Notes under the pieces: model-generated
Told to the model about the DNA's origin: nothing
The model's input: only the letters and a program-made list of their open reading frames with translations
Database searches by the model: none
Source: Janthinobacterium psychrotolerans
Lineage (GTDB): Bacteria; Pseudomonadota; Gammaproteobacteria; Burkholderiales; Burkholderiaceae_D
Length of the DNA: 64,000 nt
Reading direction: 5' to 3'
Assembly: GCF_001677885.1 (NCBI RefSeq)
Contig: NZ_LOCQ01000058.1
Span: 248,001 to 312,000, forward strand
Shown: positions 1-64,000 of the stretch, piece by piece
How the letters are laid out: every line of letters begins with the position of its first letter
Position numbering within the stretch: the first letter of the stretch is position 1
Program-made: the position numbers and the translations under genes

Positions 1-1
1 G

Positions 2-313
2 CTGTACGAAGCGGCCGAAGTGGACGGCGCCAGCAAGTGGAAGCAATTTACGGAAGTGACCCTGCCGCTCTTGGTGCCGTCGATGCTGGTGGCGCTGATC
101 TTCCGCACCCTGACGGCCATCCAGTCGTTCGATATTCCCTACAACATGCCCGGCCCTGGCGACGAGACCAAGACGCTGGCCATGTATATCCAGTCCAATA
201 CCGTCGACTACCTCGACGTGGGCTATGGCTCGACCCTGGCCGTGTTCATGTTCCTGCTGTCGATGGCCACCACCTTCGTGTACTTGAAATATGTCAGAGG
301 AGACAAAGAATGA
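2..313 (+). CDS. Sugar ABC transporter permease, MalF/UgpA type (5' truncated by window edge)
   Basis: C-terminal part of an inner-membrane permease; the reading frame is open at the left edge. Residues 2-24 carry the EAA loop of binding-protein-dependent permeases (EAA, then DGA, then LPLL), which docks on the ATPase. A hydrophobic segment near the end (STLAVFMFLLSMATTFVYL) is the last membrane helix. The stop overlaps the start of the next permease by 4 bases (ATGA), so the two are translationally coupled. Family: carbohydrate CUT1 importers. Substrate is inferred from the locus to be sulfoquinovose or its glyceryl glycoside, as for the Smo-type importers of rhizobia; sequence alone only supports a sugar-type permease. 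Confidence 0.85.
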   Translation: MYEAAEVDGASKWKQFTEVTLPLLVPSMLVALIFRTLTAIQSFDIPYNMPGPGDETKTLAMYIQSNTVDYLDVGYGSTLAVFMFLLSMATTFVYLKYVRGDKE

Positions 314-1140
314 GCGGCCTGTTTTCATCGAAGCGCCTGCGCTGGTTCGCCGCCGCGATCGTCATCCTCAATGGCGTTTTTCCCGCCCTGTGGATTCTGT
401 TTACCTCGCTGAAAACCGAGAACGAGCTGACGCAAAAGCCGATCACCTACTGGCCGCACGAACCGACCATCGGCAATTTTATTTCCGCCTTCCAGGACCA
501 GCCGCTGCTCACATTTTTGACCAACAGCCTGATCGTGGCCGGCCTGTCGACGTTGCTGAGCCTCTTTATCAGCGCGCTGGCCGCCTATGCGATCGCCCGC
601 CTGCGCCTGCGTTTCCGTGGTCTGATCCTCACGGCCATTATCGGCGTGTCGATGTTCCCGCTGGTGACCCTGATGGTGCCGCTGTTCGAAATCATGCGCA
701 GCCTGGGCCTGCTCAATTCGTACTGGGCGCTGGTGCTGCCCTACACGGTGCTCAACCTGCCGATCTGCACCCTGATGATGGTGAGCTTTTTCCAGGATAT
801 TCCGCGCGATATCGAGAACGCGGCCATGCTCGACGGCTGCACCCGCATCAGCGCCCTGTGGCGCATCGTGCTGCCGCTGGCCGCACCGGGCGTGGCGACG
901 GCCGCCATCCTGGCGTTCGTCAACTCCTGGGATGAATTCCTGCTGGCGCTGTCGATGAATTCGGCCGTGGCCTACCGCACCCTGCCGGTCGGCATCCAGC
1001 TGTACCAGGGCGAGTTCGCCTTCCCGTGGCCGATCATTTCGGCGGCGCTGGTGGTGGCCATCGTGCCCATCGTCGTGCTGATCGTGATCTTCCAGGAAAA
1101 GGTCGTCAGCGGCCTGACCTCGGGCGGCTTGAAAGGCTGA
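310..1140 (+). CDS. Sugar ABC transporter permease, MalG/UgpE type
   Basis: 276-residue inner-membrane permease, the usual length for the MalG-type partner. An N-terminal helix (about 9-29) is followed by the periplasmic loop, further helices, and the EAA loop around residues 180-200 (ENAAMLDGCTRISALWRIVLPL). The start at 310 is chosen because it forms an ATGA overlap with the preceding permease; the frame is open further upstream but that part is antisense-like noise. It should pair with the upstream permease, a periplasmic binding protein and an ATPase that are not in the window. Inferred cargo is sulfoquinovose or a sulfoquinovosyl glycoside. Confidence 0.9.
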   Translation: MSGLFSSKRLRWFAAAIVILNGVFPALWILFTSLKTENELTQKPITYWPHEPTIGNFISAFQDQPLLTFLTNSLIVAGLSTLLSLFISALAAYAIARLRLRFRGLILTAIIGVSMFPLVTLMVPLFEIMRSLGLLNSYWALVLPYTVLNLPICTLMMVSFFQDIPRDIENAAMLDGCTRISALWRIVLPLAAPGVATAAILAFVNSWDEFLLALSMNSAVAYRTLPVGIQLYQGEFAFPWPIISAALVVAIVPIVVLIVIFQEKVVSGLTSGGLKG

Positions 1141-1143
1141 TTG

Positions 1144-2040
1144 ATGGACCACTTGTCTTCCATCACGCTCGCGCACGGCGACAGCCGCGCCGAGCTGCAC
1201 CCGGCCACCGGCGGCGCCCTCGCCTGCTGGCGCTGGCGCGGGCGCGACCTGCTGCGCCCGGCGCCAGAGGACGCCACGGTGCGGCAGATGGCCTGCTATC
1301 CGCTGGCGCCGTATTCGAACCGCATCGGCCACGCGCTGCTGCAGGCGCCCGATCAGCGCCACGCCCTGCGCGCCAACTTCGCGCCCGAGCCGCACAGCAT
1401 CCACGGCTTTGGCTGGCAGCGCGCCTGGCAGGTGACCAGCCGCACCAATGACAGCGCCGAACTGCTGCTGGCGCATGCGGGCGACGCCGACTGGCCGTAT
1501 GCCTGCACGGTGCGGCAAAGCGTGGCGTTGGATGACGCTGGGCTGCGATTGAGCCTCTCGGTGACCAACGACGACGCGCGCGCCATGCCGGCCGGCCTGG
1601 GTTTCCACCCCTACTTTCCGCTGGCCCCGGGCCTGCGCCTGGCAACCCAGTGGGATGGCCTCTGGCGCGCCGGCGGCGAGCGCCTGCCAATGGACCTGGC
1701 GCCGCATTCGCAAAGCTCGCCCTTTGCCACGCCACAGCCGGTGGCCGGCTGGCAGGCCGACGACTGCTACAGCGGCTGGAGCGGCAGCGCCAGCCTGCAC
1801 TACCCGGACTACGTGCTGCGCATGTCGGCCAGCGACAACTGCCGCCACCTGGTGTGCTTTGCCCCCAACGACGAGCGCAACTTTATCGCCATCGAACCGG
1901 TCACCCATGCGAACAATGCGTTTGCGCTGGCCGCGCGCGGCGCCAAAGACACCGGCATGCGCCTGCTGGTACAAGGCGCAACCCTGTCGATCGCCATGCG
2001 CCTGGCGGTTGAAGAAACCGGGGAGTTGCACCATGCGTGA
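1144..2040 (+). CDS. Aldose 1-epimerase-like mutarotase, probable sulfoquinovose mutarotase
   Basis: 298-residue galactose-mutarotase-fold protein. The family histidines are visible as H84/H87 (in HSIHGFGW) and H155 (GLGFHPYF), and the general base as E251 (FIAIEPVTHANNAF). It interconverts alpha and beta anomers of a sugar. The ATG at 1144 lies directly after the permease stop; a TTG at 1141 is the alternative. The end overlaps the lactonase start by 8 bases. In known sulfoquinovose operons a mutarotase of this family (YihR-like) equilibrates the sugar released by the retaining sulfoquinovosidase before oxidation, and its place between permease and lactonase fits that. Substrate is inferred from context. 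Confidence 0.8.
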   Translation: MDHLSSITLAHGDSRAELHPATGGALACWRWRGRDLLRPAPEDATVRQMACYPLAPYSNRIGHALLQAPDQRHALRANFAPEPHSIHGFGWQRAWQVTSRTNDSAELLLAHAGDADWPYACTVRQSVALDDAGLRLSLSVTNDDARAMPAGLGFHPYFPLAPGLRLATQWDGLWRAGGERLPMDLAPHSQSSPFATPQPVAGWQADDCYSGWSGSASLHYPDYVLRMSASDNCRHLVCFAPNDERNFIAIEPVTHANNAFALAARGAKDTGMRLLVQGATLSIAMRLAVEETGELHHA

Positions 2041-2965
2041 ATGGCAAGCCGAACTCGTGCTCGACGCGCGCGCCGAACTGGCCGAATGCCCGCTGTGGAG
2101 CGTGGCCGAGCAATGCCTGTACTGGATCGATATCGCCGGGCGCCGCCTGCACCGCTACGATCCCGCGACCGGCCTCGACCGCGTCTGGTGGGTGCCGTGC
2201 GAGCCGGGCTGCATCGCCCTGGCCGATGGCGGCGGCCTGGTGGCGGCCCTGCGCGACGGCTTCTACCGGTTTTATCCGGAGCAATCACGCCTGCACAAGC
2301 TGGCCGACGCACCGTATGACACGCTTGATACGCGCTTCAACGACGGCCGCTGCGACGCGTCCGGCCGCTTCTGGGCCGGCGCCATGTACCAGCCGCGCAC
2401 CAGCGAACAGGCGGCCATGTACTGCCTGGAAGGCGGTTCGGTGTGCCTGGGCTGGGGTCCGCAGGAAGGCCTGGGCGTCAAGGTGAGCAACGGCCTGGCG
2501 TTCACCCTGGACGGCGGCGCGCTGTTCCAGTCCGACACGCCGAATCACGTGATCTATCGCTTCGGTTTCGACGCGGCCAGCGGCCACGTGGGCGAGCGCA
2601 GCGTGTTTGCGCGCCTGCCGGCCAAGGGAGAAGAAGCCGTGTATGGCGGCCGGCCCGACGGCGCCGCGATCGACGCCGAGGGCTGCTACTGGAGCGCGCA
2701 ATACGAGGGCGGGCGCGTGCTGCGCTTCTCGCCCGGCGGCGAGATCATCGGCGTGGTGCACCTGCCCGTGCTGCGCCCGACCATGGTCGCCTTTGGCGGC
2801 GCCGACCTGCGCACCCTGTATATCACCAGCGCGCGCGAAGGCGCGCCTGACGACGAACTGGCGCGCCAGCCCCAGGCCGGCGGCATCTTTGCCGTGCGCC
2901 TGGACGTGGCGGGCCGTCCCGAACCGCTGTACCGCGATGCACCTACGCACAAGGAACTGTCATGA
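2033..2965 (+). CDS. SMP-30/gluconolactonase family protein, probable 6-deoxy-6-sulfogluconolactonase
   Basis: 310-residue six-bladed beta-propeller lactonase. Family residues are recognisable: E18 (ECPLW), N103 (FNDGR), N153 (SNGLAF) and D209 (RPDG), of which E18, N153 and D209 would hold the divalent metal. The start at 2033 lies inside the 3' end of the mutarotase and gives the normal family N-terminus; the frame is open upstream but non-family. The stop overlaps the SDR start by 4 bases (ATGA). In the sulfo-Entner-Doudoroff pathway this step hydrolyses the lactone made by sulfoquinovose dehydrogenase. The family is certain; the sulfo substrate is inferred from neighbours. Confidence 0.85.
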   Translation: MREWQAELVLDARAELAECPLWSVAEQCLYWIDIAGRRLHRYDPATGLDRVWWVPCEPGCIALADGGGLVAALRDGFYRFYPEQSRLHKLADAPYDTLDTRFNDGRCDASGRFWAGAMYQPRTSEQAAMYCLEGGSVCLGWGPQEGLGVKVSNGLAFTLDGGALFQSDTPNHVIYRFGFDAASGHVGERSVFARLPAKGEEAVYGGRPDGAAIDAEGCYWSAQYEGGRVLRFSPGGEIIGVVHLPVLRPTMVAFGGADLRTLYITSAREGAPDDELARQPQAGGIFAVRLDVAGRPEPLYRDAPTHKELS

Positions 2966-3747
2966 ACACCATCACTCTCTATCCCAGCCTGCAGGACCGC
3001 GTGGTCTTTGTCTCGGGCGGCGGCTCGGGCATCGGCGCGTCCCTGGTCGAACACTTCGCGCAGCAGGGCGCGCAGGTCGCTTTCTGCGATATCGACCGCG
3101 ACGCCAGCGCGGCGCTGGCCGCGCGCCTGGCGCCTTTGTCGCGCCATGCGCCGTATTTTGTCTACAGCGATATCCGCGATATTGCCGCCTACCAGGCCAG
3201 CCTGGCGGACGTCGAGGCGCGCTTCGGCGCCATCCGCGTGCTGCTCAACAACGCCGGCCGCGACGACCGCCACACCCTGGCCGAACTGACCCCGGACTAC
3301 TGGGACAACTGCCTGGCGCTGAACCTCAAGCACCATGTGTTCGCCATCCAGCAGGTGGCGCCCGGCATGGCGGCGGCCGGCGGCGGCGCCATCATCAACC
3401 TCGGTTCGATCTCGTGGATGCGCGGGCGGCCCAACCTGGTCGGCTACACCACGTCCAAGGCGGGCATCGCCGGCCTGTCGCGCACCCTGGCGCGCGAACT
3501 GGGCGAACAGAATATCCGCGTCAACGCCATCGCCCCGGGCGCCATCGCCACCGACCGCCAGGCAGCCCTGTGGCGCGATCCGGAAGAAGACCGTCGTTTC
3601 ATCGAACTGCAATGCCTGAAATACCGGCTCGACCCCGGCCACGTGGCGCGCACGGCGCTGTTCCTGGCGGCCGACGATTCGGACGGCATCACCGGCCAGA
3701 ACATCATCGTCGACGCGGGCCTGGCGCAGGTATCCGTCGCCGGCTAA
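2962..3747 (+). CDS. SDR-family NAD(P) dehydrogenase, probable sulfoquinovose 1-dehydrogenase
   Basis: 261-residue classical short-chain dehydrogenase. The Rossmann glycine motif (GGGSGIG) is near residue 18, NNAG is near 95, and the catalytic set is S149, Y162 and K166 (YTTSK). The expected reaction is oxidation of the anomeric carbon to a lactone, the substrate of the lactonase encoded just upstream with a 4-base overlap. The same SDR plus SMP-30 pairing starts the sulfo-Entner-Doudoroff route described in Pseudomonas putida SQ1. An ordinary aldose dehydrogenase (galactose, arabinose or xylose type) cannot be excluded from this gene alone, but the sulfoquinovosidase downstream favours sulfoquinovose. 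Confidence 0.8.
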   Translation: MNTITLYPSLQDRVVFVSGGGSGIGASLVEHFAQQGAQVAFCDIDRDASAALAARLAPLSRHAPYFVYSDIRDIAAYQASLADVEARFGAIRVLLNNAGRDDRHTLAELTPDYWDNCLALNLKHHVFAIQQVAPGMAAAGGGAIINLGSISWMRGRPNLVGYTTSKAGIAGLSRTLARELGEQNIRVNAIAPGAIATDRQAALWRDPEEDRRFIELQCLKYRLDPGHVARTALFLAADDSDGITGQNIIVDAGLAQVSVAG

Positions 3748-3777
3748 GCCGCATCCCACCCTTCAAGGAGATTTCTC

Positions 3778-5232
3778 ATGTTGAACCTGCAAGACGCAAG
3801 CCTGTTGAAACAGCAATGCCTGATCGATGGCGTGTGGTGCGACGCCGATGACGGCGCCACCATCGCGGTGACCAACCCGGCCACCGGCGACATTATCGCC
3901 ACCGTGCCGCGCATGGGCGCGACCGAGACGCGGCGCGCCATCGCCGCCTCGCACGCGGCCTTCAGGCTGTGGCGCAAGGAAACCGTCAAGACGCGCGCCG
4001 CCGTGCTGCGCGCCTGGCACGCCTTGATATTGCAGCACGCCGACGACCTGGCGCTGATTTTGACCTGCGAACAGGGCAAGTCGCTGGCCGAAGCGAAGGG
4101 CGAGATCGTCTCGAACGCGGCCTACCTGGAGTGGTTTGCCGAGGAAGGCAAGCGCGCCTATGGCGACGTGATCGCGCCGCCGTCGAACGACAAGCGCATC
4201 GTCGTCATCAAGCAGCCGATCGGCGTGTGCGCGGCGATTACGCCGTGGAATTTCCCGAACGGCATGATCACGCGCAAGGCGGGACCGGCGCTGGCCGCCG
4301 GCTGCGCCATGGTCCTGAAACCGGCCTCGCAAACGCCGCTGTCCGCCCTGGCTCTCGGTGAACTGGCGCTGCGCGCCGGCGTGCCGCCGGGCGTGTTCAA
4401 TGTGGTGACGGGCGCCGCGCAGGCGATCGGCACCGAGCTGTGCCACAACAACCTGGTGCGCAAGATCACGTTTACCGGCTCGACCGAAGTGGGCGCCTGG
4501 CTGTCGCGCGAGGCGGCCGGCACCATCAAGAAGCTGTCGCTGGAACTGGGCGGCAATGCGCCCTTCATCGTGTTCGAGGACGCCGATATCGACGCGGCCG
4601 TCGAGGGCGTCTTGATGTCGAAATACCGCAACAGCGGCCAGACGTGTGTGTGCGCCAACCGCATCTACGTGCAGGACGGCATCTACGATGATTTTGCGGC
4701 CCGTCTGGTGGCCAGGGTGGAACAGCTGAAACTGGGCAATGGCCTGGAAGCGGGCGTCACGCAAGGGCCGCTGATCGACGAGAACGCCGTGCGCAAGATC
4801 GAGCAGCATGTGGCCGACGCGCTGGCCAAGGGCGGCAAGCTGGCCATCGGCGGCAAGCGCCATGCGCTGGGCGGCAGCTTTTTCGAGCCGACCGTGGTGC
4901 TGGAGGCCAACAGCACCATGCTGGTGGCGCGCGAGGAAACCTTCGCCCCGCTCGCGCCCCTGTTCCGCTTCAGCACGGAAGAGGAAGTGATCGCGCTGGC
5001 CAACGACACCGAGTTCGGCCTGGCAGGCTATTTCTACAGCCGCGACCTGGGCCGCGTCTGGCGCGTGGCCGAGGAGCTGGAAGTGGGCATGGTCGGCATC
5101 AATACGGGCATGATCGCCAATGAAATGGCGCCGTTCGGCGGCGTCAAGCATTCGGGCATGGGCCGCGAAGGCTCGCACTACGGCATGGACGATTTTCTTG
5201 ATATCAAATATCTGTGCATGGGAGGAATTTGA
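3778..5232 (+). CDS. GabD-like aldehyde dehydrogenase, probable 3-sulfolactaldehyde dehydrogenase
   Basis: 484-residue NAD(P)-dependent aldehyde dehydrogenase of the succinate-semialdehyde type. Visible motifs: TPWNFP near residue 155, GSTEVG near 235, E256 (LELGGN, general base) and the catalytic cysteine C290 (GQTCVCANR). A good Shine-Dalgarno (AAGGAG) lies before the ATG at 3778. In sulfo-ED clusters such an enzyme oxidises 3-sulfolactaldehyde, released by the aldolase, to 3-sulfolactate for export. Succinate-semialdehyde or 2,5-dioxovalerate would be the default substrates without context. Belongs to the same plus-strand transcription unit, 30 bases behind the SDR. Confidence 0.82.
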   Translation: MLNLQDASLLKQQCLIDGVWCDADDGATIAVTNPATGDIIATVPRMGATETRRAIAASHAAFRLWRKETVKTRAAVLRAWHALILQHADDLALILTCEQGKSLAEAKGEIVSNAAYLEWFAEEGKRAYGDVIAPPSNDKRIVVIKQPIGVCAAITPWNFPNGMITRKAGPALAAGCAMVLKPASQTPLSALALGELALRAGVPPGVFNVVTGAAQAIGTELCHNNLVRKITFTGSTEVGAWLSREAAGTIKKLSLELGGNAPFIVFEDADIDAAVEGVLMSKYRNSGQTCVCANRIYVQDGIYDDFAARLVARVEQLKLGNGLEAGVTQGPLIDENAVRKIEQHVADALAKGGKLAIGGKRHALGGSFFEPTVVLEANSTMLVAREETFAPLAPLFRFSTEEEVIALANDTEFGLAGYFYSRDLGRVWRVAEELEVGMVGINTGMIANEMAPFGGVKHSGMGREGSHYGMDDFLDIKYLCMGGI

Positions 5233-5258
5233 TTTGATTTGATTTAAGTTGATATAGC

Positions 5259-5276
5259 GCCGCCCGCAGGGGCGGC
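5259..5276 (+). terminator. GC-rich hairpin between dehydrogenase and porin genes (attenuator or partial terminator)
   Basis: GCCGCCC at 5259-5265 pairs perfectly with GGGCGGC at 5270-5276 around a 4-base loop. No run of T follows, so it is not a classical Rho-independent terminator. It probably lowers readthrough into, or stabilises the mRNA of, the porin and sulfoquinovosidase genes. The 107-bp gap around it otherwise holds a TTTGATTTGATTTGATTT repeat and the porin Shine-Dalgarno (CAGGAGACA). Confidence 0.4.
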
Positions 5277-5340
5277 GGCAGTACCGCAGCAGGCAGGGAT
5301 CACCAGCACCATCCATATAAAAAATACAGGAGACAAGATC

Positions 5341-6756
5341 ATGCAAACCACCATCCGCAAGACCACCCTGGCCACGGCCATCACTACCGTCTTCTTTGCG
5401 GCGCCATTTGTTAGCGCTAACGTTTATGCCGACGAACTGAGCGACATGAAGGCCATGCTGGCCCAGCTGCAGGAGCGCGTCGCGCAAATGGAAGCGAAAG
5501 CGGCCCAGCCGGCGCCAGCGCCAGCCCCGGCCACCACCGCGATGGCGCCGGCGGTGGCGACCTCGGCGGCCGCGCCGGCAAAGTCCGCCACCGGCTTTAA
5601 CTGGAAGCTGTATGGCCGCGGCGATATCGGCTACACGGTGTCGCGCGGCAAGGACGCCAGCGGCCGCCAGCTGACCAACCACCGCCTGAACCAAGGCGAG
5701 ATGGCCAGCCGCCTGGGCCTCACCGGTTCCTGGGTTTTCAGCGACGAATACAAGGCCATCTTCGGCGTGGAAACGGGCTTGAACCTGTTCAACGGCAACG
5801 CCGGCGGCGGCACGCAGAACAACACCAGCTCTTCCGTGCTGTTCAATCGCGGCTCGACCGTCGGCTTTGCCTCGACCACCTGGGGCTCGATCGAAGGCGG
5901 CACCATGTATATGGCGCCGTTCTGGGTCTCGCTGGGCGCCGACCTGGCCTCGGCCCACAACTATGGCGCCAACGACTTCAGCGCCCTGTTTTCGCTCACG
6001 CGCCCCGAATCCCTGGGCCGCTACCTGAAGGACCCCGTCACCGGCAACGCCAGCAAGACCACCAGCCTGGCCGGCAATAACTCGGGCACCGCCCTGTTCT
6101 ACGGCAATGCCCTGCGCTACCGCAGCCCGACCTATAACAACTTCTCGGCCGAGGTGTCGTATTCGGCCGGCCAGCAGGCCTCTTCCGCCACCGACCTGGA
6201 AGACGACGGCCGCAGCTGGGCCGCCAATGTGCTGTACAAGAAGGACAATCTGTTCCTCGGCTACGCCCATATGGACTATCAGCAGAGCAACGATATCAGC
6301 ACGGCCGGCACGCCCAACTTCGTCAAGCGCAACCAAGTCACCGACATCGTCGGCGCGCGCTACAAGTGGAACGACTTCACCCTCGGCGGCTCCTACACCT
6401 CGTATCGCGTCTCGAACGCGGGCGGCTATGGCGCCGACGCGTTTGGCGTGTCGGGCGCGTATGACCTGGGCAAGCACCGCATCGAAGGCAGCCTGGCGCA
6501 GATCAGCTATGACGGCGTCAACAGCCGTGGCGCGTTTGGCGCCAACACGGGCGACGGCGTCGGCAAGCCGAAGTCGACCGCCTATTCGCTGGGCTATCTG
6601 TACAACTTCCAGCCGACCCTGTCGTTCTATGCCTACGCCACGCGCATCAGGAATAATGAGCACGCCAAGCTGGGCGTTTTGCAGTTCCGCGGCGACAATA
6701 ACTTTTTTGGCTACAGCCCGGTCGAACTGACCGCCGGCATGTTCTTCGTCTTTTAA
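5341..6756 (+). CDS. Outer-membrane porin, probably for sulfoquinovosyl glycosides
   Basis: 471-residue secreted beta-barrel. A signal peptide (about 1-31, cleavage near VYADE) is followed by a short coiled coil (LSDMKAMLAQLQERVAQMEAK), a proline/alanine linker, and a barrel beginning with FNWKLYGRGDIGY, a trimeric-porin style opening. The C-terminus ends in phenylalanine (FFVF), the usual BAM recognition signal. The N-terminal coiled coil before the barrel recalls sugar-specific porins. It sits between the aldehyde dehydrogenase and the sulfoquinovosidase, so it is likely the outer-membrane entry route for the cluster's substrate. Specificity is inference only. Confidence 0.8.
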   Translation: MQTTIRKTTLATAITTVFFAAPFVSANVYADELSDMKAMLAQLQERVAQMEAKAAQPAPAPAPATTAMAPAVATSAAAPAKSATGFNWKLYGRGDIGYTVSRGKDASGRQLTNHRLNQGEMASRLGLTGSWVFSDEYKAIFGVETGLNLFNGNAGGGTQNNTSSSVLFNRGSTVGFASTTWGSIEGGTMYMAPFWVSLGADLASAHNYGANDFSALFSLTRPESLGRYLKDPVTGNASKTTSLAGNNSGTALFYGNALRYRSPTYNNFSAEVSYSAGQQASSATDLEDDGRSWAANVLYKKDNLFLGYAHMDYQQSNDISTAGTPNFVKRNQVTDIVGARYKWNDFTLGGSYTSYRVSNAGGYGADAFGVSGAYDLGKHRIEGSLAQISYDGVNSRGAFGANTGDGVGKPKSTAYSLGYLYNFQPTLSFYAYATRIRNNEHAKLGVLQFRGDNNFFGYSPVELTAGMFFVF

Positions 6757-6775
6757 TCATCAGGAGTCGCCCCAC

Positions 6776-8797
6776 ATGCAGTTCTCACTAGATCAGGAAA
6801 ACGGCGGCCTTGCGCTGCGCTGCGCGGGACGTTTGCTGCTGCGCCACGCTGCGCAGGCGCCGTGCGTGTTCGTCGGCCAGGGCCGCGAACGCATGGATAT
6901 GTACCGCGGCAATTTCGACATCGAGGACTATGTCGAAGAACGCACCGCCCTGCGCCATCTGGCGCTGACCCAGGACGAACAGGGCGCCACGCTGACGTTC
7001 GCGCGCCATGTGGGCGACGCGCCGCAGCTGGTGCTGCGGGTGCAAGCGCAGCCGCACGGCGTGCACCTGCTGGTGCAACACGCCGCGCCGGGCTGGAACC
7101 GGCTGTGGCTGCGCCTGCCGGCCGAACAGGACGAACACGTGTGGGGCTGCGGCGAGCAGATGTCCTACTTCGACCTGCGCGGGCGCCACTTCCCGCTGTG
7201 GACCTCGGAGCCGGGCGTGGGCCGCGACAAGTCGACCCACCTGACCTGGCAGGCGGACGTGACGGCCAAATCGGGCGGCGACTACTACCACACCAACTAT
7301 CCGCAGCCGAGCTTCATCTCGTCGCAGCGCTACTGCCTGCATGCCGAAACGACGGCCTATGCCGATTTCGATTTCCGCCATGCCGACTTTCACGAGCTGC
7401 AGTTCTGGGCCATGCCGGAGCGGCTCGAATTCATGCTGGCCGACTCCTTCATCGACCTGGTCGGCGTGGTGTCAGCACGTTTCGGCCGCCAGCCGCGCCT
7501 GCCCGCCTGGCTGCAGAACGGCGCCATGCTGGGCCTGAAAGGCGGTGAAGAGCATGCGCGCAGCATCCTCGCGCAAGCGAAACAGCATGGCCTGGCCGTC
7601 AGCGCCCTGTGGTGCGAAGACTGGGTGGGACTGCGCCAGACTTCGTTCGGCAAGCGCCTGTTCTGGGACTGGCGCTGGCAGCCGCAACGCTACCCGGACC
7701 TGAAAAACTGGATCGCCGACCTGGGCAAGGAAAATATCCGCTTCCTCGGCTACGTCAACCCTTACCTGTGCAATGACGGCACGCTGTATCAGGAAGCGCT
7801 GCGGCAGGGCTTTTTGGCCACCAGCATGGACGGTGGCGCCTACCTGGTCGACTTCGGCGAATTCGATTGCGGTGTGGTCGACTTCACCAATCCGGCCGCC
7901 GCGCAATGGTTCGAGGACCGCGTGCTGCGCCAGGAAATGCTCGATTTTGGTTTGTCCGGCTGGATGGCCGACTTCGGCGAATACCTGCCGATCGACCTGC
8001 GCCTGCACAATGGCGTCGACGCGCGCCTGATGCACAACGCCTGGCCGACCCTGTGGGCCGAAGTCAACGCGCGCGCCATCGAGTCCAGCGGCAAGACCGG
8101 CGACGCCACCTTCTTCATGCGCGCCGGCTACACGGGCGTGCAGGCGCACTGCCCGCTGCTGTGGGCCGGCGACCAGTCGGTCGACTTCAGCCGCCACGAC
8201 GGCCTGCAGACGGTGATCTGCGGGGCGCTGTCGTCCGGTTTGCTCGGCAATGCTTACCACCACAGCGATATCGGCGGTTACACTAGCTTGTTCGGCAACC
8301 TGCGCACGGCCGAGCTGTTCCAGCGCTGGACGGAAATGGCGGTGTTTACCTCGATGATGCGCACCCACGAAGGCAACCGCCCGGACGAGAACTTCCAGTT
8401 CTACCAGGACGACCAGGTGTTTGCCCACTTTGCCCGCATGACGCGCCTGCACGTGGCGCTGGCGCCCACCATCGCGGCCCTGGCCGACGAGGCGGTCACG
8501 CTGGGCCTGCCGCTGCAGCGCCCGCTGTTCCTGCACTACGAGCACGACCGCGCCACCTACGCCATCCAGGATCAGTACCTGTTCGGCCCGGACCTGCTGG
8601 TCGCACCCGTGCATGCGGCCGGCGCCACGCGCTGGAGCGCCTACCTGCCGCAGGGCCACGCCTGGGTCCACCTGTGGAGCGGCGCCGTGTTCGACGGCGG
8701 CCAGCGCGTGGAAGTGGCGGCGCCCATCGGCCAGCCGCCGGTGTTCGTGCGCCAGGGCTGCGCGCAGCAGGTGTTTTTCCTGTCGCTGGCAAATTGA
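6776..8797 (+). CDS. yihQ: Sulfoquinovosidase, GH31, KERWY-type binding motif
   Basis: 673-residue retaining alpha-glycoside hydrolase that releases sulfoquinovose from sulfoquinovosyl glycerol or diacylglycerol. Nucleophile D399 (GWMADFGEYLP) and acid/base D466 (WAGDQSVDF) match E. coli YihQ D405 and D472. Sulfonate-pocket residues are all present: K255 (GLKGG), E281 (WCEDW), R294 and W297 (FGKRLFW) and Y502 (DIGGYTSLF). They align with YihQ Q262, Q288, R301, W304 and Y508 at a constant offset of 6-7, giving the KERWY rather than the QQRWY variant. No signal peptide is seen, so it is cytoplasmic and acts after import. The residue numbers of YihQ are from memory of the published motif. The strong motif match makes an ordinary alpha-glucosidase unlikely. 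Confidence 0.93.
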   Translation: MQFSLDQENGGLALRCAGRLLLRHAAQAPCVFVGQGRERMDMYRGNFDIEDYVEERTALRHLALTQDEQGATLTFARHVGDAPQLVLRVQAQPHGVHLLVQHAAPGWNRLWLRLPAEQDEHVWGCGEQMSYFDLRGRHFPLWTSEPGVGRDKSTHLTWQADVTAKSGGDYYHTNYPQPSFISSQRYCLHAETTAYADFDFRHADFHELQFWAMPERLEFMLADSFIDLVGVVSARFGRQPRLPAWLQNGAMLGLKGGEEHARSILAQAKQHGLAVSALWCEDWVGLRQTSFGKRLFWDWRWQPQRYPDLKNWIADLGKENIRFLGYVNPYLCNDGTLYQEALRQGFLATSMDGGAYLVDFGEFDCGVVDFTNPAAAQWFEDRVLRQEMLDFGLSGWMADFGEYLPIDLRLHNGVDARLMHNAWPTLWAEVNARAIESSGKTGDATFFMRAGYTGVQAHCPLLWAGDQSVDFSRHDGLQTVICGALSSGLLGNAYHHSDIGGYTSLFGNLRTAELFQRWTEMAVFTSMMRTHEGNRPDENFQFYQDDQVFAHFARMTRLHVALAPTIAALADEAVTLGLPLQRPLFLHYEHDRATYAIQDQYLFGPDLLVAPVHAAGATRWSAYLPQGHAWVHLWSGAVFDGGQRVEVAAPIGQPPVFVRQGCAQQVFFLSLAN

Positions 8798-8810
8798 TGG
8801 GGATGCGTGG

Positions 8811-9572
8811 ATGAGCATCGGCGCGCATCTGCTGTTCCTGGCCTGCGTGGCGCTGGCCAGCTATGCGCAGAACCTGACCGGCTTTGCCTTCGGCCTGATC
8901 CTGCTGGGTCTTACCGCCGTGCTGCACCTGGCCAGCCTGGGCGACGTCGCCAATGTGGTCAGCGTGCTGGTGCTGGTCAATGCGGCCGTCACCTTCGGCC
9001 GCAGCACGCCCAAGCTGGCCTGGCCGGTGTTCGCGCCCTCGCTGGCCTGCAGCCTGGTGGGCGTCGGCGCCGGCGTGGCCCTGCTGGGCTGGTTCAGCGC
9101 GCAGCAGGTCAGCCTGCTGCGTTTTTTGCTGGGCTGCGCCATCATCGTCTGCGCATGCCTGCTGGTGCTGCGCGCCAGCGCCCGCGCAAGCCAGTCCGGC
9201 CTGCCCTCGTTCCTGTTTTTCAGTGGGGTATCCGGCGTAATGGGCGGCCTGTTCGCCAGCGCCGGCCCGCCCATGGTGTATCAGCTGTACCGCCAGCCAT
9301 GGCCGGCCGACATGATCCGCCATTCGCTGATCGTGCTGTTCGCCGCCAACGCCGTGCTGCGCTTGATACTGGTGCTGGCACACGGCCAGTTCAGCATGAC
9401 CGCCGTCTGGCTGACCGCCGAGGCGTTGCCGGTGGTGATGGGGCTGACCTGGCTGGCCCGCCGTTATCCGTCCCGCCTGCCGGTACAACAGGTCAGGCGC
9501 GCCGTATTCGTGCTGCTGCTGATCGCCGGCCTGGCACTGGTGCTGCCGCCGGTGCTGGCGTTGCTCGCTTGA
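8811..9572 (+). CDS. TauE/SafE-family membrane exporter, probable sulfolactate or sulfonate exporter
   Basis: 253-residue polytopic inner-membrane protein with about seven to eight hydrophobic segments and two related halves, typical of TauE/SafE. The second half carries the family-like GLFASAGPPMVYQLY region. The start at 8811 is 13 bases behind the sulfoquinovosidase stop. Members of this family export sulfite, sulfoacetate or sulfolactate. As the last gene of the cluster it would remove the C3-sulfonate end product that sulfo-ED bacteria cannot use. The family is clear from hydropathy and motifs; the exported anion is inferred. Confidence 0.8.
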   Translation: MSIGAHLLFLACVALASYAQNLTGFAFGLILLGLTAVLHLASLGDVANVVSVLVLVNAAVTFGRSTPKLAWPVFAPSLACSLVGVGAGVALLGWFSAQQVSLLRFLLGCAIIVCACLLVLRASARASQSGLPSFLFFSGVSGVMGGLFASAGPPMVYQLYRQPWPADMIRHSLIVLFAANAVLRLILVLAHGQFSMTAVWLTAEALPVVMGLTWLARRYPSRLPVQQVRRAVFVLLLIAGLALVLPPVLALLA

Positions 9573-9601
9573 TGCGTTTGCCAGACCGCATTTGCTGAGG
9601 C

Positions 9602-9629
9602 AAAAAAAAGCCCGCTACGGGAGCGGGCT
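9602..9629 (-). terminator. Rho-independent terminator of the first repeated small RNA
   Basis: On the minus strand AGCCCGCT and AGCGGGCT form an 8-bp stem with a 5-base loop followed by eight T residues. The same stem and T run occur at 11988-12015 and 15373-15400. No T run follows on the plus strand, so it does not obviously terminate the exporter gene. Confidence 0.85.
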
Positions 9630-9734
9630 GAATCTAATTCCTGTGAGGAAGTAGAGGAGACAGAAGCATCATGCCGGATCGCAAGCCATAAAACCACTTT
9701 ATATTGATGATATGGGAAATGCGATTTCGTGATA
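9602..9734 (-). ncRNA. Repeated structured small RNA, copy 1 of 3
   Basis: About 133 bases conserved with 11988-12121 and 15373-15507, all on the minus strand. From 5' to 3': a TTATCA-containing block, a variable segment, the invariant pyrimidine stretch GTCTCCTCTA (complementary to Shine-Dalgarno sequences), a hairpin at 9633-9655 (TCTA-TTCC / GGAA-TAGA), the constant GATTCAGCCCGCT, and the terminator. The hairpin stem differs in sequence between copies but keeps pairing, which argues for a functional RNA. It begins 29 bases after the stop of the aminotransferase gene, so it could have its own promoter or be a 3'-UTR-derived RNA. No known family name is claimed. Confidence 0.65.
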
Positions 9735-9763
9735 ACAGTGGCAATCAATGATTCCATGCAGCA

Positions 9764-10984
9764 TTATTTCGACGATTGCCCTTCCCCCGCCGCCGGCGCA
9801 CGCAGCATGTTCTTGATGCCGCGCAGCGCCTGGCGTACGCGCGCCTCGTTTTCGATCAGGGCAAAGCGCACGTACTCGTCGCCATACTCGCCGAAACCGA
9901 TGCCGGGCGACACGCTGACCCTGGCTTTTTCCAGCAGCAGCTTGGCAAATTCCAGCGAACCCAGGTGGCGATACGCTGGCGGGATATGGGCCCAGATATA
10001 CATCGAGGCCTTCGGCTTTTCCACCATCCAGCCCGCTTCGTGCAATCCCTTGACCAGCACGTCGCGGCGGCGCTGGTATTGCGCGCAGATGGCCGTCACG
10101 CAGCTTTGATCGCCTTCCAGCGCGGCAATCGCCGCCACCTGCACCGGCGTGAAACTGCCGTAGTCGTGGTAGCTCTTGATGCGCGCCAGGGCCGCCACCA
10201 GCTCGGCATTGCCGACCATGAAACCGATGCGCCAGCCCGCCATATTGTAGCTTTTCGACAGGGTAAAAAATTCGACGGCCACGTCGCGCGCCCCCGGCAC
10301 CTGCATGATGGAGGGCGCTGTCCAGCCGTCAAAGGTGATGTCGGCATAGGCCAGGTCGTGCACCACCAGGATGTCGTGCTGTTTGGCCAGCGCCACCACG
10401 CGCTCGAAAAACTCGAGCTCCACGCATTGCGCGGTGGGGTTGGACGGAAAGCCCAGCACCATCATCTTGGGCTTGGGATAGCTTTCGCGGATCGCGCGTT
10501 CCAGTTCGGCAAAAAAATCCACGCCGGGGCCCATGCGCACCGAACGGATATCGGCGCCGGCAATCACCGCGCCCCAGATATGGATCGGGTAGCTGGGGTT
10601 GGGCACCAGCACCGTATCGCCACGGTCCAGCGTCGCCAGCATCAAGTGGGCCAGGCCCTCTTTGGAGCCGATGGTGACGATGGCTTCGCTGTCGGGATCG
10701 ATGTCGACGGCGTAGCGCTGCTTGTACCAGTGGGAAATGGCGCGGCGCAGGCGCGGGATGCCCTTGGAGGCGGAATAGCCGTGCGTATCGGGCCGCTTTA
10801 CCGTATCGATGAGTTTATCGACGATATGGCTGGGCGTGGCGCCATCGGGATTGCCCATCGACATGTCGATGATGTCCTCGCCACGGCGGCGCGCGGCCAT
10901 CTTGAGCTCGGCGGTGATATTGAAAACGTAGGGGGGAAGACGATTGATGCGCGAAAAGCTGCGCGGAGTTTGGCTGTCGGTCAT
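9764..10984 (-). CDS. alaC: PLP-dependent aminotransferase, AlaC-like (glutamate-pyruvate type)
   Basis: 406-residue class I/II aminotransferase. The N-terminus [19 protein letters not shown] is typical of AlaC. Substrate and cofactor motifs include [15 protein letters not shown] and the PLP lysine in [10 protein letters not shown]. It transfers the amino group of glutamate to pyruvate, linking alanine to central nitrogen metabolism. The ATG at 10984 is chosen because the frame upstream has no family similarity. Some annotations put close relatives in methionine or homoserine metabolism, so exact specificity is less certain than the fold. The repeated small RNA follows its stop. Confidence 0.85.
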
Positions 10985-11075
10985 GATATCTCTGTACGTA
11001 AGCGCCCGGATCCGTCCGAGCGACGCTGGCGCAATGGGTGCGCCTGCAGCCATACTAACCCGGCGCCGTTCAGGC

Positions 11076-11104
11076 TGGCAAGAGCGCGATTGAAACGCTA
11101 CAAT
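11076..11104 (+). promoter_or_regulatory. Predicted sigma-70 promoter in the 10985-11289 intergenic region
   Basis: TGGCAA at 11076-11081 and TACAAT at 11099-11104 are separated by 17 bases, an acceptable vegetative promoter pointing at the pentapeptide-repeat gene with a leader of about 180 bases. The rest of the 305-bp gap between the two divergent genes shows no gene. Confidence 0.4.
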
Positions 11105-11289
11105 GGACGCCTGGTCGAAAATGAGCAAACCGGTTGGTAACCCGGTACGTGTTGAACTACAACATGCTCCCGCCCCACGCGGACCCACGACGCTGATCCT
11201 GGCTGTTACACCAGTCGGGGGTAGCGTTATGGTTCGTGCATGCTTCCCGCCGCGCCATCCCTCCCCCGCCTTTACGAGGAAATAAACGG

Positions 11290-11973
11290 ATGGCAATACA
11301 CGACACCACGGCAACCGATCTCACACTGGAACGCGCCGAACTCGAACAACTGCTGGCGCAATCGGTGCGTACCTTCCAGGGCTGCGCCTTTGACGACGCC
11401 GACCTGGCCCGGCTCGACCTGCAGGGCTGCGCCTTCGAGCGCTGCACCTTTACCAGCGCCAACCTGTTCGCCTGCAAGCTGGCGCGCACGACCTGGCGCC
11501 GCTGCCGGGCTGGCGGCGCCGACTTCGAATCCGTCGACGCCGTCGACGCCAGCTTCGAAGGCTGCGACCTGAACAACACCAAATGGCGGCGCGCCAAGCT
11601 CGCTTCCGTGTCCTGGCGCGGCTGCAAGCTGACCGGCGCCTCGTTCGAGGAAGTGGCGCACCTGGGTGCCAGCTTCGAAGACAGCCTGCTGATCGGCGCC
11701 GACCTGCGCGGCTTTTCCTTCCGCAAGGCCATCTTGAAGCAACTGGATTTTTCCGAAGCCTACCTGGCCGGCTGCGATTTCCGCGACGCCGTCTTCGAAG
11801 GCGGCAGCCTGCGCAATGCCGTATTGAAACTGGCAAAGTTCCAGGGCGCCGACCTGCGCGGCGCCGATATCGACGGCTTCAAGCTGACGGAAGCGGCGCT
11901 GTTCAAGGGTGCGGTGATTACCCATGCACAAGCGGCCAACTTCGTGCGCGAGCTGGGCATTTCCGTGATCTAG
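11290..11973 (+). CDS. Pentapeptide-repeat protein
   Basis: 227 residues with a run of A(D/N)LXX-type pentapeptides from about residue 25 to the end (for example [37 protein letters not shown]), predicted to fold as a right-handed quadrilateral beta-helix. The start at 11290 has AGGA at the right distance; the frame is open upstream to 11236 without a ribosome site. No signal peptide or membrane segment. Some pentapeptide proteins mimic DNA and bind gyrase, but nothing here proves that role. Likely monocistronic, ending just before the second small-RNA copy on the other strand. Confidence 0.85.
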
Positions 11974-11987
11974 AGAAAAATCCAGGC

Positions 11988-12121
11988 AAAAAAAAGCCCG
12001 CTGCGGGAGCGGGCTGAATCTAATTCCGTTAAGGAGTTAGAGGAGACAGGTGAATGATGCTGCATCGCGGCATAAAAAACCAATTGTCATTGATGATGAT
12101 AGAAATACGTTTTCATGATAA
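11988..12121 (-). ncRNA. Repeated structured small RNA, copy 2 of 3
   Basis: Second copy of the element. The minus strand shows TTATCATGAAAACG, then GTCTCCTCTA, the hairpin TCTAA-C-TCC / GGA-A-TTAGA with loop TTAAC, and the AGCCCGCT/AGCGGGCT terminator with eight T residues at 11988-12015. Stem bases differ from copies 1 and 3 while pairing is kept. The conserved part starts 19 bases after the stop of the MFS gene on the same strand. It converges with the pentapeptide gene, so its terminator lies 14 bases beyond that stop. Confidence 0.65.
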
Positions 12122-12140
12122 CCGGGCGAACGCTCGCTTT

Positions 12141-13370
12141 TCAGGCGGTGCGGCGTGACAGGCTCGTCATGAATTCACCGAGCCAGACCAGCAGCGCCAG
12201 CGAGGGGAAGGCCATGCCTGTCAACAAGGTCGCCTGCCAGCCATAACTGGCGTAGATCCAGCCGCCGATGGCCGAACCGGCTGCGCCACCGGCAAAGAAC
12301 AGCGCAAAATACAGGCCGTTCAGGCGGCCCCGCACTTCCGGGGCCAGGCTGAAGATGGCGCGCTGGCCCAGTACCAGGTTGGCGGCCACGCCCATGTCAA
12401 GCACGATGGAGGCCACTACCAGCAAGCCCAGCGCCAGGTGCGGCGATTGCGGTGCGAACATCGGCAAGGCAAACGCCACCATGCCGAGCATCAATGCGGC
12501 GGCCGTGGCCGGCAGAGTATGGCCCGCATCGGCCAGGCGGCCGGCGATCGGCGAGGCCACGGCGCCAGCCATGCCGACCAGGGCAAAGATGGCGATGCCG
12601 GTTTGCGACAGGCCAAACGCGGGGCTGGCCAGCACCAGCGGCGTGACGGTCCAGAACAGGCTGAAGGCGCCAAACAGGCCGGCGTGATAAGCGGCGCGGC
12701 GGCGCAGCACGGCCGTACCCGCCAGCAAATGCCACAGCGAAGCCATCAGCGCTGCATAGCGGATCTTCGATACCGGCCGGCGCACCGGCAAGGCGCGGCG
12801 CAAGACCATGGCCAGGCCCAGCATCAGTACGGCGGCGCCGCCAAACACCACATGCCAGCTGGCATGATCGGCCACCAGCGAGGCGGCCGGACGGGCCAGC
12901 ATAATGCCCAGCAACAAGCCGCTGACCACCTTGCCCACGGCCTGGCCGCGCGTCGCTTCTTTCGACAGGTGGGCGGCAAACGGCACGATCACCTGCGCCG
13001 CCACCGAGCCGAGGCCGATCGCCAGCGCGGCGGCCAGGAACACCAGCGGTCCGGTGCTGATCGCAGCGGCGATCAGCGCAGCGGCCGTGACCAGCAGGCC
13101 CGTAATGATCAGACGGCGGTTTTCCAGCAAGTCGGCCAGCGGCACCACGAACAGCAAGCCGAGCGTATAGCCGATTTGCGTCAGGGTGACAATCAGTCCG
13201 GCGGCCTTGGCCGACAGGCCGGTCGAGGCGCTGATCGGGCCGACCAGGGTTTGCGCGTAATACAGGTTGGCAACGATCAAGCCGGACGCGATTGCCAGCA
13301 GCAATATCATGCCGGACGAGATATCGGGCACCTCGCCGACCAGGGCGGAATGGTTGGAGGCCTTGTTCAT
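12141..13370 (-). CDS. Major facilitator superfamily transporter (drug/metabolite efflux type)
   Basis: 409-residue protein with about twelve hydrophobic segments. Loop 2-3 carries GYTLGLLFVVPLADLLENRRLI, a variant of MFS motif A, and the N-terminal half resembles the Bcr/YbdA/AraJ-type group. AGGAAATAAC before the ATG at 13370 fixes the start; the frame upstream of it is not family-like. It is divergently transcribed from a LysR regulator 119 bp away, the usual arrangement for a regulated efflux pump. Substrate unknown. Confidence 0.82.
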   Translation of the reverse strand: MNKASNHSALVGEVPDISSGMILLLAIASGLIVANLYYAQTLVGPISASTGLSAKAAGLIVTLTQIGYTLGLLFVVPLADLLENRRLIITGLLVTAAALIAAAISTGPLVFLAAALAIGLGSVAAQVIVPFAAHLSKEATRGQAVGKVVSGLLLGIMLARPAASLVADHASWHVVFGGAAVLMLGLAMVLRRALPVRRPVSKIRYAALMASLWHLLAGTAVLRRRAAYHAGLFGAFSLFWTVTPLVLASPAFGLSQTGIAIFALVGMAGAVASPIAGRLADAGHTLPATAAALMLGMVAFALPMFAPQSPHLALGLLVVASIVLDMGVAANLVLGQRAIFSLAPEVRGRLNGLYFALFFAGGAAGSAIGGWIYASYGWQATLLTGMAFPSLALLVWLGEFMTSLSRRTA

Positions 13371-13489
13371 GTTATTTCCTCGGTTGAATAAAGTAAGGCC
13401 ATTGTAGGGAATTTGGCGAAGAAGATAATTAGTGCATAATCGCTCTACACATTTCACATTAGATGAACAATCAAGGAGCCCTGCTTTTT
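13371..13489. promoter_or_regulatory. Divergent control region between MFS transporter and LysR regulator
   Basis: Contains TACAAT on the minus strand (13401-13406) as a likely -10 for the transporter and TTTGGC-17 bases-CATAAT (13412-13440) for the regulator. LysR proteins usually bind such a shared region and repress themselves while controlling the partner gene. No clear T-N11-A palindrome could be singled out by eye. Confidence 0.4.
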
Positions 13490-14413
13490 ATGGACAAGAT
13501 CAAGGCCATGCAGACCTTTGTGCGCATCGTCGAAGCGAACAGCTTCTCCAAGGCGGCCGAAACGCTGAACCTGCCGCGCGCGGCGTTGACCGCCACCATG
13601 CAGAAACTGGAAGCCTATCTCGGCACGCAGCTGCTGCAACGCACCACGCGCCGCCTGTCGCTGACGCCCGATGGCGCCGACTATTTCAGCCAGTGCGTGG
13701 CGATTTTGGGCGCCGTCGATGCGGCCGAACTGGCGTTTCGCGGTCCCGACGCCAACAAGCCGCGCGGCATGCTGAGGGTCAACCTGCCCGGTACCGTGGG
13801 GCGCACCCTGGTCATGCCACATATCGGGAAATTCCATGCAGCCTATCCGGCCGTGCAGCTGCACCTGAGCCTGACGGATCGATTGGTCGACCTGACCGAG
13901 GAAGGCATCGATTGTGCCTTGCGCGTGGGGCAATTGCAGGATTCGGCCTTTATCGGCAAGCGCATCGGCAACATGCGTTTCCTGACGTGCGCGGCGCCGG
14001 CCTACCTGGCGCGCCATGGCGCACCAGCCACGCTGGCCGACCTGCCGCGCCACTGTGGCGTGATGCATTTTTCAGGCCGCACGGGGCGCGCCTTCGACTG
14101 GGATTTTGTGCAGCAAGGGCAAGTGGTGCGGGTCGCCATGACGGGCATGGTGTCCGTCAACGATGCGCAAGCGAACCTGGCCTGCGTGCTGCAGGGCATG
14201 GGGCTGGGCCAGCTGGCCGTCTACCAGGCGCGCGAGCACCTGGCCAGCGGCGCGCTGGTGCCGCTGCTGGAAGATTGTCCGCCAACGCCGATGCCGATCT
14301 CGCTGCTGGCGCCGCAAGGGCGGCTGGCCGTGCCGAAGGTGCAGGCGTTCGCCGCCTGGCTGACGGCGCTGCTGGCGCAGCAAGACGATGTGCAGCAACC
14401 CGACTTGCACTGA
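13490..14413 (+). CDS. LysR-family transcriptional regulator
   Basis: 307 residues. The N-terminal winged helix-turn-helix is canonical (MDKIKAMQTFVRIVEANSF, with AAETLNLPRAALTATMQKLEAYLG as recognition region), followed by the two-lobed effector domain (about 95-300). The ATG at 13490 gives the family N-terminus and has AAGGAG 11 bases upstream; an ATG at 13463 in frame would add nine residues. Probable regulator of the divergent MFS transporter. Effector unknown. Confidence 0.88.
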   Translation: MDKIKAMQTFVRIVEANSFSKAAETLNLPRAALTATMQKLEAYLGTQLLQRTTRRLSLTPDGADYFSQCVAILGAVDAAELAFRGPDANKPRGMLRVNLPGTVGRTLVMPHIGKFHAAYPAVQLHLSLTDRLVDLTEEGIDCALRVGQLQDSAFIGKRIGNMRFLTCAAPAYLARHGAPATLADLPRHCGVMHFSGRTGRAFDWDFVQQGQVVRVAMTGMVSVNDAQANLACVLQGMGLGQLAVYQAREHLASGALVPLLEDCPPTPMPISLLAPQGRLAVPKVQAFAAWLTALLAQQDDVQQPDLH

Positions 14414-14440
14414 GGCCGGCGATCCGATGGCGCCAGTGGC

Positions 14441-15286
14441 TTAGTTCTCGGCAGTACAGTAATGCGTGCTTTCCTGCTTGTCGCGCGCCTGCACGTTGAC
14501 CAGCTTGCCCGCGCCGTCATAGGCGACATTGATGCTCTTTTCCTGCGGCATGACCACGGTCAGCATCAGCGAGCTGCCGCCATCGGTCACCATGAAGCCT
14601 TCGCTGACGGCCGCCTTCATGTCGAAAGCGTCGTCGCCTATCCTGATCACGCCGTCGACCACCTCGACATCGACCTTGCGCTTGACCAGCAGATTCTTGG
14701 TGTCGAGGCAGTTGATGCTCTGCTTCTTGCCGTCCACCAGCTTGGCTGCGGTCAGGAACAAGGCCTGGTTATTGAAGCTGCCAATGGCGCTGGTGTTGCT
14801 GCACACCAGGCCGATATCACCGCTCGACAGGCTGATGCTGCTTTCCTTGCCAGCCGGGCTGGACAGTAAGGACAGCATGCCGGTCTTGCCATCGTCAATG
14901 GAAATCGTGCCCAGGGTGCTGTACTGGCCCTTCTCGTCGCGCGTGCGCATCAGCATGGCCATTTTGGCGGCATGGAAATCGAGCTGCATGTCGCCAGACG
15001 CCACCTTGCCGTCGGCGCCGACCGTGACCACGGCATCCATCTTGCGCCCGTCGGGCATGCGCAAGCAGGAGCTGTTGTAGCTGCCAGCGAGCAATGGTCC
15101 CAGGGTTTTCCAGTAATCGAGCTTGCGCTCGGGCGCAGTCTCTGCCGCGGGCGCTTCGGCCGCCTGCGACGCTTCGGCAGCTTGCGCCTGCTTGTCTTCG
15201 GCGGCGGCCGGCTCTTCATTCTTGCTGCAGGCGCCCAGCAGCAGGCTCAGGGACATGGCGGACAGCAAGGCAGTGCGACGGATCAT
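14441..15286 (-). CDS. Predicted lipoprotein of unknown function
   Basis: 281 residues. A type II signal peptide ends in the lipobox LLGAC (Cys about 20), followed by an alanine/glutamate-rich linker (about 22-55) and a globular part with three further cysteines. It should be anchored in the inner or outer membrane facing the periplasm. I do not recognise a domain. It lies convergent to the LysR gene and is followed upstream by the third small-RNA copy on the same strand, so it may lie downstream of that RNA's terminator. Confidence 0.75.
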   Translation of the reverse strand: MIRRTALLSAMSLSLLLGACSKNEEPAAAEDKQAQAAEASQAAEAPAAETAPERKLDYWKTLGPLLAGSYNSSCLRMPDGRKMDAVVTVGADGKVASGDMQLDFHAAKMAMLMRTRDEKGQYSTLGTISIDDGKTGMLSLLSSPAGKESSISLSSGDIGLVCSNTSAIGSFNNQALFLTAAKLVDGKKQSINCLDTKNLLVKRKVDVEVVDGVIRIGDDAFDMKAAVSEGFMVTDGGSSLMLTVVMPQEKSINVAYDGAGKLVNVQARDKQESTHYCTAEN

Positions 15287-15372
15287 GAAGTGTCTCCAAA
15301 GAAAGGGAACCGTACGCTAGCATGGGAATTATATTTTTCGCAAGAGTGATTCGATTGCCGCTGAAAAAAGTC

Positions 15373-15507
15373 AAAAAAAAGCCCGCTGCAAGAGCGGGCT
15401 GAATCTATTTTCTTGGAGGAGAATAGAGGAGACGAATGAAGTATGCTGCATCGCGGCATATTATGCCAATTGATTGTGATAATGATAGAAATATGTTTTA
15501 CAAATAA
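15373..15507 (-). ncRNA. Repeated structured small RNA, copy 3 of 3
   Basis: Third copy. The minus strand shows a self-complementary GGCATAATATGCC, then GTCTCCTCTA, a hairpin TCTATTCT / AGAAAATAGA with loop CCTCCA, and the shared terminator at 15373-15400. This copy places a second anti-Shine-Dalgarno-like CCTCC in the hairpin loop. Compared with copies 1 and 2 the stem is rewritten on both sides. It starts 47 bases after the stop of the tail-specific protease gene. Confidence 0.65.
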
Positions 15508-15522
15508 CTGATTGCCTGCGCT

Positions 15523-15543
15523 GCCCCCGGCATTGCCGGGGGC
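15523..15543 (-). terminator. Strong hairpin after the tail-specific protease gene
   Basis: GCCCCCGGC and GCCGGGGGC form a perfect 9-bp stem with a 3-base loop, 11 bases after the protease stop. There is no T run, so it may act as an mRNA-stabilising or Rho-assisted stop before the third small RNA rather than as an intrinsic terminator. Confidence 0.45.
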
Positions 15544-15554
15544 CGGCTCAACGC

Positions 15555-17822
15555 TTATTTTGTCGCCGCCACCGGTGTGGCCTTGGTATCGGCGCCATAC
15601 GGCAGCACTTTGGCCGCCAGGCGCGTATCGCCCTTGATCAGCGCCACTTCGTCGGCCAGGATACGCACGGTTTCGTTCAGCAGCACGTCTTTCGCGCTCT
15701 TGGCAGCCGACTCCGCATCGAGCTCGGCGCTCAGTGCGCGTTCGTCGCCCTGCAGGCCATCGTCGGTGCGCAAGGCGCCCTTGACTGCGGCGATCTGCTT
15801 GGCCGTCTTGGCGGCGGCTTTCGCGCCTTTCAACACGTCCTTCGGATCCTGGATCACCACGAGGTCGTCGGCCGGGTTCGAAATTTGCGCGATCAGGCGC
15901 TTCTCACGGGCCCGGGTGCGCGCTTCCTGGGCATCGCGTTCCTTGCGGCGCACGGTTTCGTTCAGCGACAGCTGGTTTTCCTTGCGCTGCTTGACGACCA
16001 GGGCGATGTCGTCCTGCAGGTACTGGAAGTCCTTGTCCCTGGCCACGCGCACTTCATGCTTTTTGTCCAGCAGCGGCACGATTTCCTTCATGTCACCGGT
16101 GGGCGTGAACGGCGCCGGCTTGATGGCTACCCATGGCAAGGCGTTGTCATAGCTCGATTCGCCGAAGTTGTCGGTGTCCGACATGGCCGGCAGCTTGATG
16201 TCGGGCGTCACGCCGCGCAACTGGGTGGTGCCGCCGTTGATGCGGAAGAACTGCGCCACCGTCATTTTCAGCTCGCCCAGGCGCGCCTTCTCGCTGCCGC
16301 CGAAGCGGTCGAGATTGATCAGGGTCTGCACCGTGCCCTTGCCGAAGCTGCCTTCGCCGATCACCAGGCCGCGCCCGTAATCCTGGATGGCGGCGGCGAA
16401 AATTTCCGATGCCGAGGCCGAACCGCGGTTGATCAGCACGCCCATCGGACCGTCCCAGGCCAGGCCGGCGTTGGTATCGCTTTCGATATCGACCTTGCCT
16501 TCGGCGCTGCGCTGCATCACCACCGGACCCTTGTCGATGAACAGGCCGGTCAGCTCGACCGCTTCATTCAGGGAGCCGCCGCCATTGTTGCGCAAGTCGA
16601 TCAGCACATTGTCGACCTTGTCCTTCTTCAGCTCGCCCAGCAGACGGGTCACGTCACGCGTGGCGCTCTTGAAATCCTTGTCGCCACGGCGGCGCGCCTC
16701 GAAATCCTGGTAGAAGGTCGGCAAGGCGATCACGCCGATGCGGCGCTTGACGCCGTTGTCGCGCACTTCGATGATCGACTTCTTCGCCGCCTGCTCTTCC
16801 ATGCTGATTTTCTTGCGTACCAGCGGCACGATGGTGTGCTTGGCGTCCGGGCCGGCGTCGGCCGGCAGGATATCGAGGCGCACGGTGGAATCCTTGGCGC
16901 CACGGATCAGCTGCACCACGTCGTCGATGCGCATGCCCAGCACTTCGACGATGGGGCCGCTGTCGCCCTGCCCCACGCCGACGATACGGTCGCCCACTTT
17001 CAGCTTGCCCGACAGGCCGGCCGGGCTGCCCGGCACCACTTCGCGCACCACCGTGTATTCGTCGCGCGTCTGCAGCACGGCGCCGATGCCTTCCAGCGAC
17101 AAGCGCATGGCGATATCGAAGTTTTCCGACGCGCGCGGCCCCAGGTAATTGGTGTGCGGCTCGATCGACATGGCATAGGCGTTCATGAAGATCTGGAATA
17201 CATCTTCATTGTTGAGCTTGCGCGAACGCGTGGTGTAGCTTTCATAGCGCTTGTCGAGCGTCTCGCGGATCGATTTGTCTTCCTTGCCGGCCAGTTTCAG
17301 ACGCAGCCAGTCGTTCTTGACACGCTTGCGCCACAGGTCGCGCACTTCCTCTTCATTTTTCGGCCAGGCGGCCTTTTCGCGGTCAAGCTGGTAGCTTTCA
17401 TCGGCCGAGAAATCGAATTTGCTCTTCAGCAGCTCGCGCGCATACGCCATGCGTTCATCGAAGCGCTGCTGGTACAGATTGTAGATGGCGAACGGCGCCG
17501 TCAGGTCTTCGCCATTGATGGCGTCGTCGAGCCTGGTGCGCAAGGGAGCGAAGCGGTCGATATCGGCCTGCACGAAAAACAGTTTTTCGGCGTCGAGCGA
17601 CTTGAAATAGCGGTCGAAGATTTTTTCCGACATCGCGTCGTCAAGCGGCGTAGCCTTGTAGTGATAGCGCGACAGCACGCGCGAAGCCCACAGGGCGGCT
17701 TGCGTTTGCTGGGCCAATGGCTTCATGACGGGCGGAGGAGCGGCGCTCTTGTCGGTCTGGGCTGCGCCAGCGTGGGCTGACAGGGCAAGCGCCAGGGTGA
17801 CCAGGATTAATTGCTTCTTCAT
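15555..17822 (-). CDS. prc: Tail-specific periplasmic protease, S41 family (Prc/Tsp)
   Basis: 755-residue C-terminal processing protease. A signal peptide (about 1-22, AHAGA) is followed by the N-terminal helical domain, a PDZ domain (GIGAVLQTRDEYTVVREV, GSPAGLSGKLKVGDRIVGV) and the S41 core with serine in NRGSASASEIF and lysine in GSFGKGTVQT, then the long C-terminal region typical of Prc. It degrades or trims periplasmic proteins, including cell-wall hydrolases and ssrA-tagged or misfolded substrates. GGAGAAG precedes the ATG at 17822; the frame is open to 17888 without a ribosome site. Confidence 0.92.
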   Translation of the reverse strand: MKKQLILVTLALALSAHAGAAQTDKSAAPPPVMKPLAQQTQAALWASRVLSRYHYKATPLDDAMSEKIFDRYFKSLDAEKLFFVQADIDRFAPLRTRLDDAINGEDLTAPFAIYNLYQQRFDERMAYARELLKSKFDFSADESYQLDREKAAWPKNEEEVRDLWRKRVKNDWLRLKLAGKEDKSIRETLDKRYESYTTRSRKLNNEDVFQIFMNAYAMSIEPHTNYLGPRASENFDIAMRLSLEGIGAVLQTRDEYTVVREVVPGSPAGLSGKLKVGDRIVGVGQGDSGPIVEVLGMRIDDVVQLIRGAKDSTVRLDILPADAGPDAKHTIVPLVRKKISMEEQAAKKSIIEVRDNGVKRRIGVIALPTFYQDFEARRRGDKDFKSATRDVTRLLGELKKDKVDNVLIDLRNNGGGSLNEAVELTGLFIDKGPVVMQRSAEGKVDIESDTNAGLAWDGPMGVLINRGSASASEIFAAAIQDYGRGLVIGEGSFGKGTVQTLINLDRFGGSEKARLGELKMTVAQFFRINGGTTQLRGVTPDIKLPAMSDTDNFGESSYDNALPWVAIKPAPFTPTGDMKEIVPLLDKKHEVRVARDKDFQYLQDDIALVVKQRKENQLSLNETVRRKERDAQEARTRAREKRLIAQISNPADDLVVIQDPKDVLKGAKAAAKTAKQIAAVKGALRTDDGLQGDERALSAELDAESAAKSAKDVLLNETVRILADEVALIKGDTRLAAKVLPYGADTKATPVAATK

Positions 17823-18385
17823 CGGCTTCTCCGAAAATTGGTTGAATCGTTTACTGGCGGCGCGCCTGATCGGTGACGGTGTGCACACGGATCTCGCGTC
17901 AGCCTGAAAGACTGTAAAAAGGGGGATGTCACGACTGGTCTGGCTATAATTCTACAGGATACACAGAGCCAGTCTCCGATGGAACGTCAGTTTCTTCCCG
18001 GAAGCTTAAGCGCGCGTTAAACACGATGTCGGAATCATTACAAACTGAAACATTCGCAAACGGGTGTGGCGTGGAATATCGCCTGTCATAAGGCTGGTTT
18101 TCGCTCAGAACCTGGCATGGCAAGCTCGTCAATATTTATCACAAGTTATTGTATTGATTGACTTAAATCATTCCATGCGGAAACAAATTGTGCTTATCGT
18201 GATATCATGACCGCTTGTTCGCCGGCCTGTCTACACAGCCACCGGCCGGCCCCACCGCTTTTATCCAGCATTCAGCGACACTTGCACCTGCGTTTCATCC
18301 GCTCGCCATTGCCTGTTTTTTGATCGGCAAGGCCCATCGTGCGTGCGCCGCGCGCAGCCATTTTGACTTTTTGATCCTACAATTT
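17823..18385. other. Intergenic region between divergent protease and chemoreceptor genes
   Basis: 563 bp with no convincing gene. The frame of the chemoreceptor stays open back to 18215 but lacks a ribosome site or a protein-like sequence. A TATAAT lies at 17945-17950 and an AT-rich stretch with TTGATTGACTTAAATCA at about 18153-18170, either of which could belong to a promoter; no full sigma-70 or sigma-28 promoter could be assigned confidently. Confidence 0.5.
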
Positions 18386-20356
18386 ATGCAGAAATTTTCC
18401 ATTCATCCCCGGCACTGGAGTGTCGGCGGCAAGATCACCGTGTTTACATTTGCCCTGGTCAGCCTGATCCTGGCCAGCCTGACGACCTTGACGAGCCTGC
18501 GCACCTCGCACGTGCTGGAACAGCGCGCGGAAGCGGCCGTTACCAGCGAGCTCAACAGTGTCATGACCACCACCGAGGTGTTCAATACGGCCATGGTCAA
18601 TGAAGCGGCCAGCTTTGCCCGCCTGTTCGCCGCCGAGTTTCCCGGTCCGTTCACGGTCGATAGCGCCACTATGGTGGCGGTGGCCGGCAAGGCCACGCCG
18701 CAACTGTCCAATGGCGTCAATGTGCTGAACCTCGATACCGCCCTGGTCGACCGCTACACCACGCAAACCGGCGTCATCGCCACCATTTTTGCCGCCAACG
18801 GCGATGAATTCGTCCGCATCAGCACCTCGCTCAAAAAGCAGGACGGCGAACGGGCGATCGGCACCGAACTCGACCACAGCCACCCCAGCTATGCGCCGCT
18901 GCGCGCCGGCCAAAGCTACGTCGGCATGGCAACCCTGTTCGGCAAGCAATACATCACCCAATACGACCCGGTGCGTAACGCCGCCGGCAAGGTGGTCGGC
19001 GTGCTGTTCATTGGCCTGGACATCAGCAAAAACCTGGCCATGCTCAAGGAAAAAATTCGCCAGATAAAGATCGGCCAGACCGGCTATATCTATATCGTCG
19101 ACACGGCGCCGGGTGCCAACTACGGCCAGCTGGTGCTGCACCCGAACAGCGAAGGCAAGAGCGCGCTGGAGTTCAAGGCCAGCGACGGCCGCCCGTTTAT
19201 CCAGGACATGATCAAGCAGAAAAACGGCGCCATGCGCTACACCTGGACCGCGCCTGGCCAGACCGCCGCCACCGCGCGCGAAAAGCAGCTGTATTTCCGC
19301 GAGTTCAAGGAATGGCGCTGGATCATTGCCGGCGGCACTTACACCGATGAAATCACGGTCGAAGCACGCCAGATGCGCAACCAGCTGGCGATCGCGGGCC
19401 TGATCGCCCTGCTGCTGTTTGCCGCACTGCTGTACCTGCTGGTGCGCAAACTGGTGTCGCGTCCGCTGGCGCTGGCTGAAACGGCCGCCGAACAGATCGC
19501 CGGCGGCGACCTGACGGTGCACCTGGACACCACCAGCGAAGACGAAATTGGCCGCCTGCTGCATGCCTTGAACCATATCAGCGACAATCTGTCGAAAGTG
19601 GTCGGCCAGGTGCGCAGCAGTTCGGGCCAGATCGCCACCGCCTCCGGTGAAATCGCCAGCGGCAACCTCGATTTGTCGAGCCGCACCGAGCAGCAGGCCA
19701 GTTCACTGGAAGAAACCGCCGCCTCGATGGAAGAACTGAGCTCGACCGTGCGCCAGAACGTCGAGCATGTGCAGCAGGCCAGCAGCCTGGCGCAACGCTC
19801 GTCCGACCTGGCCGCCCAGGGGGGCGCGGCCGTGGCGCAAGTGACCAGCACCATGGAAGCGATCCGCAGTTCCTCGGGCAAGATCACCGACATCATCGGC
19901 GTGATCGACGGCATCGCGTTTCAAACCAATATCCTGGCCCTGAACGCGGCGGTGGAGGCGGCGCGCGCCGGCGAACAGGGCCGCGGCTTTGCCGTGGTCG
20001 CCACCGAAGTGCGCAACCTGGCGCACCGCTCGAGCGCGGCGGCAAAAGAAATCAAGGACCTGATCCAGGCCTCGGCCAGCACGGTCGACCTCGGTCATGC
20101 CCAGGTCAGCCAGGCCGGCGCCACGATAGCAAACGTGGTCGACAGCGTGCACAAGGTCAGCGCCCTGATGGCCGAAGTGGCGCAAGCGAGCGAAGAGCAG
20201 CGCAGCGGTATCGACCAGGTCAACCAGGCCATTGCCCAGATGGACCAGGTAACGCAGCAGAACGCGGCGCTGGTGGAAGAAGCGGCGGCGGCGGCCGATG
20301 CGCTGCAGGAACAGGCGCATGAAATGGAAAGAGTCGTCGGCGTGTTCAAGCTGTAA
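18386..20356 (+). CDS. Methyl-accepting chemotaxis protein with periplasmic Cache-type sensor
   Basis: 656 residues: transmembrane helix about 20-40, periplasmic sensor about 45-325 of the Cache type ([34 protein letters not shown]), second helix about 332-352, HAMP about 355-405, and the cytoplasmic signalling domain with the conserved tip ([30 protein letters not shown]). Methylation helices contain paired glutamate/glutamine ([18 protein letters not shown]). It relays a periplasmic ligand signal to CheA/CheW. The ATG at 18386 is chosen as the start because membrane and sensor regions follow at normal distance. Ligand unknown. Confidence 0.9.
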
Positions 20357-20413
20357 GCACCACCATGGCCCGGCAGTGCTAAGATGAAAAAACAGCCACC
20401 GCCGGGAGACCCC

Positions 20414-20686
20414 ATGCACGACGATTACGTTCTGATTGCCCGTTTGATGATCCCCACCGACGCCCACGTCATCCGCGGCTGCCTGGCCGCCGCCGGCATC
20501 GACGTGCTGCTGACGGACGACCAGCACATGCAGGCCGACATGCTGCTGGCCGCGGCCATCGGCGGCGCGCGCGTGCTGGTGCGCGAACACGATGTGGCGC
20601 GCGCCAATGAAATCCTGGCCGCGTTCGAGCGCGGCGACCTGGCGCTGGCCGATGATGCCGATGTGGGCGCGCCGCTGGCCGAATGA
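20414..20686 (+). CDS. DUF2007-type small protein
   Basis: 90 residues resembling DUF2007 (putative signal-transducing) proteins: DYVLIARLMIPTDAHVIRGCLAAAGIDVLLTDDQH, then a variable part and RVLVREHDVARANEILAAF. Soluble, no signal peptide. GGGAGA precedes the ATG at 20414; an in-frame ATG at 20384 adds ten residues without family similarity. It follows the chemoreceptor by 57 bp on the same strand and may be cotranscribed. Function is not established for the family. Confidence 0.7.
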   Translation: MHDDYVLIARLMIPTDAHVIRGCLAAAGIDVLLTDDQHMQADMLLAAAIGGARVLVREHDVARANEILAAFERGDLALADDADVGAPLAE

Positions 20687-20739
20687 AACACGGTGTGCAG
20701 CCCTGCCTGCATTGACGCGGCGCCCGCGTCACCTTTCCA

Positions 20740-21312
20740 TCAACTGGCAGCTGCGGCAAACTGCTGCTCGACCAGCAGCAGCAGCGTTGCCTGCATCTGT
20801 TCCTTTTCCAGCGCCGAGAAATGGCGCACGCCCAGCATTTCAAGCAGCACAAAGCCGTCCAGCGCGGTCCACACGCACAAGGCCAGCCCGGCGGTGTCGG
20901 CCACGCGCGCCAGGCCGTCCAGGCCGCTGTCATACATGGTCCTGACCGGCTCCATCAAGGAGGGGTAGGTCGATGCCGCCGCCAACAGGTTGGCCATGAT
21001 TTTCTTTTCCTGCGGCCCCATGGCAAAAGCGTAATGGATACGGGCAATCAAGAATTTCTTGAGCGCCATGCGGGCATCGAGCGTCGGATCGACGCAATAG
21101 GCGTGCAAGCGCAGACGCATGCGCTCGACCAGCGCGTGCAGCAAGACTTCCTTGGACTTGAAGTGATAGATCAGCCCGCCCTTGGTAAGGCCGGCGCGCG
21201 CGGCGACGCCATCGAGGGTGACGTCATGCACGCTACCTTCGGAAATGATGAATTCCAGTGCATCCAGAAGCGCATCGCGATTGCTGGCACGCGCGCCATG
21301 AGCTGTGATCAT
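20740..21312 (-). CDS. TetR/AcrR-family transcriptional regulator
   Basis: 190 residues. The N-terminal helix-turn-helix is clear (DALLDALEFIISEGSVHDVTLDGVAARAGLTKGGLIYHFKSKEVLLHALV), followed by an all-helical ligand-binding and dimer domain. Divergent from a chemoreceptor gene whose promoter carries a palindrome (see 21424-21452), so that gene is the likely target. A plausible own promoter on the minus strand is TTGTTC, 17 bases, TAGAAT about 50 bases before the start. Ligand unknown. Confidence 0.88.
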   Translation of the reverse strand: MITAHGARASNRDALLDALEFIISEGSVHDVTLDGVAARAGLTKGGLIYHFKSKEVLLHALVERMRLRLHAYCVDPTLDARMALKKFLIARIHYAFAMGPQEKKIMANLLAAASTYPSLMEPVRTMYDSGLDGLARVADTAGLALCVWTALDGFVLLEMLGVRHFSALEKEQMQATLLLLVEQQFAAAAS

Positions 21313-21423
21313 TTATCTAGTAGGCAAGTGGTCGTACGTGATTCTACTATGCATGCGGCTGCCGAACAACGGTAGGGAAGGCAACAATATGTTTGAACAG
21401 CATGCAACTATCATTTCCTTTGG

Positions 21424-21452
21424 TTAACAGTGTACTATACGTACAGTATAGT
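21424..21452 (+). promoter_or_regulatory. Promoter with embedded palindromic operator upstream of chemoreceptor
   Basis: TTAACA (21424-21429) and TATAGT (21447-21452) are 17 bases apart, a near-consensus sigma-70 promoter. The perfect inverted repeat ACTATAC-GTACA-GTATAGT spans 21434-21452, filling the spacer and the -10 box. That is the classical position for a repressor operator, and the divergent TetR gene is the obvious candidate. Confidence 0.65.
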
Positions 21453-21468
21453 TAAAGAAGGTAAGGAA

Positions 21469-23064
21469 ATGAAATTGAAGTTAAAAAGCCGCTTAATGCT
21501 GAGCCTGGGATTATTGACCTTGCTGTCACTGTTGATCGGCGCGACCGGCATTGCTGGCGTTAAAAGGCTCAACAAGAACATGATCGATACGCTCGAGATC
21601 AATAACCCCGAGATGCTGTATGCCGTGCAATTGCAGGTCTCCATCCAGGATCGCCTGATTGCGGTGCGCAATGTCATGCTGTTTACCGATCCGCAACTGG
21701 TGGCGCAGGAAGTTGAACGCATCAGATTACAGGAAGCGATTTACCGCGACGCGTATCAGAAGCTGGGCCAGATGTTCGCCCATGAACCAGGCACCAGCGA
21801 AGAAGAAAAGCGCCTGTTTGCGCAGCTCGGCGAATATGAGACCGCGGCGCTGCCCGCATTCAATGCGGTGCTGGAAGCGGCAGTGAAAAATGATGTCGAA
21901 CGGGCGGTGCAGCTGGCGCTTACCGAGCTGCGGCCACAACAACGCAAATGGACAGGCGCCGCAGTTGCGCTGAAGGACATGGAAATCGCGCTGAACAAAC
22001 AGGCCAGCGTCGCGGCGAAAAGCAATGCCTCGACCACCTATTCGACGATATTGCTGCTCTCGCTCGCGGCCCTGGTGGTGAGCGTGATCGTCAGCATCCG
22101 TCTCACGCGCGGTACCATGAAACAGCTCGGTGGCGACCCCGATGATGCGCAGGCCATTGCCCGCGAAATTGCTGCCGGCAACCTGGCATTTTCCGTCCAT
22201 ACCTTGAACGTGCCCAGTGGCAGCCTGATCGCCTCGCTGGAGCAGATGCGCATCAGCCTGAACCAGATGGTGGCCGAGATCAAAGGCTCGGCCGACGCCA
22301 TCGCCAATTCCGCCGGTGAAATCGCCGAAGGCAATAACGATCTGTCGCGCCGTACCGAAGAGCAAGCCGCCTCGCTGGAGGAAACCGCCGCCAGCATGGA
22401 AGAAATTACGTCGACCATCGGCAACAACAGCAACAACGCGCTGCAAGGCCAGGTCGTGGCGGAACAGGCATTGCACAACTCGAATAGCGGCGGTGAAGTC
22501 GTGCAGCGGGTGCTTGCCGCGATGAGCAAGGTGTCCAATGGCAGCAAACGCATGACGGAGGTGATCGCCACGATTGAAGGCATCGCTTTCCAGACCAATA
22601 TCCTGGCGCTCAATGCGGCCGTCGAAGCGGCGCGCGCGGGCGAGCAAGGACGTGGCTTTGCGGTGGTCGCCAGCGAAGTGCGTGCGCTGGCACAGCGCTG
22701 CGCTGCGGCGTCACAGGAGATACGCGGCCTGATCATGGGGTCGGCATCCGACATCGATATCGGCTCGGTGGCCGTGCAGGAAGCCGGACGCTCCATGGCC
22801 GAGATCACGCAATCGATCTCGCGCGTGAGCGGCATCATGCGTGAAGTGGTGACGGCCTCGGTCGAGCAGCGTGCCGGCGTCGAACAGGTCAACTCCGCCA
22901 TCATCAGCATGGACGACGTCACGCAACAAAATGCCGCCCTGGTCGAACAAGCCACCGCCGCCGCACATGCCCTGGCCAATCAGGCCGCCGGTCTGCGCGC
23001 CACGGTGGCGCGTTTCACGGTTGCTACGCTGGACAAGCCACAGGCACTGGCCCTGCTCAACTAA
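21469..23064 (+). CDS. Methyl-accepting chemotaxis protein with four-helix-bundle sensor
   Basis: 531 residues: helix 1 about 10-30, periplasmic domain about 31-188 (Tar-like four-helix bundle, helical and rich in charged residues), helix 2 about 189-210, HAMP, then the signalling domain with [30 protein letters not shown]. The signalling hairpin has AQRCAAASQEI where most relatives have serine at the cysteine. AAGGAA precedes the ATG at 21469. Controlled by the promoter/operator at 21424-21452, an unusual arrangement for a chemoreceptor. Ligand unknown. Confidence 0.9.
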   Translation: MKLKLKSRLMLSLGLLTLLSLLIGATGIAGVKRLNKNMIDTLEINNPEMLYAVQLQVSIQDRLIAVRNVMLFTDPQLVAQEVERIRLQEAIYRDAYQKLGQMFAHEPGTSEEEKRLFAQLGEYETAALPAFNAVLEAAVKNDVERAVQLALTELRPQQRKWTGAAVALKDMEIALNKQASVAAKSNASTTYSTILLLSLAALVVSVIVSIRLTRGTMKQLGGDPDDAQAIAREIAAGNLAFSVHTLNVPSGSLIASLEQMRISLNQMVAEIKGSADAIANSAGEIAEGNNDLSRRTEEQAASLEETAASMEEITSTIGNNSNNALQGQVVAEQALHNSNSGGEVVQRVLAAMSKVSNGSKRMTEVIATIEGIAFQTNILALNAAVEAARAGEQGRGFAVVASEVRALAQRCAAASQEIRGLIMGSASDIDIGSVAVQEAGRSMAEITQSISRVSGIMREVVTASVEQRAGVEQVNSAIISMDDVTQQNAALVEQATAAAHALANQAAGLRATVARFTVATLDKPQALALLN

Positions 23065-23141
23065 GCTGGTCGCGTGCGCGAACACATACGCCATGTTCAC
23101 CGGGCGAAGGTTCCCGAGCGCTGGAACGGAGGTAAGCGGAC

Positions 23142-23690
23142 CTAGGAATAGAAACAGCGTCCGCACGCCTGGCGGTACGATTCATTGCCGCCAATACTGA
23201 TCTGTTCGCCTTCCTTGATGCGGCGGCCCTGCTCGTCGACGCGGATATTCATGGTCGCCTTCTTGCCGCAGGTGCAGATGTTCTTCAGCTCTTCGATATC
23301 GTCGGCCAGCGCCAGCAGATAGGCCGAGCCGGGGAACGGCTCGCCCTTGAAGTCGGTGCGCAGGCCATAGCAGATGACGGGCACGCCCTTCACCTGCGCC
23401 AGCTGGTGCAGCTGCTGCACCTGCTGCGTACTGAGGAACTGCGCTTCGTCGACCAGCAAACAGGCCACTTGCGGGATATCGACCAGGAAATTGGTGTCGG
23501 CGTCGAAAATATCGACCACGCGCTGCGGCCCCAGCCGCGACGTGACGCGGCCCACGCCGTAGCGGCTGTCGATGGCGGCCGTGTACAGGCGCACTTGCTG
23601 GCCCTGCTCTTCATAGTTGTGCGCGACCTGCAACAAGGCCGTCGACTTGCCCGCGTTCATTGCGGAATACCGGAAATAAAGTTTTGCCAC
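23142..23690 (-). CDS. tdk: Thymidine kinase (type II), GTG start
   Basis: 182 residues, salvages thymidine by ATP-dependent phosphorylation to dTMP. P-loop SAMNAGKST near residue 10, the DEAQFL Walker B/catalytic motif, the lasso region, and four structural-zinc cysteines (CTCGKKAT and CGRC at the C-terminus). The GTG at 23690 gives VAKLYFRYS, the family N-terminus, with AGGCGG upstream; the frame stays open to 23795 without similarity. Convergent with the chemoreceptor gene. Confidence 0.92.
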   Translation of the reverse strand: MAKLYFRYSAMNAGKSTALLQVAHNYEEQGQQVRLYTAAIDSRYGVGRVTSRLGPQRVVDIFDADTNFLVDIPQVACLLVDEAQFLSTQQVQQLHQLAQVKGVPVICYGLRTDFKGEPFPGSAYLLALADDIEELKNICTCGKKATMNIRVDEQGRRIKEGEQISIGGNESYRQACGRCFYS

Positions 23691-23805
23691 TGCCGCCTGC
23701 CCTGTCTGGTATCGATTTATCACGTTCTGCGAGGCGCCATTATAATTCGCCTGACAGCGTTGCGACAGCCTCTCTTGAAGTGGCGATGCTGGCATGGCGG
23801 TGAAA

Positions 23806-24645
23806 TCAGGAGCCGTCGATCAACGCCGCAATCCTTTGATTCAACTCCACATTTTCCGCCTGCAGCTGCGCTACGCGCTGCTTCATGCTGGCCAGTTCGC
23901 CGCGCAAACGCTCCACTTCGCTCGGCGCCTGCGCGGCGTTTTCGGCCCACGGTTCGTTGCCGGTCTCCGGCGTATCCTGCGACACATGCGGCGTCTTCGG
24001 TTCGCGCGGCGTGCGCGTGGCGGCGCGCTGCTCGCGAATTTCCTTGGCCGCCTGGCGCAGCAGCTTCTTGCCACCGGCCACGGCCGCCACCTGCTCGTGC
24101 TGCGGCAAGGACGCCACCGTCGCCGCCGCATTGATGGAAATGGTGCCAGAACGCACGGCCTCGACCAGCTCCGGCGTGGCGGCCTTCTGGATTTTTTCGA
24201 TCTGGCTGATCTGGTTGCTGGAAAGGCGCGCGGCCCTGGCCACGTCTTCGCGCGTGCTCATGGCAGGCTTGGCAAGGCTTTCGCCATCGGCCGCATCATC
24301 CGCCGCCACAGGCGCCGGGCTGCGCGCGGCGACGATTTCCTTTTTTCGCAGCGCCAGCACGCCGCGCTGGAAGTCGGACACGCTGCGCCGCGCCAGGTGA
24401 TTGTCGATCATCCACAGCATCACGTCGTCGAGCGACTCGAAGCTGGTGTTCTGGATGGTCCTGAACGCGATATGGTGCTTGCGGCAAATGGCGTAGCGAT
24501 TGTGGCCGTCGATCAGCACGTCGTTCCACAGCACCAGCGCATCGCGGCAGCCTTCGGCCAGCAGGCTGCGCTCGAGCGCGGCGTATTCGCTCTCGGTGAG
24601 CGGGTCGACATACGACTGCAGCACCTGATTGATAATGATATTCAT
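23806..24645 (-). CDS. Orphan ParB-like nuclease-domain protein with C-terminal coiled coil
   Basis: 279 residues. The N-terminal ParB/Srx-like domain (DPLTESEYAALERSLLAEGCRDALVLWNDVLIDGHNRYAI, residues about 10-60), a helix-turn-helix region around STREDVARAARLSSNQISQIEKI, then a linker and a heptad-rich coiled coil (EVERLRGELASMKQRVAQLQAENVELNQRIAAL). No parA or replication gene is adjacent, so it is not an ordinary partition pair; it may be a chromosomal regulator or a relic of a plasmid or phage. The ATG at 24645 follows GGGGAC. Function unknown. Confidence 0.75.
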   Translation of the reverse strand: MNIIINQVLQSYVDPLTESEYAALERSLLAEGCRDALVLWNDVLIDGHNRYAICRKHHIAFRTIQNTSFESLDDVMLWMIDNHLARRSVSDFQRGVLALRKKEIVAARSPAPVAADDAADGESLAKPAMSTREDVARAARLSSNQISQIEKIQKAATPELVEAVRSGTISINAAATVASLPQHEQVAAVAGGKKLLRQAAKEIREQRAATRTPREPKTPHVSQDTPETGNEPWAENAAQAPSEVERLRGELASMKQRVAQLQAENVELNQRIAALIDGS

Positions 24646-24754
24646 ATTGTCCCCGGTAGTGCGGCGCTTGGCGCGCGCCGGCACGCATGCTACACCATCT
24701 GCCGGGCCTCACCGGGTAAAATCACGGCCGCGCCCATCATCCCGGTATCGAGAC

Positions 24755-25198
24755 ATGAAAAGAAAGCACGCTGTCGCGGCGATTTTTACGGTTGCCGCCG
24801 TTGGCATCACCTATGCCAGCCCGTATATCGCCATGTACCGTATCAGCATGGCGGCCCGCTCGGTGAACACGTCCAGCCTGGCGCGGCAGGCCGACCTGCC
24901 GGCCCTGCGTGCCAGCGTGGCCAGGCAACTGCGCGCGGCCGGTGTAGCGGGCAACGCGGAAGAACTGGAGCAAATGCTCGGCGCCATCGTCTCGCCGCCC
25001 GGCCTGACGTTATTGATCATGCACGGCAAGCAAGGCAGTGATGGCAAGCGCCACGATTTCCGCCTGTCCTACCGGTCCTGGAACGAGGTGGAGCTGCGCC
25101 GCGCCGGCGCCGGTGACGCCGCCAGCGGCTTCATGCTGCGCCGGCGCGGCATGTGGGAGTGGCAACTGGCGGACCTGTCCCTGCCTGCCGATTTGTGA
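24755..25198 (+). CDS. DUF2939-type membrane-anchored protein
   Basis: 147 residues. An N-terminal hydrophobic helix (about 5-25) is followed by YRISMAARSVNTSSLARQADLPALRASVARQL, the pattern of DUF2939 proteins, and a short beta-rich C-terminus. Probably anchored in the inner membrane with a periplasmic domain. The ATG at 24755 is chosen because it places the helix at the N-terminus. Divergent from the ParB-like gene. Function unknown. Confidence 0.7.
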   Translation: MKRKHAVAAIFTVAAVGITYASPYIAMYRISMAARSVNTSSLARQADLPALRASVARQLRAAGVAGNAEELEQMLGAIVSPPGLTLLIMHGKQGSDGKRHDFRLSYRSWNEVELRRAGAGDAASGFMLRRRGMWEWQLADLSLPADL

Positions 25199-25270
25199 TA
25201 TTGGCTGGCCGACGCATGAAATGACGGCGCGCTGCTATGATCTGATTTTCAACTTTGCATCGGAGTCAGC

Positions 25271-25483
25271 ATGTCGGATCTGGTACAACAAGCATTGGCC
25301 CACGCGGGCAAGTCGGCGAGCACGCCGTGGGTGGTCACACTGGTCAATGGCGAAAAACTGACGGGGCCGATTTCGCCACTGGCCAATGGCTGCTACGCCA
25401 TCGGCCTGGGACAAACCAAGTATTTTTCCAGCGACAAGGTGGCTTGCCTGAATGTCTCGGGCGCCGGCGCCTTTCCTATTTAA
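25271..25483 (+). CDS. Small conserved-looking protein, 70 residues
   Basis: Starts MSDLVQQALAHAGKSASTPW with a CGGAG ribosome site upstream. Compact, soluble, with a beta-rich pattern (WVVTLVNGEKLTGPI, CYAIGLGQTKYFSSDKVACLNV) that could be a small SH3-like or Sm-like barrel. I do not recognise a family. It converges with the HD-GYP gene 6 bp away. Confidence 0.6.
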   Translation: MSDLVQQALAHAGKSASTPWVVTLVNGEKLTGPISPLANGCYAIGLGQTKYFSSDKVACLNVSGAGAFPI

Positions 25484-25489
25484 CTGCCG

Positions 25490-26893
25490 TCAAGCGGCCA
25501 GCGCCGCCGGCACGGCCGGCGCCGTCTCCAGTTCAGGCAGGCGCGCCAGCGCCGCCTTGAGCGCGTCGAAGCATTGCGCATCGATGGCCGTGCCCACGGT
25601 TTCGGCCATGATGTCGAGCGCTTTCGGGATCGGGATCGGGCCGCGGTAAGGCCGGTCAGCCGTGATCGCATCAAAAATGTCGGCGGTGGTGATGATGCGC
25701 GTTTCGAGCGCAATGGCGTCGCCCGCAATCCCGCGCGGATACCCCTTGCCGTCGAGCCGCTCATGGTGGGCGGCCGCCACGATGGCCAGCTCGGCAAAGG
25801 CGTCGATGCGCGACAGGATTTTTTCCGTATAGCCGGCATGCAGCTGCACCGCCAGCCACTCGTCGGCATCGAGCTTGCCTGCCTTGTCGAGCACGCTATT
25901 GCTGACACCGAGCTTGCCCACATCGTGCAGCAGGGCGCCGCGCTTGAGCCAGCGCCGGCGTTCCAGCGACAGCCCCATCGCCTCGCCGATCATGTCGGTG
26001 TACAGCGCCACCCGTTCGCTGTGGCCGCTGGTGTACGGGCTTTTCGAGTCGACCACCTGGCCAAAGGCGGCGGCGATATCGTCGAGGTAATCTTCATCGA
26101 CCGGCACGATGCGCGCGGCCGGCTCCAGCGCCGCGACCGCCGCGCCGATGGTTTCCGAGCGCAGCATGGACCAGAATTCGCCTGACTCGGCCACGCGCTC
26201 GAACGCGTCCACCAGCTGCGGATCGAACCAGCTGCCGGCGCGATGGCGCACCTCGGCGCGCGCCGCCCGGGCGCCGTCGGCCGTGTGAAACACATCGATC
26301 ACCTGCGCCATCAGCGCGATGCGCGCGAACAGGGGAATATCGTTGCCCGCCAGTTTGTCGGGCTTGCCCTGGCCATTGTAGTGCTCGTCAAGGCTGTAGA
26401 TACCGGCCGCCACGCTTTCAGGAAAGCGCAGCAGGCGCGCGATATCGGCGCCGCGCTGGCAGCGCGTGGCGACCAGTTCCTGGGCAATGCGCGGGCCGTC
26501 GCGCAGGATCGTCATGACGGCGCGGAAACGCTCGGCCAGGCCGGCTTTCAATCCCGTGTGCTTGAGCACGAACTTGAGCACCTGCGGCAGGCTGTCGCCG
26601 ACCGTCTTGTAATCCTGCTTGAAGGCCAGGTCATCGGTCAGGTACAGCTCGCAGATGCGCGCCGCATTGCTGCTGCAACCCAAATCCTTCAGCAGCAAGG
26701 TGTAGTACAGATTCCACAAGTCTGCGTCGCTCATGCCGATCTCGCGGCCCAGATGCATGCCGATCCAGCAGCAGCGGATGCAGTGCCCCTCCGGCTGCCC
26801 TTCGGTGATGTCCAGCGCCTGGCTCAGGGCGGCGATCAGTTCGGACAGCTTGATGCTGCTGGCAGGGAGCGGTGTGGCGTTTGAGATTGACAT
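25490..26893 (-). CDS. HD-GYP domain protein, probable cyclic-di-GMP phosphodiesterase
   Basis: 467 residues with two HD-like halves. The N-terminal half is degenerate (GHCIRCCWIGMHLGREIG with LLLKDLGCSSNA instead of an intact HD). The C-terminal half has the full set: SGHSERVALYTDMIG, HDVGKLGVSNSVLDK, HAGYTEKIL, HHERLDGKGYPRG (GYP motif) and TTADIFDAITADRPY. It should hydrolyse cyclic di-GMP and oppose the diguanylate cyclase at 29679-31562. The ATG at 26893 gives MSISNATP; the frame extends to 26959 without a ribosome site. No membrane segment. Confidence 0.88.
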   Translation of the reverse strand: MSISNATPLPASSIKLSELIAALSQALDITEGQPEGHCIRCCWIGMHLGREIGMSDADLWNLYYTLLLKDLGCSSNAARICELYLTDDLAFKQDYKTVGDSLPQVLKFVLKHTGLKAGLAERFRAVMTILRDGPRIAQELVATRCQRGADIARLLRFPESVAAGIYSLDEHYNGQGKPDKLAGNDIPLFARIALMAQVIDVFHTADGARAARAEVRHRAGSWFDPQLVDAFERVAESGEFWSMLRSETIGAAVAALEPAARIVPVDEDYLDDIAAAFGQVVDSKSPYTSGHSERVALYTDMIGEAMGLSLERRRWLKRGALLHDVGKLGVSNSVLDKAGKLDADEWLAVQLHAGYTEKILSRIDAFAELAIVAAAHHERLDGKGYPRGIAGDAIALETRIITTADIFDAITADRPYRGPIPIPKALDIMAETVGTAIDAQCFDALKAALARLPELETAPAVPAALAA

Positions 26894-27369
26894 GATAGAA
26901 ATAAAAATTTCTTGAGTGAAATTATTTAATATTCTACGCGATGTGTTGCCGTGCTGCACGAGTCCCGACTGTCTGGTCCCTGTCCTGACACGGCAGAGTG
27001 AACGCCGTGGCAGCGACGACTTTCAAGACGAGAGCATGTGGCATTGCAACAACATGCCACACCTGGCCTGCCAGCATCCCGGGCTGTTGTTTTCCCGCTG
27101 CGCAATCGGGTGCAGCTGGCTGACCGCTGGGCTGGCAAGGGGCAAACAGCCTGCTTGCCGGGGCTGGCGCGAACGCGCTGGCTCCCCACTATGCCGCAGC
27201 CTGTGAAAGACGACAAATACGATTTTATTGGCGGATTCAGAGGAAATCGCTATGAATCAGACGATGAGCAAAATGGTCCGAATGGCAAAACTTTCCGTGC
27301 TAGCATGACTTTCAATGACGGTGCTAGCCCGCCTTCCTTTTCCCAAAACCAGACCAACAGGAGTCGTTG
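26894..27369. other. Leader region upstream of TonB receptor with an inverted repeat
   Basis: 476 bp without a full-length gene. TGTGGCAT (27037-27044) and ATGCCACA (27054-27061) form a perfect 8-bp inverted repeat with a 9-base spacer. Further on lies an 18-codon reading frame (27252-27308) and the octamer GTGCTAGC occurs twice (27297-27304 and 27321-27328). Frames longer than 90 codons on both strands at 26916-27216 have no ribosome site or recognisable protein and are taken as chance. Confidence 0.45.
27252..27308 (+). CDS. Possible 18-residue leader peptide or broken signal-peptide start
   Basis: ATG preceded by AGAGGAAATCGCT, a better ribosome site than many in the window. It encodes MNQTMSKMVRMAKLSVLA and stops 61 bases before the TonB receptor start. 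The peptide looks like the n-region of an exported protein. It may be a regulatory upstream ORF or a relic of an earlier receptor N-terminus. Confidence 0.35.
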   Translation: MNQTMSKMVRMAKLSVLA

Positions 27370-29652
27370 ATGATGACACAGCATGCAGGCATGGTGCGCC
27401 GCACCTTGATCGCCCTGGCAATTACCGCCGCCTTTCCGCTGCAGGCCATGGCGCAGGAGACCGCGCCGGCAGCCACCGAGAAGCCCGCCGCCACGACCAC
27501 CTCCAGTGCGGGCCAATTGGAAACCGTGATCGTCACCGCCCAGCGCCGCGCCGAGAACATCAAGGACGTGCCGATGTCGATCGCCACGCTGAAGGGCGAC
27601 AAGCTCGACGTGCTGACGGCCGGCGGCGCCGACATCCGCTTCCTGAACAGCCGCTCGCCCAGCGTGTCGGTCGAGTCCGACTATGGCCGCACCTTTCCGC
27701 GCTTCTATATCCGTGGCCTGGGCAATACCGACTTCGACCTGAACGCGTCACAGCCGGTCGGCCTGGTGATGGATGACGTGGTGATGGAAAACGCGATGCT
27801 GAAAGGTTTTCCCGTATTCGACGTCGACCAGGTGGAAGTGCTGCGCGGCCCGCAAGGCACCTTGTTCGGCCGCAATTCGCCGGCCGGCGTGATCAAGTTC
27901 GATTCGGCCAAGCCGGTCTTCAAGACCGAAGGCTACCTGAGCGGCGGCTTCGGCAAGGATGGCCTGAGGAATGTGGAAGGCGCTTTCAACGTGCCCGTCA
28001 GCGATACGGTGGCGCTGCGCTTTTCGGGCCAGACCCAGCGCCGCGACGACCGCGTGCACAATCCGCGCCCGACCGGCACGCGCGACTTCGAAGGCTATGA
28101 AGACAGCGCCGGCCGCCTGCAGGTATTGGTCAAGCCGACGCGCGACTTCAGCGCCCTGTTCAATGTGCATGCGCGCAACCTCGACGGCACCGCCACCCTG
28201 TTCCGCGCCAATATCCTCAAGCAAGGCACCAACGACCTGGTCGACGGCTTTGACTACGACAACTATCCGACCGACGGCATCAACCGCCAGCACCTGAAGA
28301 CCAAGGGCGGCAGCATGCGCCTGAAATGGGACTTGCCGGGCGTCACCCTGCATTCGATCACCGGCTACGAAAAACTCGATTTCTTCAGCCGCGCCGACGT
28401 CGACGGCGGCTATGGCGCGGTGTATGCGCCACCGATGGGACCCGGCTTCATCCCCTTCGTGGTGGAAACGGCCGACGTGATTCCGAATCACAAGCAGGTG
28501 TCGCAGGAGTTCCGCGCGGAATCAAGCGCGAAAGGCCCGCTGCAATGGATAGGCGGGCTGTTCTACTTCAAGGAAGATATCCGGATCGACAGCATCAGCT
28601 TCGACAGCCTGTCGCCAGGCAACCCGCAAAGCCCGAACTACGCCACGCAAAATCAAAGCTCGAAGTCGTACGCGGCGTTTGGTTCGCTCAACTACACGGT
28701 GTCTGACGCGCTCAAACTGCGCGCCGGCGTGCGCTACACGCGCGACGAGAAAGATTTTTCGGCCAAAAGGGTGGAAGCGACCACGGCCGGCCCCTTCCCC
28801 TTGAGCGACACTTCGCACAATATCAGCTGGGACCTGAGCGGCACCTATGTGCTCACGCCATCGACCAACGCCTACGCCCGCGTCGCCACCGGCTACCGCG
28901 CGCCGTCGATGCAGGGCCGCCTGAACGGCCTGGCCGACCGGCCGTCGTTCGCCGGCGCCGAAAAAGCGCTGTCGGTCGAAGCCGGCATCAAGCAGGACCT
29001 GTTCGACAAGCGCGCCCGCCTGAGCCTGGCCGTGTTCGAATACCGCGTGAAAGACAAGCAGCTGACCGCCGGCAGCGGCGCCGTCAACATGAACCAGCTG
29101 ATCAACGCCGACAAGGCCATCGGCCGCGGCGTCGAACTGGACTTCCAGGCCAACCTCAGCGATGCGCTGAGCATGACCTTGGGCGGCAGCTACAACCACA
29201 CGGAAATCAAGGACAAGAGCCTGTTCGTGCAAAGCTGCGGCAATGCGCAGAACAACCCGGCCAGCGGCTGCACCGTCACCGACCCGGTGGGACCGTTTCG
29301 CGGCACCGCCTACATCGACGGCAACCCGCTGCCGCGCGCGCCCGAATGGCAGGGCAATTTCACCCTGAAATACAGCGTTCCGCTGGCCAATGGCGAGTTC
29401 TATGCGTACACCGACTGGGCCTACCGCACCAGCTACAACTTCTTTCTGTATCAAGCGAAGGAATACAAGGCCAAGGAGCTGCTCGAAGGCGGCCTGCGCG
29501 TGGGCTACAAATGGGACCGCTACGAGCTGTCCGCGTACGGACGCAATATCACCAACCAGATCCAGTCGCTGGGCGCCATCGATTTTGACAACCTGACGGG
29601 CATCATCAACGAGCCGCGCACATATGGCGTGCAGCTGAAGGCGACGTTCTGA
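27370..29652 (+). CDS. TonB-dependent outer-membrane receptor
   Basis: 760 residues. Signal peptide about 1-28 (ALAITAAFPLQAMAQE), a TonB-box-like LETVIVTAQRR near 55, plug domain with VPMSI, FYIRGLGNTDFD and VEVLRGPQGTLFGRNSPAGVI, then a 22-strand barrel ending in YGVQLKATF with C-terminal phenylalanine. It imports a large or scarce ligand (siderophore, vitamin or glycan) using TonB energy. AGGAG precedes the tandem ATG codons at 27370 and 27373. No ligand can be assigned; no binding-protein or siderophore genes are adjacent. Confidence 0.92.
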   Translation: MMTQHAGMVRRTLIALAITAAFPLQAMAQETAPAATEKPAATTTSSAGQLETVIVTAQRRAENIKDVPMSIATLKGDKLDVLTAGGADIRFLNSRSPSVSVESDYGRTFPRFYIRGLGNTDFDLNASQPVGLVMDDVVMENAMLKGFPVFDVDQVEVLRGPQGTLFGRNSPAGVIKFDSAKPVFKTEGYLSGGFGKDGLRNVEGAFNVPVSDTVALRFSGQTQRRDDRVHNPRPTGTRDFEGYEDSAGRLQVLVKPTRDFSALFNVHARNLDGTATLFRANILKQGTNDLVDGFDYDNYPTDGINRQHLKTKGGSMRLKWDLPGVTLHSITGYEKLDFFSRADVDGGYGAVYAPPMGPGFIPFVVETADVIPNHKQVSQEFRAESSAKGPLQWIGGLFYFKEDIRIDSISFDSLSPGNPQSPNYATQNQSSKSYAAFGSLNYTVSDALKLRAGVRYTRDEKDFSAKRVEATTAGPFPLSDTSHNISWDLSGTYVLTPSTNAYARVATGYRAPSMQGRLNGLADRPSFAGAEKALSVEAGIKQDLFDKRARLSLAVFEYRVKDKQLTAGSGAVNMNQLINADKAIGRGVELDFQANLSDALSMTLGGSYNHTEIKDKSLFVQSCGNAQNNPASGCTVTDPVGPFRGTAYIDGNPLPRAPEWQGNFTLKYSVPLANGEFYAYTDWAYRTSYNFFLYQAKEYKAKELLEGGLRVGYKWDRYELSAYGRNITNQIQSLGAIDFDNLTGIINEPRTYGVQLKATF

Positions 29653-29678
29653 TGGCGTGAGGCGCTGGCGCGGCCCGG

Positions 29679-31562
29679 CTACTTGCCGCTGTGGCCGACG
29701 CCGGCCTCATAAAACTGGAAATTGTTCTTGCCCGCCGACTTGGCGCGGTACATGGCGGCGTCGGCATGCATCAGCAGCTTGTCGGCGCTGTCGCCATCGC
29801 GCTCATACATGGCCACGCCGATGCTGCAGCTGATCTGTGCCTGCTGGCCGGCCAGTGTCAAGGGCTGGGTGACGGCGGCCAGCAGCTGGCCCAGCAGCGC
29901 GCGGGCGGCGGCCGTGTCGTCCCGGCGCCATGGCAGGATCAGCACGAACTCGTCGCCGCCCAGGCGGCCGACCGTATCGTGCTGGCGCACGCATTGCCGC
30001 ATGCGGCCAGCGGTAATCTTGAGCAACTCGTCACCGGCCTGGTGACCGAGGCCATCGTTGACCTGCTTGAAGCCGTCGAGGTCGATGAAGCAGACCAGCA
30101 GCGTGCCGCCGCTGTCACGCGCCTGTTCCACCGCCAGTTCCAGGCGCTGCATGGTCAGGCTGCGGTTGGGCAAACCCGTCAGGCCATCGTACATGGCCAT
30201 GGTCAGGATGCGCGCTTCGGCCTGCTTGCGGTCGGTAATGTCGCGCACGATCGCCACCACGCCGTCTTCCACGCCGACCAGCTGCAGGTGCAGCCAGCGC
30301 GCATGCGCTTCGGCGCGGTCGTTTTCCCACTCCTCCTCATGCACGGCGCGCTCCTCGGTGACACGTTTGAGCTGGTCGAACAGGCCGTTGCTGAGGCTGA
30401 GCGGCAGCAGCCGCGACAAGCTGGCGCCCTGCATTTCCAGCTTGCTCTTGCCCGTCATCGATTCGGCGCGGCTGTTGGCGGTGGTGACCTGGAAATCGAT
30501 CACCGCGCCCTCTTTGTCACGCAGGCTGTGCAGCATGAAAAAGGCATCGAGATTGGCCTCGGCGGCCGCGGCATAGGTTGCCTGGGCGCGCCGCATCAGG
30601 CGCTGCGCCTTGGCGCGCTGCCACAGCCAGGCCCAGGCCATGGTGGCAAACAGCAGCAACACGGCGCTGGCGGCGGCGGCCAGCACCACGTTGGCTTGCC
30701 GGTGATGCATGAATTGCGCCATCTGCTCCTCGCGCCCCAGGCCGACCACCACGCTCAGCCGTCCGCCCAGCGCCGGCTGCACCAGGGTCTCGCGCGCGAC
30801 GCCATCCCAGGCCGGCTGCGCGCGCAGACCGGCCAGCGACGGCGCGGCGCCCTGCCAGCCCTCGCGTGCGCCCACGCGAAAGGCCCTTGCCCGTCCATCG
30901 GCGCCATAGATGGCCAGCAAGCCATGCTCGCCCTGGCGCGAGCGCTCATAGCCGCTGGTAAAGTAAGCCGGGTCCACCTGCACCATCACGATGCCGTTGA
31001 AACGGCCGGCGGCGTCGTCCAGGCGCCGCGTGAAATGGAGCACCGGTGCACCACCGGCACGGTCTGGCAGCGGCGCGCTGACGTTGGTCCTGTCACCGGG
31101 ATGCGTGGCGTGGTGCTGGAAATAATCCTGGCCGGCAAGCGACCTGGACACTGCCGCAGGACTGCTGGCGATCACGCGCCCGCTACGATCGGCAATCGCC
31201 ACCGTAAAGATCATGGCCGGCGGTAACAAGTCCTGGCGTTTCAATTCGGGCAATGCGCCGTCAGCGCCCTTCAGGCTGACGGCATAGGCCACCACTTTCA
31301 GGGTCTGGTCGATATCGCCGATATTGCGCGCCACCTGGGCCTCGTAGGTATCCATCAATTCACGCACCGAGTCGTGCAGCGCTTTTTTGGCGCCCACGTG
31401 TTCGGCGCCGATGATGCGCAAGGTGCTGCCCCAGATGGCCGCCAGCAGCAACAGCACGAACAGTGGCAGCGAAAAATGCGTGTCGGTGCTCAGGCGCAGC
31501 AGTTTGCCGAAGCGACTTGCGGGTGCGCGCGGCGTGTCCGGCGTGACGGTCTGGAAAGGCAT
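29679..31562 (-). CDS. Membrane-bound diguanylate cyclase with periplasmic sensor, PAS and GGDEF
   Basis: 627 residues: helix about 33-52, periplasmic Cache-like sensor about 55-290 (FTVAIADRSGRVIASSPAAVSRSLAGQDYF), second helix about 295-315, PAS about 335-445, GGDEF about 455-615. The catalytic motif is intact (GRLGGDEFVLIL) and the inhibitory-site RxxD is present as RQHD five residues before it. It should make cyclic di-GMP under product inhibition. Its start overlaps the stop of the small binding protein by one base (TGATG), so sensing may be fed by that periplasmic protein. Confidence 0.92.
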   Translation of the reverse strand: MPFQTVTPDTPRAPASRFGKLLRLSTDTHFSLPLFVLLLLAAIWGSTLRIIGAEHVGAKKALHDSVRELMDTYEAQVARNIGDIDQTLKVVAYAVSLKGADGALPELKRQDLLPPAMIFTVAIADRSGRVIASSPAAVSRSLAGQDYFQHHATHPGDRTNVSAPLPDRAGGAPVLHFTRRLDDAAGRFNGIVMVQVDPAYFTSGYERSRQGEHGLLAIYGADGRARAFRVGAREGWQGAAPSLAGLRAQPAWDGVARETLVQPALGGRLSVVVGLGREEQMAQFMHHRQANVVLAAAASAVLLLFATMAWAWLWQRAKAQRLMRRAQATYAAAAEANLDAFFMLHSLRDKEGAVIDFQVTTANSRAESMTGKSKLEMQGASLSRLLPLSLSNGLFDQLKRVTEERAVHEEEWENDRAEAHARWLHLQLVGVEDGVVAIVRDITDRKQAEARILTMAMYDGLTGLPNRSLTMQRLELAVEQARDSGGTLLVCFIDLDGFKQVNDGLGHQAGDELLKITAGRMRQCVRQHDTVGRLGGDEFVLILPWRRDDTAAARALLGQLLAAVTQPLTLAGQQAQISCSIGVAMYERDGDSADKLLMHADAAMYRAKSAGKNNFQFYEAGVGHSGK

Positions 31563-31993
31563 CAGCGCACCACCAGCACCGGCTTGACGCTGGCGTCCAG
31601 CGCATCGCGGTCGATATAGCCGATCAGGCCGGGATTGTCGGCCACCAGCCTGCGCACCGCAGCGCTGTCGGGCACTTCCCGTGGCGGCTGGCCGCGCCCG
31701 GTAAAGATCATCTTGGTCCAGTAGGCTTTCAGCAGCGCCGGCGACTTGGCCGCCACCTTCAGGTAGAACGCATCGCGCTGCGCCGCACCGATGGGCTGGT
31801 CGACGGCACTGGCTTGGGCGCCGTCCGGGAAGCGCCCGCTCTGGCCGAGAAAAATGTCGGCCACCTGGTCGGCCCGCAAAGCATCGGTGGCATTGCGCGC
31901 GGAAACGATCACGACCATCTCGCCACTCAGGGCCCAGGCGGGCTGGCAGCAGGCCAGCGCCAGCAACAGGCTCGGCAATGTATGTCTCGGCAT
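31562..31993 (-). CDS. Small periplasmic substrate-binding-like protein (PstS-like half)
   Basis: 143 residues. Signal peptide about 1-21 (LLLALACCQPAWA), then a compact domain resembling the phosphate-binding PstS fold (MVVIVSARNATDALRADQVADIFLGQSGRFPDG; KMIFTGRGQPPREV; GLIGYIDRDAL). It is less than half the usual length of a binding protein. AGGA lies 8 bases before the ATG at 31993; 32002 is an alternative start. Lies between a porin-like gene and a diguanylate cyclase in one operon, with 1-base overlap to the latter. Likely a periplasmic ligand-presenting or sensor protein; ligand unknown. Confidence 0.75.
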   Translation of the reverse strand: MPRHTLPSLLLALACCQPAWALSGEMVVIVSARNATDALRADQVADIFLGQSGRFPDGAQASAVDQPIGAAQRDAFYLKVAAKSPALLKAYWTKMIFTGRGQPPREVPDSAAVRRLVADNPGLIGYIDRDALDASVKPVLVVR

Positions 31994-32003
31994 GGCGGCC
32001 ATC

Positions 32004-33245
32004 CTAGAACACAAAGTCGAGCGCAATGCTCACGACGTGAATCGGATGGGCGGTGCGAAAGCCCGGCTGCACATTGACCAGGGTGCCCGATGAGGCCCCC
32101 GTCGGGCGCAGACGGTCGTACTGCAGCTTCACGGCGCGGTCCGGCAAAAAATCCCAGCGCACGCCCGTGCTGATGGTGTGCTGCGAAGAAATGCGTTGCA
32201 GCAGCGCGTTCAGTTGCCCGTTGAGGTAGGCGGCGCCGGGCTGCGCGCTGTCGATGCCCGCATCGCGGTTCGGCACATTGGCCTTCACTTTGGCATAGGT
32301 CGCATACGGCGTCCAGGCGCCGAGCCGGTAGCCGCCGCCGAGATACATGCTGCTTTTGTCGCCGAGAAACGAACGCGTATTCAAGCGGCTGCCCTCGGCC
32401 TGCAGGAACCAGTCACCGGTATCGTAGCTGACGCCCAGGTTGGCAATTGCCACACGCTTGTGGTCGGCGTCGTAGCGATCGGCGATCTGTCCGCCCCGCA
32501 GGCCATATTGCCGGAAAGCGTCAAACAGCGGCCGCACCAGATCGACCGTCAGCTCGGCCGTCAGCGCGCTGGCACGGATGGTCAGCGCGCCATAGGTGGT
32601 GGTATTGGACAAGCCGGCCAGCTGGCGCCCCCTGGCCCGCTTGCCGCCGTCATCGGTTTCGATGCTGGTGTGTCCATAGAAAACCTGGGTCAGGTTATTG
32701 GTCGCGCCAGCCTGCCAGCGGTAGCTGGCGTCGACGCCATCACTGTTGCTGACCGGTAGCGAACCGTACACCTCGACCGGCGGACGTACCCATTCCAGCG
32801 CATAGCCGGGCTTGCGATAATCGCCCGCCAGGTAAATCGGCAAGGCGATCCGTCCCAGCCGCAGGCTCAGCTCCGGTGTCGCCTGGTATTTGAGATTGGC
32901 CCACTCCACCACGGGCAGCCAGGAATTTTGCAGGTTGTGCTCGGCAATCACCTGCAGCACCGCCGACCACCGCGGCGTGAATTCCACCCCGAGCTGCGCG
33001 CCGAGGCGGCTGTCGACCGACCCACTCCATCGGTCCGTCCTGCCGGCGCCACCGCGATTGATCACATTGGCGCTGTAATCGGCCTGCCGCTCGCTCGAAT
33101 GCACGAGGCCGGCCGTGCCAAAGCCGCCCAAGGTCCATTCAGGCAATGACGCGGCCTGCGCCGCAGTGCCGGATATGGCCAGGAACAGCAGGCTGGCGCC
33201 TTGGTGCGCGCGCAAAGACAGCGGCGATTTCTTCATGATGGGCAT
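32004..33245 (-). CDS. Outer-membrane porin-like beta-barrel protein
   Basis: 413 residues. Signal peptide about 1-30 (LLFLAISGTAAQA), then WTLGGFGTAGLVHSSERQADY and a beta-strand-rich barrel ending IHVVSIALDFVF, with the C-terminal phenylalanine expected of an outer-membrane protein. AGGA stands 9 bases before the ATG at 33245; a second ATG at 33236 (MKKSPL) is possible. The frame upstream to 33473 is not protein-like. First gene of a three-gene operon with the small binding protein and the diguanylate cyclase. Confidence 0.78.
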   Translation of the reverse strand: MPIMKKSPLSLRAHQGASLLFLAISGTAAQAASLPEWTLGGFGTAGLVHSSERQADYSANVINRGGAGRTDRWSGSVDSRLGAQLGVEFTPRWSAVLQVIAEHNLQNSWLPVVEWANLKYQATPELSLRLGRIALPIYLAGDYRKPGYALEWVRPPVEVYGSLPVSNSDGVDASYRWQAGATNNLTQVFYGHTSIETDDGGKRARGRQLAGLSNTTTYGALTIRASALTAELTVDLVRPLFDAFRQYGLRGGQIADRYDADHKRVAIANLGVSYDTGDWFLQAEGSRLNTRSFLGDKSSMYLGGGYRLGAWTPYATYAKVKANVPNRDAGIDSAQPGAAYLNGQLNALLQRISSQHTISTGVRWDFLPDRAVKLQYDRLRPTGASSGTLVNVQPGFRTAHPIHVVSIALDFVF

Positions 33246-33520
33246 GACCTTGATTCCTGCATGATAGCGATGAGATGTAAAAAACGTTTCCCAATCGATA
33301 TGACAGGAAAAAACCACCGCGTAACTGCCGGCAAACGGCGCGGCGATGGCTGGAACCGAGCCTGGAACTCGTGCGCGCAGTGTAGCACGATCGTTCCAAT
33401 ATGAAACATTAAGTGCAGAACCGGCAACAAAATAGCGCATCATGTGTGCACGATTGCAGACAGACGCTGCCATGCCTCATGGTGTATCAGGCATTATTCA
33501 TGCTAGAATCTCGCCGCGCT

Positions 33521-33604
33521 GCCCGGATGGTGAAACTGGTAGACACTGGAGACTTAAAATCTCCCGCCTGTAAGGGCGTGCCGGTTCGATTCCGGCTCCG
33601 GGCA
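33521..33604 (+). tRNA. tRNA-Leu (anticodon TAA)
   Basis: 84-base tRNA with acceptor arms GCCCGGA / TCCGGGC, discriminator A at 33604, a long class II variable arm (CCGCCTGTAAGGGCGT region), T arm CCGGTTCGATTCCGG, and anticodon stem GGAGA/TCTCC with loop CTTAAAA, anticodon TAA at 33555-33557. CCA is not encoded. Its 3' 17 bases are duplicated at 39602-39618, so it is the integration target of the adjacent mobile element and is restored intact by it. Confidence 0.95.
33585..33601 (+). repeat. attL direct repeat
   Basis: TTCGATTCCGGCTCCGG, the T-arm and 3' acceptor region of tRNA-Leu; identical to 39602-39618. Flanking bases differ, so the shared core is exactly 17 bp. Confidence 0.85.
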
Positions 33605-33640
33605 CTCAGAACTCAGCCGTAAAAATCCAAGAACGTCCAA

Positions 33641-33674
33641 AAACCCGCCTTCGTCATAGGAGAGCGGGTTTTTT
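33641..33674 (+). terminator. Rho-independent terminator after tRNA-Leu
   Basis: AAACCCGC (33641-33648) pairs with GCGGGTTT (33664-33671), followed by a T run. It lies inside the mobile element, so the element supplies the terminator to the tRNA transcript. Confidence 0.8.
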
Positions 33675-33755
33675 GTTGTCCATGTTTGTCCATCGGCGTA
33701 CATTCAAAGCGATGAATTTTGTTGGTACTTTTTGCTGGATTTAGAATTTTCTCTA

Positions 33756-33767
33756 AAAAAATACCAT
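33756..33767 (-). other. Candidate left arm-type integrase binding site
   Basis: AAAAATACCATC is the reverse complement of GATGGTATTTTT, which occurs in tandem near the right end (39551-39574). Matching inverted sites near both ends of an integrase element are typical arm-binding sites. A degenerate relative, GTTGGTACTTTTT, lies at 33721-33733. Confidence 0.45.
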
Positions 33768-33780
33768 CAGGGAGTGCGCC

Positions 33781-34989
33781 ATGCCACTGTCCGATCTGTT
33801 TCTCCGCCATGCCGTCTACAAGGGTACGCCCAGCGGCGACAAGTATCCCGACCTGTACGGCATGTACCTGCTGGTCACCCGTACCGGCAAATACTGGCGC
33901 ATGAATTACCGCCATGCAGGCAAGCAAAAAACGCTGGCCCTGGGCATCTACCCCCATGTCAGCCTGGCCCAGGCGCGGCGCAAGGCCGAGGACGCGCGCA
34001 AGGCGCTGGCCGAAGGCATCGATCCGAACGGCGTCAAGCGCGCGCAGAAGGCTGAGCAGCGCAGCGCCGCCCTGAACACCTTCGACAAGCTGGCGCGCCA
34101 GTGGCTGCTGACCATGCAGCGCAACGGCAGCGCCAGCACGCAAAAGAAAGTCCGCAACTGGCTCGAAGGCGACGTCATCCCCTACCTGGGCAAGATGCCG
34201 CTCAACACCATCCGCCCGCGCGACGTGCTGCGCGTGGTGCAGCGCGTCGAGGCGCGCGGCGCGATCGATTCGGCGCACCGCATCAAGCAGCTGTGCGGCC
34301 AGGTGCTGCGCTTCGGCGTGGCGATGGACCTGGTCGAGCGCGACGTCACGGCGGACCTGAAAGGCGCATTGGCACCGGTACCAAGAACGCACTATCCGGC
34401 ACTGACGGAACCGGGCGATGTGGCGCCGCTGCTGCGCGCCATCCACGGCTACCATGGCCACGTCACGGCGGTGGCGGCGCTGAAACTGGCGCCCATGCTG
34501 TTCGTGCGTCCCGGCGAATTGCGCGCCGCCGAATGGAGCGAAATCCATCTCGATGCCGCCGAGTGGCGCATCCCGGCCAAAAAAATGAAAATGCAGCTCG
34601 AACACCTGGTGCCGCTGCCGACACAGGCCGTGGCGATCCTGCGCGCGCTGCAGCCCGTCACCGGCGAAGGCCGCTACGTGTTTCCCTGCCTGCGCGGCGG
34701 CCAGCGCTGCATGAGCGAAAACACCATCAATGCGGCGCTGCGTTCCTTGGGCTATGCCAAGGAAGTGATGACCGGCCACGGTTTCCGCGCCATGGCCCGC
34801 ACCATCCTCGACGAAGTGCTGCAAGAGCGGGTGGACCTGATCGAGCACCAGCTGGCGCACAGCGTCATCGACCCGAACGGGCGCGCCTACAACCGCACGG
34901 CGCACCTGCCTGCCCGCCGCGCCATGATGCAGCGCTGGGCCGACTACCTCGACGCCCTGCGCGACGACGTCGCCCCGCCGCCAGCCTGA
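33781..34989 (+). CDS. int: Tyrosine integrase, P4 type
   Basis: 402 residues. N-terminal DUF4102-like arm-binding domain (about 1-95, LFLRHAVYKGTPSGDKYPDLYGMYLLVT; LGIYPHVSLAQARRKA), core-binding domain about 105-200, and catalytic domain with R243 (FVRPGELR), H333 and R336 (GHGFRAMAR), H360 (HQLAHSV) and the nucleophile Y370 (GRAYNRT). All catalytic residues are present. The ATG at 33781 fits the family N-terminus, with AGGGAG upstream. Sits directly inside attL, as usual for tRNA-integrating islands, and should catalyse recombination between the 17-bp att cores. Confidence 0.93.
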   Translation: MPLSDLFLRHAVYKGTPSGDKYPDLYGMYLLVTRTGKYWRMNYRHAGKQKTLALGIYPHVSLAQARRKAEDARKALAEGIDPNGVKRAQKAEQRSAALNTFDKLARQWLLTMQRNGSASTQKKVRNWLEGDVIPYLGKMPLNTIRPRDVLRVVQRVEARGAIDSAHRIKQLCGQVLRFGVAMDLVERDVTADLKGALAPVPRTHYPALTEPGDVAPLLRAIHGYHGHVTAVAALKLAPMLFVRPGELRAAEWSEIHLDAAEWRIPAKKMKMQLEHLVPLPTQAVAILRALQPVTGEGRYVFPCLRGGQRCMSENTINAALRSLGYAKEVMTGHGFRAMARTILDEVLQERVDLIEHQLAHSVIDPNGRAYNRTAHLPARRAMMQRWADYLDALRDDVAPPPA

Positions 34990-35308
34990 CGGCAAGGCCC
35001 ACCCCGGGAAAGAAAACCAGCGGCGCCGCTGGCAGGAACAGGTGCGGCGATACGCATGCCTGTCGCCTGCGCGTCACGATGGGCGACAAGGCGTGCGTCC
35101 ACCCGCATCCGCCGTCGTCCTGTTTCACGACAGCGCCCGCGCTGTTTGATATCGCGTAAGAAAAGCGGCTGGCCCGCGCCTACATTAAAGGCCGGGGAGC
35201 CGCGGGTGCGTGGGCTGGCGAGGAGCAAGCCATGTTTTCGCTTCGCTCAAACCGGCTTGCCCTGCGGGGCCCTCCTCGCTGCGCTCGCCCACCACGCCAG
35301 GAGCATCG
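34990..35308. other. Noncoding region upstream of mobC, candidate oriT
   Basis: 319 bp without a gene. CCAGCGGCGCCGCTGG (35017-35032) is a perfect palindrome just after the integrase stop. A larger inverted repeat lies right before mobC: GCGAGGAG and CAAGCC (35218-35231) pair with GGCTTG (35254-35259) and CTCCTCGC (35272-35279). Position directly ahead of mobC and the relaxase and the nested inverted repeats suggest a transfer origin, but no known nic sequence was recognised. Confidence 0.35.
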
Positions 35309-35713
35309 ATGCACGCCGAGACCACGCCACGCAAGCGACAAGGCGGCCGCCCGAAGGGCGACCCGGCCGCCGTGCGCGGCGCCACCATCGGCGTGCGCGT
35401 GTCGGCCGCCGAACATGCGGCGCTGCTGGAACGCGCCGCCCGCATGCAGATGCGTCCCGCGCAATGGCTGCGCGCCGCCGCGCTGGCGCGCGCCCTGCCC
35501 GCGCCGCCCGTCGCCGCCATCAACCGCGAACAGTATGTGGAACTGGCCCGCCTGGCGTCCAACCTGAATCAATTGACCCACCTCGCCAACGAGGGTGGCC
35601 GCGTCGCCGTGGCCGACGCCCTGCTGCAGCGGCTGATCGCCGAAACGCGCCGCCTGCGGCTGGCACTGCTGGGCGTGCAGGAGCAACAGCAGGAGCAGAA
35701 CGATGATCGCTAA
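35309..35713 (+). CDS. mobC: MobC-like mobilisation accessory protein
   Basis: 134 residues. Basic N-terminus (RKRQGGRPKGD), then VRVSAAEHAALLERAARMQMRPAQWLRAAAL resembling a ribbon-helix-helix or mobilisation domain, and the MobC-type NQLTHLANEG motif near residue 90. It would help melt oriT for the relaxase. AGGAG precedes the ATG at 35309. Its stop overlaps the relaxase start by 11 bases. Confidence 0.8.
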   Translation: MHAETTPRKRQGGRPKGDPAAVRGATIGVRVSAAEHAALLERAARMQMRPAQWLRAAALARALPAPPVAAINREQYVELARLASNLNQLTHLANEGGRVAVADALLQRLIAETRRLRLALLGVQEQQQEQNDDR

Positions 35714-37547
35714 GGCCATCAAGGGACGCGGCTTTCGCGGCGTGCTGGCGTATGACCTGGGCAAGGAGCAGGCGCGCGTGATCGACACCAACATGACCGG
35801 CCGCACGCCGCGCGAACTGGCGCAGGAATTTGGCGCCGTGCGCAAGCTGCGCCCGGGCCTGGGCAAGGCGGTGCTGCACGTGTCGCTGTCGGCCGCGCCG
35901 GGCGAGCAGCTGTGCGACGCCCAATGGACGCAGATCGCGGGCCGCTATCTGGCGGGCATGGGCCTGGACGACAACCAGTACCTGCTCACGCGCCATGCCG
36001 ACACCCTGCATGAACACGTGCACCTGCTGGTCAACCGCGTCCGCTGCGATGGCGGCGTGGCCAGCGACAGCCACGACTACCGGCGCCAGGAAGTCATCAT
36101 GCGCGCGGTCGAACGCGACTTCGGCCTGCAGCAGCTGCGCCCCTCCAGCGAGGCGCCGCGCCGCGCGGCGAGCCGGGGCGAGATCGAGGCAGGCCTGCGC
36201 ACCGGCGTCGCCTCGACGCGGCAGCGCCTGCAGCAGCTGTGCGACGCCGCCATCACCGGCTGCGCCAGTTTCACCGCTTTCATGCAGCGCCTGGCGGCGG
36301 CGGGCGTGGCGCTGGTGCCGGTAACGCAGCGCAATGACAGCACCCTGGCGGGCCTGTCCTACCGCCTTGATGGCGTGCTGATGAAGGGCAGCGATCTGGG
36401 ACGCGGATACAGTCCCATGGGATTGGCGAAACGAGGAGTCCACTATGACAAAGAGCGAGACCTTGCGGCGGTTGGCCACTGCCGAGAATACGGCGCAGCT
36501 GGACGCGCTGGCGTGCAGGATGGCGCAGCTGCACCAGGCCAAACTGGCCAGCGCCGAGGAGCTGGCGGCGACCCTGGAACCGCTGGCGCAGGCGATGGCG
36601 GCCCTGACGGACGAGACGCGCCAAACGATGCAGCAGCTGGGCCTCGACGGCACGCGCCAGGGCGAGCAGTTCCGGCGCCAGATCGAGACGGCGACGAGCG
36701 CCTGGCGCTGCGCGGAGCAAGCGGCGCGCGAGAGCGCCCAGGCAATCGAGTGCGGCAGCCGTATGCTGTCGCAGCGCCAGTACCTGCTGGCCACGCTGGT
36801 GGGCATGATGACGGGGCTGCTCGCCAGCGCATTGTGGCTCTGGCTGGCACCTGCCCCCAGGCTGCAGAACGTGCTGGACGCGCAGCAGCTGGTCGCGCTG
36901 ATCCGGCCCGCGACCGCAGCCTGGAAGCCGTGCGAAGGCAAATGACGGCAATGGGCTGCGCGCAGTTCGTCGTCAGGCTGGCAGAGGCGAAAAACGGCAA
37001 GCAAGAGACGCGGCAGTGGAGCGGGCTGGAACTGCTGCGCAGCCTGGCCTGGCTCAAGCGCATGAATGCGCGCGGCTACGACGTCACCCTGCGCCCGGCA
37101 GGCCAGCATGGCCTGGTGCTGCTCGACGGCTTGCAACCGGCCGACTTGCAGCGCCTGGAGACGCGCGGCTGGCAGAGCGCCGCCGTGGTGGAGGTGCAGC
37201 GCGGCCGCTTCCAGGCCTGGATCAAACTGTCCGGGCAGCGACTCGCCGACACCTTGCGCAGCCAGGCCGCATCCCGCCTGGCGGCCGAGCTTGGCCACAG
37301 CGGCAGCGCCATGGCCATCACGGTCGCCGAATTTGGCGCGCTGGCCGGATTGACCTGCCACGCGCCTGGCATGGCCGAAGGGCAAGCGGCACGCTACGCG
37401 CTGCTGCAGGCGTCGAGCGGAACAGTGGCAACCGCCGCAGCGCCCTGGCTGGAGCGCCTGCCGCACCTGCCGGACCCGCCGCTACCGCCCAGGGTGGCCG
37501 TGCCGCAGGGTGCGGTGCGGAAGCGCTCAAGCGGGCGCGCAAGATGA
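35703..37547 (+). CDS. mobA: Relaxase-primase fusion (MobA/RepB-like)
   Basis: 614 residues. Relaxase domain about 1-240 with Y17 (LAYDLGKE) as likely nucleophile and the metal motif H103-E-H105-V-H107 (HEHVHLLVNRV). Residues about 247-414 are a Gly/Ala/Arg/Pro-rich linker that is overprinted by another gene in the +1 frame. Residues about 414-560 form a RepB-type primase-like domain (SLAWLKRMNARGYDVTLRPAGQHGLVLLDGL; GRFQAWIKLS). This relaxase-plus-primase order is that of RSF1010 MobA/RepB. Expected role: nick oriT, pilot the strand, and prime second-strand synthesis in the recipient. Confidence 0.85.
   Translation: MIAKAIKGRGFRGVLAYDLGKEQARVIDTNMTGRTPRELAQEFGAVRKLRPGLGKAVLHVSLSAAPGEQLCDAQWTQIAGRYLAGMGLDDNQYLLTRHADTLHEHVHLLVNRVRCDGGVASDSHDYRRQEVIMRAVERDFGLQQLRPSSEAPRRAASRGEIEAGLRTGVASTRQRLQQLCDAAITGCASFTAFMQRLAAAGVALVPVTQRNDSTLAGLSYRLDGVLMKGSDLGRGYSPMGLAKRGVHYDKERDLAAVGHCREYGAAGRAGVQDGAAAPGQTGQRRGAGGDPGTAGAGDGGPDGRDAPNDAAAGPRRHAPGRAVPAPDRDGDERLALRGASGARERPGNRVRQPYAVAAPVPAGHAGGHDDGAARQRIVALAGTCPQAAERAGRAAAGRADPARDRSLEAVRRQMTAMGCAQFVVRLAEAKNGKQETRQWSGLELLRSLAWLKRMNARGYDVTLRPAGQHGLVLLDGLQPADLQRLETRGWQSAAVVEVQRGRFQAWIKLSGQRLADTLRSQAASRLAAELGHSGSAMAITVAEFGALAGLTCHAPGMAEGQAARYALLQASSGTVATAAAPWLERLPHLPDPPLPPRVAVPQGAVRKRSSGRAR
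36445..36945 (+). CDS. mobB: MobB-like protein nested out of frame within the relaxase gene
   Basis: 166 residues in a frame different from the relaxase. GAGGAG lies 7 bases before the ATG at 36445. The sequence is a long amphipathic helical protein (MTKSETLRRLATAENTAQLD onward) with one membrane helix about 110-133 (YLLATLVGMMTGLLASALWLWLA). Its codon use and protein-like composition contrast with the low-complexity relaxase frame here, so this is the frame under selection. In RSF1010 a membrane-associated MobB is nested in mobA in the same way and stabilises the relaxosome. The stop overlaps an in-frame ATG of the primase domain. Confidence 0.78.
   Translation: MTKSETLRRLATAENTAQLDALACRMAQLHQAKLASAEELAATLEPLAQAMAALTDETRQTMQQLGLDGTRQGEQFRRQIETATSAWRCAEQAARESAQAIECGSRMLSQRQYLLATLVGMMTGLLASALWLWLAPAPRLQNVLDAQQLVALIRPATAAWKPCEGK
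36942..37547 (+). CDS. Putative separately translated primase from an internal start
   Basis: An ATG at 36942, in the relaxase frame, overlaps the stop of the nested mobB gene as ATGA. Translation from it gives 201 residues comprising only the RepB-like primase domain. RSF1010 likewise makes a free RepB primase from an internal start of mobA-repB. The coupling with mobB supports this, but no independent Shine-Dalgarno is evident. Confidence 0.5.
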   Translation: MTAMGCAQFVVRLAEAKNGKQETRQWSGLELLRSLAWLKRMNARGYDVTLRPAGQHGLVLLDGLQPADLQRLETRGWQSAAVVEVQRGRFQAWIKLSGQRLADTLRSQAASRLAAELGHSGSAMAITVAEFGALAGLTCHAPGMAEGQAARYALLQASSGTVATAAAPWLERLPHLPDPPLPPRVAVPQGAVRKRSSGRAR

Positions 37548-37921
37548 TCGGCATGCCGGTGCTGGCGGCCCAAGCAGCCGCGTTACGATTGCATTTCGGC
37601 ATGGCGGCGAACGCTTGGCGCATGAGAAAGCTATTTTCCCGGGAGTGACAATGCGTGTAGTTTTCTGTTTGGCAATTTGCTATTCTCGGGGACGTTTGTC
37701 AGCTGCGGATTCAATGGGTAACGGCAGCAAGCGGCCAAAAGCGGTCGGCCACTAATCAGTAATAAAGTGCGATTTACGTATGGAATATTTTAGTAATAAT
37801 CCTCGTCTAAGACTTCGCAGAAGAATAGTATCGGACGATAGTTTATGTAGGGTTTTTAAAAAAAGTGTTATTATAAATATAATTAATAATCATATTCTTT
37901 AATTTAAGGGAAATTGAACTC
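37548..37921. other. Boundary between mobilisation module and AT-rich cargo
   Basis: 374 bp in which composition switches from GC-rich to strongly AT-rich near 37750. A 34-codon frame at 37651-37755 (MRVVFCLAICYSRGRLS...) has GGGAG upstream but no recognisable protein character. The last 100 bp hold the promoter of the cargo gene. Confidence 0.5.
37855..37883 (+). promoter_or_regulatory. Predicted promoter of the cargo gene
   Basis: TTTAAA (37855-37860) and TATAAT (37878-37883) with a 17-base spacer, 38 bases before the ATG at 37922, in an AT-rich segment. AAGGG(AAATTG) serves as ribosome site. Confidence 0.55.
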
Positions 37922-38734
37922 ATGTTGAAATTGGAACAACTACAAGCGGATATTGGTACTAGTTACACAAATAAACTCATCAAAAGGCTCCATAAATTTG
38001 CTTATATTCCACCAAAGGTACTTCAGGAACTAGCAACACAGGCACTGAGTGAAAAATGGGCTAAAGATTTGCATGTACTCGAGAAATACCTCGCAGTTCA
38101 CGTAGCTTGGAGCATTGAACAAGGGAAAGTAACATTTTCTGACGACCAATTTTATGTTTCTGCGGGCAATCTCCAGACTCGTTACGGAACACCCTTATAC
38201 TTAATTTTTATTAAAGGCACTGATGTTACAAAAGCCCCTTGGAAACTAATTAAGGCAGGCTCCCAAATCAACGCTCCCGCATTACCGGCGCCACCAGAAA
38301 TACCCAAGGGTCCGGAAATTCCAAAAGGAGTAGAAATTGTTATGCAGCATGACCATATGCTCAAAGATAACGAGGAAAGAGTGAGTTTTTTAAAGGATGC
38401 GCCACCGGTAGCGCAGATGTGCGCTATTTCGGGAGCCATCCAATGGTCACTGAATCGTGGATTACATCTTCCATATTGGTATTATGGCAGCATGAATTAC
38501 CTTGTTCCGTTGTACCTAAAAGACAGGGAGAATATCACTAACGCCCCAGACTTAGTTGCGCCAATACAAATTGCAAATGAAATGTTGTTGGTTCGAACTG
38601 TATTGGAGCCGCATATGCCTTACGCCAACTCCAGAGTTTCCGTTAAGCGCCATGACCAATTGCCCCCTTGGATGATTGATACATGGAACGCCCATGCCGA
38701 CGCGATGGATGTAGACGATGAGGATTCCGAGTAA
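37922..38734 (+). CDS. DUF3825-like protein, cargo of the mobile element
   Basis: 270 residues. Two stretches resemble DUF3825: FAYIPPKVLQELATQALSEKW with the following FYVSAGNLQTRYGTPLYLIF (about 27-100), and MNYLVPLYLKDRENITNAPDLVAPIQ to PYANSRVSVK (about 192-245). A proline-rich linker separates them. Acidic C-terminus (DVDDEDSE). No signal peptide. AT-rich codon use unlike the flanking genes marks it as acquired. DUF3825 proteins occur with RNA- and nucleic-acid-related domains in other genomes, but no activity is established, so a defence or stress role is only a guess from the island setting. The assignment is by eye. Confidence 0.6.
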   Translation: MLKLEQLQADIGTSYTNKLIKRLHKFAYIPPKVLQELATQALSEKWAKDLHVLEKYLAVHVAWSIEQGKVTFSDDQFYVSAGNLQTRYGTPLYLIFIKGTDVTKAPWKLIKAGSQINAPALPAPPEIPKGPEIPKGVEIVMQHDHMLKDNEERVSFLKDAPPVAQMCAISGAIQWSLNRGLHLPYWYYGSMNYLVPLYLKDRENITNAPDLVAPIQIANEMLLVRTVLEPHMPYANSRVSVKRHDQLPPWMIDTWNAHADAMDVDDEDSE

Positions 38735-38835
38735 AAAAACCGAACAACACTCAAATTTGTGCGAACTAGTCCGTTTCTGCGTCCACTTTGAGACGAATTC
38801 GGCCCGTTGTGTTCGCGCAATGTCGTTAAGCTGGA

Positions 38836-39279
38836 ATGTACGATGTTCAAACTTTTATGAAGAGAGACCTTATGTTTCTTCGTTCGATTCGTGAACACAT
38901 TTGCCTTGCGATTTACGCCAGGGTATCAGCCTGCTGCGAGAAGTTACTTCCACCGGCAAACGATGCGAATGAGCCCGATTATGTTGTTAATGTAAGGCGA
39001 AATGCGCAGGATTTGATTCGCGCGATAGAGGCGTCGGAGGCGGCAGGGAATTTGCGGGCCATTACACTGCTAGACAAGGCCAAAGAGGCGGTAGACAGAG
39101 AATTAAACGAAGCTTTGGAGAAATGGCATGCCGAAGAGGAGAAACGTTTAATCGGAGGCGCCGTCAACAAAACGGATTTACCGCGCAAGCGTCCGATTGC
39201 CTTGTTTGCAACACGGGCTCGTTTAAACCTTGCGTTTACAAAGTGCTATATGAAGCTCTCTGCGAATGAAGACAGATGA
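38836..39279 (+). CDS. Hypothetical protein, cargo of the mobile element
   Basis: Up to 147 residues, unrecognised. Mostly helical: SIREHICLAIYARVSACCEKLLPP, then NAQDLIRAIEASEAAGNLRAITLLDKAKEAVDRELNEALEKWHAEEEKR, with a basic tail. No signal peptide. The start is uncertain: ATG at 38836, 38857 or 38872, the last with AGAGAG upstream. Intermediate GC. Follows the DUF3825-like gene by about 100 bp and may be functionally linked. Confidence 0.55.
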   Translation: MYDVQTFMKRDLMFLRSIREHICLAIYARVSACCEKLLPPANDANEPDYVVNVRRNAQDLIRAIEASEAAGNLRAITLLDKAKEAVDRELNEALEKWHAEEEKRLIGGAVNKTDLPRKRPIALFATRARLNLAFTKCYMKLSANEDR

Positions 39280-39550
39280 GGCAGCCCGCTTTGGTAGCTT
39301 ACATGGTTCGCTTTGGGGCGTAAGCGGACACCACAATAAGGAGACCGCCCGCTAAAAGACTCGCAGCGGTCTTCGGCCATGCTTTTCAAGAAAGTACTCC
39401 CTCCCCGCCGATTCTTGGCAGGAGGAAAGTACAAAGTCAAAAAGACTTCATCGGGATCCTAGCATTTGCCGTTTTTTGTACTAGACTACTTGTCTGAAGT
39501 CACCAGCAACCGCTCCAGGTGGAATGGTAACGAAGAACTTTTTCTCCAAT

Positions 39551-39574
39551 GATGGTATTTTTGATGGTATTTTG
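39551..39574 (+). repeat. Tandem arm-type site candidates near attR
   Basis: GATGGTATTTTT (39551-39562) is followed at once by GATGGTATTTTG (39563-39574). The reverse complement of the first copy lies near the left end at 33756-33767. Confidence 0.5.
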
Positions 39575-39601
39575 GGATATTGGCTGAGTTATCATAGCGC
39601 T

Positions 39602-39618
39602 TTCGATTCCGGCTCCGG
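39602..39618 (+). repeat. attR direct repeat
   Basis: TTCGATTCCGGCTCCGG, identical to the tRNA-Leu 3' segment at 33585-33601; the remaining tRNA sequence is absent here, as expected for the distal attachment site. Confidence 0.85.
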
Positions 39619-39677
39619 ACCAGCGCTCGTGCTGGTTGCAACGCTGGCGCACCCTCTTCTGCCTCCAACTTCCCACC

Positions 39678-40100
39678 ATGCAAAAAACCCTCCTGCGCTA
39701 TCTCCACCTCACGCCCGACAGCGATTTTCCCATACTGGAAGACTTACCTGCGTTCAAAGCCATCGTGATTGTCGAAGCCGTGGCGGAAGAAATGGTGATG
39801 TGGGAAACCTGCCGCGCACTGGTCGCCGCCGGTTGCCTGTATGCGTCGACATGGGGCACGCAGTGCGACGCCTGGCATGAGGCCATCGGCGATGCGTATC
39901 TGGAAGCGAGCAATTATGAAGACGTCGCGCCCGAAAAGGCCTTGACGACCAGCTTGCACGAAGACGAGGAATTGAGCGAGGTGTTCTGGTTTGCAAAGCA
40001 TCGCGCCGTGCACGCTGGCGAGTTGCGCGCGACATTGATATTGCATATCGCCGATGCGCCGCGCCGCGATGAACTCGAAGCGGCCTGGCGCGACGCCTGA
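39678..40100 (+). CDS. Hypothetical protein, 140 residues
   Basis: MQKTLLRYLHLTPDSDFPILEDLPAFKAIVIVEAVAEEMVMWETCRALVAAGCLYASTWG and following; soluble, acidic, with alternating strands and helices. The pattern of a short strand IVIVEA followed by WETCRALVAAGCLYASTWG suggests a small alpha/beta fold. No family recognised. First chromosomal gene after attR. It converges with the permease gene 12 bp away. Confidence 0.65.
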   Translation: MQKTLLRYLHLTPDSDFPILEDLPAFKAIVIVEAVAEEMVMWETCRALVAAGCLYASTWGTQCDAWHEAIGDAYLEASNYEDVAPEKALTTSLHEDEELSEVFWFAKHRAVHAGELRATLILHIADAPRRDELEAAWRDA

Positions 40101-40112
40101 CCCTCCTGTTGC

Positions 40113-41582
40113 CTACTCACTGCCGTGGCTGCTGTCGCGCGCCCTGGTGCGGGCTTGTTCCTGCGATCCCACACCATTGAAGAACAGGTTCAGCAACACA
40201 GCCGCGATCGCCGCCAGCAAAATGCCGCTGTGCAGCAGCGGTGACAGGGCCTTGGGCAGATGCTGGGCATACTGCTCGGCCACCAAGGGCAGCATGCCGA
40301 AACCGATCGCCAGCGCGACGATGAACAGGTTGTTGCGATTGCCCTGGTAGTCGACGCTGGCCAGGATGCGGATGCCGGTGGCGGCCACCATGCCGAACAT
40401 TACCAGCCCTGCCCCGCCCAAGACAAAAGCCGGCACGGCCTCGGCGGCCTGGGCGATTTTCGGGATTACCCCCATCACCAGCAGAATCATGCCGGCGGCC
40501 ACGCAGACCCAGCGGCTGCGCACGCCCGTCACGCCGACCAGGCCGACGTTCTGCGAGAACGACGTATAGGGAAAGGTATTGAAGATGCCGCCGATCAGAG
40601 TGCCCAGGCCGTCGACGCGCAGGCCGCGGCTGATGTCTGCCTGATCGATGCGCTTGCCGGTCATCTCGCCCAGCGCCAAAAACATGCCCAGCGACTCGAT
40701 CATGACAACGATCATCACCAGACTCATGGTAAGAATTGCCACCACATCAAAGGTCGGCATGCCAAACTGGAATGGCGTGACGACGGCGAACGCCTTGGCG
40801 CTGGCCACCTTGGCAAAGTCCGTCTTGCCCAGTGCAAAAGCGAGCGCGGTGCCGGCGGCTATGCCGGTCAGCACGGCGATATTGGCAAGGAAACCCCGAC
40901 CATATTTGGCTACCAGCAAAATCACCACCAGCACGAACAGCGCGATGCCCATATTGTCCAACGCGCCATAGGCCGGATTGGCGATCATCGGCGCGGCGCC
41001 ACCGCCCGCCGCCGCTACAAAAGCGGGATCGGGAATCTTCGCCATCGATGGCGGGCCGCCCATGGCCCAGTTCACGCCTACGCGCATCAGCGATACGCCG
41101 ATCACGGCGATGATGCTGCCGGTGACCACCGGCGGAAACAGGCCCAGCATGCGGCCGACAAAGGGCGCGATCAGCATGGAGACAAGGCCGGCGCCGATCA
41201 CCGCGCCAAAGATGCCGGTGATGCCCAGCTCCGGATTGTTCGCCATCGCCAGCATCGGGCTGACGGCGGCAAAGGTGACGCCCATCATCACCGGCAGGCG
41301 GATGCCGAAATACTTGCCGATTCCCAGCGACTGGATCAGGGTGACCAGGCCGCAGCAGAACAGGTCGGCGCTGATCAGGGCGGCCACCTGCCCGGGCGGC
41401 AGCTTGAGCGCGCGGCCGACGATCAGCGGCACGGCAATGGCGCCCGCGTACATCACCAGCACATGCTGCAGGCCGAGGGTAAACAATTTGCCGGCTGGCA
41501 GTAGCTCATCGACGGCTGACGGCGTGCCGGCTACCGGCGGCGTGATGCTGCGGGGGATCGCTGTCAAGTGAGGTTTTGCCAC
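40113..41582 (-). CDS. Nucleobase:cation symporter-2 family permease (xanthine/uracil type)
   Basis: 489 residues from a GTG at 41582 (GGAG six bases upstream) or 493 from an ATG at 41594. Polytopic membrane protein with about 14 segments. The family signature QNVGLVGVTGVRSR and the conserved SLGMFLALGEMTGK region are present. It takes up xanthine, uric acid or uracil with a cation; the arginine-containing signature leans towards xanthine/urate members. No purine catabolic gene is adjacent. Confidence 0.87.
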   Translation of the reverse strand: MAKPHLTAIPRSITPPVAGTPSAVDELLPAGKLFTLGLQHVLVMYAGAIAVPLIVGRALKLPPGQVAALISADLFCCGLVTLIQSLGIGKYFGIRLPVMMGVTFAAVSPMLAMANNPELGITGIFGAVIGAGLVSMLIAPFVGRMLGLFPPVVTGSIIAVIGVSLMRVGVNWAMGGPPSMAKIPDPAFVAAAGGGAAPMIANPAYGALDNMGIALFVLVVILLVAKYGRGFLANIAVLTGIAAGTALAFALGKTDFAKVASAKAFAVVTPFQFGMPTFDVVAILTMSLVMIVVMIESLGMFLALGEMTGKRIDQADISRGLRVDGLGTLIGGIFNTFPYTSFSQNVGLVGVTGVRSRWVCVAAGMILLVMGVIPKIAQAAEAVPAFVLGGAGLVMFGMVAATGIRILASVDYQGNRNNLFIVALAIGFGMLPLVAEQYAQHLPKALSPLLHSGILLAAIAAVLLNLFFNGVGSQEQARTRARDSSHGSE

Positions 41583-41799
41583 GGTACGCTCCATTTCCGG
41601 TAAGCCTGCCGCGCCAGGTCGGCAAGCATGAGACAAGTGAGAACATCGCTTGTCTCCATGCATGCATCGTGCCAGCAGCGGCCTGCTCGCGATTGCGCTG
41701 GGCAGCGTGCAGAGCAGGAAAACGCGTCAGCCATGCACTCTTTTCAGGCGTGCGCGCCAACTGGCGCACCACGGCGGCGCCACAGCAGGCGCTGTCGTT

Positions 41800-42228
41800 C
41801 TATCGTCCCGAGCGCACCTCCTTGACAGCGGCCGCCACATCGGCCGCCAGTTCGCCGATGTCCTTGTCGCGGCGGCGGTCGAACCAGCGCACACACGCCC
41901 CCAGCACCCACCAGGCTGGCAAACCGATGGCCGCCATCAGTGGCGCGGCGATGAACAGGAAGCCGGTGGCCGGATCGCAGCCATACAGTACGGCCACCGC
42001 ATTGGCGCTGTCGAACAGGCCGGGCCACCAGGACAACACGGCCGCCACCAGCACCGGCCCGGCAAAGGTGGCGATAATGATGCTGGAGCAGATACGGATG
42101 ATGGCCTCCTTCATCGAACGTGGCCACATGACCATAAAGCTGAGCAAGGTGGCCAGCAAGGCGGCCAGAAGAGGCAGACCCAGCAGCTTGATCCAGGTGG
42201 CGCCGGCGGCGCTGATGTCGAAATTCAT
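41800..42228 (-). CDS. Small polytopic membrane protein, holin-like
   Basis: 142 residues with three to four hydrophobic segments (about 13-33, 42-66, 85-112) and a charged C-terminal tail (RWFDRRRDKDIGELAADVAAAVKEVRSGR). Size and layout resemble phage holins, and it lies beside a helix-turn-helix protein and an S24 repressor. No conclusive holin motif is visible, so it may be another small membrane protein. Follows the 42256-42678 gene by 27 bp on the same strand. Confidence 0.5.
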   Translation of the reverse strand: MNFDISAAGATWIKLLGLPLLAALLATLLSFMVMWPRSMKEAIIRICSSIIIATFAGPVLVAAVLSWWPGLFDSANAVAVLYGCDPATGFLFIAAPLMAAIGLPAWWVLGACVRWFDRRRDKDIGELAADVAAAVKEVRSGR

Positions 42229-42255
42229 GATGCGCGTTTCTCGTCGTGAGGCGCC

Positions 42256-42678
42256 TTAAGCGCCGTGGTGATTGTTTGCCGGCCCGAACAGGGCCGCCAC
42301 CAGCGGATCGCGGCTGGCCGTGCCGCCCGGCCAGCTGGCCATGCGCCGCACCTGCGGCGGCAGCTCGGCCCAGGCTTCGTCTTCGCCGTCGGCCTCGCCC
42401 GGGGCGTACAGGGCCGGCCGCTGGCGCCCCGGCTCGGTGCAATGGCGCTGCGCCAGGTGGATCAGGCCGGCGCCGCACATATGGCGCAGGTAGCGGCTCA
42501 TGGTGCCGGCGTCCAGGCCCAGCAGGGCCGACAACTGCGCGGCGCTGGCCTGGCCATGCGCGGCGATATGCTGCGCGATATGGGCAATATGCAGCTGCGA
42601 CTTCTTGCTGCGCCCCAGGATCCTGCGCCCTGTTTGCGGCGGCGCGCTGCTGCTCACCACGTGACTGCTGTTCCACAT
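42256..42678 (-). CDS. Winged-helix DNA-binding protein, phage-like
   Basis: 140 residues. A helix-turn-helix region lies about 25-75 (KSQLHIAHIAQHIAAHGQASAAQLSALLGLDAGTMSRYLRHMCGAGLIHLAQ), MarR/ArsR-like in pattern, followed by a disordered acidic tail. AGGAGG six bases ahead favours the ATG at 42678 over that at 42684. Divergent from the S24 repressor, with two operator-like sites between them. Likely a phage-derived transcription factor, in a role resembling cro. Confidence 0.6.
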   Translation of the reverse strand: MWNSSHVVSSSAPPQTGRRILGRSKKSQLHIAHIAQHIAAHGQASAAQLSALLGLDAGTMSRYLRHMCGAGLIHLAQRHCTEPGRQRPALYAPGEADGEDEAWAELPPQVRRMASWPGGTASRDPLVAALFGPANNHHGA

Positions 42679-42745
42679 CTCCATCCTCCTGTACCGGCCT
42701 GCCGGGCAATGCTGTGTGCAAATTTGCGACAAGCAACAGGTGGAC

Positions 42746-42799
42746 TTTATCAATCGCTAATGTTAAAGTCAAGCATTTGGTAATTTATCAAACGGTAAA
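42746..42799. promoter_or_regulatory. Two operator-like sites in the divergent control region
   Basis: TTTATC-AATC-GCTAAT (42746-42761) and TTTATC-AAAC-GGTAAA (42784-42799) are imperfect palindromes of the pattern TTTATC-N4-GNTAAA, 38 bp apart centre to centre. A third, perfect copy is at 43546-43561. The first overlaps the -10 of a leftward promoter (minus strand TTGACT, 17 bases, TAAAGT) for the 42256-42678 gene. The S24 repressor is the expected ligand. Confidence 0.55.
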
Positions 42800-42824
42800 T
42801 TTCGGGTTTAATGCGGAGATGAAT

Positions 42825-43538
42825 ATGTATCAATACAGACGCGACCGATTGCTGGCACTGATCAGCGAGCGCTATGAACACACGCGCAAGAAAATTTCCG
42901 ATGCCAGCGGCTGGAGCGAGGCGCGCATCTCGCAGATCCTCTCGCCCACCTACCGCGACGGGCGCGCCTTCAGCGAAAAAATCGCGCGCAAGCTGGAAGC
43001 CGATTTGCAGCTCGACAGCATGTATTTCGACCAGGGTGGCGCGCCCGACCAGGCGGCCATGGCGGCGCGCGCGCTGGCCGGGGTCAAGGCGGTGTTCGTC
43101 AATGATGGCGATGACGAGCGTTTCTACGATATCCGCAAGGTGAAATTGCGCTTGTCGGCCGGCATCACCGGCTTTGCGGTGGAGCCGGAAACGCATGACG
43201 GCAGCACCATCAGCGTGCCGCGCGGCTGGGTCGACCGCAACGGCTACCACCCTGAAAAACTGGTGGCGATCAAGGTCAAGGGCGAGAGCATGGAACCGGC
43301 CCTGTATGAAGACGACGTGGTGATCATCAACACGGCCGATATCCGCCCCATCGACGGCGTGGTGTACGCCATCAATTACGAGGGCGAGCCGGTGGTCAAG
43401 CGGCTGGCGCGCGATATCGGCGAATGGTGGCTGACGTCGGACAATCCCGACCAGCGCAAATACCATCGCAAGATGTGCCGCGGCAAGGAATGCATTATCG
43501 TCGGACGCGTGGTGCGCAAGGAAAGCGAGCGCATTTGA
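42825..43538 (+). CDS. S24-family (LexA/CI-like) phage-type repressor
   Basis: 237 residues. N-terminal helix-turn-helix (KKISDASGWSEARISQIL, about 20-40). The C-terminal S24 domain has the serine S155 (VKGESMEPALYEDD) and lysine K192 (GEPVVKRLA) of the self-cleavage dyad. GGAG six bases upstream favours the ATG at 42825 over 42819. Likely represses the divergent gene and itself and is released by RecA-stimulated cleavage during DNA damage. The long open frame back to 42246 is not protein-like. Confidence 0.87.
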   Translation: MYQYRRDRLLALISERYEHTRKKISDASGWSEARISQILSPTYRDGRAFSEKIARKLEADLQLDSMYFDQGGAPDQAAMAARALAGVKAVFVNDGDDERFYDIRKVKLRLSAGITGFAVEPETHDGSTISVPRGWVDRNGYHPEKLVAIKVKGESMEPALYEDDVVIINTADIRPIDGVVYAINYEGEPVVKRLARDIGEWWLTSDNPDQRKYHRKMCRGKECIIVGRVVRKESERI

Positions 43539-43568
43539 ACCAAGGTTTATCGAATGATAAACCTTGGT
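43539..43568. terminator. Perfect 13-bp hairpin with operator-like core
   Basis: ACCAAGGTTTATC and GATAAACCTTGGT pair perfectly around GAAT, directly after the repressor stop and between two convergent genes. No T run, so a bidirectional hairpin stop is possible. Its core TTTATC-GAAT-GATAAA is also the best copy of the repressor's putative operator. Confidence 0.55.
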
Positions 43569-43577
43569 CCAGATTGC

Positions 43578-45464
43578 TCAAGCCAGCGCTGCCTTGATAT
43601 ATTGAAGCGACGCCGGATCTTCGATCGAGGTCAGGTCGCCCGGACTGCGTCCTTCGCAAATGGCCTGGATCGAGCGGCGCAGCAGCTTGCCCGAGCGCGT
43701 CTTCGGCAATTGCGGTACGAACAGCACGCGCGCTGGCCTGGCCACGGCGCCCAGCTGGCGGTCGACCACGGCCATCACCTCGCGCTCGAGCAGCGCCCTG
43801 CCCTCGGTGCTTTCCGCCGGCCGCGCGTCTTTCAGGATCACGAAGGCCATCGCCACCTGGCCCTTGAGTTTGTCTTCCATGCCGACCACCGCCACTTCGG
43901 ACACATTCGGGTGGCTGGAAATGCTCTCTTCGATTTCGCGCGTGCCCAGGCGATGGCCGGCCACATTGATCACGTCGTCGGTGCGGCCCAGGATGAAGTA
44001 ATAACCGTCGGCGTCACGCAGGCCCCAGTCGAAGGTGGAATACACCTGCTTGTCGGCGAAGGTCGACCAGTAGGTGTCGACAAAACGCTGGTCGTCGCCA
44101 TACACGGTTTGCAGACAGCCTGGCGGCAGCGGGCCTTCCAGCACCAGCACGCCCTTTTCATTCGCACCGCATTCCTCGCCGGTCGATTCATTGAGCAATT
44201 TCACCTTGTAGCCGTACATGGCCAGGCCGGGGCTGCCCAGGCGCGTGGGCGTATCGGCCACGCCCCTGGCCACCGACAATATCGGCCAGCCCGTTTCGGT
44301 CTGCCAGTAGTTGTCGATGATGTCGACCTTCAGCTCGCCGGCGATCCACTGCGAGGTGGTTTCATCGAGCGGTTCGCCGGCCAGGTACAGCGCCTTCAGG
44401 GACGACAGATCGTATTTGCGCATCAGTTCCACCGGGTGCTTGCGCAGCACGCGGATCGCGGTCGGCGCCGAGAACATGCGCGTGACCCGGTACTTTTCAA
44501 CGATGCTCCACCAGATGCCCGCATCGGGACAGACCGGCAAGCCCTCGTACAGGATGGTGGCCATGCCGGCGATCAGGGGGCCATAGACGATATACGAGTG
44601 GCCGACCACCCAGCCGATATCGGAAGTGGCGAAAAAGGTCTCGCCAGGCTTGCCGCAGAAGGTGTACTGCATCGACGAAGCCAGCGCCACCGCATAGCCG
44701 CCCACGTCGCGCTGCACGCCCTTGGGTTTGCCGGTGGTGCCCGAGGTGTACAGCACGTAGGACACCTGGTTCGATTCGAGCCAGGTGATCGGCACTTGCG
44801 CCTCGAGATGCTGTTCGCGCAGGGTGGCGTAGTCGACATCGCGCCCTTCTACGCGCTCCATAGTCACCAGGTGGCGGTCGACCAGCAGCACATGCTCGGG
44901 CTGGTGCGCGGCGATGCGGATCGCTTCGTCCAGCAGCGGCTTGTAGGCAATCGCCTTGCCGTTGCGCGAACCGGCATCGCTGGAAAACACCAGTTTCGGC
45001 TGCGCGTCGTCGATGCGGCTGGCCAGGCTGTTCGAGGCAAAGCCGCCGAACACCACCGAGTGGATGGCGCCGATGCGTGCGCAGGCCAGCATGGCGAACG
45101 CCGCTTCGGCGATCATCGGCATATAGATCAGCACGCGGTCGCCCCTGGCAACGCCCAGCGACAGCAGGATCGCCGCGCAGCGTTCCACTTCGCGCTGCAG
45201 CTCGCGGTAACTGTAGCTGCGTTCGGTATTGGTTTCGGTGGAAATGGCGATCAGCGCCGCTGCGTCGCCACGGCTGCCGACCCAGCGGTCGACGGCGTTG
45301 TGGCACAGATTGGTGGTGCCGCCGACAAACCATTTCGCGAACGGCGGGCGGCTGTCGTCCAGCACCTGGTCAAACGGCGTATGCCAGTCGATTTTTTTGG
45401 CTTCCTCGCGCCAGAACGCGTCGGGGTGGTCGATCGAGTGCTGGTAAAACTGGGCAAAACTCAT
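43578..45464 (-). CDS. prpE: Propionyl-CoA synthetase
   Basis: 628-residue acyl-CoA synthetase of the acetyl/propionyl-CoA type. Starts MSFAQFYQHSIDHPDAFW, typical of PrpE, with GGAGGAGAC upstream. AMP-forming motifs: YTSGTTGKPKG near 245, DIGWVVGHSYIVYGPL, YWQTETGWP and the C-terminal PKTRSGKLLRR with the acetylation-regulated lysine. Activates propionate to propionyl-CoA for the methylcitrate cycle encoded by the prp genes further right on the same strand, from which it is separated by an MBOAT pair. Confidence 0.92.
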   Translation of the reverse strand: MSFAQFYQHSIDHPDAFWREEAKKIDWHTPFDQVLDDSRPPFAKWFVGGTTNLCHNAVDRWVGSRGDAAALIAISTETNTERSYSYRELQREVERCAAILLSLGVARGDRVLIYMPMIAEAAFAMLACARIGAIHSVVFGGFASNSLASRIDDAQPKLVFSSDAGSRNGKAIAYKPLLDEAIRIAAHQPEHVLLVDRHLVTMERVEGRDVDYATLREQHLEAQVPITWLESNQVSYVLYTSGTTGKPKGVQRDVGGYAVALASSMQYTFCGKPGETFFATSDIGWVVGHSYIVYGPLIAGMATILYEGLPVCPDAGIWWSIVEKYRVTRMFSAPTAIRVLRKHPVELMRKYDLSSLKALYLAGEPLDETTSQWIAGELKVDIIDNYWQTETGWPILSVARGVADTPTRLGSPGLAMYGYKVKLLNESTGEECGANEKGVLVLEGPLPPGCLQTVYGDDQRFVDTYWSTFADKQVYSTFDWGLRDADGYYFILGRTDDVINVAGHRLGTREIEESISSHPNVSEVAVVGMEDKLKGQVAMAFVILKDARPAESTEGRALLEREVMAVVDRQLGAVARPARVLFVPQLPKTRSGKLLRRSIQAICEGRSPGDLTSIEDPASLQYIKAALA

Positions 45465-45492
45465 GTCTCCTCCGTGGTTTTTTATAAAGTCG

Positions 45493-46698
45493 TTACAGCG
45501 GTTTTTCGCCGCGCGGTCTGTCACGCGGGTCAAACATTTTTGTGGCGCTTGAAAATACGCCGGGCTGGGTCGCCATGCATTCCAGCCTTTCGGCCGCGAT
45601 ACGCCGGGTATTGGCCACCAGCGAGCTTGAATCGAGGCCAAGGCCAGGCTGCGACAACAGCCGCGCCAGCACCACGTCGCCCAAAGCCTTCTTGAAATGC
45701 CCCGCTTCCCAGTACCAGCGCGTGGCGGCATTCCGCTCGCCGGCGGCGGGGATGCGTTCGCAGTTGTACGTGCCAAAGCCGCTGAAGTCATGCAAGGTGA
45801 TGGCGGCGCCCGGATGGCTGGCCTCGACACCGGCAATCTCGCGCACCAGCTGTGCCTTCCATTGTTCGAACAGCGGCCACAAACCGGCCGCTTCCAGCAT
45901 CGCCAGCCACTGCGCGTGATACGGATAAATCACCAGTTTGACAGCAGCATCGCTGGCGGACGCTTGCACCAGCAAGGCACGCAATAGCTGGAAATCTTCC
46001 TGGGTCAGCGCGGTGACGGATTTTCTTTTCAGGGTGGCGGCGTTTTCGCGCGCGCGCTGCTCGAACATCTTGTGGTAACCATCAATGCGCACATGCGCGC
46101 CATAGTCGCGCAAGGGATTGAAGCCTGCGGGCGATAGGGTGGCCGCTTCAGCATCGTGCTGGATGCGCAGGGTATGGATCGCATCCCTGACGGAGGCGAG
46201 CGAAAACAGTGCGTCGAACTGCCAGGGTGCTTGCCAGTCCGGCGCGCCGGCCGGTTTTGCGCTGGCGGTGGACGGTGATGTCAACGCCAGGAAATCCATG
46301 AATTCCACGCCCAGGATGACGGTGGCGGGCTTGACGCCGGCGGCCAGCAATTGCACGAGCTGATGGTGTGAGGTACCCAGGCCCGTACCGGGGATGGCCA
46401 GGTTGTACACGGTGCCATGGGCTGCGGCAAAGGCCGGCGCGGCCGGGTCAAAACCGATCTCCGCGCGCGAATTGCCGAGGATGATGACGCGCGGACGCAG
46501 GCGCAGCGCGTGCGCCTGCTTGATCTGCACCTGGTAGCGGCTCAGGCCCGGCTTGACGGCGTTGAAGCCAGGCCGATCGACCACCCGGTACAGGCCGTAG
46601 GGATCGACAATCACCACCAGGGCGACGGTGGCCAGCACGCCGCAAGCCATGCAGGCGCACAGGGCAAGCAGAAAGCGGCGGTACTCAAAAATAGTCAT
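45493..46698 (-). CDS. Membrane-anchored SGNH/AlgX-like protein, MBOAT partner
   Basis: 401 residues. N-terminal membrane anchor (about 9-32, LLALCACMACGVLATVALVVIV), then a periplasmic domain with LGNSRAEIGFDP, similar to the first block of SGNH hydrolases and to proteins paired with AlgI-type acyltransferases, and EAGHFKKALGD near 340 that could hold the catalytic histidine. It follows the MBOAT gene by 9 bp, so the two should act together to O-acylate an extracytoplasmic polymer or glycan. Confidence 0.7.
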   Translation of the reverse strand: MTIFEYRRFLLALCACMACGVLATVALVVIVDPYGLYRVVDRPGFNAVKPGLSRYQVQIKQAHALRLRPRVIILGNSRAEIGFDPAAPAFAAAHGTVYNLAIPGTGLGTSHHQLVQLLAAGVKPATVILGVEFMDFLALTSPSTASAKPAGAPDWQAPWQFDALFSLASVRDAIHTLRIQHDAEAATLSPAGFNPLRDYGAHVRIDGYHKMFEQRARENAATLKRKSVTALTQEDFQLLRALLVQASASDAAVKLVIYPYHAQWLAMLEAAGLWPLFEQWKAQLVREIAGVEASHPGAAITLHDFSGFGTYNCERIPAAGERNAATRWYWEAGHFKKALGDVVLARLLSQPGLGLDSSSLVANTRRIAAERLECMATQPGVFSSATKMFDPRDRPRGEKPL

Positions 46699-46707
46699 CG
46701 CCGCCCC

Positions 46708-48219
46708 CTAGAACTGAAAATACAAAAATTCGGCGGGCCGGTTCAAGGACAGCATGCTGGCCAGCGCCAGGCCCGCCAGCGCCGCCGCCCAGCGCCGTGT
46801 CGGCCGCCATGCCAGGCCATTAATGACAGGTTTTGCATCGAGCGCCGGTTCGGCCAGGCACATGATCTGCTGCGTGTTCGGGCAGGCAAAGGCCAGCAGC
46901 GCGGCGATCGCTATCCACGTCCAGCTGTCGACAAAGGCCGCGCCGCCGCCGAGGTAGTACGACACATTGATCGCCGCCAGCAGCGGCTGTACCGGCGTCA
47001 GAGCCCGGGCCAGCGCATCGGGCAAGGCGATGCCATTGCCGCCATACAGGCCGCCAAGGATGGCCAGCGCGCTGGGAAGATCCGTCGCGCGAAAGAACAC
47101 CCACGCGGTGCAGACGGCCATAAAGGTGAGCGCGGTGGCGGCGATGCGCCACGCCGCCGATTGCCCGCAAAAACCGAGGCTGCGCCACGCACCATGGATG
47201 CCGAGGAATGCGCCGTGCAAGGCGCCCCAGATCAGGAAATTCCAGCCGGCGCCATGCCATAGTCCGCCCAGCACCATGGTGACCATCAGGTTCAGGTAAC
47301 GGCGCGCGCCGCCATGGCGGTTGCCGCCCAGCGGAATATACAGATAATCGCGCAGGAAACGCGACAGTGTCATGTGCCAGCGCCGCCAGAACTCGGCGAT
47401 ATTGGCCGCCTTGTAGGGCGAATCGAAGTTCAGCGGCAGCTTGACGCCGAACAGGCGCGACAGGCCGATGGCCATGTCGGAATAGCCGGAAAAATCGAAA
47501 TACAGCTGGAAGGCATAGGCCAGCACGCCGCTCCAGGCGATCAATAGCGACGGCTCGCCCGGCTGGTTGAACAAGGCGCCGGCATGGGGAGCGAGATTGT
47601 CGGCAAGCAGCACCTTCTTGGCCAGGCCGATAAAAAAGATGCTGGCGCCGACGGCGATATTTTCCTGCGACAGCCGAAACACCTTGCGATCGGCAAACTG
47701 CGGCATCATCTCCTTGTGATGCAGCACCGGCCCGGCGATCAGGTGCGGGAAATAGGTGACGAACAGCAGATAGTGGACAAAACGCCGTTCGCGCACCTGC
47801 CCCCGGTATGTATCGACCAGGAAGGCGATCTGGGTAAAGGTAAAAAACGAGATACCGACCGGCAGCATCACCTGCAGCGCGGGAACCGGCTGGGCCAGCA
47901 GCGCGGCCAGGCTGGACACAAAGAAACCCGCGTACTTGTAGTAGCCGAGCAGCGCCAGGTTGGCGCCGATGGCGGCAATGAGCAAAGCTTTGCGGCGTGC
48001 GGCCGGGCCACTGGCGAGCAAGGTCGAACAGCCGTAGTTGAAGCAGATGGAAGCGAGCAGCAGCGGCACATAGCGCAGGTCCCACCAGCCATAGAAAAAC
48101 AGCGAGGCGGCGGCCAGCCAGGCCGCCGCCAGAAAATGGCTGCGCCGGCCCAGCAGAAAGAAGCCGGCTAGCGTGACGGGCAAAAAGGCCAGCAGGAAAA
48201 TCCAGGAATTAAACAGCAT
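46708..48219 (-). CDS. MBOAT-family O-acyltransferase, AlgI-like
   Basis: 503 residues, polytopic. The N-terminus MLFNSWIFLLAFLPVTLAGFF and the core EFWRRWHMTLSRFLRDYLYIPLGGNRHG with the catalytic histidine in GGLWHGAGWNFLIWG are diagnostic of AlgI/DltB-type MBOAT proteins. It moves acyl (usually acetyl) groups across the inner membrane to a partner. The partner is the SGNH-like protein encoded just downstream. No alginate or teichoic acid genes are nearby, so the target polymer is unknown. Lies between prpF and prpE. Confidence 0.88.
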   Translation of the reverse strand: MLFNSWIFLLAFLPVTLAGFFLLGRRSHFLAAAWLAAASLFFYGWWDLRYVPLLLASICFNYGCSTLLASGPAARRKALLIAAIGANLALLGYYKYAGFFVSSLAALLAQPVPALQVMLPVGISFFTFTQIAFLVDTYRGQVRERRFVHYLLFVTYFPHLIAGPVLHHKEMMPQFADRKVFRLSQENIAVGASIFFIGLAKKVLLADNLAPHAGALFNQPGEPSLLIAWSGVLAYAFQLYFDFSGYSDMAIGLSRLFGVKLPLNFDSPYKAANIAEFWRRWHMTLSRFLRDYLYIPLGGNRHGGARRYLNLMVTMVLGGLWHGAGWNFLIWGALHGAFLGIHGAWRSLGFCGQSAAWRIAATALTFMAVCTAWVFFRATDLPSALAILGGLYGGNGIALPDALARALTPVQPLLAAINVSYYLGGGAAFVDSWTWIAIAALLAFACPNTQQIMCLAEPALDAKPVINGLAWRPTRRWAAALAGLALASMLSLNRPAEFLYFQF

Positions 48220-48333
48220 GGCGGCTCCAGGATGGATGGTAAAACACGGACTTCAAGGGTACGTCCATGCCATTTTCCTTTGCTGCCGAGCTTGCGATCC
48301 TGCAAAAAATCAAGCCTGCCGGCTATCTGTCGC

Positions 48334-49521
48334 TCACGCCTGCCCTGGCACGCGCACGTATCCTTCCATCAGCACGCGCGCACTGCGGCTCATGATGGCC
48401 TTGGTGACGCTCCACTCGCCGTCGACCTGCGCCGCCTCGGCGCCCACCATCAGGGTGCCGGACGGGTGGCCGAAGCGCACGCTGGTTTTTTCACCACCGC
48501 CGGCCGCCAGGTTGACCAGGGTGCCAGGAATCGCCGCCGCCGTGCCGATGGCCACCGCCGCCGTGCCCATCATGGCGTGATGCAGCTTGCCCATCGACAG
48601 GGCGCGCACCAGCAAGTCGATCTCTTCGGCCTTGACCTGCTTGCCGCTCGACGACACATAGCTGGCCGGCCTGGCGACAAAGGCCACCTTGGGCGTATGC
48701 TGGCGCTGCGCCGCCTGGTCCAGATGGCTGATCAGGCCCATGCGCAGGGCGCCATAGGCGCGGATGGTTTCAAAGCGGGCCAGCGCCACCGGGTCGCCAT
48801 TGATGGCGTCCTGCAGCTCGGTGCCGGTATAACCGATGGCGTCGGCGTCGACAAAGATGGTCGGGATGCCGGCGTTGATCATGGTGGCCTTCAATACGCC
48901 GATGCCGGGCACGTCAAGATCGTCAACCAGCTGGCCGGTGGGGAACATGGAGCCGCCTGCGCCCTCCTCTTCCGCCGCCGGATCGAGAAACTCGAGTTTG
49001 ACTTCGGCCGCCGGAAAGGTCACGCCATCGAGTTCGAAGTTGCCCGTTTCCTGCACTTGGCCGTTCGTCACGGGCACGTGGGCGATGATGGTCTTGCCGA
49101 TATTGGCCTGCCACACGCGCACGACCGCCACGCCATCGCGCGCAATGCGCGCCACATCGACCAGGCCATTGGCGATCGCGAACGCGCCGACGGCCGCCGA
49201 CAGATTGCCGCAGTTGCCGCTCCAGTCGACAAACGGCTTGTCGATGGCGACCTGGCCGAACAGATAATCGACGTCGTGGCCGGGCCGCTCGCTTTTCGAC
49301 AGGATCACCGTCTTGCTGGTGCTCGAGGTGGCGCCGCCCATGCCGTCGATCTGCTTGCCATACGGGTCCGGGCTGCCGATCACGCGCAGCAGCAAGGCGT
49401 CGCGCGCGGGGCCGGGCACCTGGGCGAACGCTGGCAGGTCCTGCAGGCGGAAGAACACGCCCTTGCTGGTGCCGCCACGCATATAGGTGGCGGGGATTTT
49501 GATTTGGGGTTTGTGAGCCAT
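48334..49521 (-). CDS. prpF: 2-methylaconitate cis-trans isomerase
   Basis: 395 residues. The N-terminus MAHKPQIKIPATYMRGGTSKGVFF is characteristic of PrpF, as are SGNCGNLSAAVGAFAI and GGSMFPTGQ. Isomerises the 2-methylaconitate made by AcnD so that aconitase can form 2-methylisocitrate. Lies downstream of acnD, separated by a 100-bp palindromic repeat. Confidence 0.93.
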   Translation of the reverse strand: MAHKPQIKIPATYMRGGTSKGVFFRLQDLPAFAQVPGPARDALLLRVIGSPDPYGKQIDGMGGATSSTSKTVILSKSERPGHDVDYLFGQVAIDKPFVDWSGNCGNLSAAVGAFAIANGLVDVARIARDGVAVVRVWQANIGKTIIAHVPVTNGQVQETGNFELDGVTFPAAEVKLEFLDPAAEEEGAGGSMFPTGQLVDDLDVPGIGVLKATMINAGIPTIFVDADAIGYTGTELQDAINGDPVALARFETIRAYGALRMGLISHLDQAAQRQHTPKVAFVARPASYVSSSGKQVKAEEIDLLVRALSMGKLHHAMMGTAAVAIGTAAAIPGTLVNLAAGGGEKTSVRFGHPSGTLMVGAEAAQVDGEWSVTKAIMSRSARVLMEGYVRVPGQA

Positions 49522-49532
49522 ATTATTTCCAA

Positions 49533-49632
49533 GTAGGTCGGATTAGCGCGGCAACGCCGCGCGTAATCCGACAACATTGTTGACGCTGCCGGTGTTGTCG
49601 GATTACGCGGCTTCGCCGCTAATCCGACCTAC
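49533..49632. repeat. REP/BIME-type palindromic repeat between acnD and prpF
   Basis: GTAGGTCGGATTAGCG begins the element and its complement CTAATCCGACCTAC ends it, with internal GTAATCCGACAAC / GTTGTCGGATTAC pairing. The whole 100 bp is one large inverted repeat made of two REP-like units. The final TAG of acnD is supplied by the edge of the repeat (minus strand GCG-TAG-GTC). Confidence 0.75.
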
Positions 49633-52223
49633 GCAGCCTTGGACGATTCCAGGAAATCCTGCGCAAAGCGCTGCAAGACACCGCCGGCCTCGTAGATCGA
49701 CACCTCTTCGGCCGTATCGAGGCGGCAGGTGACCGGCACTTCCTCGGTGTCGCCATTGGCGCGGTGGATCAACAGGGTCAGGATCGAACGCGGCGTGCGT
49801 TCGCCCACCACGTCGTAGGTTTCGCTGCCGTCCAGGCCCAGGGTCTTGCGCGTAACGCAGGTCAAAAACTCCAGCGGCAGCACGCCCATGCCGACCAGGT
49901 TGGTGCGGTGGATGCGCTCGAAGCCTTCGGCGACGATCGCTTCCACGCCGGCCAGGCGCACGCCTTTGGCGGCCCAGTCGCGCGAAGAACCCTGGCCATA
50001 ATCGGCGCCGGCGATAATGATCAAGGGCTGCTTGCGCTCCATATAGATCTCGATCGCTTCCCACATGCGCGAAATCGTGCCGTCCGGCTCGATGCGCGTG
50101 AGCGAACCCGCTTTGACCTTGCCGTCTTCGATCACCATCTCGTTTTTCAGGGTCGGATTGGCAAAGGTGGCGCGCTGCGCCGTCAGGTGGTCGCCGCGGT
50201 GGGTGGCGTAGGAGTTGAAATCTTCCTCGGGCAGGCCCATTTTCGCCAGGTATTCGCCGGCCGCGCTATCGAGCATGATGGCGTTCGACGGCGACAGGTG
50301 GTCGGTGGTGATATTGTCGCCCAACACAGCCAGCGGACGCATGCCTTTCAGGGGCCGCGCGCCGGCCAGCGCGCCCTCCCAGTAGGGCGGACGCCGGATA
50401 TACGTCGTTTGCGGGCGCCAGTCGTACAGCGGGCTGACCTTGATGCCATCGTCCGCCTGCCTGGCGAACATCGGGATATACACCTTGCGGAACTGCTCGG
50501 GCTTGACGCTGGCGGCGACGATGGCGTCGATCTCCTCGTCCGATGGCCAGATATCTTTCAGCAGAACCGGCTGCCCGTCCGGGCCAAATCCCAGCACATC
50601 TTTTTCGATATCGAAGCGGATGGTGCCGGCGATGGCATAGGCCACCACCAGCGGCGGCGAGGCCAGGAAAGCCTGTTTCGCATATGGGTGGATGCGGCCG
50701 TCGAAATTGCGGTTGCCGGACAACACAGCCGTGGCGTACAGGTCGCGCGCCACCACTTCGTCCTGGATGACCGGGTCGAGCGCGCCCGACATGCCGTTGC
50801 ACGAGGTGCAGGCAAAGGCCACCACGCCAAAGCCCAGTTGTTCGAGTTCGTCCATCAGCCCTGCTTCCTGCAGGTACAGTTCCACCGTTTTCGAGCCCGG
50901 CGCCAGCGAGGACTTGACCCACGGTTTGCGCGTGAGGCCCAGGCGGTTGGCGTTGCGGGCGATCAGGCCGGCCGCGATCATGTTGCGCGGGTTGTTGGTG
51001 TTGGTGCAGCTGGTGATGGCGGCGATAATCACGGCGCCGTCCGGCATCTTGCCCGGCTCGTTTTCCACCAGGCCCGAAATGCCGCGCGCGGCCAGTTCCG
51101 AGGTCGGTACGCGGTTGTGCGGGTTCGACGGCCCGGCGATATTGCGCACCACCGACGACAGGTCGAAGCGCAACACGCGCTCATACTGCGCGCCGGCCAG
51201 GCTGTCGGCCCACAGGCCCGTCGCTTTCGCATAGGTTTCCACCAGCGCCACCTGGGCGTCTTCCCTGCCCGTCAGCTTCAGGTATTTGATGGTTTGTTCG
51301 TCGATATAGAACATGGCGGCGGTGGCGCCAAATTCGGGCGCCATATTGGAGATCGTGGCGCGGTCGCCCAGGGTCAGGTGCGCGGCGCCCTCGCCGTAGA
51401 ACTCCAGGTAGGACGAGACCACCTTCTGCTTGCGCAGGAACTCGGTCAGCGCCAGCACGGTGTCGGTGGCGGTAATGCCCGGCTGCGGCTTGCCGCTCAG
51501 CTCGACGCCGATAATGTCGGGCAGGCGCATCCAGGAAGCGCGGCCCAGCATGACGCTTTCCGCTTCCAGGCCGCCAACGCCGATGGCGATCACGCCCAGG
51601 GCGTCGACCATGGGGGTGTGCGAATCGGTGCCGACCAGGGTGTCCGGGTAGGCCACGCCGTCCTGCACCTGGATCACGGGCGACATGCGCTCGAGGTTGA
51701 TCTGGTGCAGGATGCCGTTCCCGGGCGGGATCACGTCGACGTTTTTGAACGCCTTCTTGGTCCAGTCGATAAAGTCGAACCGGTCTTCGTTGCGGCGGTC
51801 TTCAATCGCGCGGTTCTTGGCAAAGGCGTCGGGATCGAAACCGCCGCATTCGACGGCCAGCGAATGGTCGACCACCAGCTGGGTCGGCACGACAGGGTTG
51901 ACCAGGGCCGGATCGCCGCCCTGGGCGGCGATGGCGTCGCGCAGGCCTGCCAGGTCGACCAGCGCCGTCTGGCCCAGGATGTCGTGGCAGACCACGCGCG
52001 CCGGGAACCAGGGAAAGTCGAGGTCGCGGCGGCGTTCGATAAACTGGCGCAGCGAAGCGTCGAGCGTGCCGGGATCGCAGCGGCGCACCAGGTTTTCGGC
52101 CAGCACGCGCGAGGTGTAGGGCAAGCCGGCGTAGGCCCCCGGTGCGATCGCATCGACCGCGGCGCGCGTGTCGAAGTAGTCCAGAGCGGTTCCGGCCAGG
52201 GGTTTGCGGTGCAAGGTGTTCAT
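49629..52223 (-). CDS. acnD: 2-methylcitrate dehydratase, Fe/S-dependent (AcnD)
   Basis: 864 residues. MNTLHRKPLAGTALDYFDTRAAVDAIAPGAY is the AcnD N-terminus. Iron-sulfur cysteines are in ITSCTNTNNP and FACTSCNGMSG, and the swivelling-domain motif YGQGSSRDWAAKG is present. Dehydrates 2-methylcitrate to 2-methylaconitate. An in-frame ATG at 52238 overlaps the prpC stop by one base (TGATG) and could be the true start; 52223 or 52226 matches the family best. The C-terminus ends with the stop formed by the REP-like repeat. Confidence 0.93.
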   Translation of the reverse strand: MNTLHRKPLAGTALDYFDTRAAVDAIAPGAYAGLPYTSRVLAENLVRRCDPGTLDASLRQFIERRRDLDFPWFPARVVCHDILGQTALVDLAGLRDAIAAQGGDPALVNPVVPTQLVVDHSLAVECGGFDPDAFAKNRAIEDRRNEDRFDFIDWTKKAFKNVDVIPPGNGILHQINLERMSPVIQVQDGVAYPDTLVGTDSHTPMVDALGVIAIGVGGLEAESVMLGRASWMRLPDIIGVELSGKPQPGITATDTVLALTEFLRKQKVVSSYLEFYGEGAAHLTLGDRATISNMAPEFGATAAMFYIDEQTIKYLKLTGREDAQVALVETYAKATGLWADSLAGAQYERVLRFDLSSVVRNIAGPSNPHNRVPTSELAARGISGLVENEPGKMPDGAVIIAAITSCTNTNNPRNMIAAGLIARNANRLGLTRKPWVKSSLAPGSKTVELYLQEAGLMDELEQLGFGVVAFACTSCNGMSGALDPVIQDEVVARDLYATAVLSGNRNFDGRIHPYAKQAFLASPPLVVAYAIAGTIRFDIEKDVLGFGPDGQPVLLKDIWPSDEEIDAIVAASVKPEQFRKVYIPMFARQADDGIKVSPLYDWRPQTTYIRRPPYWEGALAGARPLKGMRPLAVLGDNITTDHLSPSNAIMLDSAAGEYLAKMGLPEEDFNSYATHRGDHLTAQRATFANPTLKNEMVIEDGKVKAGSLTRIEPDGTISRMWEAIEIYMERKQPLIIIAGADYGQGSSRDWAAKGVRLAGVEAIVAEGFERIHRTNLVGMGVLPLEFLTCVTRKTLGLDGSETYDVVGERTPRSILTLLIHRANGDTEEVPVTCRLDTAEEVSIYEAGGVLQRFAQDFLESSKAA

Positions 52224-52237
52224 CATGGCGTGACTCA

Positions 52238-53392
52238 TCAGGTGCGTTCGTTGATCGGCACGAACTGCAGGTCTTCCGGACCCACGTAGTTGGCGCTCGG
52301 ACGGATAATCTTGTTGTCGATGCGCTGTTCGATGATGTGGGCGGCCCAGCCCGAGGTGCGCGAGATAACAAACAGCGGCGTGAACATCGCCGTCGGCACG
52401 CCCATCATGTGGTAGGAGACCGCCGAAAACCAGTCCAGGTTCGGGAACATGTTCTTGATGTCCCACATCACCGATTCCAGGCGCTCGGCGATATCGAACA
52501 TCTTGGTCGAACCGGCTTCCTGCGACAGGGTGCGCGCCACCTCCTTGATAACCACGTTGCGCGGGTCCGAAATCGTGTAGACCGGGTGGCCGAAGCCGAT
52601 CACCACTTCCTTGTTGGCGACGCGCTCGCGGATATCGGCTTCGGCTTCGTCGGGGGTGTCGTAGCGCTTCTGAATATCGAGCGCCACCTCATTGGCGCCG
52701 CCGTGTTTCGGGCCGCGCAGCGCGCCGATGGCGCCGGTAATGGCCGAGTGGATATCGGAACCCGTGCCGGCGATCACGCGGCTGGTAAAGGTCGAGGCGT
52801 TGAATTCGTGTTCCGCATACAGAATCAACGAGGTGTGCATGGCTTTTTCCCACGAGGCCGACGGCTTTTTGCCGTGCAGCAGGTGCAGGAAGTGGCCGCC
52901 GATCGAGTCGTCGTCGGTTTCCACCTCGATGCGCTTGCCGTTATGGCTGTAGTGGTACCAGTACAGCAGCATGGAACCAAACGAGGCCATCAGTCGGTCG
53001 GCGATATCGCGCGCGCCCGGCACGTTATGGTCGTCTTTTTCAGGCAGGGTGCAGCCCAGTACCGATACGCCGGTGCGCATCACGTCCATCGGATGGGCGC
53101 CGGCCGGCAGCGCTTCGAGCGCCGCTTTGACGTTGGCCGGCAGGCCGCGCAGGGATTTCAATTTGGCCTTGTAGCCTTTCAGCTCGCCCGTGTTCGGCAG
53201 CTTGCCGTGCACCAGCAGGTAGGCGATTTCCTCGAACTCGCAGCTGTCGGCCACGTCCAGGATGTCGTAGCCGCGGTAATGCAGGTCATTGCCGGTCTTG
53301 CCGACCGAGCACAGGGCGGTATTGCCGGCGGTAACGCCAGACAAGGCGACGGATTTCTTGGGCTTGAAGGTGGCAGCTTGTGGTGCGGTCAT
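52238..53392 (-). CDS. prpC: 2-methylcitrate synthase
   Basis: 384 residues. [31 protein letters not shown] at the N-terminus and the citrate-synthase active site ([14 protein letters not shown] with catalytic histidine, and [10 protein letters not shown]) identify PrpC. Condenses propionyl-CoA with oxaloacetate. Second gene of the operon, 26 bp behind prpB. Confidence 0.95.
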
Positions 53393-53418
53393 CGTGTTCT
53401 CCGAATATGGGTAGGTGA

Positions 53419-54306
53419 TTATTTCTTCTGCGCCGCAAACAGCGCGTCGAGTTTCTGTTCGAATTCGTGATAGTTGATTGACTCATACAGTTCCATGCGC
53501 GTCTGCATGGTGTCGAGCACATTTTGCTGCGTGCCGTCGCGGCGCAGCGCCGTATAGACGTTTTCGGCCGCCTTGTTCATGGCGCGGAAAGCCGACAATG
53601 GGTACAGCACCAGGCCAACCTCGGCGGCGCGCAGCTCGTCCACCGTGAACAATGGTGTGGCGCCGAACTCGGTGATATTGGCCAGCACCGGCACTTTGAC
53701 GGCGTTGGCAAAGGTGGTGTACATCGCCAGGTCGGTAATCGCTTCGGGGAAGATCATGTCGGCGCCCGCTTCGACGCAGGCCACGGCGCGCTCCAGCGCG
53801 GCGTCCAGCCCGTCGACGGCCAGCGCATCGGTGCGCGCCATGATGACAAAATCCGGATCGGTGCGCGCATCGACAGCCGCCTTGATGCGGTCGACCATTT
53901 CTTCCTTGCTGACGATTTCCTTGCCCGGGCGATGGCCGCAGCGCTTGGCGCCGACCTGGTCTTCGATATGCAGGGCGCCGGCGCCAGCTTTGATCATCGA
54001 TTTCACCGTGCGCGCGACATTGAAGGCGGAAGAGCCGAAACCGGTGTCGGCGTCGACCAGCAGCGGCAGGTCGCACACATCGGTAATGCGGCGGATATCG
54101 GTCAGCACATCGTCGAGGTTCGAGATGCCGAGGTCGGGCAGGCCCAGCGAGCCGGCGGCGACGCCGCCACCGGACAGGTAGATGGCCTTGAAGCCGGCGC
54201 GCTTGGCCAGCAAGGCATGGTTGGCATTGATGGCGCCGACCACTTGCAACGGGGATTCTTCCTGGACGGCCTTGCGGAACGCGGCACCTGCGGAGTAAAG
54301 ACTCAT
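53419..54306 (-). CDS. prpB: 2-methylisocitrate lyase
   Basis: 295 residues. Isocitrate-lyase superfamily with [10 protein letters not shown] as the catalytic KRCGH loop, [10 protein letters not shown] for magnesium binding, and [16 protein letters not shown] near the N-terminus. Cleaves 2-methylisocitrate to pyruvate and succinate. First gene of the prp operon, behind the sigma-54 promoter at 54360-54375. Confidence 0.95.
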
Positions 54307-54359
54307 GTGTTCACCTTATGGGTTCGAATGTTTCATGGAGCTGCTATGCACATGGCTAT

Positions 54360-54375
54360 TGCAAATGCCGTGCCA
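54360..54375 (-). promoter_or_regulatory. Sigma-54 promoter of the prp operon
   Basis: Minus strand TGGCACGGCATTTGCA has TGGCACG and TTGCA at the exact -24/-12 spacing of sigma-54 promoters. It lies about 55 bases before the prpB start. Enterobacterial prp operons are likewise sigma-54 dependent and activated by PrpR. The remaining 303-bp gap (54307-54609) holds no gene. Confidence 0.85.
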
Positions 54376-54495
54376 GGTGACGATTTGAGCGCGCCAGACA
54401 GCGCTCGGCATAGGAGAAAAGACGGTGTGGCGGCGGTTTGCGGAAGATATGGCGATGGGTATGATGGAACAGCGCATGTCACAGTGTTCAACATG

Positions 54496-54558
54496 ATGTT
54501 TCATTCCCGTTTCAAAAAATTTCAAAATGAAACGCGCTGTGAAACATTGATGAAACAA
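54496..54558. promoter_or_regulatory. Cluster of GTTTCA/TGAAAC boxes, candidate PrpR enhancer
   Basis: Six TTTCA or TGAAA boxes in 63 bp in both orientations (ATGTTTCATT, CGTTTCAA, ATTTCAAA, ATGAAACG, GTGAAACA, ATGAAACA), 120-200 bp upstream of the sigma-54 promoter. Paired inverted boxes at this distance are what a sigma-54 activator would bind. A lone TGTTTCATGG also occurs near 54330. Confidence 0.6.
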
Positions 54559-54609
54559 TGGAAGCGGCAGCCGGCGGATACCGGCTGCGAAAGCAGTGCG
54601 TGGCCGGCC

Positions 54610-54858
54610 TCAGGCGAGGCGCACCAGCGGGTTGGCGATGATATTGTCGATCTGGCGTACGGCTTCTTCGCAGGCGGCGGCAATCGCGCCGTCTTCGTCG
54701 TCGCGCACGAATTGCATGGTCGAACCTTCGAACACTTCCAGGCCTTCTGCCGTGGCGCGTTCGATATCGCAGCTGGCCGACCATTTGCCGTCGCTGGTCG
54801 GCACGGCCAGGGGAACGATTTCCCAGCCTTTGTAGTGGATCTTGGAACTGCTGTTCAT
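54610..54858 (-). CDS. Small hypothetical protein, paralogue of the next one
   Basis: 82 residues with a strong ribosome site (AAGGAGGTAGCCC). HYKGWEIVPLAVPTSDGKWSASCDIER followed by a helix AAACEEAVRQIDNIIANPL. Same plan as the 80-residue protein at 54973-55215. Soluble; fold probably a beta sheet followed by a helix. Function unknown. Confidence 0.7.
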   Translation of the reverse strand: MNSSSKIHYKGWEIVPLAVPTSDGKWSASCDIERATAEGLEVFEGSTMQFVRDDEDGAIAAACEEAVRQIDNIIANPLVRLA

Positions 54859-54972
54859 GGGCTACCTCCTTGCGCAATAAAGGAAATCGTAGCATGAAGC
54901 GCCGTGCGCCGCGATCAGATTCAGCGGCGACGCGCTTGCACGCGAAACGATTTACGTTGGATCAAACCTGGG

Positions 54973-55215
54973 TCAGGGACGCAGCAGATTGTCCACTTCG
55001 GTCTTGGCCACTTCCAGGCCGGCCACGCAGGCGGTCTCGGGGGTGGCATAGCCGCCCAGGGTGCGGCTGCGCTCGATATCCTTGGCCTCGCCCTCGGCGC
55101 CGGCTGCGCGCTGCAGGTGGTAAGTAAAATCCCACAGGTCGTCGTTGTCCTTCTGGGGCGTCACGGAGATCGTGAAACCGCGGTATTGTTCACTGCGTGC
55201 AGTAGTATCGTTCAT
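54973..55215 (-). CDS. Small hypothetical protein, paralogue of the previous one
   Basis: 80 residues, ribosome site AAGGAGGAAGTCC. QYRGFTISVTPQKDNDDLWDFTYHLQR then ERSRTLGGYATPETACVAGLEVAKTEVDNLL. The shared layout (Y-x-G-aromatic strand, second strand with aromatic residues, C-terminal helix with ACxxxxxxA and a final DN) points to duplication with 54610-54858. Function unknown. Confidence 0.7.
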   Translation of the reverse strand: MNDTTARSEQYRGFTISVTPQKDNDDLWDFTYHLQRAAGAEGEAKDIERSRTLGGYATPETACVAGLEVAKTEVDNLLRP

Positions 55216-55352
55216 GGACTTCCTCCTTGTGGCAACGAGATTAGCACGAAGCCCGGACAGACGCGCACACGCTGAAGCCGGGCGCGGTCATCGATATGCG
55301 GTTTTTACATATCAAATTGAGATCCGGGATATTTTTCAGACGATCGCGGCGA

Positions 55353-55358
55353 TATAAT
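55353..55358 (+). promoter_or_regulatory. Consensus -10 box upstream of the metallo-hydrolase gene
   Basis: TATAAT, 28 bases before the ATG at 55387, would give a very short leader; no good -35 box is visible at 16-18 bases, so activation by a regulator or an extended -10 is possible. Confidence 0.4.
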
Positions 55359-55386
55359 AAGCATCCCTGTCCGCCCCGCACCCGCC

Positions 55387-56247
55387 ATGATGACGCCCAG
55401 CATCCAAGCCTTTTTCGATACCGCCACCGCCACCGTCACCTATGTCGTGCACGAGGGCGAAGGCGGCGCCTGCGCCATCATCGATTCGGTGCTCGACTAC
55501 GATCCGAAGTCCGGCCGCACGGCCACCACCTCGGCCGACAAGGTGATCGCCTTTGTGCGCGAGCACGGCTTGCAATGCCGCTGGCTGCTGGAAACCCACG
55601 CCCACGCCGACCACCTGTCGGCCGCACCTTACCTGCAGCAGCAACTGGGCGGCAATGTGGCGATCGGCGCGGCGATCCAGGCGGTACAGCGGGCGTTTGC
55701 CGAGGTCTACCACCGTGACGGTGCGGCCGCCGACGGCTCGCAATTCGACCAGCTGTTCGCGCCGGACCAGGTGTTTCATATCGGCGCGCTGCAGGTACGC
55801 GCCCTGCACGTGCCGGGCCACACGCCGGCCGACCTGGCCTACCAGATCGGCGACGCCGTGTTTGTCGGCGACACCCTGTTCATGCCCGACGTCGGTTCGG
55901 CCCGCTGCGACTTTCCCGGCGGCTCGGCCGCCCTGCTCTACCGCTCGGCCCAGCGCCTGCTGTCGCTGCCGCCGTCCACCCGCTTGTTCATGTGCCACGA
56001 CTACCCGCCGGCAGGCCGCGAGGCGCGCTGGGAAACCACGGTGGCCGAACAGCGCGCCAGCAATATCCATTTGCACGACGGCGTGACGGAAGAGCAATTC
56101 GTGGCCCTGCGCACGGGCCGCGACGCCACCCTGGACATGCCAACCCTGATACTGCCGGCGATCCAGGTCAACATCAATGCGGGCAAGCTGCCCGAGCCGG
56201 AAGAGAACGGCGTGCGTTATCTGAAGATACCGCTGAACGCGCTGTAA
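55387..56247 (+). CDS. Metallo-beta-lactamase-fold hydrolase, persulfide dioxygenase/Blh-like
   Basis: 286 residues. The metal motif THAHADHL (about 76-83), the later histidine in HVPGHTP, and the aspartate in GDTLFMPDVGSARCDFPGG followed by MCHDYPP. The GSARCDFPGG segment is typical of ETHE1/BigR-linked Blh persulfide dioxygenases that oxidise glutathione persulfide to sulfite. Tandem ATG codons at 55387/55390 without a clear ribosome site. If right, it deals with reactive sulfur; a glyoxalase II-like role is the alternative. Confidence 0.82.
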   Translation: MMTPSIQAFFDTATATVTYVVHEGEGGACAIIDSVLDYDPKSGRTATTSADKVIAFVREHGLQCRWLLETHAHADHLSAAPYLQQQLGGNVAIGAAIQAVQRAFAEVYHRDGAAADGSQFDQLFAPDQVFHIGALQVRALHVPGHTPADLAYQIGDAVFVGDTLFMPDVGSARCDFPGGSAALLYRSAQRLLSLPPSTRLFMCHDYPPAGREARWETTVAEQRASNIHLHDGVTEEQFVALRTGRDATLDMPTLILPAIQVNINAGKLPEPEENGVRYLKIPLNAL

Positions 56248-56302
56248 CCGCCGCTGCTGCGACAAACATGCTGAAGAGCAGACAAATCAACAAAGGGAAC
56301 GA

Positions 56303-56695
56303 ATGAAATTGGAGGTCGGCCGCTCATATGGCGTCAAGGAACTGGTCGACATCGTCAAGAACAAGGGCGACCGCGACTTCGACCAGGATGGCAAAGAACG
56401 CTATATACCGGCGAATCTGTATGACGTGTATATCGCTGAACATGCGGAACTGACCGCAGACTCGGTTTTATATGTCGGGCAATGCGTGGAAATCGATGTC
56501 AACGACAACACGATCTATCCGGAAGAGGTCCTGAAAAATCATCTGGAATTTCATTATTCCTGCCAGAATTTTCAGGACGTCATCGATCTGGCCTACTCGC
56601 AAAAAAAGGACGCCAGCATCGACGAATTTGTCACTTGCCTCAATCACTATTCCGAAAAAGACGACTTCCTCGACCTGGAGCAAACTGGGCGGTGA
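56303..56695 (+). CDS. Hypothetical protein, 130 residues
   Basis: Acidic soluble protein with AAGGGAACG before the ATG. VGRSYGVKELVDIVKNKGDRDFDQDGKERYIPANLYDVYIAEH then ECHDQ-poor beta-rich segments and an acidic tail. Composition less GC-biased than neighbours (several AAA, TAT, AAT codons), so possibly acquired. Resembles in style the acidic immunity proteins of toxin systems, but no toxin gene is adjacent and no family is recognised. Confidence 0.6.
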   Translation: MKLEVGRSYGVKELVDIVKNKGDRDFDQDGKERYIPANLYDVYIAEHAELTADSVLYVGQCVEIDVNDNTIYPEEVLKNHLEFHYSCQNFQDVIDLAYSQKKDASIDEFVTCLNHYSEKDDFLDLEQTGR

Positions 56696-56756
56696 AACAG
56701 CGGTCCAGACCACCGGTCTCAGCCAGGACTGGCCGCAGTAACCGCGCCCACCGCGC

Positions 56757-58190
56757 TTACTCCTGCTCTGGCGCCCTGCCGATCTCGCCATCGAGGTTGG
56801 CCAAATACCACGCCAGCGACGACATCAGCGCCACATTGCGCTGCAGGTTGGCGGGGTCGACCTTGTCGAGCGTATCGGCCGGCGTATGGTGATAGTGAAA
56901 ATAATTATGGCTGTCGACCAGCGGCTCGAAGCTGGGCACGCCGCCCTTTTCCAGGCGGTGCAGGTCGCCTGAACCGAGCACGTCGCGGCGGGTAAAGGCG
57001 TGCGCGCCGATCGGCTGCAGGGCGGCGCGAAGAGGAGCGAACAGCTTTTCCGATTTCGAACCCACGCTGGCCAGGATGCCGAACGGGCGGCCGGCGCCCA
57101 TGTCCATTTCGATGGCGGCATATTGTTTACCCAGCGCCTGCTTGTTCGCCTCGAAATAGGCCTGGCCGCCGCGGCCGCCATTCTCCTCGTTCATCCAGGC
57201 AATCACGCGGATGGTGCGGCGCGGACGGTAGTCGAGCTTTTTCAGGGTCTCGATCACGCCCATCGCCGCCACCACGCCGGCGCCGTCGTCATGCGCGCCG
57301 GTGGCCAGGTCCCAGGAGTCCAGATGGCCGGAAACGATCACCACTTCATCGGCCTTGTCGGTGCCGGGCCAGTCGGCGATGACGTTGTAGCTGTCGGCCT
57401 CGGGCAGGTTTTGCGGGGTCAGGGTCAAATGCATTTTCATCGGCCCGCGCGCGGCCAGGCGGCCGATCAGCAAGGCGTCTTCGACCGTGACGGCGGCGGC
57501 CGGGATGCGCTGGCCGTCTTCGAGGCCGGTGGCGCCGGCGTGCGGAATGCGGAAATCGGCGCCGCCGATCGAGCGCACCAGCGCGGCGGCGGCGCCCAGT
57601 TCGGCGGCCGCCCTTGGGCCATTGAAACGGAAGCGCGAACCCTGGCCGTAAGTGGCGCCGGCCAGGCCGCGTTCGGCCATTTCCTGGTCGAACGCGGTGT
57701 CGATCAGCACGATGGCGCCCTTCACTTCGGCGGCGCGCGCGGTCAGCTCTTCAAAGCTCCTGACGATGATCAACGGTGCCGTCAAACCGGCGGCTGGCGT
57801 GGCGCCCGAGCCGCCCAGGGCGGTCAGCACCACGCGCTGCGACACACCGTGCGGACGGCCCGCGTAATCGACAATTGCCGCCGTTTCCACGCCGCGCACC
57901 CAGTGCGGCACTTTCACGGGCTGCAAGGTGACCTTCGCGCCCAGGCCGCGCATGGTGGCGGCCACTTGCTCGACGGCGGCGGCGGCGCCGGCGGAACCGG
58001 ACAGGCGCGGGCCGATCAGGTCGGTCAAGTCGGTCAGGCGCGCATAGGCCCAGTCGCTTTGCAGCGCGGTGTCGCGCACCTGCGCCAGCGCGGCCGTATC
58101 ATTGCCGGGCGCGGCGGCCAGGGCGCTGGTGCTGACGACGCTGCCCAGCAGCACGGAAACAAGGGTATGGCGAAGAATGACGGAAGGCAT
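56757..58190 (-). CDS. Secreted M28-family aminopeptidase/carboxypeptidase
   Basis: 477 residues. Signal peptide about 1-24 (VLLGSVVSTSALAAAP), a PA-domain-like insertion around 120-250, and the M28 zinc site: SGHLDSWDLATGAHDDGAGV (His and bridging Asp), MNEENGGRGG (catalytic Glu and zinc Glu), EMDMGAG (Asp) and YFHYHHTPADTLDKVD (last His). Two zinc ions expected. Digests peptides in the periplasm or outside. AGGACTCGC precedes the ATG at 58190; the frame is open to 58238. Confidence 0.88.
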   Translation of the reverse strand: MPSVILRHTLVSVLLGSVVSTSALAAAPGNDTAALAQVRDTALQSDWAYARLTDLTDLIGPRLSGSAGAAAAVEQVAATMRGLGAKVTLQPVKVPHWVRGVETAAIVDYAGRPHGVSQRVVLTALGGSGATPAAGLTAPLIIVRSFEELTARAAEVKGAIVLIDTAFDQEMAERGLAGATYGQGSRFRFNGPRAAAELGAAAALVRSIGGADFRIPHAGATGLEDGQRIPAAAVTVEDALLIGRLAARGPMKMHLTLTPQNLPEADSYNVIADWPGTDKADEVVIVSGHLDSWDLATGAHDDGAGVVAAMGVIETLKKLDYRPRRTIRVIAWMNEENGGRGGQAYFEANKQALGKQYAAIEMDMGAGRPFGILASVGSKSEKLFAPLRAALQPIGAHAFTRRDVLGSGDLHRLEKGGVPSFEPLVDSHNYFHYHHTPADTLDKVDPANLQRNVALMSSLAWYLANLDGEIGRAPEQE

Positions 58191-58360
58191 GCGAGTCCTG
58201 TGAAAGTGGATGGGGCCGGTGCGCCACGCATGAACCATGCACGGCGCAGCCCGGCACGATAACGTATTTGATCTGTGTTTGCAGAAACTTTGCCGTCGCG
58301 TGATTGCGCGGCGCCGTCGCCATCGCTTACCATGGGGCTTGCCTTGCTACCGGAAACATC

Positions 58361-58909
58361 ATGATCAAAGGAACACTGTGCAGCTTGCGCCATCTGCAGG
58401 CGGCCGACCTGGCGACATATATCGCGCTGGTCAACGACCTGCCCTCGCGCGGCGCGTTTTTCTCGCCACAGCTCAAGTCGCCCGAGGCGATCCGGCGCGA
58501 CTTCATGCAAACCGGTTTCGTCACCGAAGACAGCGAGCTGTTCATCATTGAAGACCAGCATGAGGCCATTATCGGCACCATCACCCACTTCAAGAGCCGC
58601 ACGCCGACCAGCCGCGAGATCGGCTACCGCCTGTTCGATCCGCAGCGCAACGGCCGCGGCTATACCAGCGAGGCGACCCGGCTGCTGGTCGACTATCTGT
58701 TCCAGGCCTATCCCTATCACCGGCTGGAATTGCTGATGGATCCGCTCAATATCGGCTCCGAGCGCATTGCGCAGAAATGCGGCTTTACCCAGGAAGGCCT
58801 GCTGCGCCAGGCGTTCTTCATCAACGGCGTGATGCGCGACGTCAAGATGTACAGCCTGCTGCGGCCCGAGTGGCAGGCCCGGCGCGCCATGCCGCGCGGT
58901 GCGGACTGA
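58361..58909 (+). CDS. GNAT-family N-acetyltransferase, RimJ/RimL-like
   Basis: 182 residues. SLRHLQAADLATYIALVND at the N-terminus, acetyl-CoA loop in RLFDPQRNGRGYTSEATRLLVDYLFQ (R/Q-x-x-G-x-G/A) and C-terminal LDPLNIGSERIAQKCGFTQEGLLRQAFFINGVMRDVKMYSLL, the pattern of ribosomal-protein or small-molecule N-acetyltransferases. The start at 58361 matches the family; an in-frame ATG at 58304 lies within the divergent promoter region. Substrate unknown. Confidence 0.87.
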   Translation: MIKGTLCSLRHLQAADLATYIALVNDLPSRGAFFSPQLKSPEAIRRDFMQTGFVTEDSELFIIEDQHEAIIGTITHFKSRTPTSREIGYRLFDPQRNGRGYTSEATRLLVDYLFQAYPYHRLELLMDPLNIGSERIAQKCGFTQEGLLRQAFFINGVMRDVKMYSLLRPEWQARRAMPRGAD

Positions 58910-59028
58910 CTTGTTACGTACATGGACGGATTGTAATAAGTTGTATTAGACATGGAGCAAGTCGTGAGCCGCCGCTATAGTTCATTCATGCAGATCATTG
59001 TGATCTCGCCGGATTGGAAGGAAATGCC

Positions 59029-59508
59029 ATGTTGAACAAGAAACTCCTGGGTGCGGTATTGGTAGCGGCGGCAGCTGTCTCATCGGCAGCCTCGGCCGCC
59101 GGTGACCGCGACTTCAATACCGTTGCCGGCGCCGTCGTCGGAGCGGCGATCGGCAACAACACTGGCGGCACCAATGGCGCGATTGTTGGCGGCGTGATCG
59201 GCGCCGCAGTCGGCAACAGCCTGCGCACGGGCGACCGCGGCTATGATCGTGGCTACAACCGCGGTTACGACCGTGGCTACCGCGGCACGTATTACCAGAG
59301 CCCGCCGCCTGTGTATTACCAGCCTGCGCCGCGCCCTGTGTACTACGAACCTGCGCCGCGCCCCGTCTACTATGCGCCGCCACCACGCTACTACGGCCCG
59401 CCGCCGGTCGTGTATGTGCAACCGGGCCGGGGCTACTACCGCGACCATGGGCGCTGGGATGACCGCCGTGGCTACCGCGACGACCGTGGCTGGGGACATC
59501 GCCGCTAA
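59029..59508 (+). CDS. Secreted glycine-zipper protein with Tyr/Pro/Arg-rich tail
   Basis: 159 residues. Signal peptide about 1-25 (AVSSAASAAG), then a glycine-zipper segment (NTVAGAVVGAAIGNNTGGTNGAIVGGVIGAAVGNSL) likely to insert in or associate with the outer membrane, followed by repeats of RGYDRGY and YYxPAPRPVYY and a final RGYRDDRGW tail. AAGGAAATGCC precedes the ATG at 59029. Related surface or stress proteins are common in Burkholderiales; function unclear. Followed by a strong terminator. Confidence 0.8.
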   Translation: MLNKKLLGAVLVAAAAVSSAASAAGDRDFNTVAGAVVGAAIGNNTGGTNGAIVGGVIGAAVGNSLRTGDRGYDRGYNRGYDRGYRGTYYQSPPPVYYQPAPRPVYYEPAPRPVYYAPPPRYYGPPPVVYVQPGRGYYRDHGRWDDRRGYRDDRGWGHRR

Positions 59509-59527
59509 GGAGCTTCGTTCCCGAACC

Positions 59528-59563
59528 AAAACCTGCGCCAGTCCTGCTGCCGCAGGTTTTTTT
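59528..59563 (+). terminator. Rho-independent terminator of the glycine-zipper gene
   Basis: AAACCTGCG pairs with CGCAGGTTT around a 13-base loop and runs into seven T residues, 20 bases after the stop. Confidence 0.85.
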
Positions 59564-59649
59564 GTGCTGACGCAAGGTATCGCCGTTGGGAAAGATCAGC
59601 TAAGCTGTATCAATAATCAACATGCAGATTGCCAGGGCCGCCATCAACG

Positions 59650-60588
59650 ATGCACTTCATCAAAGACGAACTCGATTTCGGCCCCGGACTGGACGCCGCC
59701 GCCGGCAGCAGCGTGGGCGCCGGCCCGCTGGCGCGGCGTGAAAACCAGGACAATTTCCTGCTGATCGACGCCCACGGCCATGCCGCCTGCCTGGTCGGGC
59801 AGACACCGTGGCGCGGCCAGGTGGCCGGCTGGCCGGCCGGCCATGTGCGCCTGGCCGTGCTTGACGGCATGGGTGGCCATGGTCATGGCCGCGAGGCGGC
59901 CGAAGCGACCGTGCAGGGCCTGCTGGCGATACCCGCCTGCCTTGATGTGGCCAGCCTGGCGCGCGAGCTCGATCAGTTGCATGCGCGATTGCAAGTCGCC
60001 TTCGACACGGGCGACGCCCAGGCGCGTCCGCCCGGCACCACCTTGACCCTGCTGGAAATACCGCCGCGGCAGGCGCCGCTGCTGTACCACGTGGGCGACT
60101 CGCGCCTGTATGAAGTGGCCGACGCTGCCGTCACGCCGTTGACGCTCGACCATGTGCCGGCCACCGTCTACGCCATGCATGGGGTGATCGACGAGCCGCA
60201 ATGGCGCAGCCGGGTGTATGGCGCGCACCAGCCGCAGATTGCACAAGCTTTTATATTAGGCAATGTCATTGTCGATCCGCAAGTGCTGGGCAGCGAACTG
60301 CACGCGTTGGGGGAAAGCAACCTGCCGCCCTTCCTCGCCCACCTGGGCGACCGCCGCGCGCTGCGCCTGCGCCGCGAGGCCAGCTACGTGCTGGCCAGCG
60401 ACGGTTTCTGGTCCTGCCCCGACCCTGCCAGCGTGCTGGCCCGTTGGCCGGCCCTGTGCGAGGGGCGCACGGCGGCGCAAGCGGCTACCGCCTTGTTCGA
60501 CGACTTCCTGCGCCACCCGCCGGAAGGTTTGCACAGCGACAACCTGACCTTGCTGGTGCTGCGCATCAAGGCGTCAGCCGAAAGATAG
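59650..60588 (+). CDS. PP2C-family protein serine/threonine phosphatase
   Basis: 312 residues with all PP2C motifs: RRENQDNF (about 32), LDGMGGHGHG (about 83), PPGTTLTLLEI, HVGDSRLYE, LASDGFWS and HSDNLTLLVLR at the end. Metal-dependent phosphatase that should reverse Ser/Thr phosphorylation. No kinase is adjacent, but an FHA protein, a reader of phosphothreonine, is encoded 1.1 kb downstream on the same strand. The start at 59650 lacks a clear ribosome site; the frame is open to 59629. Confidence 0.88.
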   Translation: MHFIKDELDFGPGLDAAAGSSVGAGPLARRENQDNFLLIDAHGHAACLVGQTPWRGQVAGWPAGHVRLAVLDGMGGHGHGREAAEATVQGLLAIPACLDVASLARELDQLHARLQVAFDTGDAQARPPGTTLTLLEIPPRQAPLLYHVGDSRLYEVADAAVTPLTLDHVPATVYAMHGVIDEPQWRSRVYGAHQPQIAQAFILGNVIVDPQVLGSELHALGESNLPPFLAHLGDRRALRLRREASYVLASDGFWSCPDPASVLARWPALCEGRTAAQAATALFDDFLRHPPEGLHSDNLTLLVLRIKASAER

Positions 60589-60664
60589 CACGCTGCCCGG
60601 CGGCGAACCATGGTCGCGCCTTGTGGTCTGACCAAGACTGCAACCGCCCCACAAGGAGACCAGC

Positions 60665-61528
60665 ATGAGCACTCCCACCACATCTGCGCCACCGCCCGCC
60701 GGCAATGAAGGCGCACCCGACATGGCCGCCATCCGCCAGCGCCAGCAGGCCACCTGGGCCAGCGGCGACTTCGCCATCATCGGCGTCACCCTGCAAATCG
60801 TCGGCGAATCGCTGGCCGAGGCGGCCGATATCCGCGCGCGCGAAGAAGTCATCGATATTGCCGCCGGCAATGGCAATGCGAGCCTGGCCGCCGCGCGCCG
60901 CTTTGCGCGCGTCACTTCCACCGATTATGTGCCGGCCCTGCTGCAAAAAGGACGCGAGCGGGCCGATGCCGAAGGCCTGCAAGTGACCTTCCGCGTGGCC
61001 GACGCCGACGCGCTGCCGTTTCCGGACGCCAGCTTTGATGTGGCGATCTCGACCTTCGGCGTGATGTTCGCGCCGGACCCGCCGCGCGCGGCGCGCGAAA
61101 TGCTGCGCGTGGTACGCGACGGCGGGCGCATCGCCATGGCCAACTGGACGCCGGAAGGCCTGGTCGGCCAGTTGTTCAAGATCATCGGCAAACACGTGCC
61201 GCCCCCGGCCGGGCTCAAATCGCCTGCGCTATGGGGCACGCCCGACTATCTGCAGCAACTGTTCGCCGTGGCGCCCGGGCAGATGCAGGCGCAGCGCAAG
61301 CTGTTCAATTTCCGCTACGCCAGCGCGCAGCACTGGATACAGGTGTTTCGCGACTACTATGGCCCGGCGCACAAGGCGTTCGCGGCGCTACCGCCCGATG
61401 GCGCGCAGGCGCTGGAACAGGACCTGGCCAGCTTGCTCGACCGCCTCAATATCGCCGGGCCTTCTTCGCTGGTGGTGCCGGCCGAATATCTGGAAGTGGT
61501 CATCGGCAAGTCCGGGCAGGCGCCATGA
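60665..61528 (+). CDS. Class I SAM-dependent methyltransferase
   Basis: 287 residues. SAM-binding motif EEVIDIAAGNGNASLAAARRF (about 60-80), STDYVPALL, and the UbiE/Methyltransf_11-like stretch FRVADADALPFPDASFDVAISTFGVMFAPDPPRAAREMLRVVRDGGRIAMANW. AAGGAGACCAGC precedes the ATG. Substrate unknown. Probably monocistronic between the phosphatase and the FHA gene. Confidence 0.87.
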   Translation: MSTPTTSAPPPAGNEGAPDMAAIRQRQQATWASGDFAIIGVTLQIVGESLAEAADIRAREEVIDIAAGNGNASLAAARRFARVTSTDYVPALLQKGRERADAEGLQVTFRVADADALPFPDASFDVAISTFGVMFAPDPPRAAREMLRVVRDGGRIAMANWTPEGLVGQLFKIIGKHVPPPAGLKSPALWGTPDYLQQLFAVAPGQMQAQRKLFNFRYASAQHWIQVFRDYYGPAHKAFAALPPDGAQALEQDLASLLDRLNIAGPSSLVVPAEYLEVVIGKSGQAP

Positions 61529-61689
61529 TTGCCATTTACATATATCTTAAAATCCATAAAATGTTATTTTAGGCAATGGTTTCCGTGGATTTCGCCGGGC
61601 ACGTGGCAACACGCGCACATCTGCCGAAAAAACCGGCGGCAGCGCCATCATGCTTGTTGCCAAGCAAGGTCAAAAGGGCGTAAGCTCTC

Positions 61690-63300
61690 ATGAATGACAG
61701 AGGGCGCCACCGCCCAACCCGGTCGAGTTTCCACCACATGAAAAAATGCAGCAACCCGGAGCACCCGCACTGTACGTTCTGGGTCTTGCCTGGTGAGCAG
61801 GTCTGCGCGGGCAACCACCCGCAGCCAGTCCTTGCCCCTACCAGCTATGACCTGCTGAGCGCCATGCGCAGCGCCCGTTCCGAGCAATCGGCAACGGTGG
61901 GCGTGCCTGCGTGCGCGGTTTCCCTGCCTTTGGCGGTGTCGCCACCGGTCAATTCGGTCAGCATGCCGCTGATGCGCCCCGCCGTGGCGCCTGCCTCGTC
62001 TGCCGCCGCGCCGGCCGCGCCTCATCTGCATATCAGCGGCTTCGATCCGCGCGCAGCCGGCGGGCGGCAAACCCTGAAAATGGAATTGCGCGGCATGGAT
62101 GGCCACAGCGCGCCGCAACTGGGGCTACGGCTGCGCTCGGACCTGATTGCGCGCGGCCAGGTGCGGCACGACGTGGTACGCACCACGCGCGGCGACTGGC
62201 GGCCTGTGTTTGTCGAGTTTTCCTCGCGTAACAAGGAGCACGGCCAATACCAGATCGAAGTGGAGGTACTGAGCCACGTGGACGGCGCCGTGGCGCGGAA
62301 GTGGGTATGCACCTTTGTCATCCTGGTGCCGCGCCGCGACGCCACCCTGACCGAAATCCACCAGATTTTTCTCAGCACCCATAAAAACGTGCGCGTGATG
62401 GCCGATGACGCCTCGATCGCGCGCGTGACCGGTGGCGACGGCTGCAATCTCGACGTCACGGCGCGCAACGCCGGCATCGCCCACGTGGACCTGTCGGCGC
62501 CGCAAGGCAAGATCGACATGGGCTTTACCACCATCGCCTGGGACGAGGAACTGATCGAAGTCGACGTGCCCACGGCCAGCGACAGCCACCCGCACCCCAG
62601 CGTGGCGGCCTGCATCGTCAATGCGGCGCCGGAAGCGGGCGAACAGCGCCAGATCCGCCTGTTCGCGCTGGAAGAATGCATGCTGGGCCGCTTCGAGCTG
62701 GTCGACCCGGAAGCCGATGTGCTGCTCAGTCATTTCAGCATCGACGGCCAGGACCACAATGGCCTGACGCGCCGCCTGTCAGGCCGCCATGCGGTGATAC
62801 GCCGCAGCGCGCAAGGCTTCGACATCGAAGACGTGTCGCGCTACGGGGTGCTGCTTGACGGCGTCTGGCCAGGCAAGCACAAGCCCGTGGCCCTGCGCGT
62901 GGGCATGCGCATCGAGCTGACGGCCAGCATCAAGGGCATCGTGGTGCTGGGCGTGTCGGCCATTTTGCAGCACGGCGTGATCCTGCACCGCCTCGACCAG
63001 GGTGCGCAGGCAGAATGCTTCTACCTGCTGCTGCCCGAAGCGCGCCCGGTCATCGTGCCGGCGCCGCACAGTCTTGCGCCGCAGGCGGCGGCGCTGCCGC
63101 TGCTGTTCCACCGCAACGGCGGCTTCTGGCACCTCGATTGCGCCAGCGGCAAGGAAACCGCGCTGGCGCCCGCCAGCACGCTCGACAAGCTGGCCGGCTT
63201 TGCCCGCCACAACCGTTTTGCCAGCGAACCGTATCCCGAATGCTGGATCATCCGCACCGAAGGCGCCAGCCTGTGCGACAGCGCGGTGCTTGAAGTCTAG
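61690..63300 (+). CDS. FHA-domain protein with N-terminal cysteine/histidine motif
   Basis: 536 residues. A putative zinc-binding start (KKCSNPEHPHCTFWVLPGEQVCAGNH, about 18-43), an Ala/Pro-rich linker, a beta-rich middle domain about 110-300, and an FHA domain about 328-425 (CMLGRFELVDPEADVLLSHFSI ... LSGRHAVIRRSAQGFDIEDVSRYGVLLDGV), where GR, SxRH and a following N/Y-rich loop bind phosphothreonine. A further globular C-terminus follows. ATG 61738 (MKKCSN) is an equally good start. Likely a phospho-signalling scaffold read with the PP2C phosphatase nearby. Confidence 0.78.
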   Translation: MNDRGRHRPTRSSFHHMKKCSNPEHPHCTFWVLPGEQVCAGNHPQPVLAPTSYDLLSAMRSARSEQSATVGVPACAVSLPLAVSPPVNSVSMPLMRPAVAPASSAAAPAAPHLHISGFDPRAAGGRQTLKMELRGMDGHSAPQLGLRLRSDLIARGQVRHDVVRTTRGDWRPVFVEFSSRNKEHGQYQIEVEVLSHVDGAVARKWVCTFVILVPRRDATLTEIHQIFLSTHKNVRVMADDASIARVTGGDGCNLDVTARNAGIAHVDLSAPQGKIDMGFTTIAWDEELIEVDVPTASDSHPHPSVAACIVNAAPEAGEQRQIRLFALEECMLGRFELVDPEADVLLSHFSIDGQDHNGLTRRLSGRHAVIRRSAQGFDIEDVSRYGVLLDGVWPGKHKPVALRVGMRIELTASIKGIVVLGVSAILQHGVILHRLDQGAQAECFYLLLPEARPVIVPAPHSLAPQAAALPLLFHRNGGFWHLDCASGKETALAPASTLDKLAGFARHNRFASEPYPECWIIRTEGASLCDSAVLEV

Positions 63301-63401
63301 CTCGGCACCAGCACAAAGAAGATCAGCGACAGGCCAACCAGGAAGATCGCTTCCAGGGTCAGCACCACGGCGGGAATCTGTATTTCGCGCGGAATTTTCA
63401 T
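63297..63401 (-). CDS. 34-residue single-pass membrane protein
   Basis: Short frame antisense-overlapping the last four bases of the FHA gene. GGGAGG stands 9 bases before the ATG. MKIPREIQIP is a basic N-terminus, followed by a continuous membrane helix (AVVLTLEAIFLVGLSLIFFV) and LVPS. Ribosome site, start and helix make a real small membrane protein likely. Function unknown. Confidence 0.6.
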   Translation of the reverse strand: MKIPREIQIPAVVLTLEAIFLVGLSLIFFVLVPS

Positions 63402-63589
63402 GGCCTTGCCTCCCAGCGTATGGTCAGGATTCCAGCATAGCGCGTGCGCCGCGAAATGCATTATCAGCCGCACAACACTGTTTCTTGTCGAGCACGCTCG
63501 CAGCAGCGGCTTAAGGCAAGCTGAAGAAGCCGCGATTTAACAAATAATTCACCGTTATTGTGCAAATTGCCTCGCGCGGCCCCCTGGCG

Positions 63590-63609
63590 TACTGTATATT
63601 CATCCAGCA
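63590..63609 (+). promoter_or_regulatory. LexA-like SOS box
   Basis: TACTGTATATTCATCCAGCA keeps the CTGT half-site and most of the second (CCAG for ACAG) with the standard spacing of the LexA operator. It lies 50 bases before the ATG of a YdjM-type gene, and E. coli ydjM is itself a LexA-regulated gene. Confidence 0.65.
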
Positions 63610-63658
63610 AATTTCCCCGACGTTTTACACAGCGCGCGCAGCGTGTTTTACATTTCCT

Positions 63659-64000
63659 ATGGCTTCAACTAAAGCGCACCATGCGACTGGCTGGGCCGCT
63701 GGCGTGATCGCCGCGGCGCTGGTCGCGCACGCGGACGCCGGCGGCCCCTATCAAGTGCTGAGCATGCTCGCCTTTGTGATGGGCGCGCTGGGCGGCACCG
63801 CGCCGGACTGGCTGGAAGTGGCCTGGTGGGCGCCGACGCGCCGGCTGTGGATCACGCACCGCACCTGGACCCACTGGGGCCTGGCCTGGATCGCCCTGCT
63901 GGTGTACACCTATCTGCAATTGCCGCATCATCTGTGGGCGCCGCCGCTGTTCGGCTTTGCCGCCGGCGGCATCATGCATTTGCTGGCCGACTGGCCCAAT
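63659..64000 (+). CDS. YdjM/DUF457-type membrane-bound metal-dependent hydrolase (3' truncated by window edge)
   Basis: First 114 residues, open at the right edge. KAHHATGW at the N-terminus, GGTAPDWLEV and THRTWTHWGLAWI are the conserved His/Asp motifs of the YdjM (DUF457) family, with hydrophobic segments between them. Inner-membrane protein, proposed metal-dependent phospholipid or other hydrolase; the true substrate is not established. Control by DNA damage is suggested by the LexA-like box upstream. Confidence 0.82.
   Translation, partial: MASTKAHHATGWAAGVIAAALVAHADAGGPYQVLSMLAFVMGALGGTAPDWLEVAWWAPTRRLWITHRTWTHWGLAWIALLVYTYLQLPHHLWAPPLFGFAAGGIMHLLADWPN

Follow-up and report, generated by a model that had tools for sequence, protein, structure and literature searches.

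A probable complete sulfo-Entner-Doudoroff operon for sulfoquinovose glycosides in a Janthinobacterium, with a palindrome at its promoter and a near copy in its porin gene

Our analysis indicates, with a probability of about 95%, that this Janthinobacterium carries a complete sulfo-Entner-Doudoroff (sulfo-ED) operon for sulfoquinovose (SQ) glycosides. The window that we analyzed is a stretch of 64,000 nt (contig C5, 248001-312000) from a 5.84 Mb genome in 62 contigs. The cluster holds 14 genes, from a LacI regulator to a TauE exporter, and spans about 16.6 kb, with its left part cut off by the window edge. The data supports the original prediction of a sulfo-ED locus for sulfoquinovose: the left-hand genes that it expected are present, and the cluster's SDR has the sulfonate-site arginines of SQ dehydrogenase.

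The cluster does not start at position 2 of the window, but runs on 7.1 kb leftwards, through the divergent LacI gene. We read this left part from the contig stretch L002 (C5:232001-251000), using open reading frames and family profile matches. It comprises the LacI regulator on the minus strand (C5:240945-241979; open reading frame and family match), an IlvD/EDD-type dehydratase (C5 about 242265-244001; PF00920), an HpcH/HpaI aldolase (C5:244045-244857; PF03328), an ABC ATPase (C5:244874-246022; family match) and a SmoF-like binding protein (C5:246066-247325; best PDB match SmoF). A dehydratase at this place had been named beforehand as a check, and the PF00920 gene lies directly left of the window, as do the ABC binding protein and ATPase that were expected beside it. 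The anticipated aldolase is also there, but it is of the HpcH/HpaI type (PF03328) and not of the KDPG type; according to the available text of PMC9594981, HpcH/HpaI is the family of the sulfo-ED KDSG aldolase.

Inside the window, the plus strand carries the C-terminal part of ABC permease 1 (MalF type; 2..313, full gene C5:247399-248313; open reading frame, with PF00528 on the full gene), ABC permease 2 (MalG type; 310..1140; PF00528), an aldose 1-epimerase that is a probable SQ mutarotase (1144..2040; PF01263), an SMP-30 lactonase, probably a sulfogluconolactonase (2033..2965; PF08450, 252 bits), the SDR, a probable sulfoquinovose 1-dehydrogenase (2962..3747; PF13561), a GabD-like aldehyde dehydrogenase, probably acting on sulfolactaldehyde (3778..5232; PF00171), an outer-membrane porin (5341..6756; PF13609), a GH31 enzyme, the probable sulfoquinovosidase (6776..8797), and a TauE/SafE family protein, the probable sulfolactate exporter (8811..9572; PF01925). 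The TauE gene is the last of the cluster and ends at C5:257572. The genes had been described as one tight plus-strand run with ATGA overlaps, and all are present, with one looser join. Exact 4-base overlaps occur twice (permease 1/permease 2 and lactonase/SDR), the mutarotase and lactonase genes overlap by 8 bases, and the remaining gaps within 2-9572 measure 3, 30, 108, 19 and 13 bases, the looser join being the one that precedes the porin. At E ≤ 0.001, the porin is the only match to itself in its own genome.

From gene content and order, protein families, key residues and the distribution of a palindrome, we infer the enzyme activities, cofactors, transport directions and repression of the following scheme. 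SQ or sulfoquinovosyl glycerol would pass the outer membrane, probably via the cluster porin, be bound by the SmoF-like periplasmic protein and enter the cell through the ABC transporter. Release of SQ would then fall to the GH31 sulfoquinovosidase, and the epimerase would interconvert its anomers. The SDR, with NAD, would oxidize SQ to a lactone that the SMP-30 protein opens; the IlvD/EDD dehydratase would form KDSG, and the HpcH aldolase would split KDSG into pyruvate and sulfolactaldehyde. The GabD-like enzyme would convert sulfolactaldehyde into sulfolactate, which would leave the cell by TauE. Control would lie with the divergent LacI-type repressor, acting at a promoter operator and probably also at another within the porin gene.

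One line of evidence for the substrate comes from the SDR. Its best PDB match is the SQ dehydrogenase of Pseudomonas putida (9gwu, PpSQDH; E 6e-84), and, read in an alignment with 12 other sequences, it keeps 10/10 of the PpSQDH site residues named in the available text of PMC12133307 (Asp45, Asp99, Arg101, Asn119, Ser147, Arg152, Arg154, Tyr160, Lys164 and Gln198). We then checked the sulfonate-site pair, Arg152/Arg154, across the 33 loci from L004 to L036, of which L036 does not cover the position. The pair was present in all 18 loci of L004-L020 and L022 (54-95% identical) and absent from all 14 more distant loci, L021 and L023-L035 (37-53% identical), where the residues include Lys/Asn (L032, L033) and Lys/Thr (L024). 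The structures 4lvu and 7wwx likewise lack it, and an SDR paralogue in the own genome has Leu/Gln. A dehydratase or aldolase match to the cluster was found in 14 of the 18 pair-bearing loci, the other four (L007, L009, L010, L014) being cut contigs, while the 14 loci without the pair yielded no aldolase or sulfoquinovosidase match; among them, L023 has a distant dehydratase (39%) and lactonase (38%), and L032-L034 a lactonase (35%). Missing genes mean little in the short or cut loci, which include L007, L009, L010, L014, L015 and L021. Two pair-bearing sequences, L013 and L016, have Gly aligned at the NAD-selective Asp45. The Arg152/Arg154 pair thus separates SQ dehydrogenases from look-alike sugar dehydrogenases in this sample.

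The GH31 enzyme is a probable sulfoquinovosidase by sequence and active-site residues. Its best PDB matches include two chains deposited as YihQ (5ohy/5ohs, which we take to be the Agrobacterium enzyme), at 971 and 969 bits, and it exceeds the curated cut-off of NF007746 (950.8 versus 553). K245, E270, R283, W286 and Y491 of the nearest chain, presumably the residues behind the sulfoquinovosidase label KERWY, correspond to K255, E281, R294, W297 and Y502 here, and the acid/base D455, which is Asn in one of the two chains, corresponds to D466. Both the catalytic Asp pair and the sulfonate-site residues are present. The binding protein matches SmoF best in the PDB (516 bits; 226 of 384 aligned positions identical, 59%) and keeps eight of the nine residues that we take to be SmoF's ligand residues, with Glu in place of His13. 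Together with the ATPase and two permeases, it completes a SmoF-type importer set.

The remaining enzymes fit the pathway with less specificity. The lactonase and aldolase fit sulfo-ED by family only (PF08450, PF03328). The aldehyde dehydrogenase has its best PDB match in 8c54 (717 bits), an entry named succinate-semialdehyde dehydrogenase that we take to be the Rhizobium SLA dehydrogenase; since the next matches, which are named succinate-semialdehyde dehydrogenases, score nearly as high (3jz4, 708 bits), the nearest structure does not settle its substrate. Equivalents of Arg171/Arg289 are present by eye, and succinate-semialdehyde dehydrogenase also has arginines there. Both this enzyme and the dehydratase pass cut-offs of families with unsulfonated substrates (710.1 versus 646.35 for a succinate-semialdehyde dehydrogenase subfamily; 930.6 versus 882 for NCBIfam L-arabinonate dehydratase), and so their sequences do not prove a sulfonated one; as we read them, these NCBIfam names neither confirm nor exclude sulfonated substrates. 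Membership of the TauE family does not give the cargo.

The same enzyme families could also make up an oxidative pathway for an aldose without a sulfonate group (xylose, arabinose or glucose), a reading that we consider very improbable. The dehydratase score just given fits such a pathway, and the SDR resembles D-xylose 1-dehydrogenase, though at 322.5 bits it remains below that NCBIfam model's cut-off of 400. We rejected a pentose or glucose pathway on the Arg152/Arg154 pair and on the sulfoquinovosidase with its residues; the SmoF-like binding protein and TauE also speak against it, and the Leu/Gln paralogue, which lies elsewhere near an IlvD relative (38%, L089), is a better candidate for that role. 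A pathway for sulfofucose (6-sulfo-galactose) of the Paracoccus type would share the dehydrogenase, lactonase and aldolase families and an ABC importer, as the available text of PMC12421959 describes it, and has an equally slight chance of being correct. The same text assigns its dehydratase to PF13378/PF02746 and reports the E. coli and Agrobacterium sulfoquinovosidases as inactive on sulfofucoside. Here the dehydratase is PF00920, a family scan of the cluster genes found no PF13378/PF02746 dehydratase, and the GH31 is of the sulfoquinovosidase type; the dehydratase family decided against sulfofucose.

Full mineralization of SQ in the same cell, by sulfo-ED joined to SuyAB, is the least probable of these readings. 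Relatives make it conceivable: the loci L008, L010, L011, L012, L014, L016 and L017 have SuyA/SuyB-like genes near the SDR, and L013 has a SuyB-like gene. A search of the whole own genome with the SuyB-like protein of L011 found no close relative and no sign of a SuyAB extension of the pathway. The two matches, 36% and 32% identical, lie in open frames 533 and 622 residues long; relatives among the sugar-acid dehydratases would look like this, and we take both to be such enzymes. We rejected SuyAB in this genome on these matches; the cluster instead has TauE and an SLA-dehydrogenase-like gene. The lack of a close SuyB relative, together with TauE at the cluster end, makes sulfolactate export the likeliest predicted outcome of the sulfo-ED operon.

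We found the operon in a part of the congeners, with a constant gene order. An SDR match of at least 63% occurred in 13 of the 294 genomes of the family sample: the own genome, nine congeners, G045, G233 and G269. Among the 27 congeners listed, ten (own included) have the close SDR; 142 non-matching genomes stand outside this count and, by list order, are all of other genera. The SDR is 95% identical in the nearest named relatives, Janthinobacterium sp. LM6 and J. lividum. The 14-gene order is identical in the own genome and in all nine fetched congeners (L077-L085), where the LacI gene runs off the end of the stretch; LM6 (L080) has its porin split over two frames. Because of this identical order, chance is no serious alternative. 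We treated L004, L005 and L006 as the same genomes as G109, G168 and G237 (L080, L083 and L085), and L022 as G045 (L086). Two loci from another genus of the family, L087 and L088, hold a rearranged version, with the sulfoquinovosidase at 73% and 72%, TauE at 57% and 51%, and a porin at 30% and 32% beside the SDR. In L087, the one locus of the two with family assignments, the porin belongs to Porin_4 and the GH31 gene adjoins one for a sodium:solute symporter (PF00474); a porin thus recurs with an apparently different inner-membrane carrier.

Further analysis of the DNA points to a probable regulatory site. Between the LacI and dehydratase genes lies a promoter-like site (TTGACA-18-TATATT, 11/12), with both hexamers kept in all nine aligned loci, window included. 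Fifteen bases after it is a perfect 14-bp palindrome, TGTTAGCGCTAACA (L002 10173-10186). For the dehydratase, we rejected the GTG start at L002 10163 as probably wrong, since the palindrome is downstream of it; by eye, a sequence resembling a ribosome-binding site precedes a TTG at L002 10265. At up to two mismatches, the palindrome pattern occurs at three places in the whole own genome: the promoter copy, TGTTAGCGCTAACG at window positions 5409-5422 (one mismatch), and one place elsewhere (two mismatches). A reversed control pattern occurs at 12 places. The pattern is not enriched at two mismatches; what matters is the location of the two best sites. Given the base composition of the window, one would expect 0.38 sites with up to one mismatch genome-wide and 0.001 within the cluster. 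The sequence TGTTAGCGCTAACR occurs at exactly two places, both inside the cluster, in each of the nine cluster-bearing congeners, and at none in the 17 congeners without the cluster.

The second copy lies within porin codons 23-28, by eye at the end of the signal peptide. Its whole codons, GTT AGC GCT AAC, are identical in DNA in 10/10 genomes while the flanking codons vary; across the entire porin gene, the same spelling is shared at 106 of 265 unchanged degenerate codons, and 2 of 467 windows of five codons show no difference at all, with LM6 represented by its truncated frame. On their own, four identical codons would carry little weight, but combined with the agreement with the promoter palindrome they become good evidence. 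We found the same palindrome between the LacI and dehydratase genes of L013 and, with one mismatch, of L016, whose LacI relatives are 42% and 38% identical. L018 and L020 speak against a general rule, having LacI relatives (39% and 38%) yet no palindrome within two mismatches. L008, L011, L022 and L086-L088 gave no LacI match and several have no region before the dehydratase, so the palindrome's absence there says little.

The LacI protein probably uses the palindrome as its operator, with an auxiliary copy probably held in the porin gene. A scan for a promoter-like site before the porin found none; the second copy may act by a local block, by a loop or by controlling a weak promoter of the porin. 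Ahead of the porin, a GC-rich hairpin (window 5258-5277) was considered as a punctuation signal and rejected: the gap folds no better than shuffled sequences (z -1.10, 31/200 as good), and among the nine aligned loci the hairpin sequence is found in the window and L084, and partly in L006. The titles and abstract beginnings of literature on sulfoquinovose with LacI/operator (E. coli) or porin mention no such operator. The palindrome pair could serve as a regulon marker.

In a sister arrangement, the SDR is accompanied by a GH31 from a different lineage, which we named GH31b. This holds for L008, L010, L011, L012, L014, L017 and L022, with GH31b in L014 being a 10% fragment at a contig edge. 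Queries for GH31b and for the proteins that we take to be SuyA, SuyB, SlcC and ComC came from L011. SuyA- and SuyB-like genes follow in six of the seven loci, SlcC-like genes in five and ComC-like genes in four; L022 has an SLA-dehydrogenase-like gene (80%) in place of SuyA/SuyB. All five L011 proteins score below NCBIfam cut-offs, the best models being galactarate dehydratase, phosphoglycerate dehydrogenase, L-sulfolactate dehydrogenase and, nearest to GH31b, alpha-xylosidase. We aligned five GH31b sequences with YicI and sulfoquinovosidases, at low identity. The GH31b sequences retain the catalytic aspartates and have Arg or Lys at the position of window R294, which is Ala in YicI. They differ at the four remaining sulfoquinovosidase positions (Ala for K255, Asp for E281, Phe for W297 and Y502), which argues against a simple copy of the known sulfoquinovosidase site.

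We also searched order samples of 399 genomes, taken as the same draw, for the SDR (E ≤ 1e-85) and the sulfoquinovosidase (E ≤ 1e-150). The SDR occurred in seven genomes: two (own and G365) with a sulfoquinovosidase match and five with GH31b (57-100%), at a distance of 1.8 to 5.7 kb from the SDR on the same contig. None of the seven had both GH31 types at these thresholds, and six further genomes had GH31b (46-49%) without the SDR. These counts are consistent with GH31b taking the sulfoquinovosidase's place in sister clusters, which is a lead, not a demonstration; a search on sulfoquinovosidase with GH31/xylosidase returned, by title, no work on such a lineage. The sister clusters suggest a possible second lineage of sulfoquinovosidases, as well as mineralization by a single organism.

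A broader proposal, which we hold tentatively and at somewhat under even odds, is that the cluster may be one of two interchangeable forms of beta-proteobacterial sulfo-ED. This form would have a LacI-type repressor with two operators, the second in the porin's first codons, giving outer-membrane uptake its own switch. The sister form would use a YicI-like GH31 as sulfoquinovosidase, mostly with SuyAB, SlcC and ComC replacing export, and if that is true, one cell would mineralize SQ completely.

Much of the setting is already in print: beta-proteobacterial sulfo-ED loci, SQ import by ABC transporters and an SQ cluster that includes a porin. Consequently, the cluster is a well-supported further case of a known pathway, and it is the palindrome pair and the sister cluster that go beyond the earlier finding. 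The available texts of PMC9594981 and PMC12890257 place sulfo-ED clusters in alpha-, beta- and gamma-proteobacteria, and that of PMC12421959 implicates ABC transporters in SQ uptake in sulfo-ED. SuyAB extends sulfo-TAL in the available part of PMC9594981 and the sulfofucose pathway in that of PMC12421959; that of PMC13372026 reports labelled Burkholderiaceae and Zoogloeaceae that lack canonical SQ clusters. By its listing entry, only a study on edible plant microbiomes joined sulfoquinovose and Janthinobacterium. A firm genomic case in Janthinobacterium offers a candidate beta-proteobacterial model for sulfo-ED.

The cluster resembles several known systems in different parts. It shares with the sulfo-ED pathway of P. 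putida SQ1 the enzyme families (PF13561, PF08450, PF00920, PF03328 and aldehyde dehydrogenase), the 10/10 identical SQDH site residues and sulfolactate as the expected product (SQDH structure in PMC12133307, reviews in PMC9594981 and PMC12890257, each as available in part). With the sulfo-ED of Rhizobium leguminosarum SRDI565 it shares a GabD-type dehydrogenase, nearest in the PDB to 8c54; the Rhizobium SLA dehydrogenase is treated in the available text of PMC10599462. The Agrobacterium SQ monooxygenase cluster has a similar binding protein (SmoF, 59%) and GH31 enzyme (969-971 bits), but a family scan of the 14 genes here found no monooxygenase or flavin reductase. An ABC importer combined with a cluster porin had been described as differing from the Pseudomonas layout and as resembling rhizobial importers; a cluster porin is not special to this arrangement, as the E. 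coli yih cassette (sulfo-EMP) includes ompL and the Porin_4 gene of L087 adjoins the SDR. The yih cassette likewise has a porin gene, a sulfoquinovosidase, a mutarotase and a regulator of its own within a single SQ cluster, according to the available text of PMC12608037, and differs in its isomerase, kinase and aldolase chemistry, its MFS carriers and its CsqR regulator.

In regulation, the closest likeness is to the lac operon, where a LacI regulator has a main operator at the promoter and an auxiliary operator inside a downstream structural gene. The Janthinobacterium cluster likewise combines a LacI-family regulator with a predicted main site and a second site in a structural gene, but here the second site lies about 11.2 kb from the first, in the porin gene.

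A palindromic site occurs twice in the predicted sulfo-ED operon for sulfoquinovose (SQ), once at the promoter (positions 10173-10186 of L002, an overlapping stretch of the same genome) and once within the first codons of the cluster porin (window 5409-5422). Both copies are present in all 10 cluster-bearing Janthinobacterium genomes, compared with none of the 17 congeners that lack the cluster. In the Halomonas-type sulfo-ED clusters L018 and L020, the palindrome is absent when up to two mismatches are allowed, even though these clusters encode a LacI relative (38-39%).

The porin's coding sequence lies in two different frames in Janthinobacterium sp. LM6 (about 12300-13900 of L004, which derives from the same genome as L080), and is open across 463-472 codons in the other nine copies compared. 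At the cluster's 3′ end, a terminator-like hairpin with a T run lies on the minus strand (window 9609-9629), between TauE and a convergent gene named by eye as aminotransferase-like.

Two relatives of the probable SQ dehydrogenase, an SDR, carry glycine aligned at the NAD-selective Asp45 (L013 10001-10780 and L016 10001-10768), and their cofactor preference may differ. In the L013 locus, genes for a TctC-type binding protein and for an oxidoreductase of the GFO/IDH/MocA family separate the aldolase from the SDR. The organism's own paralogous SDR (L089, G000:C10:92000-104000) is about 50% identical and has Leu/Gln in place of the arginine pair. An IlvD relative and ABC genes lie nearby, and this locus possibly serves to break down an unsulfonated sugar by an oxidative route.

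In another genus of the family (L087 and L088), the sulfo-ED cluster is rearranged, with TauE and a porin beside the SDR; in L087, a sodium:solute symporter adjoins the GH31 gene. In seven sulfo-ED loci of other beta-proteobacteria (L008, L010, L011, L012, L014, L017 and L022), a YicI-like GH31 replaces the sulfoquinovosidase, and is a candidate second sulfoquinovosidase lineage. SuyA/SuyB-like genes accompany it in six of the seven, which are candidate clusters for complete mineralisation.
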